Shown here piece after piece: positions 1 to 64,000 of a DNA stretch of 64,000 bases. A program made the translations under genes and the position numbers. The notes under the pieces were generated by a model. The model made no database searches. It saw only the letters and a program-made list of their open reading frames with translations, and was not told the origin of the DNA. This DNA is from Tetrahymena thermophila SB210 (taxonomy: Eukaryota > Ciliophora > Oligohymenophorea > Hymenostomatida > Tetrahymenidae): NCBI RefSeq assembly GCF_000189635.1, contig NW_002476380.1:558001-622000 (forward strand), written 5' to 3'. Each line of letters starts with the position of its first letter. The first letter of the stretch is position 1.

Positions 1-310
1 AGTTAATTAATTTTACTTACTGATTATTTCCATCATCATCATTTTTTCATTTTGATTTCAATTAAACATAAATTTAAAATTAATCAATAAAATTTACCAC
101 CTTCCTCCCCACCAACTCTTAAAGATTTATTCTACAGAAACTTTTCAAAATATACTTTACAAAATTTAGAAATCTTACACATAAATAAATATAAAATTCG
201 ATTTTTCATTAATTTTCAGCCATTAAAAATTCTAATTGAACAATTTAAAATAATCTAATTTCTTCTTCTCTTTCTTTTATTTGATAAAAGAATTTAAATT
301 ATTAACAAAG

Positions 311-1534
311 ACAATAAATCATCTTATTTAAATATAAAGGACCTTACCCTGAAAATTAAGAGCAAATTAAAATGCTTGCTTAATCTGGAGTTAAGGCTGT
401 TTTCAATCTTCAAACAGAACAAGACATGGAATATCATGGAACAAACTGGGAAAGTATTAAAAAGCTTTACTCTAGCAATGGAATTAAAGTCATTCATTAC
501 CCTGTTACTGATATGGACGTTCATGACATGGCTTACAAACTCCATGATGCAGTCGATAAATTCGCAATGGCCATCGAAAAATGGAACGTAAATTAATAAC
601 AATTATAAAATCATCAAATAATAATAAAATAAACAAATATATAAATCCCAAAAATAATAAAAGTAAGAAAGAAGACTTTTCTCTTTTTACTGAGTGGAAA
701 ATTTAAAAATTTTAATCCCCAAATTGCTTACCTTAATCTCTAAATTTAATTCTTTAAAATTTTTACTTAAGTATTTTGTATATTATCTAAAAGCACGTTT
801 ACATTCATTGCACATCAGGTATATACAGATCTCCTTAGGTTATTGTGGCATATTTGAATCTCTATCACGAAATAGATGTCAATAAAGCCATCTCACAAGT
901 TGAATCAAAAAGACCTATCACAAAGAAAAACAGAGATTATCTTCGTCAAGTGTATGCTATTAAAGGAGGATATGGAAAGATCATCAGATAAATAAACTGC
1001 CAAATACTTGAAGAAAGTAATAGAAAAAGCAAAAGTCCTTCAACTAACTAATTCTCTCCTTTACTCAAAATAGATCCAAAAGTCTCAAAGGTACATCATA
1101 ACCTCTAAAAGCTTTCTAAAGCCAGCTCTGTTCAAATTGAATCCAATGAGAAAATATGCTAACACAATTCTTCTAACAAATAAGTAGAACAAAATATCAA
1201 ATCGCATCATAATGTGCAGTAATAATATTTTAAATAATAACAAAAACAGTAAAACATCTTCCACTAGCAATATTAATAGTAAATGCTTTTATAACAGCAC
1301 TACTACTCACTCGAGGAAATACAAACCATCAGAAGAAAATATTTAAAGCAGTAATAGAAAGCATCACTCTCCTCCTTAAGTATCCACTTTTAAAATATAA
1401 ATAAAGAAAGCTAAGCATTAAGAGACATTAGCTTCTGGGATAAATAGCCCATCTAAAAAGAACTGTCAAGAAGAAGACACTCTTTAATAAATTCTTTTTA
1501 ATATGAAAGCAATTCTCCCTAAATATGGGCATGA
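311..1534 (+). CDS. Laforin/SEX4-like glucan dual-specificity phosphatase, 5' end uncertain
   Basis: This is a dual-specificity phosphatase of the laforin/SEX4/LSF type, enzymes that remove phosphate from glycogen- or starch-like glucans. Exons are about 311-587 and 794-1534, with a 206-nt phase-0 intron. The first exon gives GPYPENQEQIKMLAQSGVKA and then FNLQTEQDMEY, which match the start of the SEX4 phosphatase domain. The second begins HVYIHCTSGIYRSPQ, a complete C-X5-R signature with Cys, Gly and Arg present. The approximately 190-residue tail is rich in Gln, Ser and Lys and shows no carbohydrate-binding module. The only ATG in this frame inside the window is at 372, but conserved residues lie upstream of it, so one or more 5' exons probably lie beyond the left edge. 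Glucan specificity is inferred from similarity. Phosphatase family is confident; substrate is moderate. Confidence 0.85.
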
Positions 1535-1575
1535 ATAAATAGAAAAAGATCAAATTGACTCCACTCGTTAATGAG

Positions 1576-1604
1576 TAGTCAGTCAGTCAATCAATTAATC
1601 AGTC
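1576..1604. repeat. AGTC/AATC tetranucleotide tract
   Basis: Short imperfect tandem tetranucleotide tract, AGTC repeated and then decaying to AATC/AATT, just 3' of the phosphatase gene. Confidence 0.6.
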
Positions 1605-3112
1605 CTAGGTCTTTTATGAAAAAAAATAACAAAAATTTCAAATTTAATAACAAACATCTAATTATATTACAATCAATGTTGATTAAATCCCTATTACAAT
1701 CTAAAGGGAAAACATCAACAAAAAAAAACATTTTTAAATATATACAAATTAATTTAATAACTGAGGAATAAATTGCCTTAATAATAATAATCTTAACTAA
1801 AATAAAGTATTAATTATAACCAATAACATTTGAAAAATAAATATTAACCACTTTCTTATAAATAAATTAACTAGTTAATTTACTAATCACTGTAAAATAA
1901 TAAATTCAACCAGTCAATAAATCTTATTTAAAGTGAAAAAAATCAATAATAAATAACTCAAATAACTTAATTTATTATAAAAATTAATTTTCAATATCAT
2001 TAATTTCAGATTTTTCTTTTTCTCTGAGATTACAAATTTCAATTTAACTTTCTCAATCCCTACTACTACCATTTAAATAAATCATAATTAAAAAAAATAA
2101 ACCAAAACCAATAATAACTTAAAATCATAGTAATTAATTATTTATGTAAATGTATTAGCTAATATCATTTTGTAAAACTAACATTCTGAAATGACAAACA
2201 AATTATACCAACCATTCATCCACACTCTTTTAATCAGTCAATTAGCTACCTATTAACAAGAATAAAGTTGAATAGATATTCTTTCAAACCTAATAATTAA
2301 ACTAAATAGAAACTTCAATATCTTTGATGAATACATAGTCAATTAACTAACATATGTACGAACTCATTTCAAAAAAAAAAACAAATTTATTCCCTCTGGT
2401 GTATGCAATTTTCTTTCTATCAATCAACACAAACAAAAATAAAATAAATCTATACAAATATTATTATTAATTTATATATCTATTCCCTTATTCTATTGTT
2501 GAATTTATATTAAATTACATGTAATCTAACTTTAAGCTTAATCTTTCTACAGTCTCATTTTATTAAATCTGATTATATTTATTTATTTTATTAACGATTT
2601 TTCAAAAAAATAAAAACTTAAACTAAACCTGGATAAATAAAATAAAAAAAAACATTTAAAGAGCATCTTTTTTTAATGTTTTTAATTTAAAATAAATAAT
2701 TATATAACTTTTATAATTTATTTATTAAATCCTGTAAGATTAATAAAAAAACAATAAGTATTTTTTCATATTTTGAAATAAACAAAACAGTTATCTTTGA
2801 ACATATTAATTACATTTCTATATTAGACTTTATCAAATAAAATTTAAAGCCTGGTTAATTATAAAATATTACACAGCTGTTAAATGTGTTTTTGTTTTCT
2901 TCAGATCTAAATTATGATTAATTAATATTAATTTAAATGTTAACAACAATTATCTTCAATTGTAAAATAAAGTTTATAAAATTTATTAACTCAAATAAGA
3001 ATGGGTAGGATCAATAATTTTATTATTTATTTTTTTTTTAGATGATAATTTAAAAATAAATATCTTTCTAAACACAATTTTTTAGTTTTCTTAGGATTAT
3101 TTTGAATGAGAA

Positions 3113-3137
3113 AAAGCTGATTTTTTTGCTCAGCTTT
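3113..3137. other. Inverted repeat / hairpin in spacer
   Basis: AAAGCTGA, a nine-base T-rich loop, then TCAGCTTT form a perfect 8-bp stem. About 90 bp further on, 3224-3235 is a 12-bp palindrome, AATGAGCTCATT. The role of either is unknown, and chance is possible in 3.6 kb. Confidence 0.4.
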
Positions 3138-5126
3138 ATAATGAACTTGAAATTTTTTATAAAAATAGATTCATGTAAATATTAGAAATGAAATAATGTT
3201 TATTAAAATGGTAATAGAAGTATAATGAGCTCATTTTTTATTTGCTCTAAGATCCATAAATATCAAATTTGTTTTTATATTTAAAAAATATCGTGATATT
3301 TGTTTATTAATTAATATGTCATAAAATTTAAATAAAATTTTTTTCTGAAGTATTAATACAAGATAAATTCTATATAACAATTCACTTTTTTTTTAAAGTT
3401 GCTGCTAATTTATACTATTAATCCCATTTATCTATGTAAATATATTCAAATAAATAGTTTTATTAAATAAAATATTTATAAAGCTCTATGGGTTATGAAA
3501 GCCTGTATATTAATTTTTTAAATTCAAATATGCTATTTTTAAGCTTGGATCACAAAGAATAAGCAGCTAATTTCAAAGAAAAAATCTGAAAAAAGAGTTA
3601 TTTAAAATTATTTGTAATTATTGTAATAAGCAGCTTTTCTTATACAACTGACCATAACTTTATAAAAAAAATATAAATAAGTGGGGATGAAAATTTTACT
3701 TTATTCAAGATACAAAAAATCAGATTTAAACTTTATAAATGAAAGCTCAAATAAAAATTAATGTTAATTTTATTCATTTATGTAAAAATTTCAAAGGTTT
3801 ATTTAAAAATAGGTTTATTATATAAATAAATACTTAAAATACTTAAATATTGTAAAAATACTTATATTATTTATTCTAATTTTAACCTCTTTCAAAAAAA
3901 AAAAACTAGAAACATTTAGTCAAATAATCTTAAAAAGAAAGATAATTAATTAATTGTTGATTGTTGTGTCATAAAATTTAAAAAATTAATTTTTCTTATG
4001 TATTAAAAAATCATGATTTGTGTGATTAAAGTTCTGTCAGAAATAGAAAGTTAATTTAAAAATCATAGATACGTCAAATTTAATGATTTAACTCTTAATA
4101 TTTGATTTTACTTTTTTAAAATGTTTAAATGAACTCGAAAAGTTATATGAAAATAGATTTATAGATTGTATTAGTTATATATATCTTTAAATAAATTGAA
4201 ATAAAGTGTATTATTATTTTTTTTAGTTTTAGAAAAACAAGGATTTTCAAAATAATTTGAAGACTATAACAAGAATTAATACACAAAATAATATAATTTG
4301 TTTTATAATATGTTGTTAAATACAATAAATCTTCAAACTTTATTAAAATTAAAAAATAAATATACCAAATTTTAAAAATAAATATTATGAAAAATACTAA
4401 AAAAGTATTTTTAAATATTTAGTTGTTTTGAGATAAAGATAAATGAAAAGTGATAACTTGAATTGTAAAATTACAAATAAATTTTTAAAGTCACTTCTTT
4501 TTTAATTTAATTAGTTAGTGAAATCTGTCTGTTTTTCTTTAATTAAGTTGAGTATTTTTAAAAATTATTAAGTTATTAAAATATGAAATCCCAAATATTT
4601 ATTTTTCTTTATATTAATTGAAATCCTACATATTTTTTTAATTAAATATTTCTTTGGATTAGCAAAGGTATTGAAGCATTATAATTTAAAATCGATTTCT
4701 AAAACTTCTCCCGTTTAAATAAAGTTAATATACTAATTAAAATATAAAAAATTAATTTATTCTTTCACTCTTTAAAATTTTATTTCAAAATTTATTTTAG
4801 CTCAAACAGATTTTTCACACTAATTTAATTTTAAGAAAAAATATTTATGTTTGTTTTAAAAACTTTAATGTTCTAAAAATTAACTTTTATAAAAATATCA
4901 ATTTTTATCAAATTAATATGTCATTTTCAATTACTTAATTTTTATATTTCTTTAGCAAATCTTTAAATAACAATTAATTTTACAATTTTTAGGCAAGCAA
5001 AGTTATTTTAAAATATTATTAGAATTTCGATATTTCAATTTTTATTTTATTCTTAGATATTTTCTGATACACAAAAATTAGTTAATTATTTAATTTAATT
5101 TAAGTTAAATAAATTAGTTTTAAATA

Positions 5127-6166
5127 ATGGATTAGGAAAAGAAAATCATAAATTAGGATATTAAGTATGTTTAATTGAATAATGGCTATAAAATGCCACT
5201 CTTAGGTTTAGGTACTTAACCTTACGATATAGTAACTAGGGTTACCGTTGAAGAAATGACAACCCTCCTATCAAATGCTCTTGATTTTGGTTACAGAAAT
5301 TTCGATACCGCAAAATAATATAGAAATGAAGTAGAAATAGGATAAGCATTTTAAAATATATTTTAGCAAGGAAAATATAAAAGAGAAGATGTATTTATAA
5401 CTACTAAGCTATTTCCTTTTAAAATTGAAAAAAAAATAAAAGAAGTTGTCTAAAATTCTCTTGACTAGCTTTAAACTAGCTATATTGATCTATATTTGAT
5501 CTAATGGAGTTTTACTCCTGTTTTAACAAATTTTGATGGGTCTGTTGCAGTTAACCATAGACCTATTCATGAAGTCTGGAGGGAATTAGAAGAATGTGTA
5601 GAATTAGGAATGATTAGGAGTATTGGAGTTGCAAATTTTAATTGTCAGATGGTACTTGATTTGCTAAGTTATGCTAAAATAAAACCAGTTGTAAATTAGA
5701 TTGAGGTCACTCCATATCTTCCTTAAATTGACCTAATTAATTTCTTAAAAAGATGCAAGATTGAGACTGTTGCTATTTCACCTTTAGGTTTATTTTTATT
5801 GATGCAAGCATAAAATAGTTAAATAATTTATTTTTACTTAAAAATACTATCATAGGCAGAGCAGGTTGTTTTGAAAATACCCCCGAAGGAATGAAAATTA
5901 AATTGTTAGAAGAAGATATTTTTAAATAAATTGCTTAGAAGCATAAAAAAAGTGTAGTTCAAGTAATATTAAGATGTCTAGTTTAAAGAGAAATAATGAT
6001 GATACCAAAGACAGCAAAGTTAGATAGGTTAAAGGAAAATAGTGAAATATTTGATTTCGAGTTAACAGAAGAAGATATGAAATAAATTTATTCATTAGAA
6101 AATGGAACTAGAGCTATTAATTTAAAGCACTCATAATGGTTTGGGTATGTACCTATATTTGATTGA
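5127..6166 (+). CDS. Aldo/keto reductase with substituted catalytic His
   Basis: A 323-residue single-domain aldo/keto reductase, a cytosolic NAD(P)H-dependent carbonyl reductase of the TIM-barrel AKR superfamily. Exons are 5127-5787 and 5856-6166, with a 68-nt phase-1 intron that restores SPLGRAGCFENTPEG. AKR landmarks are MPLLGLGT near the start, GYRNFDTAKQYRNE with catalytic Asp60 and Tyr65, ITTKLF with Lys94, ELGMIRSIGVANFN, PVVNQIEVTPYLPQ and, near the end, MIPKTAKLDRLKENSE for the cofactor. The fourth catalytic residue, normally His in DLYLIHWP, is Gln126 and is encoded by TAA. Length and order are typical of the family. ATG 5127 fits the usual N-terminal start. The gene converges on the histidine kinase gene 1 kb downstream. 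Family is certain; substrate is unknown. Confidence 0.93.
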
Positions 6167-7193
6167 ATAGTTTATTAAAATAAAAATAATATAAAAGTAA
6201 GCTGATTAAATTGTTTATATTGTATGTGAATTTGTTTGATGTAGATAGATTATTGATTAAAAAATGATAATATTTAAGTTAAAAAAATATTAAAAAAACA
6301 CTAAAAATAAATAAAATCTCATTTTAAATTTAAGAAATTCAAAAATATTGATCAAACAACCAACAATATTTTGAATGATGCTTCAAATTTGTTTGTAAAA
6401 ATTGTTGAAGATGATAATGAAATAAATATTTTGCTAAATTATTTAAGAAAGTACTTGATTGTACAGATTTAATATTATTTAAAACTATTATTTTATGAAT
6501 TACAACATAGTTTAATTAATAATTGAGTTAATAATACAATTAATTTAGATTTGAATATAAAGTTATTATTTTCGTAAATATTATGATAATGTATTAATTT
6601 TAGATATTTTTTTACAATTTTTTGAAAAAAATCAAATTTATCGAAGCATAAATTTGCTTGAAACTAAATTTTGAGCTTTGCAAGCAAGAAAAGTATTTTT
6701 TTATAATAAGAATTAGAGAGTAAAAGTTTTATACTAGAAATAGAAATTTTATAAAAATAAATTTTACTCTACACATTAATAATTTAACTTTTTGTTAATT
6801 AGTTTAACCAATAAACAAAATAAAATCCTATTAGATAATGGTGATTGATTATAAGAATTTACTTATCAACTTACTTACTTACTCACTCCAACTATTAAAT
6901 AAAATATAAACTTTGTTCAAAGATGATATTTTGCTATATTTCTTTAAAAATAATTGAAATAAAATATTTTTCATGAAGAATATGATATTTTACAAATATT
7001 TTTTACATAAAAAGATTTTTTTAAAATAAATTTTATGATATCGATTAGTTGTTAAAGATTTAACTGATATTTAATGAAGTATTTATTACTAATGATCAAA
7101 ATAAAAAGGTATCAATTAGATAAGAGTGAGTGGTTTTGTAAGATTTTAGGAATTAGCTTATTATTTTGCTTATTAACTTTTAAATTGGTCAAA
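6167..7193. other. Intergenic spacer between convergent genes
   Basis: An AT-rich 1.0 kb stretch between the 3' ends of the reductase (+) and the histidine kinase (-). No coding signal or structured element is recognised. Confidence 0.6.
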
Positions 7194-10100
7194 TCATATC
7201 TAAATTTAGTTTAAAGATGGTATTTTATTATATTTCTTTAGGCACAATTGAAGATTTTCTAAAGAAAGAGGATGAAAGAATAATGCCAAAGCTCCTACCT
7301 GTTCAGCCATATTAAGATATTCTTAGTTGATTTCTTTCGAAACTAATATGACTGGTATATTTTAACTGTTTGGTAATTAAGAAATATATTTTTTCATTTT
7401 TCTTACATCTAAAAACGAGTCTCCAGATTTTGTATTGATACTCATGATAATCAATTTATAATTAAAATCTGGGTTAGAATATTGAAAGGCATCATTATCA
7501 GCATCAATTATTCTTTACAAAGCTATTTTACTATTTTCTGCTATATGTATTTCAATTTCTTTTACTTTTGTTTGGAGTAAATCTATTAGCGTGTTAATAT
7601 CTTCTTATTCATCATTTATGATTAGTATACGAGAATAATTTAAAAATCTTTTAAGATCTTCAAGGAAATCCATTTCAAATGTGTCAGCAGTACTCCTGAT
7701 TTTAGATAAAGTATTTGTAGTCTCTATATCATATTTTGATTTTAATTTATAATCCTTATGAATATAATGTACTTGCTAATCGTTATCAAAATCTCTTTTT
7801 TCTCCTATCTCTTCAGTCAAAAGACAAGCAGACTCAAATATTCCTTATGGCTATTGGTTCTATTAAAAATTTGGATAAAAAATTTACGATTATTAGTTAA
7901 GCATTAGCTGTAAGGAAGGTTAATGGTTTCTTATTTAGAATGTTTAAATTTGTCCTTAAGATGGTATAAATTATTCATGATTAATATTTTAGTTTCCGCT
8001 GCCTTATTTTTATATTTACTAGCCAATATTTTTTTGAATCTAATTATTTTATGTATTCTTTTTTTAAAATTGAATGCCTTGTCCATAATTTTAAGGATCA
8101 ATACCATTATAAGTGTAAGCTTGATTCTTTTTTACAATTTAAGAAGCAGAATGATCAATTTTAGACTGTGATCTTCTATATTGATCTAAAAATGCTTAGT
8201 TATTTTCTCTATTGAAGGAAATGAAATTAGTTCTACTATCGATCTATTTGAATATCTATGAGTAGTTAGAATATATTTTAAATCTTATTTCAACGTTACC
8301 ATCATCTTATTTAACAAAAAAATGAGAAGGTCCTATTCTCTCAACTAAACCCTAGCATAGTAGTAACTAAAGATTTTTACCTAAAAAATTAATTTAAAAG
8401 GGATTAATTTAATTGTTAAGGTTAGAACTAAAAATTTTAAATTAAATGATCTGATTTAGGAATTATATAATAAATTCATCTGTAAGCTTATACAAGGACC
8501 AAATTAAGAATAATAAATATATGAGAAAAAAATAAACAAATAAATAAATACCTGAAGTAAAGTCATCATATTTATTATCAAAGATTTAGAAACTTGATCT
8601 CAGCTATTGAATAATTTCCTTAGGCAAGAATGATTCTGTATGCTAAATGATAAATTCTATCGTTTCTTTCTTAGTATCATAATAACTCATATATATTTTT
8701 ATATTTCCTTCAGTGGTATATTTAAGTGATAAAGAAATAAGGTTAACAATAATCTATTTTAATCTTAAAAAATCAGAATTAATTTTTTCAGATTGATCAA
8801 TCAAGCTGCAGAATTCAAAATTGATGCATCTTTCTTTCATCTATTCTTCGAAAATCAATGATATATCGCTTTGTAACTAATTCACAGTAAACCAATTTTT
8901 TTTAATATCAAGTTATGAATTTACTAACCTGAAATAGTCTATAATATCATTCACAATGAAGTAAACTTGCATAGAATTTTATTTGGCAACATATGTAGCA
9001 TGATCATGATCAATTCCTTAGTCATTTAATGCATCTTTTATAAAATAATTTATATTAAGCAAACAACAAGCTATGTCAAGAAAAATAAAAATATTTTAAC
9101 AAATTTAATTTAAAACAAGCAAAACTTTTTCTTGAATTCTATTTGTATTTTTCAATGATGAAAATACATTTATTTAATAATTTAATGAGTTTTTAATAAG
9201 AAAATATTTTTAAATGATATTTTGTATTGTAAGCTTGAAAAAAATTATTTTAGTGCACTTGTTGATTATCCTAATGACAATTACCCAGTAAGCAATAAAG
9301 TAGATTAATATCTCACTGAAAAGAATAAATTTAGGGAAAATATTAAATGTGTATTTTAATTTTTTCTCTATTTAGAAAAATTTCAAAATATAAAATAGAA
9401 AGTATAAAGTAAAGAGTTGTTAAGATAAGATAAGATAATTAATGTATGTATGTATGTTCTAGTTCTAACTCAAAAAAATTTTTTATTTGAAATCTTACTA
9501 TAACTAAATTTATTTTACATTATGACTTTTCACATTTTAATTTTTTATCATTTCTCTTAAAAATAATTATCTAATATTAATTGTTAGCAGGATTAAAATT
9601 TTTACACAAATTATAAAAATAAACGCCATTTTTATGGTAAAATTCACCTTTTTATTTCTTAATTTGTTTATCCTTCCTACGAATATATAAAAATGTTATG
9701 CGCTTTTTTGGATGTAATTTCAATCTTAAAGATTCTTTAATCAAATTAAGGTATAAATAAATAAATACACTCATGTAAGTTGGCTTTTCTAAAATTCTTA
9801 TAAAAAAGAGTTTATAGATAAAATTTTGTACATAACGGACTTACTTATTTATAGTACCAGTAAAGAGTATAAAAATAAATTATCTCTATTTAAAAATGAA
9901 AAATTAATTTTATTTTACCAATGCAATTCATGAGCTTGCTCAGGGGAGGATTTATTTCATGCACCAAAGATTAAATCAGCTTCTCTTTTTATATTTCCCT
10001 ATACCTCTATTAGAAATATTTTTACTACTCAGTAATATCTTTCATTACTCCAATAATAGACGGGACTCCTTTAAATACACCTTCGTAAAGGTGTATATTG

Positions 10101-11713
10101 TAATATTTTATTTAATATCCAAAACCATTGTTTACTTGTCTTTCGCAATTTTCAAATGAAATAATTTCGCTAACTTCAAAAAAATCTGATTCTTCACCCA
10201 ATTCATCAAGAAAATACAAATTCGAATTTTAGCATTTCTTTTGTATTTTATTTTACTGGATTTTTTTCTAAATAAATTCAGTTAATGTGGATTTATAAAA
10301 TTTTTTTGGATTTTTATAATCATGTTCTTGAAGGCGACTACTGCTTGCTATTTAATTAGAACTGTTAGATTAATTATTTATACCCTTGCCATAAAAAAAC
10401 TACATATTATTCATCTACTTATGCTTATCTTAATTTTATTATTGCAACTCTTAAGAGAATTATAACTCTATAGCCTACTCAATTGGTATATATACAGTAA
10501 TTCTTTACATTTCTTACAAAAAGTAGTCAGTTTGATTAACTTTTTAATAAAATTCTTTTTGACAGGCTAAATTTTAAAATTTTAATGGGAGAGAATCATA
10601 TTCATCTGATGATATTTTTCTAGAGTCTAAATTACTTTGAGAAAATTTATTATATCTGGATTAGTTATTATCCATAATACCAACTATTTTTTCACTTCTC
10701 AAAGCTCCCTAAACATCACTTCCTATTTCTTCTGGGTGTTAAAATTGCAAATTTAGTTTATTTTTAAAAGAATTTTAAAAGAACTTCTTTTCTGATCTTT
10801 CAGACTCGAAATCAAAGTTTCTACTTATTTAAGAGGGTATACCTGGTATTTCTTAATTTCTTTACTGAGCCTATAACATATCAACGCTGAAACCTTTGAT
10901 CTATTTATTATTAGAAAAATCTTAAATTTAATCATGCCTTCTTTTCTGGTCTTTCTCCTCTTTTTCTATTATTTCTTGATTGAAATTTTTAACATTTAAC
11001 TTATCTATACTAGGCCTTTATTTAGCATTTGATATGGAGCCTTATAATCGCTGCGTAATATTTATTACAAACACAGGGTCTTAATAGCTTGTATCAAGAA
11101 ACTTTTCCCAATTTACCAAACTTTTACTTTTTTACTATAATATAAGGAACTATATTCGACTTTCTTTTTCTTGTTTGTATAAATTTAAAGTATATCCTAA
11201 CAAAATTAAGCCTGTTATCACATATGCTATTATCTCTAAATCATAAAATATATTTAAAAGAATAGCATTTACTATTATAAATATTATTTTTATAGTCCAT
11301 TAAGAGGTAAAAAAGCAGTTAACTAATAATTAAAGTAATCCACCAATAAAATACAAATCTTATTTATAATTACCAGTGATGCTTTCACTATATTATGATG
11401 TGGACAGAAGTATTAACGTAACTAACACAGATCCTGACGATATAATAAATACAGCTTGATTTAAGTAAAAGCGGTACTAGCTTAGCGCTGCCTAGAGCAC
11501 AGTAGAAATCAAATTCAAAATAGCTAATGGTATAATTGAGTAGCTGAAATTTGAAGCTATGAAAAGTATACCACAAATAATAAGTTAAATTATAAACGAT
11601 ATGAGTAGTTGTAAATGTCCATGAGAATATTTTTTTTATTAGTAGTGCTCAAAACTATCTTGTAGTTCTTTTGTCTGAAATTACAGTGTGAATAAATTTA
11701 ATGGATTGCCCAT
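7194..11713 (-). CDS. Membrane hybrid histidine kinase, probably catalytically inactive
   Basis: A 1,199-residue hybrid sensor histidine kinase. Exons on the minus strand are 11713-9919, 9070-8552 and 8479-7194 (introns 848 and 72 nt, both phase 1), summing exactly to 3,600 nt. Order: ATG 11713 gives MGNPLNLFTL; then about six membrane segments to about residue 220; a PAS-like sensor region ending GVMKDITEQQ; an H-box LVHEINPPLSKLM with His585; a HATPase-like fold; an Asn/Gln-rich linker; and a C-terminal receiver from about residue 1054. The kinase core is eroded. The N-box reads NLISLSLKYT and lacks the Mg-binding Asn, the D-x-G-x-G motif reads QHTESFL, and the G2 box reads GKNLQLLLCQG. The receiver has Ser at about 1118 for the phospho-acceptor Asp and FFHP where Lys-Pro is usual. 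The frame is otherwise intact, so this looks like a maintained pseudokinase/pseudoreceiver. The gene is divergent from the UNC93-like gene. Confidence 0.88.
9421..9456. repeat. Short tandem tracts (AAGAT)n and (TGTA)n
   Basis: AAGAT units at about 9421-9437 followed by TGTA units at 9443-9456, lying inside the 848-nt first intron of the histidine kinase gene. Confidence 0.6.
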
Positions 11714-12968
11714 TTTTTGTATATCTGTTTTTGAATTAAATTCTTATATTTTAGTACACTTTAAAGATTTATTTTTTTTTTCTGCTTATTATTATTTTAA
11801 GAGTATGCGAATATTAATTAATTAGTTAGTTAGTATATTTATTTTTATGGAATTTTAATTACAGGTCTAACAATTAATTAATCATTTGCTAAGATTATAA
11901 ATCATTAAAATAACATCATTAAAATAATTAGAAAGAAATTTTCATAAATCTGACTCAATAGTTAGACTAGTTAGTGCTAGATAGAATTTTAATTGATTTC
12001 TTAGATTATTTTATCTATTTTTTAGTATTCACTCTTACATAGTATTTTTAAAAAACAATATTTTTACTTTTGTAGGATATTTTAATCTTACTTTACATTA
12101 ATTATTATTTATTATTTTACATTTATTTAATCATAATCTTACTCCTGTAAATTTCTGATGTCCCTCAATATTTTTAGATTATTTATTCAGAGGGAGTAAA
12201 TTATTAATTCTTTTGCGAAATCTCCTTTTTAAAATTAAGAATTTTTAAAAATATCTTCTTATCGTCTCCATTTTAAAGTAAATTTTCTAGGATGTACTCA
12301 AATTAATAATTTTTAACAGTAAAGTTTTAATCAAGTTCTTTATTATACTTCAATAACAATCTCGATAAATTCAACTGCTAAGTACGATTTAAATTTTATT
12401 TTTTTTCTTAATTCATAGAAAAAATACAATTTGAAATAATTATGAAACAAATAATGCTAAATTTAGAGCTTTAAAACAATTAAAATTTAAAGATTTTCTA
12501 ATTGAATAAAAATAGCTAAATTTAACAATAAAATTTTTTTATTTTTATTTTATTTTATGATTTTAGTCAATTTTAATAAAAAGAAATATTTTCCAAAAAA
12601 TCATAATAAGATTTCTTTAACTTATTTATTTTTCTATTCTAAATTTAGAAAGTAATATTTTTTATCAAAAATAATATTTTTTTAAATTAATTTAAAATAA
12701 AATATTTACTCCCTATTTAATAAATAAATTAAAACAAAAAAATAAATAAATTGTATAAATTATATTTTTCAATTAACGTTTTACTGATTTTTGATTTTAA
12801 TTAAAAACGATTATTTCTTGATGACAACTTAAATCTTTAAAGATATTTTTAGTAATAATTAGTTATCTATTTATTTAATTAATTTTAAAAATATCATCAA
12901 AATTTGATTAACTATCACCAATTAGCATTATAAAAAAAGCTTAATATTTATTAATCTAGTTTAGAAAA
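11714..12968. other. Divergent intergenic region
   Basis: A 1.26 kb AT-rich region between the starts of the histidine kinase (-) and the UNC93-like gene (+). It must hold both promoters, but no recognisable element stands out. Confidence 0.55.
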
Positions 12969-14393
12969 ATGATTTAGAATTAAGACTAATTAAGCTATTC
13001 TTAGGCAAAATTTAAAGTTGTCTACTTAAGCGTCTCCTTTTTAATACTCTTCACAGCTTATAGCTCTACTTAGAATATTATTGGAGTGCTGTTTAAGGAA
13101 CAAGGATACGAATAGCTTGGATTCACATCATTGATATTTTTATATTTTTCTTTTGCTATTTCTACACTTTTTGTAAATAGGATCATCAAAAAATATTCTT
13201 ACAAAACAATATTCTCTTTAAGTAGCATTGGATACACTCTCTTGAATATCAGCGGTATATGGGTAACAGTGTGCAAGTAAGAAGAAAAAATTGGAATTTG
13301 CTCCAATTAACTAATATACTCAATTACTTTTATTTTTTCAGCGCTTTGTGGTATTTCTGCATCTACTATATGGGTAGCTTAAGGAGTTTACATAGATCAA
13401 CTCAGTAGCTAGATACCTTAGCATAAAGGATCATTATATGGTTTATTTTGGTCTATATTTTTAGTGAATAATATCATAAGTTGCATTATGAGTGCAGTTA
13501 TTATTAACTTTAGGAAACCTTTTGACTTTTTCATTGTGACTAGCTCCTTAGGAATTATTGCAACTATATTCTTTACATTTATACCTCAGCCAACTAATAA
13601 ATAAGAGGAACCTCATTAGGTTAGAAATCTAAGATGTGAAAAAGATTTATCAAAGAAAGAGTAGCTCAAAAAAATTTTTAAGCTGATAATATCTAAAGAA
13701 ACAAGGTCATTGATGGTCTTTACATGCTTTTCTGGAGTTATTATGAGCTTTTGCTCAGGTTTTTTATCTGAGTTAGTTGAAGATTCAATAGGAGTAGAAT
13801 AAATAAAAAAAGAATTAGAGAGTTAAAAGTTGAGCTTAGTATGTATATGTCTGGGTTTCTTTGAAGTTTTATCAGGAATTGTTTCGCATAAATTAGGTGA
13901 CAAGATATCTCCAAATAAGCTAGCTTCATTCAGTTCTCTAGTTTCGCTATTCGCTATTATGCTTTCATTTGTTGGGCTAATTTCACATAATTTCTTTTTT
14001 TGCTTTCTAATCGGTGCAAGTTGGGGCTTTAGTGATGGATTATTTGAAAATCTAATGTCTATAATTGCGTCAAAAAGATTTGGTGGATCAGTTTTCATAT
14101 TTTAAGCTATAATTTTTATTTAAAATATTGGATTTTGTTTTTCATAACTCCTATTTACAATGCTCGAATCATAACCTATTTACGTTTATCCAATGATTGT
14201 TAATGTAATTGCTTTAATTACCAATGTCTCTTTGTAATTTGAAGAAAAAAACGATCACCAATAAAGCTATGTAAAATTAGATTAAGAATATTCATTATTG
14301 CCAGAAAAATATGACATTAGTGAAAAAGATACCGATGAATCAGAAGGATTAGGAAATTTAATAACTCCAGATTTTATGGAGAGCAGGCTTTGA
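12969..14393 (+). CDS. UNC93-like major-facilitator membrane protein
   Basis: An intronless 474-residue polytopic membrane protein of the UNC93/MFS fold. After a short polar start it reads TAYSSTQNIIGVLFKEQGYE and then LGFTSLIFLYFSFAIS, the conserved UNC93 opening. Roughly 11-12 hydrophobic segments follow in two halves. The halves are separated by a polar, charged loop at about residues 220-255. Helices near 265-285, 310-330, 345-375 and 390-430 form the second half, including the motif GASWGFSDGLFEN. The C-terminus is acidic and soluble. UNC93 proteins regulate ion channels or the trafficking of other membrane proteins; transport activity is not established. ATG 12969 is the first in frame and TGA 14391 is the stop, with many internal TAA/TAG Gln codons. 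Family assignment is good; function is inferred. Confidence 0.88.
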
Positions 14394-14394
14394 A

Positions 14395-14598
14395 TTTCAA
14401 ACTATAAAATATTTTACATTAATAATGCAAAAATTAATATAATTTTTAAAATATGGTTTATTATAATATTCATTAATTGAATATCAACATGTCATAATTT
14501 TATTTCAAACTATTAAATATTTTACATTAAAAATACAAAAATTAATATAGTTTATTACAAAATTCATTAATTAAATATCAACATGCCATAATTTTATA
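14395..14598. repeat. Imperfect tandem duplication, about 105 bp x 2
   Basis: Copy 1 (14395-14502) and copy 2 (14503-14598) share TTTCAAACTAT, ATTTTACATTAA, AAAAATTAATATA and AATATCAACATG in the same order, with a deletion of roughly 12 bp and scattered substitutions. The duplication starts two bases after the UNC93-like stop codon, so it makes up the 3' flank of that gene. Confidence 0.8.
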
Positions 14599-15267
14599 TA
14601 AATTAATTATGTTTAATTGATAATTATTAAGTTAAGAAATTAAATTAAAATTTTTTATTTTAAGTTTCAAAAAAATTTTTTTTAAAGAAATTGATTTATT
14701 TTAAACTTTGACTTCAAATTAACTAAAATGAAGTTAATATAAGCAGTGGTGAATACAAAGACGATTTTTTGGTTTATTAATAATGATTATTTGAAAATTA
14801 TATTCTAATATATAAAAATCCATTGACTAAAATATATTTTATCAATAGTTAGTAACTATAAAAGTAGCTCGAAACATTATTGAAGTAAGAAAATTTATAT
14901 TACATGTTTTTGATATTTCTATGAAAAAATAATTTCTCTGATTAATTTTTAAATTTGCCATCTAATTTATCATTTTTTGAGGTTTTTAAGCCAATGTGAC
15001 AGAGTTATCAGCACTAACTATAGTTAAATTATTTGTAACTTACTGATTTATTAAATTTGAGAGTAAAATTATTTGTCAATTTTAATTATTCAGTTTAGTT
15101 TAAGAAAGATCTAATTCTTATAGAAATAAGTATTCATTATTAAAAAATATTCATATTTCTATTTATATAGATGTAAATGCGTTTAAAAACAGAGATAAAA
15201 GGAAAAATTATTAATCTAAATTTATAAATCAATTTCAGAAAATAAATAAGTAAAATTTTAATTAAAT
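14599..15267. other. AT-rich spacer
   Basis: A 0.67 kb stretch upstream of the LRR gene. It presumably holds that gene's promoter; no gene or motif is recognised. Confidence 0.55.
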
Positions 15268-17379
15268 ATGAAAAATAATAAAACAAGCAGTAATTTAGGC
15301 TCAATTCCTTAAGAAAGAAAAAATAAATATATAGGAATGTCTAAGACTCTTCATTAGCAAATTGGCATTAAAAAAAGTGTAACAGATATGATTTAAAAAT
15401 AACCAAGTACTTTACATAATTGTAGCTCTAGTGCAGTTAATGTGAAAGATTAATAAAATTTTTCAAGAGTCAATAATTTAATTACCATGTATGATAAAAC
15501 TTAAAATAATGTGAAATAGAATTACATAAAAAACATTTAAAATAAATAACAAATAATTTAAAAATAAAAAGAATAAAAAATATAAGTATAGTCTAATTAA
15601 AAGTTATAAAATTAGTAGATTAAAATTGAGTAATCTAAATTAAATTCTGAAAATATAAAAGCTGTTTAAAATGACAACCCTTAAGAACTATTTTATGTAT
15701 TTTTCAAAAGTAATTTTTTATCAATTTTTTAATTTTTATTAGCAAAATTATTTAAACTTAAGCTAAAAGTTTTGAACTTGAAGGAAATAGCTAATAATAA
15801 GGTAAATCATTTTTAGAGATTAACAAAATGATTTAAGAAAATAGTGATATAAAATTTAGTTAAATACAACAGATTAAAGTAGAATGGTATTTAACTTATT
15901 TTGGTTTTTTAAAGTTGTAATTTTATACTTTATATTTAAATTAGTGGCAATTAAATAAATAAGTTGCAGCTGTTGATTCCTAAATGCAACAATCTTAAAT
16001 CTATAAAGATTTTTCAAAAGTATATTTCTTTCATAAAATTAAATAAATAACATTTTTTCAAATTAGATTTCAGACAATCAATTTTTCGGAGCTTAGTAAA
16101 TTCATACAATACATTTAAAATTTTGAGAATATAAAAGAATTCAAGCTAGATTTTAGTCAGTAACTCATTCAATTAGAATAATATTATTTTTTTAAATTAT
16201 TAAAATCTCATGATATATTTATTTAAACATTTATCAATCAAATTAGAAACAGGTCTCTTACAAATAATGTAATTGAATTAAGTCAATCCATAATTAAATG
16301 CTCGTTTTTATAAAAAATTTAATTAAAATTTAAGTAATTTAATTTTGATAATTATGCAAATTAGATAAAAATTAATTTAATTAAATAGTAATTGCTGCTT
16401 GAGTATATAAGAAACTGAAAATCTATTCAACGGTATAGAAAATTGCAAAGAACTGAAAATACTATCAGTAGATCTTAGGTAATATTTTATGAAAAAAAAA
16501 AACTTTATGATAATAAAATTTTGAAATTAGAAATAATAATTACGAGTAAGAGTCACTTTTAATGATTTTAACAGATATTTCTAAATGCACTAATATTTAA
16601 AATCTGGAAATATTAACTAAGTAAGTATTATATATTTCTATTTTAAGATATAAATTTAAAATGTTTTTAGTTAATTAAATATAGATGATACTTATCTACT
16701 ACAATATGGAATATTAATATAATAACTAGTTAATTTAGAGATATTATCCCTAGGATTTATGTAAGTTATAATTTTTCATCAGATTAGTTAATATTGAATT
16801 CAAAATATAAAAAGTAATTGTGGTTTATAAAGAAGTATGGAAATAGAGATATTAGTGTAAAGTATATCGCACTGTGAAAATTTGAAAGAATTAAATTTAG
16901 ATTTAGAGTAATTTAGTTGATTCTATTAATATTTATTATCATATTTTAATATATAGATGCAATAACATTTAAGACTTTAGTTAACTAGGAGAAGCTTTGG
17001 AAATGTGTAAAAAGTTATAATCTCTTACTTTAGATATTAGGTAAAATTAATTACTTTGCTTCAAATAAATTAAAATTTAATATAAAATATAAAGTAGTTG
17101 CTTTTTGGAATTCCCTGCGTCTTTAATTTAATTACAGAATTCAATAGCAAGACTAAAGAAAGTACGTTTTCTAGCATTTTTTTTAATGTAATCTTATATT
17201 TTACTTTTTAAATCTAAAATAAACTTTTATCTTAAAATAGAAGATAAATGGAGGTTGCCGAATTTAATTATTATAAATATATTTAAACATTTAAAAATAA
17301 ATTACCTCGTTTGGTATAATACCTGCATGATTCTTTAGAAAGTATTGATTTTCCAAATTAAAATGATAATGAGGACTGA
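15268..17379 (+). CDS. Leucine-rich-repeat protein with one repeat per exon
   Basis: A 494-residue protein in 12 exons: 15268-15709, 15763-15878, 15945-16019, 16074-16159, 16247-16333, 16389-16478, 16531-16620, 16671-16760, 16815-16907, 16957-17040, 17095-17187 and 17241-17379. The sum is exactly 1,485 nt. The first 150 residues are Gln/Asn/Lys-rich. From exon 4 on, each exon of 84-93 nt carries one repeat of the form N-x-I...I-x-x-C-x-x-L-x-x-L-x-L-D-L, for example ISHCENLKELNLDLE and ALEMCKKLQSLTLDIR. All eight introns from the fourth on are phase 2, so repeat exons are interchangeable without changing frame. This resembles the large ciliate LRR families of RNase-inhibitor type, which are protein-interaction scaffolds. 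No second domain is visible. The exon 1-2 junction is the least certain. The partner is unknown. Confidence 0.82.
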
Positions 17380-17872
17380 TTTTATAGAATAAGAAAATGA
17401 TTAAAATAGGATAATAAAAAAATTTTATTTGGATTGATAATATTTAACTTCTACAAAAATTTATATTTGTATAAATATTTCCATAGAAATAAATAATCAT
17501 CTTTTAATTTCAAAAGTTGTAAAACTTTCCAATAAATTACGAATGCTAAGGGAAATTCAACTTATCAAGCAAAATAAAACCATTATAAATATGAAGCAGT
17601 TTTAATTTTCATTTTTTGTACTTAAAAAAAATCTTTATAAATATTTCTAAATTTTACTTTTAAAAATTAAATACAATACATAAATTACATTTTTCTAAAT
17701 TTTTTTATTTAAATTTAAAAAAAAAATATTTTAAAATGAGGTAGTACTTGAATATCATTAATTTTTGTGCTTATTTAATTAAAATTAAATGAATATAAAT
17801 GTACTATAAGTATAGTTTAATTTTATTCATAAAGCACTTCATTTTTAAAAAATATAAATTAAATAATTTTCT
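17380..17872. other. Convergent intergenic spacer
   Basis: A 0.5 kb AT-rich spacer between the 3' ends of the LRR gene (+) and the giant gene (-). Nothing further is seen. Confidence 0.6.
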
Positions 17873-20800
17873 TCATGACAATATGATATTTTAGTTAAAA
17901 GCAATTTTATGCTAAATGCAGAAGTAAACATACATTTTAAGCTTAATAGTCCTTGTAGCTCTTTTGATGATTTCTTCATAAAGCTCAGCTTTTAGATACT
18001 ATAAAAAGAATCCATCTTTTTTAGCAAAATAGCTAATATTCAAAAACCTTGTAAAAGCAAATCCAGAACCACACTAAAAAATTTTAATCACAAAGGTTTC
18101 ATCATTTGTATAGAAATAGCTTCTAATCATAATTCTATTTTTAATATCAATTATGCTGTCATAAATAAAAATTGAAGATTTTTCTGATAATCTTGATTCA
18201 TCCAAATCTGTACTATTTTAATTTATTGTATGCATGTTAAAATAATATTCTGAATCAGATTTAAAAGATCCCACTATTGAATTTCTTTTATTGAAATTGC
18301 TAAACTTTGATAAATCGCTATCAACTCTCTTTATTCCACCTAAAATTTAACCTCCTGGAGAAGATACGCCTTCAGTGTTACTTACCACATTAAAATTTAC
18401 TTTTTTTTAGTTCGGATCAAATATACTTTATCTATGACGGACAACAATAGATTTTCTGTGTTAGCTATTAGAAGATTAAGAATTAGGACTACTTTTATCA
18501 TTGCTTGCAGCAAAAAGTGATTTCTTTTTCTCATTTACAACAAAATTATTTTTATTTTTTGGATTATTCATAATGTTACTGATAATACTAACTCTTGGTA
18601 AATTTTTTTATTCTGTATTTACACCATTTTTTCTTGGCGATTATGTATTCTATCTTTCAACAGTTTTCTTTTCTACACTAATTTGCTTTGCTCTAACAGT
18701 AACATTTTCATTAATAGCTAGATCTAAGAAATTCTAAGTTCTAATTTTAAATATTATAAAACTGCAAAGCTCTCTTAAATCATTATAAGTAACTTTTGAA
18801 CTTGTATATCCTGTATGCAATTTAGAAAAGCCTTCAGCAATATACAAATTTAATATTTCTCGTAAGTTTATGTCAAAAACCTTAGTTGTTTAAGTACGGA
18901 TAGAGTAATTTATTAAATGAAAATTGAATTTAGAAGTTGATTCTTGAGCAAGATAGTCCATATTGTTAAAATAATGGTCAACTAAAGCCTTTCTTGTGTT
19001 TGTAAATTCTTTTCGATCCTCGTCCTTTTTTTCGAAAGTAAAAAAATATTTATTTATTTAAATATTAAATAATATTAAAATTGTAAAGTTCTTACTTTAG
19101 GAGGCTTTTATCTCTAAAGACTATGAAAACCTTTGATTAAATCAATATAAATTTCTGTCTAAAATTCGTTAGTCTCATTTAGTTTATACTAACTATATAA
19201 TACTAGCTCATTAATAGAAAGCTTAGTACTACCAAAATGCATATACAAATCTAGATTTTAGTGATTTATACGAAAGTGACATTTTTTCAACATCATCTAC
19301 CAAATCCAGATTTCGATGAATCTTTATAGAAATAATTATCTGTAATCGTATAAATGCATTTAGAAACTATCATCCATCTTCTTTGTTAAATCTAAGAACT
19401 TATTTATTTTGTATATTTTTTTCACAGAATTTAATTTTGAAGTATCAGCATACTTTGGCTAAGAATTTTCAAGCAAGATATGCTTGTATTTTTAGACAAG
19501 TAATTTAAACTTATTATTTGGATTTGGCAACAAACAAAAATCTATTTAAATAAACAAGAGCTTAATCATATTTCAAATAAATAAATATATATTAAAATTA
19601 CTTTTCTTAATGATAGGATTTAAAATTATACTCAAAGCTGAATTATTACTTCCAATGTTATAGAAACGAGCTTTCATTCTTTACTCAAAATCAATAAAGT
19701 TCTAAAATGACTAAAACTTCGGGTTATCATTAAAAAACATAAGCTAATTAGTAATGCATTGCATAATAAATTCAGAACTGCACCTTTCAAAGTTTGAATT
19801 GGAAATTTTACAGTTTAAAGTTCTAGATGTTTTTGGAATATAAATTTTAATGCTCCACTACTAAGCTTAAATATCCTTTTATTTATATTGGATGATTTTG
19901 ATTGATTAAATAATAAAAAATAATTAATAATATAAGTACTTTTAAGATCGTAACAAGTCCCCAGTCAGTTCCAAACAACTTAGGTTGCTAAAAAATAATT
20001 CTGGTAGAAAATGATGAATCCTCTAAAAATGAGTTATTTTTATTGTGCTTGGAAAACTCGTATTCATCTTTATAAAATTTATTTTAGAAATAACGAAATT
20101 TCATAGTTCCGACCTTAATTTGATCACTTCTTCTTCTATTGTTGAAATTAGAATTTGAGTTCCTAAAACTGCTGTTTATGTTGTATACTTTTTTAAATAT
20201 ATCTTTAGCACTTAGCTAAGGGTATAGTTTTTAAACTTTATGAAGTCTTATAGAATCTTTTTTTACAATTGAATAATAAACTTATCTCTCGTTGCCTACA
20301 ATTTACTCTTTTTCAACTTGTTAATTCAAATTAGTTTTTTAAAATGGAAATTAAATTTTTAATAAAAATTATAAAAAATATTATTTACTATATGAGAATA
20401 TTGGTATTGAACCTATGTAGGTCTTCAGAACAGAGAATGAGCTAATAATGAAGTCAATCAACTTGCTGATAGAATTTAAATCGAAATTGTTTAAAATCTG
20501 CTAGCCTATTTTTTAGTTGAGTTTCACTACGTCTAAATAATTCATGACGAATTTAAATATTTTTGTTCTTGATTCATAAGGGATTAGACTAAATAAAAAT
20601 AGACATTATAAACCATCCAGCTTTGATTGTACATCATTACCTAGTCTGTAAGCCTTTAGTATAACTGTGGTTTTTCCTAAAGACTTTATATTTCTAACAA
20701 AGCATGAAGTAATTTCTAAATAATATCTCAGTAACTCTTTTTAGCTTAGCAACAAATGATCTTTTACTGTATTTAAGCTATCTAAATTTAAATTATTCTT

Positions 20801-23800
20801 TAAATTATTTTCATTGAATTTAGTAGGAACTAATCTAAATCCTTGTGAAGTAATCTATCTCTTGAAAAAATTTTTAATTAAATAATCTCTCAGATAAAGA
20901 ACATTCCTTACTACATATTCATCTTATTTAGATTACTGCTAGATTTGTTAATAAACTTATCTATAAGCATGATAATTTCTTTGTTCTAAATTCGTATAGC
21001 AAGTATTAGGATGAGTTTATTTTGTTTTAAAAATATTTAAAATTAATTCTTTTTACTTCCAATTTTTAATTTTATATTTGTAACTCTCTCTATCTCTCTA
21101 ACATTTAACAAATAAAACTAAATTTTGTCCATTAGTTTAGAGGTAAACCCAAAACTTTCTTCCACTTTCTTTTAAATTCATAACAATTACCCTTAAACTT
21201 TTCTTATTGCAAAATATATCAGATTTTTAATTCTTTTTAAATTATTCTGTTATTCTTCTAACAATTGTCTCCATTTCTTTTTTCATATAATTAGTAATCT
21301 TTTACTATTAAATTATATGACTAGCAGAGTTATCTATCATATCTTATTGAGTTACATTTTCAACTCTAGGACCAGCTTTTTCGAGGCCTGTAAATTTTTT
21401 GCTCACTTACTTAATAAACTCAATTTCTACCTCTTTTAAATCTTTTGTACCATCATAAAGCTTAAAAGATAAAATAAATTTGAAAAAACTATGTTTAAAA
21501 ATAAATATTAATTTACCATTTCTTCAATATCTAAAATATTAAATCTTATTTAACTTGAATATTGAGCATACGCTTCATTAAATTTCTCATCAAAGATTGT
21601 TTAAAAGTTTTCTCTGCTTATTTGCTCCTTGAAAAGAATGTTTTTAAGAATCAAGTTATTTATTTTTGTTTTCTTTTCAATTTAGTCAATAAATCTATAC
21701 TCTTTATCAAATTGTTATTATTTTTTCACTATTTGATAAACACTTTCTAACTTGTAATCGTAATTCGACCTCATATACCTATCTGAAGATCTAAAAATTA
21801 AAAGCTTATCAAAATATTTTATCATGTACTCAGTCCACTATCGCGGAATCCTATCATATATAGCGAATCTTTGATATATATAAAAAATTTCTTTAAAATT
21901 CCCAATTAAATTTTTGCTAATCAAATTAATTAATTTTAAAATTGAAATATAAATTCTTAATTTTTTTATTTCTAATACCTGCTGATAATTTTATATATAT
22001 AAGAGAACTATGGATCGTTTTCTATAATTTCTTCTACATGCAAATCTAAAGGCTGGATCGAGTTTCTTAAAGTTTTCATATTTTTTCCAAGAATATAAAA
22101 AGAGAAATTAGTAAATGTTGAGTTTTTTATATTCTCTGATCCAGGTTTAAAGCTTATTTTAACTGTTATCTGATAAAGCTTTTACGCTTCATCTTTTTTG
22201 AAGAAGGTAAATATAATAGGAGGTGATTGTATTATTTTTAAGATTCTTTGACTCAAATATTTTATGTGTCTAGAGATAATGTAATTCTCTGTCCTAAAAT
22301 ATATTAATAAAATTAATATTTAATTTAAATACTTCAATCTTTTTTATTTACTTTCTATATGAAGGTTCTTTTAAGCAAGAAGTTTATAACTTAATTGATT
22401 TATCGACTTCACCTTCCATGTAAAGATTCTTTTTCATTTATTAAAGATTAGAAAGATCCCATGAATAAAATGGAACTAAGTTGGAATATATTCTATTTGA
22501 TTTATCAATTTATTTGCGAAGTGATACCATAACGAGTGAGTTTGTTTAGTCTTGATCGCTAATATAAAAAGAGTATCCCATTTCTTTTCTAATCCTTTTT
22601 CCATAATGCTTTATTAATTGGTTAATCTTATCTTTTACACTTCCAATATTTTTAAGATCAATTTCTGTTACTAAATCAGAAGTATTATCTGGTCTCTCAA
22701 TAAACATTTTATACTGAGATATAACATCCTTAATCTTCTTTTTTCCAACTCTGGAATAGTATTTGCTTATTGAAGATGATTTTTTCTTTTCCTCATCATC
22801 GCTGTGAGGGTCTGGGATAGTATAAACTTTTGGTAAACGTTTTTTCAAATAAATCTCAAATGCAAAATTAAATAGAGGCCATATTGTCTTGTAGTCTTTC
22901 TCATCTGTCTACAAATTAGAGTCATTTTAATTAGAAGATTCTTTCCTACTTAAATTATTTTTTTGTAAGTCATAGAACTTATTTTGAACATCTTAATCAA
23001 TCTCCAAATCAATTTGTGCTATAAACACGTCTTCACTCTCTTTCTTGGCAAATATTTAATTATCATTTAACTTCATTATTATCCGATTCACTTACTTAAA
23101 TTCTTGGATGATCGGTTTTTTAGATATAGAAATACTTCTATTTAAAGATTCCTAGTCTCCTTTCTATTTATAATCAATGCCATTAATTTAAACATCATTT
23201 TCATTATTACCATTCATAATTTCATTTTTTAATGTTGAAAGAACTTTTGGTATATTTTTAATTTAATACATAACACTAATAACCATTGGCTTACCAGATA
23301 CAAATCTCACAAATTTAAAGTTTGGTAAAAATGGTTATTAAATATCTTCTTCTTATGAAGTATTTTTTCTATCTCTAATATCCTTTTTTTTAAATTTTAA
23401 ATAAGAAAATGAAAAGAAAAAAAAAGATTTATTACTTTTCCTATTTTCATAGCTAAAGCATTTTTTATTGATTTTTACCTAAAAAGCTCAAATTAATTTT
23501 CATTTACATTTTCTTCTATCTGAATATTTTCTATAAAATCTCTTTCCTATATATTTAAAAGAAAATCTAAATGAAAATAATTAAATTAACATTTTTTTTT
23601 ACAGCAATTTCATTAATATCTTCTTAATAAAGGAATCTCGAACTTGGGGACTTTTCACTTGAAAAAATAATTGTTTCTTCTTAATTCTGTTATGACACGC
23701 TAGATCTTTTATCACCTTAAAAAGCCAGTTATAGAGCCTCTGAAAATGTAGATTTTTTTTTTTATTTATTTTTTTAAGTGAAATCTGGAGTATTAGATCC

Positions 23801-26800
23801 ACTTCTATCTTCACCTGAAAATTAAAAATTAATTATCTCAAAGAAAGGAAATATTATTTTGAAAATTATATTAAAAGTTAAGACAAATAATTTTTATCTA
23901 ATTTATTGTAAATTAAAATTTGGCATCAACTGTATTGCCATATTTTTTTATTCGTACTTAAAGCAATTTTATTTAGGGTTAAAAGTTTTCAATTTCATCA
24001 CTCACTTAAAAATACAAAATACCAATTATTTAAACAAATTATTATTTTATGGTATATCATCAAATTAAAAGAGATAATAATTCTTTAAAAATTAATAGAA
24101 AATTTCAAGAAAGTAATGCTAACGAGTAAAAATAGTCTTAAATTATTTTAATTCAAAAATAAAATTTTCATCAATTTTAAAGAAAAGTGAAATAAAATTG
24201 TTACTTGAAACACTTAGTTAATCAGTTAATTCTAAATTTTTACTAACTGAGGGTTAATCTTCAATTACTTCACTACTTGATTCTAATTTATACTGCATAA
24301 ATCTAGATGATTTCTTTTTTTTGCTTCTTTCTTTGAAATCTCTTAAAACTTAAAAATTTTAGTTTTCTTTTTATTCTAAGCTCTGTTTTAAGTCATCAGC
24401 TAACAATTTTTTCTAAGTATCACCATACTTTGATTCATCTTAAGATGATGATAAAGATTCATTTTATTCAGGGTTATTATTTCCTCGTATAATAGAAGTT
24501 TAAGACGAACTTTACTTTTGCTCGGTCTGACTAATTTAACTAGACATACTATCATCTTAATTTTTTGCTAATTTATTTAGCTACTCTTACTACTATTTAT
24601 AAAAAAGACTTCTCTGCCTTTGTATAACCTGTCTGTTATTAGTGGTAACTGGCTATGGTCCCTAGTCAGTTTCTATCTCTTCTTACTCTTCCTATATTTA
24701 TTCTTTCCTACCTACTTATGATATATTTGAATAGCTTCTCTTTGATCTCATGAGGAGATTTTTTTTCTCAGATGAAGCTTTTTATATAGGCTCAGGCTCT
24801 TTAGTATCAATAGATGCTAATATATTCTTAATTGTAAGCCTTTTTTAAGAAGTAATTTATTACAGAATTTCTTAATTTCTTTTATCTAATTATAGCTATC
24901 CAAGAAGAATTTGTAAATGAGGTTTTCCTTTTAAACTCTCTTCTTTTTTAAGAATTTCATTAAATGAGCTTAGAGATATTTGTTATTAGCTGAGCATTTA
25001 ATTGCTTTAAATCGAAAGTCTTCTAATACTTTCATTTGCTTTTGCTCTGCTGGTATTACCAGGCTTAGAACTGATTGTTTGTGCTTAAAGACGATTCAAT
25101 ATATTACTATCGTTGGCGTTTAAATTAATACTTGTGTTATATATATTATAATTAGGTATACTATTTGTACTGTTGCTTGTTAAAGCAGGTGAAGTTAGTA
25201 TTAGTTGCTATTGTAAACTGCTCTAAGCGTTTTAAACTGCATCAGAAAAGTGTTATGGATGTGTAGTATTATAAGTTTAAGAAAAGCTTTGTCTCTTTTA
25301 TTTAGTATTGTTATTAGAATCTAATTCAAAGTTATTTAACATTTTATTAAACATTTGGGCACCTCCAAATTTAAGCTAAGATGGCTGCTCTATTATAGTA
25401 TTCAAACCATGATTAAATGAACTTACCTCTTCTTACTAATAGATATTTGATGTAGTGTGAGCTTATGTATTATAAATATTCTTGTTGCTATTTACATCTA
25501 CATTATTTGTATTTGCCAAATTCTCATTCCTTGTGTAAGAAAATGGTGTAGATTCTCTTTAAATTTCAGAGTATCTATCAAAATCATAATCCATTTGTAC
25601 TAAAGGAATCTTCAGCTTTCCATCAATTGTTCCAAACACCTACTCGCTATTATTGGAAGCATTAGTTACTTTTCTTTAAAATGGGTGTTTATTTTAAGAA
25701 TCATAACTTTAATCACCTGATTAACTAAATTAGTTATTACTTTAATATGTTATATTTTCTTAAGTTTAGGGCTCATTTACGTTTTGTAAAATTTATTTTT
25801 TCTATTCTTCTTTCAAAAATTGAATAAAACTAGCTCTTTTTTTATTTTTAAATTTATTAGCAGTAAATAAATCACTACCTTAGTGATAAGTGCTTGGGTT
25901 TTGCTAGCTCTAATGCCTTATGCTATTTCTATTAAAAACTCTTCTAAACTATAAAGGTTAAATATAAGGTCTTGTGCTGCTTTATGATTCTCCTCCGTTT
26001 TCATTTTTTGATTTTTCTTCTTAATTATGTATTTATTGTTATTCTTACTATCCAGTCCCATCAATTTGAGGTTCTAAGCTTTTGCTATGGAGAAAGAATT
26101 AATCATGTTAAATTTTTTGTTAAGAAAAAATCTTATTATTCTCTTATGAATTATCTTTTTAACTTATTTTTTATTTCGAATCATCTAAATCTTAGTTAAG
26201 GATTGATGTAGATTAGATCGGATTAATAATTTCATCATAATTTTACATCGTCTAGATATCATTTTTTGTTTGTGATTTCATTAATATCGGAGAAATGGCA
26301 TCTTCATATACTCTTTAATCTGAATTGGTATTAAAAAATTACTAATTATTTCTTACGTCTACATTAAAGGTAAATTTTTTTTAATGAGTAATATTATCAA
26401 AACCAGAAATGCTTTTCTTAGGATTATTGATTTAGTTTTAAGTTTGAGGAGTTTAAAGATCTTCTAAAAGTTGTTCTTCTGTTAAAGTTTGAAATTTCAT
26501 AGGCTCTTTCCTTTTTACTGAGATATCCTAAATACTTTATAAGCTGTCAATCATCGGATTTGGAATAGAGTCTTGCTGCCTTTGATCATTTAATGACATA
26601 TCTTCTATGTTTTCTAGAGACATTATTTTGTAAGATTAAAGCTTTTAATATTAAGCCTATTTTTCAGTGCCTTTATTAATTTTTTGCTAGCTTTTTGATC
26701 TTTACTCCTCATTCTTTTTATTTAAATACTTTTAAAATACGCCAAGTCTTTACTCCAGCGCTTTATCATGTTCTTTTAAGCTTAGTTGTCTATCAATAAT

Positions 26801-29800
26801 ATTTTATTTGCTGATTTAGCTCTCAGGACCATTTTACAATACAGATAAGTTTGAATGTTTTTCAATAACATCACCTTCCATATTTCTTACTATAATTGAT
26901 GGCTTTGTCTCATTCGATTCGGCTTATGATATTGCTGGACTTTCTATAAATTTAATTTCTGTATTTCTTTACTAAAATAAAAGTAAGGGAGAAACAGTTT
27001 ACTAAGAATCCATAACATTTTTTGGTGCAATCTTAGAGCTATCGTTAAAAAAATCCTTAATTAAAAACTATCCTTCTGCCTAATTAGTATCTTCCTATTA
27101 ACCCTTTTCATTATCTATTTACTCTGATTTTTATTATTCATTCTTATCAACGTTATTTTACAAGTTATTTAGCTTAGTTAATCTCTTACTACTATATTAC
27201 CTTCTAAATAAAGAATCTAATTTCTAGATATCTTTGATTTTTTGGGCTGGAACATTATGCTACTAATTCTCTTCTGCTTATTCCTCTACGACTTACAGAT
27301 CTTTTTATGAAAAGGGTTATGCTTTATCTATATCTCTCATCTAAATCTCTAAATTAGAAGAAACTCTTCTAAATAAATGCTAAGAAGAAACTTGTTACTC
27401 ATAAGTAGACAGGATAGAAGATGTTTAAATTTCAATTTAAATTGGATTGTTTACTTAAATCTAAGATAAGTCAATTTAATTAAAAGGAAGTGATTAAATA
27501 GAGTTAGATGAAATGTTATTTTAATCTAGCTACTAATTACTAAAAATTTTAGATATTTGCTGATTTGGATTAGAAGCTGCATTTGCATTCTAAGAATTTA
27601 TTTATTCTTAATCATTTTGATCTTACTTATTGTTTTGAAGATATTATTTCATCTAACTTAAAGATAAATCATCAACTCTATTGCTATCACTATTTTCATA
27701 GTGATGAATATTAGAAATTGATGGCATGAATTAATTAAAATATGAGTCATCACTTATTTCTAAAGTATAATTGTTCACTTAAATTATTTTTTAATTCGTT
27801 TTCTTCATTTCTTCCCTTTATTTTTTTACGATTTCTTCTGTTTACTTAATTTATAAAATCAGCTATTATTGCGCTTTAGTAAGCTCTTTTGGCTTTTCTT
27901 AAGTTGTTTACTAGTTTACTACATTATTATTATAGTTACTATTTTAAACATCCTTTTGTTAATCATTTTAAAGGAATACTGCTGAAGCATTTTCTGCTGG
28001 TAATTAACTATTTAAATTATTCTTCAAACCAATTTAAGAGTTTTAATGAAAAGATTTTGAGGTTTACCTTTAAATTTCAAAGTTAGTTTTTAATTAAGGT
28101 TGCATTAAATAATTGTATTAAAAAGACTTGTTTGGTACATAGAATACACCTACTTTAAAACCTGTTTAAGAATTTGCTTGGCTTGAGTAATTTGAAGCTG
28201 AGCCAAATGCATAGTGTATTGATCTACTTTTTTGATGATTTTATGAGTTCCTATTCTTTCCTTTAAAAGTGTTTTAAGACGTAGCTTGAGAATGAATTGA
28301 AGTGATCGCTGACCTGTATATTTTAGCAACATCTGTAGAAGTGCTATAAATGCTTAGACTTTTATCTTCGTTATAATTAGGGATAGTGTTCTAAGTAGTT
28401 TATAAGCCAATAGTTGTAGTAGGCTAATTTAGAGTTTCATCAGTGTTGATAAATTTATTTTTTTATTCATTAGTTTAGAAAACACCTTTTGGAATAAATT
28501 ATTTTTGTTTATTTGATAGAGTTCTACTTAAAATTTTTTCATTTAATCTATTCAAAGCACTTTTTTGAAATGATTGATCACTGCTAGTATGTAATGACCT
28601 TGATTTTAGATTTCTTTTTATTTTATTATTTGCAATTTAGTTATATTCATTACTTAGTTCTCTTTTTCTTTCAGTCCCTTGCAGCGATTATTGCAATGAT
28701 TTCATCTTAGGGGTAGGATCTTCAGTGACGTTGTTATTATTTACTTAATTTTTTGTGGGTAAACTAAGCAGTCCAAATGTAAAGGCTCCTGCTTAATTGT
28801 AATTTGGGAGGAGATTAGCTTGCTCATCACCTTGCTCCTGAAATGAAAATTATCCCTAACAGTGTTCAGTTTTTTATGATATAGGATATTAATTTTAAAT
28901 ACTTTCTTAGCGCTTTAAGTGAATATGCAAATCTTATGATTTGTTCTGCTAAATTTCATCAATATTTAATGATCCCATGCTATTTTATCTAGAGTAAAAT
29001 TATTATTTTACTTAGATTATTGAAGGCTGTCTTCTTAATCCAAATGAAGAAGCAGTTTAATTATTATTACTATCGAAAGGCCTATGAAGATTTATTTAAA
29101 ACTTTTTAAAATCTTAACTTAAGTGAGTTTAAGATGTTGGTGAATGTTCAAAATTGTTCCTTTAATATTAGTCTAAAGTATTTAAGTTAGATTTCATAGA
29201 TTCATTAGGATTTAATGCTTTATTTGTTTCGCTTCCACCTCCACTAGAAGCTCTAATTCTTTCATATTTGCTATTTGAGAGCTTTAGAGGGCTTTGACTC
29301 TCTTAGTTGATGTCGTTTTTATTCTTTTTACAATCATGAATCTGATTAAGTAAATCTTTTAGAGAGCTGGTTTTCTTATTTTGATATGTATTTGTTGTGT
29401 TAAATCCCATTTATTATAAAATATTATTTTATGTTTTTTATTCTATTTCTTCATTTGCTGCTCCTTCAAGCTAAATTTAATTCGTCATAACTCTTTTTCC
29501 AATATCTGCTATCTAAAAAGTCACGTTTGCTAGATTCTCTTAAGTCTTAATTTTATTCTATGATTTAGAGTGGCTTCCTATACCTAGCTACTAAAAGCTA
29601 ACTTGTGTTTGTAAATTCCCTTTTGAACCAATTGAAAATGCTGTTTTAAGTCTTTATTCATTTTGCTATGCTATTTTTCTTTATGCAAGTAGATTTATTT
29701 GGCTGAAGCTATTTTATTTTAATGGGCTCTATTAATCTTTTTTTGGTAAGGCTGAAAATTTTTTTAAAGCCAATTGCTTTGAATATTTTTGTATACTTTC

Positions 29801-31072
29801 TAGAGATAATTTAATATTTTTATTGCTGCTTTCTTTATTATAGTTATCGTTATGCTAATTTTAAGCTGATTAGATTTTTTTTATTTAATCCCCATCCTGA
29901 TTAGACTATAAACTATAACTTTAATTTTAGCTATCCCTCTCAATCAAATATTCGTTTTATACCATTTCATCTTTGATTTTGCTTTAAATTTGCTACTAAA
30001 ACTTCTAAAAACTTTGTTTAATCTTTAAATAATAATCCTAATTCAGCTTTTTACTCATTATCTCTAAGAGTTTAAGTGAGTTCCAAATTAGTTCAAAAGC
30101 TTTTTGCTATTTTCCATCTAAATTCTGTAATAATTTAAAATATTTTTAAAGAAACTCGAAATAGCAATGAACCCACTTAAATTCATCTTTTTCTTCTAAT
30201 ATATATTGCTAATTTAAATTATTAATTTATATGTATTAAAAGATCTTCAAACCAAGATCAAATACCTTTTCTCTTTCTTTTATATCATATTTTTTGTATT
30301 ACCTATTTTTCATAATATGTTAATAAAAAAATTAGAACATAGTAGAACTTTTTCCGAAATCTTAATTTAAATTACATAGAAAATGCAACAGCAGTGTAAA
30401 TCTTATACAAATAAAGACAACTGTAATTATACTATTTTTATAGAACATTTACTTCAAATTACTCCTAAAGAAGTGCCTTATAATTATCATATTCAAATAT
30501 TATATCATTTATAGAACTTGCTTATCTTTAAAATATTAAAATAACTAAACATAATTTTAAAATCTAATACTCTTCCAACTCCTAAATTTCAGAAGCCCAA
30601 AAATTATTGAAAATGAGCTATTTAATCTCTGAAATTTTGTCATATATGTCAATTTAAAATGTATAGTCTATTTTAGATAATAAGTATATCAATGTAAAAA
30701 CTAATCCCTTTAAATTTATCCAGATCACGTATCCTCTTTTGTAATTCTTTTAGTTCAAAAATAAAATAAATATTAAATTGTAAATTGATTAAAAATATAA
30801 AATGAAATGTTTCGATTAAAATCTGAGTTATTTAATCATACTTGCTTAATTGAATCCCTTATTATTCCTTAGTATTCTTCTAAAGATTCACTTATTTTTA
30901 TTATATCATTTCCATGTTTTTAAAAAAAATTTAGTTGAAGATAACTATCTAACTCTTTAGTATTGACTTTTACAATATTTTGAATCTATTTTAATCTTTC
31001 TTCCTCTCTTTTATCATTTTAATTATTTTCTTTTTCTTACAGAACAGACTGTTCATTTATTTCATTGCTCAT
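17873..31072 (-). CDS. Giant 4,006-residue protein of unrecognised family
   Basis: Fourteen exons on the minus strand: 31072-30842, 30735-30702, 30628-30376, 30302-24205, 23814-23603, 23546-23479, 23440-22352, 22293-21979, 21916-21517, 21460-20389, 20316-19940, 19875-19602, 19541-19096 and 19024-17873. They total 12,021 nt with every splice phase matching. Residues 1 to about 330 are helical and charged (MSNEINEQ..., then LEEYQGIIRDSIKQ). About 330-2,200, almost all in one 6,098-nt exon, is Ser/Gln/Asn/Thr-rich and probably disordered. About 2,200-4,006 has normal composition, with segments such as FLPNFKFVRFVSGKPMV, YDRIPRQWTEYM and TSRTLNCKISNSNFERC, plus a Ser-rich insert near residues 3,720-3,840. 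No transmembrane helix or catalytic motif is evident. The first three exons are less certain; translation could instead begin in exon 4. I do not recognise the family. It could be a scaffold or a large regulatory or trafficking protein. Confidence 0.72.
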
Positions 31073-32051
31073 TTTCAATAAAAATAACTCTTTTAATATT
31101 TGTTTGCAAATAATTTATATTAATTATACAAATTTTTTAAGATTTTAAATTAATTGATAAAAAGCATTTAATAAAAATATAGAAGATTGATTGGATATTT
31201 TTTAAATTAATGTTTTTTGAGTAATTAAAAATATTGCATTAAATTTAAATATTTATCATATTTAACTATTCTATTTTTGTAAGCTTTAAAATTATTTTAA
31301 AAGATTAAGTTTTTATTATAGTATCTAATGATTTATTAATTAATAAAGCATACTTTGCTATCTATTTTTTAAAAAAACTAAAAAATTATAAAAATTTTTT
31401 TCAAATTAATAATTTATCCATTTAAAATAAAAAAATTTTGAAAATAAAAATTTAAAAAGCATTTTAATTTTTTATTCATACATTAAATTAACCTATTAGT
31501 TATTTATTATGATGAGATTGTGGATGATAATTTTTTTTGTTATTTTTTAATCATATTTATATATACTTCCAATTATATTTGCAAAAATGTGTTAAACAAT
31601 TTTCAATAAATCAGTAAATTTCATAAACAAATTGGTGAATAAACAAAAATTAATTTTTAAATATCTTATTTGCCTTAATTTTTCTATTTTCTAATGATAA
31701 TTAAATTCTAAAACAGAAAAAATAATTAATCTTAATATGATTTTTTATCATCAAAAGATAAGATCAAGCTTTTTTTAAAGCATTCTTCTTAATAATTTTT
31801 AAGTTTATAAATTCTTATATTAATATACCTACTATTTTGTTGTTGATTTATTTATAAAACTAATTTAAAGAATATATTTAAATTTTAATCAAAATATTTA
31901 TTTAGAGTAATTGAAATAGTAATCAAAAAATTTAATTAATTTTTTATTTTATTTAACTAAAAGATTATTTAAAAATTTTCCTCTTTTATTTTAATGAAAT
32001 GAGGAAAAAAAATAATATGAATTTAACTTAAGATTTGTTATTTTTATTTTT
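31073..32051. other. AT-rich intergenic spacer
   Basis: A 0.98 kb stretch, extremely A+T-rich, between the giant gene's start and the 3' end of the first dipeptidase. It presumably contains the giant gene's promoter. No gene is seen. Confidence 0.6.
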
Positions 32052-33864
32052 TCATTAAGAATGATATGCAGAAGTATCTGCAACTATTTAACTCATACAG
32101 CAAATAAGATTTTCTGTAAATTATAAATGGAGCATTTCATTAGGACCTTTTAAATTTAATTAATAAATTAGATTAAAAATCATTAAAAAATAATTTTTTA
32201 TACCATGAGCATTAGAATGAGGACCTAGCACACCAGTTACAATAAAATTGATATTAGGAAATTTATCTTAAAGTTTATTCATCAAAGGAATAGAACCACC
32301 TTCAGCCAAGAAACGACTTTCATTGTTAAAATAATTTAACGAAGATTAATTAAAAGAGTTGGTTAAATGCTCTGGAGTTTCTTTTGCATCCCATCCATTA
32401 GCAGAACTTAAAATATCACACTAATTTTATAAAATAAATTCTATTAATTTCAAACATATATTAAATTTAAATATTTTACAGTAACTGTAGCATCGTAGGG
32501 AGGATTAGACTCGATCAACTCTTTTAAATTTTTTCCAGCCTAAACAGCATCTAAGTTAGGAGGCAATCTTAAAGAGATTCTAATTTTTGTTTCTGGTAAA
32601 AGAACATTACCTGCAGTTTAGCAAGCAGGAAGTCCATCAGCACCAACTACAGCTAATTGAGGTCTCCAAGTCTTATTAAGATAAGCTTAAAGTGGATCTT
32701 AAGACATTGATTTGGTATTATTTGAATATGGGAATTTTAAGAAAATGTCTTTTGATAAATCTTTTGCAACATCACAAGCTTATGAATATCTGTTTAAATT
32801 ATTTTATAAATTTAAAATATTTAATACTACCAAAATTAAGTAATAAACAAACCTATGAGCTGGAATGTTAGTTTAAAATAATTCATGAACTTGACCACTC
32901 TTAGAATCTTCTAGTCTATCTAAAAGATTTCTCAAGATTCTAAATCCTGAAGGTACTACTCCACTTGCGTCTAATAAATAATATATTTATAAATTTCTTT
33001 TTTTTAATTGTCAATAGTAAATTTTACCTCCAGAGTGAACACCTTCATTAAGAACTTTGACTGTGATTTCTGCCTTGATATTTCCCCTTAAACAAGTTGT
33101 TAGCCACATAGTATCATAGGTACCACAACCACTATCCAAGCAGAAAATATAATCAGGTGTTTATATCTTATCTTTAAGCCTTTCTAAATAATTCATGTAA
33201 TGGAAACTTCCACTTTCTTCTTCTCCTTCAATTGTAATTATACAACGAGGGTGAGGGAATCCAAGCTTTTAGCAAGCTTTAATGGATGTTACCTTTATTT
33301 GACAAAATCATGTTACAATAAAATATATTAAATTTACTTAAACTATATATTATATGTAAGATAAAATTTAATTACTGCAGCATAAACTGAATATCCATCA
33401 TCTGATCCACCTCTTCCATAAAGTTTTCCATCAATGATAACAGGTGTAGTAGGTCCAGTTCCTTCCATCCAACCACTGAAATGAGGTTGCTTATCATAAT
33501 GTCCATAGAAGAGAATGGACTTTCCTGAGTTATCAGTTGGATTTACTTCAATAAATAAGAGAGGAGGTTTTCCTTCATCTTGAATAATTTAAACTGAAGC
33601 GCCTTTTAATTCTTGAGCAATGACCCATGCTTTAATGTGTTCAGCAGCCTAAATAAGAATTGAATACTTAATTAATTCTTAAAATATCAAATAAGTAATT
33701 ACTTTCATGAGTAATCCATTTTTATTCCATTCTGGATCATACATAGGTGATAAATTTGGTATTCTAATATAATCCATGATAGATGGTACGATGTTTGAAG
33801 AGAATTAAGAGTTTACATACTCTTTAATTTATTAAACTTAATCTTTAGTTCTTAAATAAGACAT
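32052..33864 (-). CDS. M20 family dipeptidase (CNDP2-like), copy 1
   Basis: A 479-residue cytosolic-type M20 metallopeptidase resembling cytosolic non-specific dipeptidase (carnosinase family), which hydrolyses dipeptides with two bound metal ions. Exons on the minus strand are 33864-33703, 33648-33376, 33292-33028, 32970-32853, 32789-32480, 32420-32204 and 32146-32052, summing exactly to 1,440 nt. The catalytic core is intact: FYGHYDKQP with the first metal ligand, GRGGSDDGY with the bridging Asp, IEGEEESGS with the catalytic Glu pair, IFCLDSGCG, and LGPHSNAHGPNEMLH with the C-terminal metal ligand. The lid/dimerisation domain sits between them (DASGVVPSGFRI to AGNVLLPET). There is no signal peptide. 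Introns are 54-83 nt. A paralogue with the same intron positions lies at 37395-39392. The gene is divergent from the SDR gene. Confidence 0.95.
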
Positions 33865-34919
33865 TTGATAACAATTCTAATTAACTCTTTGATATTTGCT
33901 AGAAAAAATAATTATCTTTTTAGGATATATTTTTTACTCGATTTTTGATGCTAATTTTTTGATAATCATATTTTTATTAAAAAAATAAAAGTAAATAGTT
34001 TGCATGAATTAAAAAATAGAATATATCTTTATATTTCAAATTCATTCTAGATTTTTAAAAAGTATTAAAATTTATTTATTTATCTAAAGATATTAAATTA
34101 GAATCTCACTTTCTTTAAATAACATTCAATTATAAAAATATTTTAAAATTCAAAACAAATGAATATCATATATTAAAGCCTTCCTTTGGTATTTGGTGGA
34201 TTGGATAGATAGCATTCTCAAATATATTTATTTTTTATTATGTATTTAATTATGTGTTTGAAATATTGAGAATAAATTTATTTTTAAAAGTTATCTAATT
34301 ATTTTTTTAATTCTTAATTTTAATTATAATAAATGGTTCTATATTTTTTCTATAATTTACTATCTTTATTATAATAAATATTACCATATATTGATATTCA
34401 AAAATAAAAAAATAATAAAATATATAAAAAAAAATATTTTTTATCAAAATCTTTTTTGATCAGGTAAAAATAACTTTCTCAATTATGCTTTATATTTATT
34501 TATTTATTGTAAGATCTTTTGATTGTTTGTGTTTCAATTTCCTTTAAATGTAATCCATTATAACTGTTAAAATTTGAAATAGAGTAAATGTTTATTTATT
34601 TAGAATTTACTATTTCGCATAATTATTATTACATTATTATATTTTATAAATTTACTTTATTGATACACTACAAAAAATATTAATTAAAAATTTCATAAAA
34701 AAGTGTTTGGTTACTTAAATTACCTTTCTTATGTACCAAAAAGTGTCTATTCAAACACCAATCAAAAAAAACTATTAAATTCAATTAAAAAATGTTATAT
34801 TAAAAAACTTAAAATCTAAGTTTTTATAAAGTGTCTAAGTAATTTCCAAATTGAAAATAATTAATCAAAAATATCTATTTTTTGTAATTATTATTTTTTA
34901 GATCAAAAAGGAAAATAAA
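33865..34919. other. Divergent intergenic region
   Basis: A 1.06 kb AT-rich stretch between the starts of dipeptidase copy 1 (-) and the SDR fusion gene (+). It probably holds both promoters. No distinct motif is recognised. Confidence 0.55.
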
Positions 34920-36831
34920 ATGAGTGCTTAAAACGAAGGATAGTTAGAAAATAAAATTGATGAAAATAATGGAGAAAGCTTTGATGATAATATAACTAAA
35001 GGAGATCAAAATGCATTGTAAAGTTAAAAAATCAGCTTTTAAGAGTTGAAGTAGCTTGTCAATTCAATTGATGAATAGAATATTGATCCTTCTAAATACT
35101 TTGAAATAAAATAAATGGCAAATACTTTACTAAATAGAGCTAAAAGAGTTAGAAGATAGTAAGGAGTGGAAGTTAGAGTAGAATAAGATAGATAAATGTT
35201 AGAGAAAACTGCTCTCGCTCAGAAAAAGAAAAAAGAAAATTAAGATATTTTAAAATAGCTTTCTGATTTTGGAAAATAAAAGGCAATTGAATATAAATAA
35301 GACCCTTCTTTAGCGAAAAGAAAAAATGATTTTAATCAACAAGATGAGTCATAAGATGATGAAGAATATTAGTTTATTGAAAGCGATATTTCTAAAAAAA
35401 TTAAAACATCTTAATAAAATAATTAGGAATCTATGGATTAAGAAGATTAATAACTGAGAAAGGATGGCTCATTATTCCATTTAAATAAGCCAAAAAAATG
35501 CTATGTTTGCAGGTAATTATATAGAAAAGTACACCCTCATTATCATTCTATGTGCCTAGATTGTGGAAACTTCAACTATAATAAAAGAATAGAATAAAAA
35601 TATGATTTAACAGGAAAAGTTGCAATAATTACAGGAGGTAGAATTAAAATTGGCTATTTAACTTCATTATTGCTCCTTAGAAATAATTGTGTTGTCCATG
35701 TTACTACACGTTTTCCAAAAGATGCACTAGAGAGATACAAAAAAGAGACTGATTATGATTCTTTTAAGGTAAATTAAATAAATCACATCAAATGAAATAA
35801 ATAAATATAAAGTTTATTTTATAATTTAGGATAGATTATTTATTTATAGTTTAGATTTCAGAAAAATTAGCTCGGTAATTGAGTTTTGTGACTTTTTTAA
35901 AGAAAAGTTTGGAAAACTTGATATTCTGATAAATAATGCAGCATAATGTGTAAAAAGAGAAGCATCTTACTTTAAATATTTAATTGATGTTGAGTCCAAG
36001 CCTTTGAAAGAGTATTCTGATTCAGATTTAAAAGTCTTACAAAATGATTTAGAACTTAAACAGTATGAAGCAGATAAAATTAAGTAATTAAATTCTACTC
36101 AGCTGGAAAATGTTTCCTCAGCTGACTAAGATCTATAAACAGTAGATTCACTTCAATAAAATAATATTGAAAAACAATTAATGTAAATACAATAAACTTA
36201 AGATCTAGCTTTTTGCCATTTTTCTGAATCTGTGTTGATGAATGTTAAACCTGTTTTAGAAGGACAAAAGACAGAAAAGGATAAGCTTTATCCTGAAGGT
36301 GTAGTTGATTCAAACGGAATACAAGTAGATCTTGCATCTAAAAATTCATGGAACTCGAAACTAGATGAAGTGCCTTTATTTGAATTTATGGAAACTTAAG
36401 TAATTAATGCATGGGCTCCTTTTGTTTTATGCCAAAAATTAAAAGATTGCATGACTATTACACCTGAACAGTAAAAAGAATATAAATTTATTGTAAATGT
36501 ATCTTCAGTTGAAGGTTAATTTCACATGAGAAATAAACCAGTATACCACCCCCATAATAATATGTCCAAGGCATCATTAAACATGCTTACCAGGACAACA
36601 GGACCTTAATATTCTTAAGAGTATAACATTTTTATGACTTGTGTCGATACAGGTTGGGTTTCAAATGACATGATTCCAAAGAGCTTTCTCTTTGATAATG
36701 TTTACAAAACAACTCCATTAGATGAACTTGATGGTGCTTTAAGAGTTGTAGATCCAATATTTGAAGGATACAAAACAAAAAAACCTATTTGCACAGTTTT
36801 TTTAAGAAATTATAAAGTGGCAGAGTGGTGA
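34920..36831 (+). CDS. Zinc-ribbon-like domain fused to short-chain dehydrogenase
   Basis: A 616-residue protein in two exons, 34920-35768 and 35830-36831 (61-nt phase-0 intron). Residues 1 to about 190 are acidic, Gln- and Lys-rich and probably disordered. A possible zinc site follows: CYVC at 194-197 and CLDC at 212-215, with a His-rich loop (HPHYH) between. A Rossmann-fold SDR domain begins at about 232 (GKVAIITGGRIKIG), with LDILINNAAQ and VNVSSVEGQF further on. Where the catalytic Y-x-x-x-K is expected the sequence reads HPHNNMSKAS, keeping Lys but placing Asn at the Tyr position. An insert of roughly 110 residues after the NNAA motif is not typical. SDRs are NAD(P)H oxidoreductases; here redox activity is doubtful and the role is unknown. 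The gene is nested between two dipeptidase paralogues but unrelated to them. Confidence 0.88.
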
Positions 36832-37394
36832 GAAAACCGTTATAATTAAATGCTCATAGTTTTAATTAATAATAAAATATTTACATTTTTTATTACTTTT
36901 TTTAAAAATTTATTTATTTATATTTTCATAAAAATAATATTGAAATAAATATTTATGAACTTTAGCCTTAAAATTGCTTTTGTATATTAATATACTATTT
37001 TGTATTCCATTTACTTATTAATTATTACTTTAGAACTTAAATAGTTTAGGATATGTTTGCAACAAAATTAAAAAGATACTGTAAATATTTTTTTTGTGAT
37101 AGTTTAAATCAGAATTTTTTTGTACTTTTTTTTTACACTAAAAAATAAATATCCTCTACCTTTCCAGCCTTCAACCTAGTAATAAGTAAAAGAGGAATTA
37201 CAGTAGTCTTAATTAAAGATTGAACAAAAATATGTAAAAGTTAAAAAATAAATTTAAAGAAAGATTTTTAATCCAGGGAAATGGTAAATGATGAATACAT
37301 TTGTAAAATATTTTAAATTATTTACACAAAAAGTACTAATATAAATAAATCAAAGAATAATTTTTTGAATTAATTGAATAATCTATCTTTAAAA
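36832..37394. other. Convergent intergenic spacer
   Basis: A 0.56 kb AT-rich spacer between the 3' ends of the SDR gene (+) and dipeptidase copy 2 (-). Nothing else is recognised. Confidence 0.6.
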
Positions 37395-39392
37395 TCAAAC
37401 AGAAAAGCTTGAAGAAGTATCTGCTAAAATTTGAGTAATACAGCACATAATTTTCTTAGTATATGGTATGTGAAGCATTTCATTGGGACCTTTATAAGTT
37501 TAATTTAAAAAATGAACTAACACTATAAAAATTTTCTAAAATTACCATGAGCATTAGAATGAGGTCCAAGGATACCAGTAACTATGAATTAGATATTAGG
37601 ATATTTTCTTTTTAAATCATTCATCAAAGGGATAGAACCACCTTCTCCTTAGCATTCAACTAATTTACCAAAGAAGTTTTCTGAAGCTGCATTCATGGAT
37701 TTATCAAGTACTTCATGAAGCTTAGGAGCACTCCAACCTTCAGCAGAGTCGTGAACTTTACACTATAAGTAAAATAAAATTATATAAAATGAAACATTAA
37801 AGTTGTTATAATTACAATAACTTAAGAGTTATAAGGAGGATTTTCTTCAAGAATTCTCTTAATATCATGCTTGGCTTTTTCTGCATCTAAAGTAGGAGGT
37901 AAACGAAGAGAAAGTTTAAAAGTATTAACAGGAAGCAAAACATTTCCTGCAGTCTTGGCAGGTGGTAATCCATCAGCACCAACAATTGATAATTAAGCTC
38001 TCCATGTTCTGTTTAAATAAGCTTCTAGTGGGTTAGTAGTAGTAGGAGTCATTTTAGAATGGAAGGGGAATTTGTTATAAACATTTTCTTATTTAATTTC
38101 AGCAACTCTGTAAGCTTCTTCGTATCTAAATTAATAAGTTTGTGGTGTTAATTATTTAATAGCAAATAAATTTTCTAGTAAAATATTCTAATTAATTAAA
38201 TTCTTTCTTACACATTCAAAATAAATATTCTTTTTTAGATTATATTTTGGGTGTTTTTATTTTATTAGATTACTAATTTTAATGTAAAAGAGTTGGAGAA
38301 TAATACTAGAATCAATTGCTGATAATTTTTATATTGATTGTTAACAAAAGCATATATTCATGATTAAAGCTTTAACCAAAATCCATCTTTAATTCATATT
38401 TTTTTTACCTGTGAGGTGGGATGTTTACTTAGAATGCGTCATGAATTCTGCCGTTTTCGATATTTTCAATTCTGGAAAGGAGTTAAGTAATTATTCTAAA
38501 GGGAGTAGGTACTATGCCACTACTATCTAATAATAGTTTACAAAAAAAATTAGTACAATTTATTGATGCGATATTTTAGATTACCTCCAGAGTGAACACC
38601 TTCTGTTAAAACTTAAACAGTTAAATCAGCTTCAAGGATACCTCTCAGAGAAGTTGTCAACCACATAGTTTTATAATCTGAGCAACCGCTATCCAAACAA
38701 AAAACAAAATCAGGAGTTCCGACTCTTGGGGAAAGTTTATCTAAATATGTCATATAATAGGCACTATCTGTTTCTTCTTCACCTTCAATAGTTATAACGC
38801 ACTTAGGATGACCATATCCTAAAACTTAGCAAGCTTTAATGGAGAGAACCTTTATTAATTATAAAGTTATGTAAATATATTTAAATTCAATAAACATACT
38901 GATGCGAAAATGGCATAACCATCATCGGAGCAACCTCTTCCATATAGGCAATCTCCAATAATAGCAGGAGTAGTTGGACCTGTGCCTTCCATCCAGCCTG
39001 TGAAGTGAGGTTGTTTATCATAATGACCATAGAATAATACAGTTTTATTTGAACAGTCAGTTGCTGCTACTTCAATAAAAACTAAAGGAGGCTAACCTTA
39101 CTCTTAAACTACTTCTACTGTAGCGTTTTTTAAATCTTACTTCAAAACCCAATCTTTGAGGAAAGTTGCTGCCTTCAAATGAAATATTTTTAAAAATCCT
39201 TATATTTTTAATTGTATATTTTACTTTTAACAAAGTTCCATTTGTTTCCCATTCAGGATCAAATGCAGGAGAGAGGTTAGGAATTCTAACAAAATCCATT
39301 AAAGCAGGAAGGATGTTAGAGTGGAATTGCTCTTCAACATACTTTTCAATTGCTTCCTTCTATACCTTAGAACAAAAATTGAATTTATCCAT
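37395..39392 (-). CDS. M20 family dipeptidase (CNDP2-like), copy 2
   Basis: A 481-residue paralogue of the M20 dipeptidase at 32052-33864. Exons are 39392-39225, 39172-38900, 38849-38585, 38526-38409, 38125-37816, 37762-37546 and 37489-37395, summing to 1,446 nt. Exons 2-7 have exactly the same lengths as in copy 1 (273, 265, 118, 310, 217, 95), and only exon 1 differs, by six bases. The metal and catalytic motifs are all present: FYGHYDKQP, GRGCSDDGY, IEGEEETDS, FCLDSGCSD and LGPHSNAHGPNEMLH. One visible change is EEETDS for EEESGS next to the catalytic Glu pair. Intron 4 is 283 nt against 63 nt in copy 1. The start is ATG 39392 (MDKFNFCSKVQKEA). It is expected to be an active cytosolic dipeptidase; divergence suggests an old duplication. 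Confidence 0.95.
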
Positions 39393-40084
39393 TTTTTATA
39401 TTGCTAATTTCTAAATCAAGTACTGTGTTTTTTATAATTGTAAAATTCAGAATAATTAATCAAATAAAGTATATCTTAGTAGTTCTATTCTTTATTCTTT
39501 TAATTTAAAAATGCATTGTCATGTTTTTGATCGAATTATATCTTTGCAAAAGATACTGTAAATAAATTAATCAAAAATAAAAAAAGAAATAAATAAATAA
39601 ACGAATGAATATATATGTAATAGATTACACTTTATTAGAATTTTCATAAATTTTTATATTCATAGTGTAAGACTATTTAACACATAATAACAATAAATAC
39701 TTAAAGACACAATTTAATTTTCTGATTAAAAAAATTATTAAAATTAATCACAGAAAAAGTATTTATAATAGAAAAATATATTCAAGATTTAATTGTATTT
39801 GTTTACAAATTAAAATTTAGAATTATTATTGTTACTCATGTGGATCATAAGATAAATTTATAAGTGTAGATAAATCTATCTTAACTTAAAAATTAAAAGG
39901 TTAAAAAAAATGTGAAAAAACAAAAATATAAAGAAAAATTAATAATTTTAACTTTTTAAAAATAAATTGAATTAAATAATTGCTTACTTACAATAAAAAT
40001 AGAAAACCAAATCAGATTGATATTCAAATATATATTTAATGAACTGCAATAAAAAGCACAAAACAAAATAAATCATTAAATAAT

Positions 40085-40150
40085 TTATTCATTCATTTAT
40101 TCAATAAAACAAACAAACAAAGAAAGAAAGACATAAATAAATAAATAATG
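40085..40150. repeat. Compound microsatellite (ATTC)n-(AAAC)n-(AAAG)n-(AAAT)n
   Basis: Four adjoining short tetranucleotide tracts, each of three to four units, which change one base at a time from one type to the next. Confidence 0.7.
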
Positions 40151-40230
40151 ACTTGGTGAAAATTTAATATAAATATTTTTTATTAGTTAATAGATGTATG
40201 TATATAAATTTAATAATTTTTCAATCTTTT

Positions 40231-40262
40231 GATTGATAGATAGATAGATGGATTGATGGTTA
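40231..40262. repeat. (GATA/GATT)n tract
   Basis: GATT/GATA/GATG tetranucleotide tract. A related (GATT)n tract lies at 40461-40480. Confidence 0.7.
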
Positions 40263-40460
40263 ATTTGATAGTTAAAGAAGATAGTAAATATACTATTTTA
40301 TATTTATACTTTTACTAAATGGTATTTAAGACTGCCTCAATTATAACTTGCTTGGCTTTTTCATATTTTCTCTTATAAATACTAATTCCTAATCTTTATT
40401 TCTAACAATTTTATCATTTCAAGTAGAGTCAGAAAGAAAGTAAGAGTTTTATTCTATAAT

Positions 40461-40480
40461 ATTGATTGATTGATTGATAA
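40461..40480. repeat. (ATTG)n microsatellite
   Basis: Four and a half ATTG units, related to the GATA/GATT tract 200 bp upstream. Confidence 0.6.
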
Positions 40481-40688
40481 AATTTCATTTTTTAAATTTA
40501 AATTCGTTCTTTATAAAATTTTATAACTAATGATTCTACTTAAATTGCTTATTATCATAATAGAGATTATATATTTACTCTATAATTATTTTTTTACAGT
40601 TTTGCTAGACTATTTAGGCAATCAAATCTATAATTTTGGAAATCATATTGGAAAAGCATCATTTACTTAATTTTATTTTTAAATTATA

Positions 40689-41234
40689 TCAAATTAGATT
40701 ACAGCCGCAGCCAGGCTCAGAAGTTACGTCTGTATTGTATTATTTCCAATTTTCTACTACGTTAACTTCCTCAATTTATTCATGAAATGTAATTTTATGC
40801 AAAGGCTTTTCTCCTCCTTTTATTTTGGGTTTAATTTCATTTCCGCTTGCATCTACTCTAACTAATAAAGATGAATCATTGTGCTTGTGTTTACTAGATT
40901 TGAGGATACTTCTGAATTATCTACCACAATTAGGATTCACAGATTTAAATTATTTTCCTCTACTTGTGTCATGGTTGTTTTTTTTTGCATGAGTTTATAA
41001 ATGGCATGCATTTGTAATATCAGAATGATCGTCATCTATAATTTCTACCTTCACTTCATTTTCATCAGTAAAATTTACCTAAGTTTATTCTGGAGCACTA
41101 TTTACTCTATCAAATCTCATTTGAGCCATTGATTCTGATTAATCATTTTCATCATCACTTTCCTAAAAGTCGTCCTTTTTTTCAATAAGTTGCTTTTGAA
41201 GTTTGCTTGTTTGATCTTTTTCTGAATTTTCCAT
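40689..41234 (-). CDS. Small acidic/basic protein ending in a possible CaaX box
   Basis: An intronless 181-residue soluble protein. Residues 1-80 are acidic (a run of Asp/Glu near EKKDDFQESDDEND and VKVEIIDDDHSD). The middle is basic with FRSILKSSKHKHN. The C-terminal 60 residues contain a compact region, ITFHEQIEEVNVVENWKQYN, that looks conserved rather than disordered. The last residues are GCGCNLI, so the final four, Cys-Asn-Leu-Ile, fit a prenylation CaaX box, with another Cys two residues before that could be palmitoylated. The pattern of a basic segment, a short ordered region and a lipidated tail suggests a membrane-anchored regulator. Lipidation is inferred from the motif only. I do not recognise the family. 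Start ATG 41234 and stop TGA 40689 are clear. Confidence 0.82.
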
Positions 41235-42072
41235 TATGAATAAATTAAAATATTTGCAATTTTTTTTCTAAAGTTTGTCTAAAATTGGTAATGTTTATTA
41301 AATTTTTTCTTAATTATAAAAATAGTATATTATCAGTTTTTATTTTTTTTCACTTATACAATGATAATGAAATTAATTTCTTTGGTTGATCAATATTCAT
41401 GATTTATCTAATTCAATAGCTTTTAGAAATATAAACTGGCGCATTCTATTTAACAAATTTCATTTTATGAATCTTTGATAACCTTTTTCACAAAATTACA
41501 TATGAAAGATATATTTCCGAGGAATTAATTGGTTATTAAAGAAAAAAAAAAAAAACTTGAAATTATATTTCATCATGTTATTAAATATCTTCAGTCAAAT
41601 GAAGTAATTATTCAATTTTAGTTAGAATTAATCTAATTTTTTTCGTCAATTGTTAAAATCCACGAAATATTGAATTTACATCATCTCCTAGATGTTTAAT
41701 ATTTATTTGAATATTCAATTACTAAGAGATCTTTAACATTTTTACTGAACTACTTTATTTAATTGTTCATATAATTTTCAAATAATGAAAATTAAACAAT
41801 AATACATTTTATTAAATTATGTCTTGTTTTTTATTTTTTTTTCTGAGAAATGCAGTTATAAATTTTCTATTCTATGAAAAATTGTAAAAAGTTTACGATT
41901 ACAAATTTAATTAACAAAATATCCAGATATACTTTGAACTAATATGAATTAATTTATTTACTTTTTTAAAAATAAAAACTATTAACAGATAAATAAAATT
42001 CTCTATTTAATACGCATTAAAATGTAAATTAAACAATAAAATTTAATTTATGTTAAATATTTAGCAATAGAA
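41235..42072. other. AT-rich intergenic spacer
   Basis: A 0.84 kb spacer between the small CaaX-type gene and the end of the EFHB gene. No gene or motif is recognised. Confidence 0.6.
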
Positions 42073-44402
42073 TCATTAAACCTAGTCTAACTCCTACATA
42101 GCTTACAAAAAGCTTTTTAAACTTACTTATCCTGATTCTGTTGTTCCTTGCTTTTATTTTTATAAACAATCTTACACGATTACTCTAATCAAATAAATAT
42201 AATTTACAATCTCTTAAGCTCTCTAAAAAATTCCATGAAATTTTCCAATTTTATAATTATAACCTATAGCACTAAGAAGTTATCTTATCTTTATTTTATT
42301 TTTAATAACTATTGATATAAAATAAACTATGTTTTTTTTTTACTTCTTCTCTTGGTCTTAACTTAGAAAAATCTTCCTCTTTTAAACCATAAGCAGAATA
42401 TTAGTAAGGATTTAACAGCTAGCTTGCACTTAACTCATTTCCATAATTCTATGTAAAAAATACAAATATTTAAAGAAATAAATATGCATTTTTAAAAATA
42501 ATTTACATATTAGTTGGTTAATGATTAAAAGCGAGGAGGACTGATATCTGTACGAATTGAGGGAATACCGAATATTTTTTTATCATCAATCTAAGATACA
42601 CTTTTTACTCCTATTGTTGGAATAGATCTACCTATATTTGATTACATTACATCTTATAGGGTAAGATCTTTATATTTAAGACAATCAGCCACACCAAGTT
42701 TCTATAAATTCAAATTAGGTGTTGAGGAGCTTAAAAAATTTCTCTTTGCTGTATCTTTAAATATAAAACTAGACTTAGGCATTCCCAAATGAATATGATT
42801 TGCATTCTGATACAGTTCTTATCTCCTATCTATTATCTTTGTGCTAGCTTAGCTAAGTTAATAAATGAATATTTAAATTAAAATGAATTCATTTTTAATG
42901 TATATGATAAAATAATTTATTCTACACAATTAATTATGCATTTTTAAAATATGTATATACTTACATCTTTAATCAAAATATGCTAAAAATTGATTGTTGA
43001 ATTATTTAAATTTTAAAAATGATGATCTAAATAAATGATAAATACCATCTTATATTGATAAAAAAATAGCTGCTTTAAATGATTTATTTATTAAATAATT
43101 AGCTTCCCTTTAGGAAAAAATATGGCTGGAAATGATTCAAATTAATAGTTCAATAGCTGACTAGCTAACTAAATAAATTGATAAATTAATTATTGATATA
43201 GCTTGAAAGTTAGTTCTAATTTATTTTTTAAAAGAGGAATCATTAAAAATACTGCTGATAATTATTTTTCATAAATTATTCCTCCTTTCAAGGTATATAT
43301 TGGCTGATAATTAATAATTAACTACAGCTTATATATAATATTTAGCTTGCTTATTATATAATTAGATTTGTTCTAAAATATGTTATTCATATTACTATTT
43401 ATTTTTATTTGATAATTAATTTACTTTTTTAAGCAATTATAGTTTTAAAACGGTATGTATTTAATGTTTATTTTTATTTTTTTTAATTGATAATAAAAAT
43501 TAATTTATTTAAAAAAAAAATAAGTAGATAAATTGATAAAATAACTTACTTGTCTTCACTCTAAAAAACCTTTTTCATTTCATCTGTTTTAATTAATGAT
43601 GAAACACCAAATTTGTTATCAGGATTAAAGTATTTTGTATCATATCTTCTATTGAATTATTCTCCTGCTTCTAGTTAACTTAATGGTTTCAAAAAGGGTC
43701 TATTAGTTTAATGTTATTCATTTTATTTGGCATCATCTACATAAGAGTATATCAAATCTTTAGCATCTTTTTCATCCTTTCTGGTTGTAGCGCCATATCT
43801 AAAATTTTATTTCTACACTTAATCTGGGAAAACATATTTACGATCTAAGGTTTTTCCTAAAGGCATCCTTTTTTTTAAATAGTAGTTAAAATTCATTTTG
43901 CTTCTAAATTGTATATAAAAATTAGCTGTACGCTTTATTTGAGGCATAAATTTGTTCACGAATATCATTAACGACATCTTCTACTCCTACAAATTTGTCT
44001 TGAAAGTAATCGCCATACTATTAAAATGATAATATTTTTTATAGTAGTTTAGAAATCTTAATTTAAATTTACATGATCAGAAGGAGGCTGAGGCTTTCCA
44101 TAAACAGAAGGCAATTGCATGGTTTTAGGATCAACTCTTAACTTTGGATGAATCTAAATTTATTTTTTAAAATAATTTATCATAAATTTTATAAAACTTT
44201 AGTTGTTTTCTTCTTACACATGATTTACCTAATTGCTTGCGATATGATTATCTAAATTATTTTATTTCTTCAGGTGTTTAAGGTACCTTAAAAAATGAAT
44301 TTTATTTGCTTATAAGCATTTTAATGAGTAAATATATACCTACTATCTTTAAAATTTAAATAAGGAATCAACTCCTTCATCAGTTTTAATTCTACTAGCC
44401 AT
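42073..44402 (-). CDS. EFHB: EFHB / CFAP21-like ciliary microtubule inner protein
   Basis: A 427-residue homologue of EF-hand family member B, a protein of axonemal microtubules in cilia. Exons on the minus strand are 44402-44340, 44286-44218, 44153-44073, 44017-43932, 43867-43550, 42852-42507, 42448-42344 and 42288-42073, summing exactly to 1,284 nt. Diagnostic segments are MPLGKTLDRKYVFP, FGVSSLIKTDEMKKVF, FGIPSIRTDISPPR, NYGNELSASQLLNP and then LRPREEIRQLLSAIGY, which parallel vertebrate EFHB in order and spacing. The C-terminal helical region corresponds to the EF-hand-like end. Calcium-ligand loops are not convincing. Intron 5 is 697 nt while the others are 53-64 nt. A ciliary role fits a ciliate. 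Function is inferred from orthology. Confidence 0.88.
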
Positions 44403-44970
44403 TTTAAATAATCAGTTGAAATAATTTAATGACAAAGTAACTTTAATTCAAAACAATTTTTTTTGGTTTGATTATTTAATAAGTTTTATAAAAACAGAAA
44501 ACACGCAAAATTAAAACATAAAATCTATTTAAATAATAATTGTTTGTTTGCTTGTTTTATATATTTCATTCTTATTTAATAATAACATATCAAAGCAGTA
44601 TCTTTAAAAATATGCAAAAAATTATTATCTATCTATATATTAATAAAATTTATAAGGTATTTCGTGAAACAAAAGAATAAATAATTTAAATTAATTTATT
44701 TGTTGAAAAGTAAGTTGAATGTCATATTTAAATTATATAATATTCTATAAATATACATCTGTCAAAATAAACACATTATTTTATTAAAATAATTTTTAAC
44801 TAACTATAGTCATCGATTCTTTATTCTATTAGATAAAGATAATTTATTAATTAATTAGTGAGTTAACATGCATTTTAATTTTTTATAACATTTGATTTTA
44901 GTTTTAAAACATTGTTTTTTTTTTATTAGTTTTTATTAGATGCATGCATTTTAACTTTTTATGTTACTTA
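44403..44970. other. AT-rich spacer with 20-bp direct repeat
   Basis: A 0.57 kb spacer between the phosphatase stop and the EFHB start. Near its right end CATGCATTTTAA followed by T-rich sequence occurs twice, at 44867-44886 and 44943-44962, with one mismatch over 20 bp. No gene is seen. Confidence 0.6.
44867..44962. repeat. 20-bp direct repeat pair
   Basis: Copies at 44867-44886 and 44943-44962 begin CATGCATTTTAA and differ at one position. They lie just downstream of the polyglutamine phosphatase stop codon. A 3' processing or replication-slippage origin is possible. Confidence 0.55.
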
Positions 44971-47257
44971 TCATTATTTATAAAGGATTTACTTATTATG
45001 AACCTGTTAAAATATTGATTATTACTGATAAGGCTACTATTATTACTACTACTATTAAACTTAATTTTGTTGTTATTGTTAGTAAATTAAATTTTAATTT
45101 TAAAATCCTTACATTTATTGTTGCTTTTGTTGCAATATTTAATTTTGGTTTTCTATTTGCTCTTAATATTGCTTTTGGTTTGGTAAGAATTGTTCATTAT
45201 TTGCTAAAATTTAAATTCCTACTTGTTGAGGTTATTGCTATTACTGATCTTGCTATTAAGAATTTTATTTTTATCCAGAAAACGATTGCTGTTGTTGCTT
45301 TTGTTAATATTAAGTCATTTTAAGTTATTGGACTTGCTACTTTACTGATAAAGGTTACTGCTACAATTGCTATTATTACTATAATTAATATTATTATGAT
45401 TTTGTATTTTCAATATTTTGTTAAAGCTAATATTATTGCTACTATAAAGCACTAACTGATTGTTACTGAGGGGAGATTTGTTAGAATTAAGATTACATTT
45501 AATCAGTATATCCGACTTATTAGTTTTGTGAGTAATTTTAATATTATTATTGCTATTATTATAGCTATTGTTGTTAATTTGGCTGACATTGATAAATATA
45601 AATGTAATTGGGATCAGAATAATTTGTTATTTCAGATTGATTATCAATATTATAAGCTATAATCTAACCAGGCTATTAAGAATAAAATCCTCCATAATCA
45701 AATGCATTATTATTATTATTACCATTAATTGCATCAATTCCATTTCCATCTAAAATGTTGCTATTATTGTAAACACTTGATTATGGATTATAGTGACCTT
45801 TTGATATAAGATATTGCTCATACTCTGTTAATTTCTTAATAAACCCAGTATTTGGATTAATGAGTCTTCTACATTTTTTTAGATGCCATAAAGATTTTTC
45901 TAAATTCCATCTATTTTTTTTCATCAAATATGCTATACATATTGAAGCACTCCTCGAAACACCAGCAAAACAATGAACTAAGACACTAGTATATTTTCTA
46001 TTTCTTTCAATAAACTCTATTCCTTTTTCAAAGTGGATAGTTATATCATATCCTTCCTTATCATGAGCAGGTAAGCCTAATTTAATTTATTATTGGTTTA
46101 AAAATATTTATTAAATCAATTAAAATATTTAATTAAATAAAATGCATAAAACGAACTTTAAAAATCATAATAAAAATAGCAATTAAACTAAAGAAGGATT
46201 AATGTTTATTTTTAACAAATTTGATTCTAGCTTTTTGATTTTTTACAAATAAAATTTATATAAATTTGCATTTATTTGTATGTCTTTTTTTAAAATTTAC
46301 AATTTCCTTTTATTGTATGCATGCAATTCGTATTAAATTAAAAAAATTACACTCATGAAAATGAATTGATTCTTCTGCATATCTAAAACCAGTTTCAACA
46401 GATGTTGTTAGGACTGCACGAATTCTATTCTTCTTTAAAATTTCTACACTTAAAGCTGCGTCTAAATTTCCAATAAAAAGTCCACCTAATTCATTATCTG
46501 CTTCAAGGACACAATCTAAAGGATTTGGCTCTATGAGTTTAGGAACTGAATAGACAAAATTGTATTGGCTTTCTTAGGATGGCTTAAAAACAGCTAGAAC
46601 AGCTTATTAATTTTATTCACTAATATTTTACTTAGCTTGTAAAATGTTTTCATTGAAACTTGAAGGCTTTTTGTGGTGCTATGGAATAATCTAATTTTGG
46701 CTGTTTGGACTTGCAACAGCTATATTTTAATATTGTTGTTATTATCTGTTTTGCTAGGGACTAGACTAGGCCTTTAATTTTTCTGGTGAGTTCTAAAAAT
46801 TTTAGTTAGATTGGTGATATTGTTTTTAAATCATAGGCACTTATTGCCCCGCCATAAGTGCTTGTGCTTGCTATTAATTTTACTGTTAAGATAATTAGTG
46901 GCTAACTTAATTTCCTGTTTTATGAAAATGTGCTTACTACTTCTATAGATCTTATTACTGAATTAAATACTAAGGCTATTATTACTCTATCAAGACTTAA
47001 TTTTCATTTAACTTCCTTTATTGCTGCTATTGAATTTGCTAATGTTAGAATACATTTTATTGCTAAGGAGATGATAGCTACTATTAAATTTAAAGCTATT
47101 ATTACTACTATTATTGCTACATATATTATTACTGCTGAGCACTAGTAAGATACTAATACATTTAATTTTAAATTTATTAATTGAATGCTTGGTTAATGCC
47201 TTTTTGCTCATTAATGCCTGCTTAATTATTTTAAGTTTAGAGCTGTGCTAAATTCAT
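44971..47257 (-). CDS. Dual-specificity phosphatase flanked by polyglutamine regions
   Basis: A 670-residue protein in two exons, 47257-46351 and 46076-44971 (274-nt phase-1 intron, sum 2,013 nt). Residues 1 to about 205 are dominated by Gln, with runs of up to about 8. Residues about 235-395 form a DUSP domain: GGLFIGNLDAALSVEILKKN, RAVLTTSVETGF, then HFHECLPAHDKEGYDI across the splice site, and LVHCFAGVSRSAS with Cys338 and Arg344 of the C-X5-R signature intact, followed by RRLINPNTGFIKKL. Residues about 400-670 are again Gln/Asn-rich. Gln is written with all four codons CAA, CAG, TAA and TAG mixed, so an ordinary-code reading would shatter the gene. DUSPs dephosphorylate Ser/Thr/Tyr, often in MAP kinases; the substrate here is unknown. 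The polyQ arms may mediate assembly. Confidence 0.92.
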
Positions 47258-47870
47258 TTCTTCTAACTTTTTAATATAAATTTATAAGAGTGATCAGTTC
47301 CTCCAATATTAATATTGCTTTTGTTTTATTGCTAATAAATTTCAAATAACTAAAGAAAGCATAAAAGAAATTGGCAATGAAATTTTACTGTCTCGAATTG
47401 AAATTTAACAAAATAATAAATATTTAGTTATATAACAAACAAACAAACATTTAATTGAAAATATCAATCAATAATTAGAGCGATACATTTTTTAAAAGAA
47501 ATGAATGAATGAAAAAAAATTTGATTGTGAAATAAAATCAAAATAAATTTAACAATATATTTTATATAAACAAACACAACAAAACTTTTTAAAATGTATT
47601 TTTAAAAATTAATTAATAAAACAATATTTTTAAACAACTAAAATTATTATTTTGATAAATTTATACAAAATTCATCAAATAAATTGTGAAATCAATAAAT
47701 AAATAATAAAATAAAAAATTTAATTTATAAAAAAGAGTTTTTCTTTAAAGATATATTTTTTAAATAAATAAATAAATAAAAATAGTTTTTTTTATTAGAT
47801 TTATTTAATCATTTTTAACTAATTTTTTATCATTTTTTAATACTATAGAAATTTTTTTAAAAAAAAAGAT
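47258..47870. other. AT-rich spacer
   Basis: Upstream of the polyglutamine phosphatase and presumably containing its promoter. Apart from short AAAT tracts, nothing is recognised. Confidence 0.55.
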
Positions 47871-48421
47871 GAATAAAAAAAATTTGAAAAAGGGATGGGA
47901 TACATTAACTATTTCAACTCAGATAAAATCGAATATTATTCTTTCCTTACAATTTTTAAATTTTATAACTAATTATCTGAGAAAGTACTTGAGTTACATC
48001 CTAATTTTGGAAAGTGTGTTACATTGAAATATTTACAATCCATTTCCTAAAAATAAGCATAATAAATTTATTTTTAATGACGTTGATGACATTGATAGTA
48101 TTATCTTTTGATTAGCTATTTACAATGCTTTTTAATATTTATAGTAGTACTTTTGCTAACATTCCCACGATTTTCATAATTAAAAACAATTTAAACAACT
48201 TATTAGCCATAGCTTATACTAATTAGTAATAATTAAATTACTCTTACCCAGAAATTTTATAATGCTGCTTTGTTTTGACCTTAAAAAATTATTGATTTAG
48301 TATAGGTTTTAACGTGTAGTCCAAATAGTATCTTAGTAGTATCTTTTTTATAAGATTGAATGATCAATTAATTTGCTAATTCTTCTAACCTAAACTAATT
48401 AAAATTATCAAGCATATTCAT
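47871..48421 (-). CDS. Tentative small gene, unrecognised
   Basis: Two minus-strand segments look coding in an otherwise empty stretch. Exon 1, 48421-48248, encodes 58 residues (MNMLDNFNQF, then LFGLHVKTYTKS, ending AALQNFW) and stops at a good donor, GTAAGAG. A candidate second exon begins at 48046 after TTTTTAG, in matching phase 0, with EMDCKYFNVTHFPKLGCNSS. Downstream the frame drifts into AT-rich sequence, and I cannot place the true end or any third exon, so the left coordinate is nominal. No family is recognised. Composition of both exons differs from random spacer translation, which is the main reason for listing it. Confidence 0.35.
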
Positions 48422-51263
48422 AGGATTTTTAGAACTCACTTTTCAAAAAATAAAAAAGAAATGCTTAAAAAATATTTAAAAATGAAATTAGAAAAACTTT
48501 TTTGTCTTTTTTATAAAAAATTATTACTGAAATTTTAGTTTTTTAATATATAAAAAGCGCTACCAAATAAATAAAGATAGATTACATTAACAATATCAAA
48601 CTTTTGAATTATAGAGTACTTGGTTTAATATTAAAAAATTCTAAAAATTTATAAACCTGACAAATATTAATTTTCAACTTAATTTGAGTATTAGCATCTC
48701 TTTTAAGAAATTTAAAAATTATACTTGTTAAAAAAAGATCATTTCAAACAAAAAATATTTCCTTCTGTTTAGATAAATTAAATCCTGCTAAAATCAATAT
48801 GTTATGAAGTACTTTTAAGGGAGAGAATTGCAAGAACAAATATATTCTTAAAACAATTAATTGATTTTGGTATTTAAACAAGAAAAAGCACAATCTTAAT
48901 TAACTTTTTTATTTAAAATGATCAACTATCAATATAAAATTTATTTGCTAATCCAATTTTTACCTTTTTAATTTTTTCAGATTAAGTCACCAACCTACAT
49001 ACATATATACCTACCCATTATTAATATTTTTCCATAAATAAGAAATAAAATAAGTGGTTAGGCTCATTATTTAATAGAAATAAGTGTAAAAAATTTAATA
49101 TTTTTGTATATTCTCACTTATATTAAAGTTTCTAAATTAGAAATGAATGACACAGTTGTTAAATTATTTCAAATAGTAGCTCTAAAAAATAAAATAAGAT
49201 TGAAATATCTTTTCTCTTTTTGCTTAAATCCACATAAATATTCAATTTTACATGATTTTTATTTGCTTTCTTTTAAAAATTAGTACTATACTTAATTATT
49301 AGCTAAATTTGTAAATAAACATATTTAGAAATAGGTATAATTTTTTAGGTGTTGATAAGATTGCAAAAACTTAAATTTTAGTTATTTATTTATTCATCAA
49401 TCAATAAAAAAATTCTTGTAATGTTCTGCTATATATTTCTGAGCCTTTAGTAATCAAACCTTTCATAAAATTATACTCAGAGAATGCCATTAAAAATAAA
49501 CTTACATTGTTACACAAAAGTTATAAGCAACTAAAAATCAAATCTTTTAGACAAAAATCATAAAAATTATTTTATATTGGCTTTTATAGAGGATGAATTA
49601 TCTATTATAAATAATATAAACGTAGTCTAGGCTAGCTATCATTAAATACAAATTTTTGCTCCAAGTTATCTATTTTATTAAATTTGTAATAATAGTAATT
49701 ATTTTACAATTTTTTTCTTGGAATTTGACTTTGTTACATTCATTTCATCAGAGCTATAAAAAACGAAGGTAACTACTCTATTTTAAAATTTAAAGTGGCT
49801 TAAATTAAAATCTAGCGCATTTGTCAAATTATTGTGTTTTTATGAAAATAGTGCTTCTTTAGATCATTTATTTATTCATTTTTGTTACTAATTCCAAATT
49901 CAAATTTAAAAAATAGCTTTAGAAAAGTTGAATCTTTAATTTATAACAATAAATATTTTAAGAATACTTCAAAATTAATTTATGACACAGGTAAAACAGA
50001 GTAGATGATAATTTTTAAGCAAAAAAAATATATCAGTTTTCTAAAAAATTAAGCACAATTGTCTTATTTTCTTAATTTTACCTTGATCGAGTTGAGATTA
50101 GTGAAAGAGAACTATTGCTTTCATAAAATTAATAAAGCAATTAAGTATTTTTTAATTTTTCGTAATAGAAGATATATCTGTGATGCTTACATAATCATAT
50201 AGAATATATTTAAATTAATCTAACTAAATACATGCAAATAATTAAAAGCTTATCTTGGCAAATTTCTTGATTAAAACAAAATCTATTCATCTGTCCAAAA
50301 AAAAAAATATGATTTAATTAATTAATTATAATAATTTATAAAGTGTTTTTTGTTTAAGAATCAAAAAATTTAATACTGATTCAACATAAAAATTTACTTA
50401 ATTTCAATCTTAAAAATGGTAAAAAAAGCATTTTACAAGTTATTAGAGTAGTAAATTATTGCTACTTTCTCCAATCAATTGATAATATTAATTTAAAAAA
50501 AAAAATTTTAACTTTAAAGAATCAAAAACAAAAAGATTTTATGTTTAATTAATTCATTAACTAAAATATTGATTTATCTATTAGCATTGTTACATAAATT
50601 TTGATACTTTTTTATTTTGTTACATATTGTCTTTTTCCTCAAGTTTTCTGAAGTAAAATTTTTAATTTGTGGAAATTTTGATTTTTTTAAAATGGAAAAA
50701 TCTGCGTATTTTTCAAAAAATAAATAGTAATAGACTTGATAAATCGTGTAATTTTGATATGAAACTAATGCTTTCTGAACTAAAAAATAAATGTAACATT
50801 TTATTTGTTACTTAATTTTAAATTACTTGAAAATCAATATAGAAGAAATTTATTTACTTCTCACTCATTAAAATAATTTATAGCCTTTAACTTAACTATT
50901 TCTATTTATAGAGATAAATCGAATATTTAAATAGTAAATTACATTAATTTATCATACAATTTGTATATGTCTATTATAAAATTTTACAGAATTGAATAAG
51001 TTATTTGTATTAATAAATATTTTCTTATTTTAATTATTTGGATTTTTAGCATATTGAAACATTATTATTATGAGACCTTAGTTTAAAAGTTTTTTATATA
51101 TATTTTTAAATATTTTAGTAAGTGTTAAATTCTTTAACTTGTATTTTGTTATATTTTCTTGTGTTTAGATTTATTGGTAATTATTGAATAACTGAATTAA
51201 GTAAGAGCTAATATTTAAATCTATCTTGTAGATAATTTATCTTGGGAAGTAGTCTATAGGATT
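48422..51263. other. AT-rich intergenic spacer, 2.8 kb
   Basis: No gene, RNA or structured repeat is recognised; only homopolymers and short AT repeats are seen. Its length between two minus-strand genes is more than a promoter needs, so a poorly conserved short transcript cannot be excluded. Confidence 0.55.
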
Positions 51264-52613
51264 TCATTATTTTTTAAGAGTAAATAGAGATTTCTTTTTA
51301 TGATGGCTTCTTTTTTTAAGATCGGATACTGAACCGCTTCTACAGAGTTCGAGGAATTTTAATTATTCTTGCATGTTTTGAACTTTGCTATTCACTATCC
51401 AATCAGTTGCGGGTTATCCAAGGAATTCTATGAAATAAGAATGATATGGAGAATTAGTTAAAAGCTTTATTATAAGCTCATTATTTGTTTTGTTAGAAGA
51501 AATATAACGCTTGAAATTAAAGAGAAATCTTTTATTCTCTGAGTTAGCCTTTTGAGTATATTTAAAGAAAGATTTAAGTAAATTTTTTGAAAAATTTCTC
51601 GATTTGTTGTAGAGTTATTTTTCCTTTGTAATGTTGTTTTAATTTTGAGAAGCTTCTTCACTCTCTAAAAGGTTTTCTTCATCCAAAGATTATTCGCTGA
51701 GCTTGTTATCATCAAGTGAGAGCGATTTTTGGTTGATATCAGAATTATTTTAGAGAGAAAATAGGTTATCCTGAGAACTAGTTTTCTTTTCTTTAAAAAT
51801 TATAAATCTTGAAGAATTTTATTGGCTTTATATTTTTAGTTCAGTGGTGGAACTTTTATTGTTTTCATTCATGCATAAGCTTGTGGAACCTTCATCGATT
51901 AAATTAGAGGATTTGCAATTCTCAGCATTCTTTGTACTGGGTTCATCAGTATGAATTGAGAGTCTAATTCCTTTAAAATGGGTTGATCTACTTAATGGGG
52001 AATCAATTTATTATTGCTAGAATTATTCACAAGAATCTTTAAAAGCACTATTTTTTTCTTGCAAAATTAAATTAGAAAAATGTTATGTGTTGGAAATATT
52101 CGATTAAGAGATATTGCAAGAATGAGCTTAATTTATATTTATATTATTTTCTTATGAAGATTACTATTAATTACTTATAGAAGAATCTTTTTTAATCAAT
52201 TATTTAGTTTCAGTATCTTGATTAACTTGTAAATTTTCAATTTTATTATTATTTTGAATTGTTTAACTCATCGCTTATTAAATTTAGTTAGCCATATATT
52301 AATTATCCACAAAATTTTATTCATTATTCTAAGATTATTAAGCATTTTCTGTGACGTTTATTTAAGAAGAACTTGGATAATTAGATGCTAATACTTAACA
52401 CTAGTTATTGAAAAATAACTGTGATAATTATTATTATTATGAGGGAGTGAAATACTAAAAACCTCCTTAAAATGGAATAGAAAAAACATAATTTGAAGCA
52501 TTTTGTGGCATTTGTTAATAAACAGTGCCTTATTATACATAATATGGATTGAAGTTAAAATAGTAGGGGGAAATCATATTGGGCTGTTGGCAACTAGCAT
52601 ATGATCCAAGCAT
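51264..52613 (-). CDS. Gln/Asn/Ser-rich protein with ordered basic C-terminus
   Basis: An intronless 449-residue protein, ATG 52613 to TGA 51264. Residues 1-100 are Tyr/Pro/Gln/Asn-rich (PNMISPYYFNFNPYY and similar), 100-310 are Gln/Asn/Ser-rich, and 310-330 are acidic. The last 120 residues change character: helical and basic, with FSKNLLKSFFKYTQK, RFLFNFKRYISSNK, LIIKLLTNSPYHSYFIEFLG, WIVNSKVQNMQEQL and a Lys/His-rich end. This segment looks like a folded domain and has the feel of a ciliate-specific family with a disordered N-terminus and a conserved C-terminus. I do not recognise it by name. No signal peptide or membrane helix is seen. A nucleic-acid-binding or transcriptional role is possible from composition, but this is only an inference. 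Confidence 0.8.
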
Positions 52614-55600
52614 TGCTGTTATGTTGTAAAGATGATGATTTTTTATTATTTAGTTTAGTAGCTAACTAACTAACTAACTCTATAGGTTGGAGATATTAAT
52701 AGTATATTAAATTAAGTTAATTTCTTTTAACAACTTATTTTTATTATTCTTTTGTTTTTTAGCTTTTCAATTTTTTTTTTTTTGTAATTAACTATGAAAG
52801 CTTAATAGATGAATATTTTCAAGATTTAACTCTCCTTGTACGTAGACCAGGCTATAATTAAAATTGATTATTGTGAAGAGAGATTTTAATTATTTTGCAA
52901 ATAAATTAGCAGCAGTAGCTGAAATAAAAAAGATTAGTGTGATTAATTAAGAGTCCTAGATAGGGTGGGGTTAAAATTTTAGTGAATTATGTAAAATATG
53001 CTTCTATACTGAATTAATTGATAATAATAATAATACGTCTATGTTTTTCTACTTAAATTTGAAATATACTCATTTTCAAATATAAATAATTTATTGCTCT
53101 TTGCCAAACCTATTCATTTCTCTTTCTCTCTTAGTAATTCACAATAAAAACCTAAAAATTAATCACATTGAAAAAGTGCTTTTATTTATTTTTCATTCAT
53201 TTTATTCTTAAGTATTCTGAAATGTTAGAAATTCATCTGACATATGATTCTCTTTTAACTTATTCATTGATTCAATTTAACTTACCAGATATTAAATTTT
53301 ATATTTTCTTTTCTTTGGGCTTTGCTAATTATTTCTAAAATCTTAGTTTGCAAAATATTTGCTAACTCTTCATTTTATGGATGTACAAAATGCTAAAATA
53401 ATTATGATAATAAATAAATAAACATATATATCTGATTTCTTAATCAAAAATGAAGATATAAAATCATTTAGAATGAATGATTCCTTGAAAATTTTAATTT
53501 TCATCGATTAGAAAGTAATTAAATTCAACAACTGCATGCTAAAGTTTTAAACAGGATAGGTAAAATTATAAAAAAATGACATTAAAGCATTCAAAAGGTT
53601 TTATTTTAAAGCCATCTATTTCTTTTTTATGCTTGAGCTTATTTAAACAATTAGAATGTAATATTATTAGAAGACTCTTACTGAATAGCCAAAAATTTCT
53701 TTTAGTATTATTTTAATTAACAAACTATTGAATAGCACAAAGTAGTATGAATTAAATACAAACATTTATCAAACTTGAAAATTATTAGAGGCTTCTAAAT
53801 TAATATACATTTTTCAATAGAAAATTTGAAAGCTAAAAAAAATTGAAATTTATCATTTTTTTTCTTCAAGTTTTTGTTGTGAAATCTTGATCTAAAAATT
53901 ATTTAAATTAAAATACACTGTTAACACAATCAAGAAAGTCAATTAAATCAAATTCTAATCTAGAATTGAAAATTTGCTTTACCAAATGCTTTTGTTTTGT
54001 TTTATTTTTTATTATAAATTTGGTATTATTAATACACCAAATGCCAAAATTAATGCCTCAGATATTTTATCTCCTCATAGAAATTCATTTTCTGTAAATG
54101 AATGTATTTAATTATATTAAAAGTAGTAGAAAGATTTTAACTCTTATTATTACCTTACTACTTACAATACAAAAAATAACAAAAATGTGAGGGAATTAAT
54201 TTTTTTTCTTACCCAGATAGAAATGTTCTAACTCAATCTATCTTTTAACTAACATCTATTTTGGAATTCAAAATTTTAGACACCAAAATTATCACATTTG
54301 ATTACAATTTCAGTAATCTATCAAACAAATGTTGATTATCTGAATCTTTTAAATCAAATATTTTAATTTTAAATTCTTTCGTTTCATAAAAAAAAAAAGA
54401 GTTCATTTAAAATATTTTAAATTTTATTTTAAATTTAAAAGATAATTTAAAATAAACTCTTGAAAGAAGACAGTTGAGAATAAAATTTATTCTTCTTTTT
54501 TTATTTAAAAGAGCATTCTACTATTTAATTCTAAATAGTAAGTAACAAAATAAATAATTAGCTAAACTTCTTCTAGATTTTATCAATATCATTACCAAAT
54601 TGAAAAAGAAATTTGAATCAAAACTCAAAAATTTTATTATTACTACTACCAAAGATAAGTGCATTAAAATAGTCGAGTATTATAGCAAATACACTCAATT
54701 TAATTTTTATGATAAGAAAAAATTGGAGTAAATCCAAAATTCTCCACAAAATTTTAAAATACTACATCGGAGATATTTTTATAGAACTGTAAATTCAAAA
54801 AATTCAGAAAGCTTTTAATTATATTAAATAAGAAAGTATATTTTGTAATTTATCAAAGCAATCGATTTAATGCAAAAACCTCTACTATCTATCCATAACA
54901 AAATGGGATGCTTTAAAAAATTATGTTAGTAAATTAATTGTATCTCAAAAATACTTATGGCTCTTTCAAAATCTTCATACAATTTTTCACTATTTATGAT
55001 AACTTTATATTTTTTAAATATTTTACGATAGTATGAATGTTAATGGCTCTTTACCTTATTCTAATTTATTTTTTATCATTTTTCAAAAATATTGTCCAAT
55101 CTCACAATTAATTGATTAATCATTTAAAAATTTGAATGTTAAACTTCTATATTATTACAGCCAAAGCTATTTACGGAAAGTACAAATCCAGATAATATAA
55201 AAAAATATTTATTTAAAACAAAATATTTTTTTTGTTTTATCATTATAACAGAAAAAGAATCAAACGGGTAGATCTAATTTAACCACTAAATCACTAGTTA
55301 ACTAATTAATGCTATTTTGTATTAATAAATAATTAAAAAAAATCAAGTAAGAAGAATAATTTTTCAAAATTTATCTAACTCAATTTATGGGTAAAAATAA
55401 ATTGAAGTTATTTTTCAAAGATTTTTGTTATTTCTGTTTATATATCATACGCCTAATAATTACAAGTTTAGTCTATTTAAGCTATTTATGAAATTTCCGT
55501 TTTACAATATTAAAATTATAAAATGACTATTATAATTTCACACATACACAAAACCTTGTAATAAGTATTTAAATATACTTATTTAACAATTCTAAATGAA

Positions 55601-55996
55601 GCAATCTTTCTATTTATTTTTTTTTTGTTACTTATCTAATCAATTTACTCTTCTTCTTTATGGACTGCTTTTAATTTTTTCTATTGGCCAAACAAATTTG
55701 ATTACAAAACACTTTCTCACTAATTAACTAACTCAATATTTATCCTTCAATATACTTGATCACTTCATCACCTGGACATAAATGAGATAAACAAATAACT
55801 AAATTACTATTATTTAAAGTGGTACTCTTTTATCATTTCTGTAAATATTATAGGCATAATTTAGGGTGTCTTTATTTTGCATTAACATTTGCATCATAAT
55901 TAATTGTCAATAATTCTTGCATAATGTATTTATGAAAATTTATTAAAAATCCAATAAGATAAAGTTCAAGACAACAACAGCTCATCAAATAGTCCG
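52614..55996. other. AT-rich intergenic spacer, 3.4 kb
   Basis: A divergent region between the Gln-rich gene (-) and the coiled-coil gene (+). It contains a (CTAA)n tract at 52661-52680 just upstream of the minus-strand start. I see no gene or RNA. Confidence 0.55.
52661..52680. repeat. (CTAA)n microsatellite
   Basis: About 4.5 CTAA units, roughly 50 bp upstream of the start codon of the minus-strand gene ending at 51264. Confidence 0.7.
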
Positions 55997-58225
55997 ATGA
56001 GAAAATACCTAATGGATAAAAGAGAGCAAAAAAGAATTAAAAAAATTTTTTCAGAGCATAAAAAGAATGAAGCACGCTTATTCTCTGTACCTAAATTTTC
56101 AAAAGATGATCCAACTATTAGAGATTTAGAAATAGCTAAATATAACCTCTAAAAGTATTCAAGAGAATTACCAGCCTTCTAGGGTCTTAAAAAATAGTTA
56201 ATCAGCCAAGAAACTAAGTAATGATTTCCGTTTAGAAAAATATATACTCAATAGTTAATGATATAAATACTAAAACTAACAACAATTTACCATTAAAAAA
56301 GTATAAAATTGCTACGAGTAAATAACCAGAAAGGGAATTTGAGCTATAGATAAAGTAAAATGAATGAAAGCGTTGAATACAATAGATAAAGTTAATTAGA
56401 GTAATTTTTGAAAAATACAAGAAATTAATCTTTCAATATGTGCTAGAAGGAGTAGCTTCCTAATGTAAAATAAACATTTAAAGACTAAGCTATAAAAAAC
56501 TATGTATTTGAATCTGTAACAAAGAGAAATGTAAGTATTATGTATTTATTAGTATATATTTTAAAAATAATTTATATATGTAGAAGATTGATGATATAAT
56601 TAAGAAACTTGAACAATCTAAGTAAGAAATATCTAGTAAGGAAATATAAATATTTCTACTTTTAATTGAAACTCTTTTTTAACATATTTTTAGATAAGCA
56701 TCAAGGGCTAGAATCTCCATTTCAAAAAAAAATTTAGGTAATTATTAATTTCAAATTTTTACAATTTAAATTTTAATTAGAAATTAAAAGAAGACCGTCT
56801 TAAAAGTCAGGAAAGGGAATTTAATATTTATAATTCCATGCCTTTCGATCCATGCCAGCGAAAGATTAAAAGAGAAAGGTACCTAGCCTATAAATTTGAT
56901 CCAGAATTACCCTTCCTGACTTTGGGAAAATTTCACCCAAAAAATAAAATTAATGATAGATATAGCAATATTACCAACCATGAAGTTTTAGAACAAACTA
57001 ATGACTTAAATATAGATTAAAACTCCTCGAATATGGTTAGAAATAGCATATTTGATAATTAAAATCTTGAAAAAAATCAATTGTAATAAGGTACTTAAAT
57101 TTTTAACACTCAATAAAGCATAGTAGAGGCTAGTAGGAGAGCTTCTGTGGTTTCCTAGCTTGATTAATTTGATGATTAAATTAATATTTCTTAAGATATT
57201 GAGGATTAAAAATTTATTGATTCTGTTTTCAATAGTAGAGAATCCTCTAATAAAAAGATGTAAAAAATTATAGAAGGCAATTAAAAGCTATTAAAATAGA
57301 TTAAGAAAAACAGTAATTCTAAAGGATTATTTGACAGTCTCAATTACTTTACTAATGACAGAAGTAATAGCATAAATAATTTCAATTTTTCCATTTAATT
57401 AACAGATTTTAGATCAAAAAATTTACAAATATATATCAATGGGTAGGATTTATATTTTACAATAAAAAACTAAAAAGGATAATAAAATCAAGAGTTGACT
57501 GAAATGCTGCAGTAATTAAATTCTAACAGAGATAGAACTCTATAAAAAAAGGTAATTTTAAAATAAAAATACAATAAATTTAAATTTTTTATAACAGAGA
57601 GAGGTCTATTAGGATCTTTTCGTTTAATCAGCTTAAGTTAGTCCTCAAAAAAAGAAGAAAGTGAGAGATGATCTAAATAAATTCTTACAGTAAATATTAA
57701 AAGATAATAAAAGGCAGTAATAAATGTAAAAAATTTGAAGTTGTATTTTAATTAATTAATTAATTAATCAATTATTATATATTAACTTTTAATTAATTTT
57801 TAGGAATCAACTATTCATAAAAATTATCATAGTTAAACAAATTAAATTAAATTGTTTAAACTCATTTTTTTTATTTTTGATTTTACAATTATTTTAAATA
57901 TATATTAATTAAACGATAAACAACTATTTTATTAATTTATTGCTAAAGATTTAAAAATCTCATTTAAGAATTGAATAACTCCCATAAAATTATTCCAGAA
58001 GATATTTTAGAAGCGTTGGATGAAATGGCAACCGTTTTAAATTAAGGAAGAATATTGTTTCAAGAAAACCTATTGAAGATTTAAGTACTTCTCGATAATT
58101 ATGGTGTTGATAAAAAACCATTCAATTTAATTTATAATGCAATCTAATAAATATCTAGCTTTGATAATAGCTAAACTACTAATAGGTCATTAGATTCAAC
58201 AATATAAACAAGTTATCAAATATGA
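55997..58225 (+). CDS. Charged, coiled-coil-like protein of unknown family
   Basis: A 588-residue protein in seven exons: 55997-56196, 56236-56530, 56584-56635, 56694-56737, 56781-57551, 57598-57725 and 57949-58225. The sum is 1,767 nt with phases matching. The N-terminus is basic and helical (MRKYLMDKREQKRIKKIFSE). The centre has an ordered-looking stretch (NSMPFDPCQRKIKRERYLAY, then FDPELPFLTLGKFHPK), followed by a Ser/Asn/Gln-rich part. The end is helical again (IIPEDILEALDEMATVLNQG, then FQENLLKIQVLLDNYGVDKK). The first intron is only 39 nt and is inferred because it removes the sole in-frame TGA at 56222; the reading of 56236-56362 is the weakest part. The family is not recognised; a cytoskeletal or basal-body component is possible. 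The start may be preceded by another exon. Confidence 0.7.
57749..57772. repeat. (ATTA)n tract inside an intron
   Basis: Five to six ATTA units within the 223-nt last intron of the coiled-coil gene. Confidence 0.7.
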
Positions 58226-58583
58226 GTTTAATATAAATAAAATTAACATTTTGCTTAGTTATATATTATATAATTTATTAATTAAAAAGTGAAAGATAAT
58301 TTATCATTAATATTTATAATAAAAATACAATTTTACTCTTTAAAGTCTATGTTAATAATTTGTTATTACCAGAAACCTTGCTAACTAGGATGAATATTTA
58401 TCATCCAATTATTTATATATTTATTTATATCTTTCTTAAAACCATATATTTTTGTTAGGAAATAACTATATATATCTTCATTCGTTTTATACTTTAGAGA
58501 AGAACAAACAAAAATTTAGTTTCAAAATATACAGATAGATAGCATCATCACCATTTGAAAAGTTATTTGAGATAGATTGATTA
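58226..58583. other. Short intergenic spacer
   Basis: A 0.36 kb AT-rich region between two plus-strand genes. It presumably holds the 3' flank of the first and the promoter of the second. Nothing specific is seen. Confidence 0.6.
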
Positions 58584-61545
58584 ATGGCTGAAATAAATAC
58601 CTTAAGTATTAAATAACATTAATAAACTTAACAATCTGACTTTCAAGAAAAGGCATTTAACTAGAACTTAGTTTTCATTGTTGAAGATAAACAAGCTTCA
58701 GATTTTGAAAGATTGTAACACTAGAATGATCTTTCGTCTTTGTACAGCTCACGTAAATAAATAAATACTTGAATGTTTATAAATACCTAAAACAACTTTA
58801 ATAAAAGCACTTAAAGCTCAATAAAATAATAAAATTTTACTAAGAGAAATAGGCCTATAACTTTGATAGTATAGGGGGTCGAAATAGCGACGAGTATATC
58901 GAATCTATGCTGAATAGTAGAAATTAAACATTCAACAAAAATTAGTAAAAATTCTAACAGCAAAAAATAAGATTGAGAAGTTCAACGACTTTTAATTTGG
59001 AAGAAAGGAATAGCGAAAATGATTAAGAGTTAAAAATACTTCAACAAATCAAGAATTCCCAAAAAAAGAATGTTTGGCAACAAATTTCAGAAAATATTTT
59101 AACTCCATTTGCACCAAAATTTTAAGTGTTGTATGATAATTCAAAATTCATTCCTGAAGATTTACTGAAGATGGAAAAAGACGAAGATAGGGATCAAACA
59201 CCTTACTCAGAAGAAAAAGAAATTAATTGGGAATCTAGTGAATATGATAGTGATGAAAACAATTCTTAAATTTAAAAAAATAACCATCATATTCCTTCAC
59301 TCGTAACTTCCCCTTTGCTAAGAAAGAAAACAAGAACTGAAAATTTTGATACACTGTTATAAAAAGCATAGCTTCAAGAACCGTTTCTACATACAAAGTT
59401 AATAAAATAAATTACTGAGAGCAATGAATAAATGTAAAAAAGAAAATCTGAATATTCACCACTTCGTTATAAATCATTAAATTCCAAGAGTTTCTACTCA
59501 AAAGTTAGTTTTGCTGACCAAAATAAGACGAACACTTCTAACTTATTATTAAGTTAAAAGAATTTCATGAGAAAGGTTAGATTTGAGCACTTGCCTAATA
59601 CTATTAAGGAATAAGTAACAAATAAATCGAATGATCTTTCATCTAGCTAATATTAAGTGATATCTAAAAAATAATCAACAAATAAAATATATTTAGATAA
59701 AATTCTTATCATTCTAGAGAATTAAGATAAAAATGCTTTGCAAAAAATATATGTTCCAAAATTAAAAGATTAAATTGATAAAAGTTAGGTAAAAAATAGA
59801 ATTCTTAGTGCTACTGCCTCACTTCCAACAAGAGAATAAAAGAAAAAGTTATTGAATTTGTAGAATGGTAAATTATAAATTGATGCATCAAATTCGAATA
59901 AGATTTAATCTGAAGACTTTCAAAAATACTTAAGAAGGAGATCTTGCTGCTGCGAAGAATGTGGAGGTATCAATTCTAAATTAGAAAGAATAAAAGATTT
60001 AGTTTTGGATAAAGATATTCCAGTGAAATAGCAAAAAAAATCACCTTAAAATAAAATATCAAATTTAAACTCGCCTGTTTCATCTTAGAGCAAAAAAAGT
60101 TCATTTGATTCTAGATTTTAAAGAAAAAAAAACCTGACAACTAAAATCAATGTCATTCAATCCAATAACTAAAGCTAAAGCGAAATTCAAAAAACAGCAG
60201 GATCAAGCCACAATGTTTCTCTCTCCAAAATACCCTCATTAAATGAAACCTAAACATTTAAAAATTAAAATGATAAAAAGCAAGCTGGTATCGAAAGTTT
60301 CAAAGACGCAATAAATGAGTAAGTGTTTTTAAAAAATATATTTTTTTTAAATTTTTACATTAAAGAAACAGTTAAAATTCTCCAATAAAAAAACGAAGTT
60401 AGAAGAGATATGAAACAACTTAACCTTTTAGTTCTTTATAGAGAGCTCCAAGTTTTAAAACTCTAAGATAGGAAAGAGAAATAAAAATATAAAAGCAACA
60501 TGAAATATCACAAGAAAGGAATATAGATGAATAAAATATAGAACAAACACAATTCTAAAGTAATTAAGAAGCAGATAAGTAATTTTTAAGAGAAAATGAC
60601 AAGATTGAAGAAAATAATTTAGAAAACTAACAGAAAAATAAAAATGAATGCTAATAGAAAATGATTAGCCATATTTTATAGGAATATGATTCCTAACAAA
60701 GAAGAGATAGTTCAGAATAAATTTAACAAGCGAAAAATAAAAGCAAATAAACTAATTCACTACCTAAAATTGATTAAAAGTAAACATAAAAAAGATGCCA
60801 ATCAGTCTAAAATGGTATTTCTCGTAAAAGAAGTGAAAGTGATATTATTTTTGGTAGAGATGAAGATTTAAATATAAATAAATATGGCAATAGTACTTAA
60901 AAAGATAAAGCCTCCACTAATAATCATCTTCTAGGTAAAAGAGAAATATAAACTTCTTCTAGAGAAACAAGATTAAGGAACGAAAGGAGTTTACCAAACA
61001 TACTAAGCAAGAAATAGTTGACAAATCAAACACATAATGATGGTTTCAAACAAAAATATAAAGAAATAATTGATTATGTAAATAATGAAGAAAAAAATTA
61101 AGTAATTTAGGAAAATTACATTAAAAAAATTTAGAAAAATAATAAAAAAACAGCTGTATCTGATAAACTTTAAGCTTATTAGAACCCAAATGAATTAGTA
61201 TTTAAAACTAAATAGTAAATTATAGCAGAATCATATAAATAGTTATTCGATCAATAAAAAAAGTATTCTATAAACCATAAGCACAAATCTCACCCTTTAG
61301 TAGATCTAAATATCTAGAAAAGGTAATCCAATTTTATGTAAACGAACACTTAGTATGAGAATTTTAACTTACAAACTAATGATATCAATGAATAAAATTA
61401 AACAACCAGGTATGATTTTATTTTAACTTTCACAAAAATTTATATTTAATATTAAAAAAGGAAAAAAAGTAGATCTAAAAAGCGTTCAAAAAACACCTCC
61501 TTAAAAGAAAATATGGAAAAATTAAAAACAGTTTATGATATTTGA
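58584..61545 (+). CDS. Ser/Lys/Gln-rich 923-residue protein with Cys cluster
   Basis: Four exons, 58584-58752, 58845-60318, 60366-61409 and 61461-61545, sum to 2,772 nt with all phases matching. The protein is hydrophilic throughout, rich in Ser, Lys, Asn and Gln, with no membrane segment. Short ordered-looking pieces occur at WQQISENILTPFAPKFQVLY, an acidic run at KDEDRDQTPYSEEKEINW, KVRFEHLPNTIKEQ and a Cys cluster, RRSCCCEECGG, near residue 430. The Cys cluster could bind metal but lacks a second half. Much of the rest is low complexity, as in scaffold or cytoskeletal proteins of ciliates. The start ATG 58584 is the first in frame after several upstream TGA codons. The 3' end faces the ARFRP1-like gene with only 105 bp between. 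I do not recognise the family. Confidence 0.78.
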
Positions 61546-61650
61546 ACATTTACAATCAATCAATCAAACAATAAAAATATTTATTTGTTTTTCTCAATAG
61601 ATATATATTTAAAATACATTTTTTTTATTCAAACATTTATTATTTATTAT

Positions 61651-62566
61651 TCACTTTTGTGTAGATAATCTAATTATTTACTCAAACAACAACTCCAAAC
61701 TTTTATCTACATTTGTCCTATAGAAGAAAAAAAATATATCTTTGATAATATAATATAAAACATACCCATTAATGGCTGAACAGCTTTGAACAATAATTTT
61801 TCGATTATGAATCAAACTTATACTCAGTATAGTTGAAATTTCATCGACAATAGGTCTATTTGGATCTGATTAGTTTTCCTATATTTATAAATATTTTTAT
61901 ATTTCCATTAAAATAAACATTTTTACTATTTTATTTATCAAAATAAGTATTGGTACACCTTAACTTTCTGGAGAACTTGTTATTGATTCTATTTTTATTT
62001 GATCAAAAAGATTTTATATCTTAATTTATCATAAAAATTACCAAATGTTTTTATAAGTTCTTCCTTTCTCGAAACATAATCTTAATCTACAACAAATACT
62101 ATCCCATGGCAGTCTGGATAATATTTTTTCCAAATACTTCTAAGCAATTGAGCTCCACCTAAGTCCCAAAAAAGGGCATAATATTTTGCTTTAAAAATAA
62201 ACATTAAATCATTTTTTAATTGATTCATTGAAAGATTTTACGATATTCTATTTTTGCAACTATTATTATTAAAAATTTTTAAAAACATTTAACATATAAT
62301 TAATTTTACTATTTAGCCCAACTGTTGGAATGATTTTAGAAAATTCTATTGCTTTTTATTTTGCATTCATTTTTAATCTACTGAGTAAACACTTTTGGTT
62401 ATAAAATCATATTTATAAAAAATATTGAATTGTTATAAGACAGATATATTGTATTAAAAATGAAGTATATTACAGTTTTTCCGCTTTCATTCAGCCCTAC
62501 TATTAAAACTTTTAGAGTAGGCTTTTCAAAATACATTGACCATAACGCTTTTACTAAAGAATACAT
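61651..62566 (-). CDS. ARFRP1/Arl3p-like small GTPase, divergent
   Basis: A 187-residue ARF-family GTPase closest to ARFRP1 (yeast Arl3p), which acts at the trans-Golgi. Exons on the minus strand are 62566-62474, 62391-62310, 62188-62042, 61988-61927, 61878-61766 and 61717-61651, summing exactly to 564 nt. The N-terminus MYSLVKALWSMYF matches the ARFRP1 start, lacking the Gly2 myristoylation site and keeping Met-Tyr, which NatC acetylates in the family. G1 is GLNESGKT, switch 1 is IIPTVGLN, then FWDLGGAQLLRSIW, KKYYPDCHGIVFVVD, GVPILILINK and SCSAINGTNV. The switch-2 motif is DLGGA where DxGGQ is usual, removing the catalytic Gln, and the guanine motif is NKIE instead of NKxD. Introns are 48-121 nt. 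The fold is secure; GTP hydrolysis may be altered. Confidence 0.92.
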
Positions 62567-63479
62567 ATTATTCACAATTGCTTTTGTTGAAGTTTTAGAG
62601 CTAATAATTTAGAAATAATAATGTACAATCACAAACAAGTAAAGAAATAAATATTATAAATTTATGAACAGAATTTTAAATTTTTAGTATTTCAATTATT
62701 TATAAAATATGAACAAAGTCAATCTTAAAAACTTCAAAAATAATATATAAATGGGAAAAATTAAGCAAGAATTTCAGCACAAAAATTTTAAAATAATTAA
62801 ATTAATTCTTAAAAAATATAAATATTATGCAAAGTAACTTAAAATAACTTGTATAAAGCTAAGTAAAAAAATTAAAAATAAGTGTTCTTTAGTGACAAAT
62901 GCCATATTCCTAGATTCTACTAAACATTAGTAAATAGTGATTATATGATGAGCTGCTGGATAGACTAATTGATATCTTATGATAACTGGAGAGATCAAAA
63001 TAAAATCTCATTAGGAATAAATGAATCTATGATTTAGTGATTGGTATTTTTTTAGTTAAGTAAATAAAGTGATTTATAGATTATTGAAGATATAGATATG
63101 TAGATAGGTAGGTAGATAGGTAGGTAAATTGATAGATATGTTGGTAGTTATTTTTGTTATTTTTATTAGCTTATTGATTTTTATTTTAAGCTTTTTAACT
63201 TAAGTTTACTGATAAAGTAATTCCCGTGTATTTGATTAAAGAAATAATTAGTGACTTGGTTAAGAAGATTAAAGAAATCAGAGGGAGGTATGGAGGGGAG
63301 GGATGGAGATGATTGATATTTTAAATTTAAAAGGAAGTTAAATTGGATAATGATTAAGAAAGTTTATTTTTTATTATGATCAGTATATGAAATATTTTAT
63401 TAGTTATTTATTTTTATTTTGTGTGATTTTAGTGAATTTTTGAAAACTCTAATTTCTTAGAAAGTGTTATTTATTTTAA
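62567..63479. other. AT-rich spacer with (GATA/GGTA)n
   Basis: A 0.9 kb stretch upstream of the ARFRP1-like gene. It contains a GATA/GGTA tetranucleotide tract at 63091-63148. No gene is seen. Confidence 0.6.
63091..63148. repeat. (TAGA/TAGG)n tetranucleotide tract
   Basis: Imperfect tract of TAGA, TAGG and related units over about 58 bp. Confidence 0.7.
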
Positions 63480-64000
63480 TCAAATTACCAAATTTGAATA
63501 AGGTAATTAACCACCTTATTGCTGTTGTTAATTGGTATAATATAATTGTTATTGCTATTGTTATGGTTACTAGCCAATCTGTTGTACTGGATATTATGCT
63601 TAAGGCATTTAAGGAGAAGAAGGAGGATGATGAATAGCCATCTATGGAGGAGAAACTTACACATTAGAATATTGTTGTGCTACAACCTACTAGGGAGGAA
63701 CATTTAATCCATAATGAATGACTGGTGGAAATTAATTTCCAGTTTATGCAGTCGGAGAAAGAGGAGGCTAAATGGATATTAAATGATTAGTTGAGGGTGG
63801 CATCAAAGTAGCATGATTTAGGTAGTTTTACTAATAAGGTGAAGCAAAGTAATCAGCCTAACCGCTTGAAGTTGGTGAATGGATCACTGGCCCATTAGGT
63901 GCTTGATAATAAGGAGGATATGTAGAAAGATACTACTCTGGACCCAACACACGTATTGGATTTATAGGTAAGTATGGTGGTGTATCGCTTAGTAATTACA
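63480..64000 (-). CDS. C-terminal part of a Pro/Gln/Tyr-rich protein (runs off window)
   Basis: The last 170 or so codons of a minus-strand gene whose start lies beyond the right edge. The stop TGA is at 63480-63482. The sequence is Pro/Gln/Tyr/Ser-rich, for example YLSTYPPYYQAPNGPVIHSP, VIHYGLNVPPQQVVAQQY and MAIHHPPSSPQMPQAQYPVQ, ending in a polyglutamine run and GGQLPYSNLVI. No intron is seen in this part. It is a proline-rich, probably disordered tail; any folded domain would be upstream, outside the window, so no function can be assigned. Confidence 0.75.

Follow-up and report, generated by a model that had tools for sequence, protein, structure and literature searches.

A full-length hybrid histidine kinase gene of Tetrahymena thermophila that has lost key residues of both its ATP site and its phospho-acceptor site

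Background

What purpose can a hybrid histidine kinase serve when its reading frame is open and its domains are recognizable, but the residues on which its chemistry depends are gone? The question is raised by a gene at 7194..11713 of the window, the 64,000-nucleotide stretch of the Tetrahymena thermophila SB210 genome analysed here (contig NW_002476380.1, positions 558,001 to 622,000). The telomerase exons of the genome point to this species as well. All positions below are those of the window and every feature lies on the minus strand.

Most descriptions of histidine pseudokinases come from bacteria and plants. Pseudo-histidine kinases are already known, as are pseudo-receivers; a hybrid in which both are dead is a new variation on them. 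No title among the literature matches listed concerned a ciliate histidine pseudokinase, and our searches turned up little on how ciliate histidine kinases are wired. Ciliates are described as having greatly expanded their histidine kinases (PMC3341644), and for T. thermophila one listing gives 48 genes in the family 'Histidine kinase DhkL' (PMC2636879). An initial annotation of the locus, made from the letters of the DNA, had proposed a full-length hybrid kinase with both kinase and receiver motifs lost; the sequence and the re-read codons agree with it, and the loss of key residues from the ATP site and the acceptor site is confirmed.

Results and discussion

Gene model

Under the ciliate code the gene comprises three exons, stop included, which in our preferred model (9919-11713, 8552-9070 and 7194-8380) hold 1,166 codons, with the first ATG at 11713 and open frames that were confirmed in the sequence. 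Exon 1 (9919..11713; 598 amino acids, open, G+C 0.264) encodes the membrane region, a low-complexity Q/N-rich linker, the PAS-like stretch and the H-box. Exon 2 (8552..9070) encodes the second dimerisation helix (X-box) and the ATP-binding domain through G1, and is matched by the NCBIfam models LuxQ and TorS at 1.8e-15 and 3.1e-14, respectively. The exons contain no in-frame TGA, in agreement with the earlier statement that the frame is undamaged. The gene has an MFS/UNC-93-like gene as its neighbour.

Intron 1 (9071..9918; 848 nt, GT..AG, G+C 0.186, a T-rich tract preceding the acceptor) is present as first described, though from the donor at 9918 the acceptors at 9131, 9125, 9071 and 9035 all keep the frame; 9071 is preferred. 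For intron 2, the 72 nt originally proposed would be the 5' part of a longer, 171-nt intron (8381..8551), which is more likely because it fits better with base composition and with frame breaks in paralogues. The additional 99 nt have a G+C of 0.152, against 0.245-0.264 in the exons, and splicing of the 171-nt intron fuses DDFTSG with KNLQLLL directly after the first Gly of G2, the very spot at which the frame also breaks in paralogues L013, L044, L052, L053 and L055; in L048 it breaks a few residues earlier. The 72-nt form is possible, with a poorer fit on both counts. Residue numbers in the two models coincide to 771 and are lower by 33 thereafter, the codon of G772 being split by the intron, so that the full-length open frame first reported stands at 1,166 rather than 1,199 codons.

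ATP-binding domain

A profile built from the paralogues and searched against this protein alone recognizes the ATP-binding domain at 44.8 bits (E 5.5e-16), whereas Pfam HATPase_c gives 23.8 bits, under its cut-off of 26.4. Where an active kinase has the N-box Asn and the G1 (DxGxG) and G2 (GxGxG) boxes, this protein has Leu712, HTESF and GKNLQL. The absence of the Mg-binding Asn, as annotated, is borne out by the family-profile alignment, which places Leu712 (8730..8732, within NLISLSLKYT) at its position. HTESF (residues 742-746; 8628..8642, codons re-read) replaces DTGxG, with His742 for the Asp and Glu744 and Phe746 for the glycines. In G2, GKNLQL stands for GVGLGL (the KNLQL that follows G772 lies at 8364..8378); two of the three glycines are lost (N774, Q776) and G772 is retained, so the description of both glycine boxes as destroyed holds for G1 and in part for G2.

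Up to the helix after G2, one of seven catalytic positions is kept against 29 of 31 other conserved ones (Fisher P 7e-5, an exploratory figure from position sets picked after the finding had been seen). The stretch beyond G2 is poorly kept, and across the whole domain the comparison becomes 1/7 against 29/39 (P 0.005, same kind of sets). A structural model of exon 2 alone (pLDDT 47.6) was useless.

Receiver domain

Residues of about 1023-1152 (7239..7628) form a C-terminal receiver by the paralogue receiver profile (33.9 bits, E 1.6e-12, with this protein as the only target), with a Pfam Response_reg score of 15.3 bits, under that model's cut-off of 30.2. The acceptor Asp and conserved Lys of an active receiver are replaced by Ser1085 (7440..7442) and His1141 (7272..7274), both codons having been re-read; these are the Ser and His reported earlier, the acceptor position having been numbered about 1118 in the longer model. 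Asn (N1027) has taken the first place in the acidic pair and the second residue, D1028, is kept; Lys and Ser occupy the positions of the D+4 Pro and D+8 Gly. A pseudo-receiver has been defined as a domain identified computationally as a receiver but devoid of key phosphotransfer residues (PMC12632262), a description that suits this domain, with N1027, S1085 and H1141, at a score below the Pfam cut-off.

The active-site face of the receiver is broadly lost and the hydrophobic core stays (18/21 positions). Selective loss is not significant here, catalytic positions being kept in 2/5 cases and others in 22/32 (P = 0.32). Contrary to the original proposal, decay is not limited to catalytic residues; loss is selective for them in the ATP-binding domain up to G2 and extends beyond them in the part that follows and in the receiver.

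Domain identity is above chance. A model of the receiver from its single sequence has five beta-alpha repeats at low confidence (mean pLDDT 53), and its top Foldseek matches in the PDB are receiver or CheY-type proteins. By sequence, exon 3 has no match to a solved structure at E up to 1 and no close relative in the genome other than itself at E up to 0.01; blastp against the frames retrieved connects it to the receiver of paralogue L086 (1e-4).

Membrane region and H-box

Five TM-like segments (11195..11608; residues 36-54, 59-77, 87-105, 130-148 and 155-173) were called by the Kyte-Doolittle method with a window of 19 and a cut-off of 1.6. When this module was compared with two paralogues, the real sequence ranked 2/201 against its own shuffles, a weak result, and a tie between the membrane region and the paralogues is only suggestive. 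The Q/N-rich linkers of the protein could be docking regions. For the PAS-like region of the initial annotation there is no Pfam match; what remains of it is a weak similarity to paralogue L010 (E 0.0016, 30% over residues 530-593), its sole support, which covers the C-terminal end of the PAS-like stretch and the start of the H-box (9935..10126).

The H-box His585 (LVHEINPPL; 9959..9961, codon re-read) is preserved, as annotated, with Glu586 beside it. Together with the X-box it marks a DHp/HisKA region with a phosphorylatable His, although Pfam HisKA does not recognize the region. Thr or Asn at the +4 position of the H-box is the residue for phosphatase activity. Pro589 (HEINPPL) occupies that position here; among the paralogues it is Thr in 23, Asn in one and Gln in one of the 25 genes retrieved by a motif search that demanded E, D or N following the His and Pro at +5. 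The spacing of 113 residues from the H-box to the N domain lies within the 100-176 seen in paralogues that have the H-box in range.

Paralogues in the genome

The N-box Asn is kept in all 65 related kinase genes in which the N-box was read, that is, those with the N-box inside the retrieved stretch and at least 18 bits with the paralogue profile. Likewise, the receiver Asp is kept in 42/42 aligned paralogue receivers and the Lys in the 41/41 that reach it, the 42 being a subset of 50 listed, for which 50 of 88 candidates were scored. Because canonical profiles or this gene itself served as the starting point of the searches, the counts favour recognizable members. Paralogue L077, with G1 (DTGKG) and G2 (GSGIGL) kept, was left uncounted because its N-box lies outside the retrieved stretch or beyond an insert in it, and 11 loci were left unread as sequence (C114:877695, C269:395473, C247:56968, C262:83596, C262:106969, C396:138676, C279:189805, C17:1068622, C174:557364, C249:82397 and C424:179665). 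DxGxG is absent from the same stretch in seven of the 65; three of these (L015, L069, L076) carry it in another stretch, three (L071, L100, L105) show DxG ahead of an apparent intron, and L104 stops short.

The best-scoring paralogue shares about 32% identity with it over the kinase region, and the gene evolves fast. In a kinase-core tree with the catalytic columns masked, its root-to-tip distance ranks with the largest (2.59; median 1.39) and its terminal branch of 1.48 (median 0.68) is the third longest of 64; the two longer ones belong to L064 and L073, both of which keep the Asn. The sister group in this tree has a support of 0.134 and is not usable. Within the window, no other kinase or receiver was found among the matches listed for stop-to-stop frames of at least 200 amino acids, the best others scoring 4.0 and 5.6 bits.

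Predicted loss of catalysis and probable maintenance

The residues lost here might have been relocated, a possibility that the earlier annotation had proposed to check by profile alignment. In the family-profile alignments no other part of the protein offers an intact N, G1 or Asp; further matches within it reach 2.2 bits or less for the receiver and -2.3 bits for the ATP-binding domain. This result, the lack of in-frame TGA and the concentration of ATP-domain losses at catalytic positions support a kinase and a receiver that are predicted to be catalytically dead and to retain much of their fold. From the sequence pattern we infer that the gene is maintained. In simulated neutral decay, runs deep enough to change a mean of 57-80% of the catalytic codons accumulated a mean of 12-16 in-frame TGA, and at every depth all 100 runs contained at least one. 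Synonymous codon usage (0.011, with 0.020 +/- 0.011 in paralogue blocks and up to 0.011 in intron 1) does not clearly separate the gene from non-coding sequence and lends no support to constraint.

Possible function

As far as sequence can tell, losses, an intact frame, kept dimerisation positions and many kept fold positions coexist in a gene whose paralogues, where read, have no such losses. Since the key residues of the ATP and acceptor sites are gone, unlike those of the paralogues examined, the protein probably signals by binding partners and not by catalysis. We give an even chance to a maintained, catalytically dead hybrid kinase acting most plausibly through heterodimers with active paralogues or by docking a regulator, a mode that we rank first because kinase, phosphatase and receiver chemistry are gone but the dimerisation helices and His585 are kept. 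The protein would be a membrane sensor; its ATP-binding domain is not expected to hold Mg-ATP, nor its receiver to be phosphorylated. Paired with an active hybrid kinase, or docked to a regulator, it would set how active the partner is in response to its own membrane input, most likely by lowering the partner's phosphorelay output, and His585 could still receive phosphate in trans. The initial suggestion that it scaffolds or inhibits an active hybrid kinase may be apt and rests on analogy. A stricter version, in which ATP binding, phosphatase chemistry and the protein's own receiver were abandoned and the phospho-accepting His was kept in a membrane sensor subunit that joins active paralogues, is doubtful; were it true, the wiring of at least 65 other histidine kinases in one cell would depend in part on heterodimers with a dead member. 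Because this organism is genetically tractable and has a clearly dead member alongside intact paralogues, it offers a direct test of heterodimer signalling by its hybrid kinases.

A homodimeric receptor or scaffold, on which other proteins dock without any pairing with an active kinase, is a possible alternative, though we would not expect it to prevail. It predicts identical residue losses, the Q/N-rich linkers could serve for docking, and those plant ethylene receptors in which the kinase domain is degenerate behave in this manner. What a homodimer needs is exceeded, however, by His585 and by the active-like second DHp helix of the LuxQ match. As a bacterial precedent, DivL is described as sensing a phosphorylated regulator (PMC4211667).

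It is unlikely that the protein is a platform within a heterodimer, on which an active partner phosphorylates His585 and the phosphate passes on to the receiver of that partner or to a separate carrier, only the receiver of the pseudo-subunit being bypassed. The survival of His585 and Glu586, despite the loss of the +4 residue, the ATP site and the receiver, is what this reading would explain; the argument turns on two retained residues in one sequence, in a region that escapes Pfam HisKA.

A young pseudogene or relaxed gene, its frame open for lack of time since a recent loss of function, is more improbable still. The long terminal branch, the codon-usage result and the poorly kept end of the ATP-binding domain are consistent with it, but nine catalytic changes have accumulated with no stop or frameshift, 29 of the 31 other conserved positions up to G2 are kept, and many in-frame TGA would be expected from neutral change to that extent. 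An error in the gene model, the genetic code or the assembly is a very improbable cause, for although both introns are predicted and the second needed correcting, nine separate positions are affected and the residues lost fall within uninterrupted exons, flanked on either side by sequence in profile register with paralogues.

Relation to known systems

The closest comparison is with the other hybrid kinases of T. thermophila, which share the order of membrane region, H-box/X-box, HATPase and receiver, the H-box-to-N spacing and, in several cases, the frame break at G2; unlike this protein, those read keep the N, G1, G2 and receiver Asp and Lys. A pseudo-histidine kinase is one that combines missing kinase function(s) with integration in signalling, and of these the residue losses are seen here from sequence. 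Phytochromes and the degenerate-kinase ethylene receptors of plants are eukaryotic examples of a retained histidine-kinase-like region without full histidine-kinase function, attached to different sensors.

Among bacterial examples, the hybrid kinase RetS of Pseudomonas aeruginosa is described as restraining GacS and lowering its phosphorylation (PMC5992135). Exon 2 matches seven sequences of solved structure, and RetS is one of them (E 2.9e-6, residues 34-139), by virtue of a shared kinase fold; RetS differs in keeping its N-box Asn in the aligned stretch (LLDNAFKQT) and in the phosphatase activity ascribed to its transmitter (PMC5992135), where our protein has Pro at +4. DivL and the evolved ChrS, which acts with HrrS (PMC9491836), are likewise reported to have a kinase fold without catalysis and to work through dimers or docking (PMC4211667, PMC9491836). 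DivL, however, has Tyr in place of the His that is kept here (PMC4211667), the ChrS pseudokinase is the product of a frameshift within its CA domain (PMC9491836), and neither is described in those accounts with a dead receiver (PMC4211667, PMC9491836).

The receiver resembles pseudo-receivers such as plant PRRs, ShkA and FrzS in having a receiver fold without acceptor Asp and Lys, and bacterial pseudo-receivers in the loss of the D+4 Pro and D+8 Gly (PMC12632262). It departs from plant pseudo-receivers, in which Glu is usual for the Asp, in having Ser at that position, and it reverses the commoner bacterial pattern in that the first acidic residue is lost and the second, D1028, kept (PMC12632262).

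Loss of catalytic motifs in a hybrid histidine kinase

On descent and architecture we have filed the minus-strand kinase gene (11713-7194) as a putative pseudokinase/pseudoreceiver within the hybrid kinase family of Tetrahymena, and not as an active histidine kinase, because the test for membership of that class came out negative. The N-box reads NLISLSLKYT, with Leu712 replacing the Mg-binding Asn; the G1 motif reads HTESF where DTGxG is expected, and G2 reads GKNLQL where GVGLGL is expected, only G772 being retained. In the receiver, the acceptor Asp has become S1085 and the conserved Lys H1141, the acidic pair consists of N1027 and D1028, and the Thr/Ser position is retained as S1119. The loss of kinase and receiver motifs proposed in the initial annotation is thereby borne out. 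The receiver loop following the Asp is also altered; paralogues carry Met and Pro there in 42 of 42 cases and Gly in 98%. The H-box retains His585 and Glu586 but has Pro four residues past the His, where paralogues have Thr (23/25), Asn (1/25) or Gln (1/25); these 25 H-boxes are no free sample, because the motif search demanded E, D or N next to the His and Pro at +5.

Exon 1 gave no match in a Pfam search; it encodes five TM-like segments within residues 36-173, and residues 530-593, leading up to and into the H-box, resemble the paralogous kinase locus L010 (E 0.0016). LuxQ and TorS, both kinase models, match exon 2 (1.8e-15 and 3.1e-14), and HATPase_c scores 23.8 bits against it, under the 26.4-bit cut-off. 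Profiles built from the paralogues recognize the ATP-binding domain (44.8 bits) and the receiver (33.9 bits). When the receiver was modelled with AlphaFold from its sequence alone, confidence was low (mean pLDDT 53), yet strand and helix alternate five times, and the top PDB matches of this low-confidence model are receivers, for example RR468 and CheY (best E 2.2e-5).

Rarity of the losses among paralogues

Histidine kinases are described as expanded in ciliates (PMC3341644), and a family of 48 genes, 42 of them expressed, has been listed for Tetrahymena (PMC2636879). The present genome comprises 101 Mb in 445 contigs, the window being C157:558001-622000, and TAA and TAG were translated as Gln (code 6). 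We take it to be that of Tetrahymena thermophila on the strength of one of its telomerase stretches (locus L098), which for most of the alignment is identical to the telomerase reverse transcriptase of PDB 6d6v, the T. thermophila enzyme; roughly the first 50 residues and an insert of 21 residues diverge and resemble intron read-through. The N-box Asn is present in all 65 distinct kinase genes for which an N-box stretch was examined, a count that leaves out L077 and eleven other loci. DxGxG lies in the same stretch in 58 of the 65, the remaining seven being interrupted or not reached there. The receiver Asp occurs in 42/42 aligned paralogue receivers, drawn from 50 listed, and the Lys in all 41 that reach its position. 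Because canonical members are more readily picked up by such searches, further degenerate genes may have been missed. Over exon 2, the paralogue with the best score shares 32% identity; exon 3 has no genomic match besides itself at E up to 0.01, and blastp relates its receiver to that of L086 (1e-4).

Two loci deserve separate mention. L077 (C430:34700-35500) is kinase-like, with G1 and G2 present, an N-box unrecognized in the stretch examined and a long low-complexity stretch ahead of G1. L064, one of the two paralogues with the longest branches (L073 is the other), retains the N and DTGVG, but its G2 is atypical (GNGVGG) and its G1 is preceded by a long insert.

Selective or neutral decay

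We compared positions whose residue class is shared by 80% or more of the paralogues, the catalytic set of the ATP-binding domain comprising seven (the N, the D, G and G of G1, and the G, G and G of G2). In these exploratory tests, with sets named post hoc, tallies made by eye and columns that are non-independent, catalytic positions were kept in 1/7 cases versus 29/39 others over the whole domain (Fisher P 0.005), and in 1/7 versus 29/31 up to the helix after G2 (P 7e-5); in the receiver the figures were 2/5 versus 22/32 (P 0.32), with hydrophobic positions kept in 18/21 and polar or small ones in 6/16 (P 0.005). The latter contrast suggests that the active-site face of the receiver is broadly lost and its core kept. 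Loss is concentrated in catalytic residues in the ATP-binding domain up to the helix after G2, but decay is not limited to such residues, as first suggested, in the receiver or in the part beyond G2, where poor conservation counts against a fully intact fold.

Neutral simulation, with substitutions only, was run on the coding sequence of the gene, in which 9 of 12 catalytic codons deviate from the canonical residue. The mean number of in-frame TGA codons was 11.7 once 57% of these twelve codons had changed and 15.7 once 80% had; at each depth all 100 runs contained at least one. Masking the catalytic columns leaves a terminal branch of 1.48 (median 0.68), the third longest of 64, and a root-to-tip distance of 2.59 against a median of 1.39. 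Codon usage was uninformative on constraint. Taken together, the selectivity tests, the TGA simulation and the branch lengths favour what would be a fast-evolving yet kept gene over a decaying one.

Proposed mode of action

Judged from its sequence, the protein alone should run no phosphorelay, since it has lost ATP binding, the residue at the phosphatase position and the chemistry of the receiver. The dimerization region, like His585, is retained. Our best-supported guess, drawn by analogy, is that the protein would act through binding, most likely by dimerizing with an active hybrid kinase. Among known systems, RetS is reported to lower GacS signalling via three routes (PMC5992135), the pseudokinase ChrS to form a heterodimer with HrrS (PMC9491836), and DivL, devoid of kinase and phosphatase activity, to sense a regulator in its phosphorylated form (PMC4211667). 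RetS is one of seven PDB sequences matching exon 2, via the common kinase fold, but has its N-box Asn where the present protein has Leu712. A paper discussing pseudo-receivers and pseudo-histidine kinases puts receiver domains lacking the Asp at 2.0% of those sampled, with mechanisms mostly unknown outside plants (PMC12632262). No paper title among the matches listed concerned a ciliate histidine pseudokinase.

Gene model and introns

Exon 1, on the minus strand, opens with the first ATG (11713), holds 598 whole codons and is predicted to end at 9919; predicted exons 2 (9070-8552) and 3 (ending at a TGA, 7194) follow. The initial annotation, with introns of 848 and 72 nt, gave 1,199 codons. 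Its predicted first intron is retained here; for the second we prefer a predicted length of 171 nt (8551..8381), because the 99 nt thereby added have a G+C of 0.152 (0.245-0.264 in the exons), because the resulting join, DDFTSGKNLQLLLCQGLVERIGP, matches the paralogue pattern around GVGLGL with no insertion, and because the frame of paralogues L013, L044, L052, L053 and L055 likewise breaks after the first Gly of G2 (that of L048 a few residues earlier). The protein so predicted has 1,166 residues.

The 171 nt of predicted intron 2 (8381-8551, minus strand) and its 72-nt 5' part are both multiples of three and lack an in-frame TGA, so that retained or partly spliced forms would keep the frame, adding 57 or 33 residues to the ATP lid. 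In intron 1, the predicted acceptor at 9071 is preceded by a T-rich tract, and further acceptors at 9131, 9125 and 9035 are likewise in frame. The 3' part of this intron (9071-9719, minus strand) is open in the exon 2 frame, an 841-aa stop-to-stop frame starting at 9719, and looks intronic in composition despite being open.

Genomic surroundings

No kinase neighbour of the gene was seen within the window among the matches listed for stop-to-stop frames of at least 200 aa, unlike the kinase gene cluster on contig C368, where six HATPase matches fall in about 52 kb (about 96.8-149.0 kb). The kinase gene and a neighbouring plus-strand frame matching MFS_1/UNC-93 (12825-14390) are arranged head to head, and an aldo/keto reductase frame (4587-5891, plus strand) lies downstream of the kinase gene. 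Short-chain dehydrogenase, DUF4441 and weak peptidase M20 matches are listed together at 35458-36828 (plus strand), 51267-52766 (minus strand) and 33196-34035 (minus strand).
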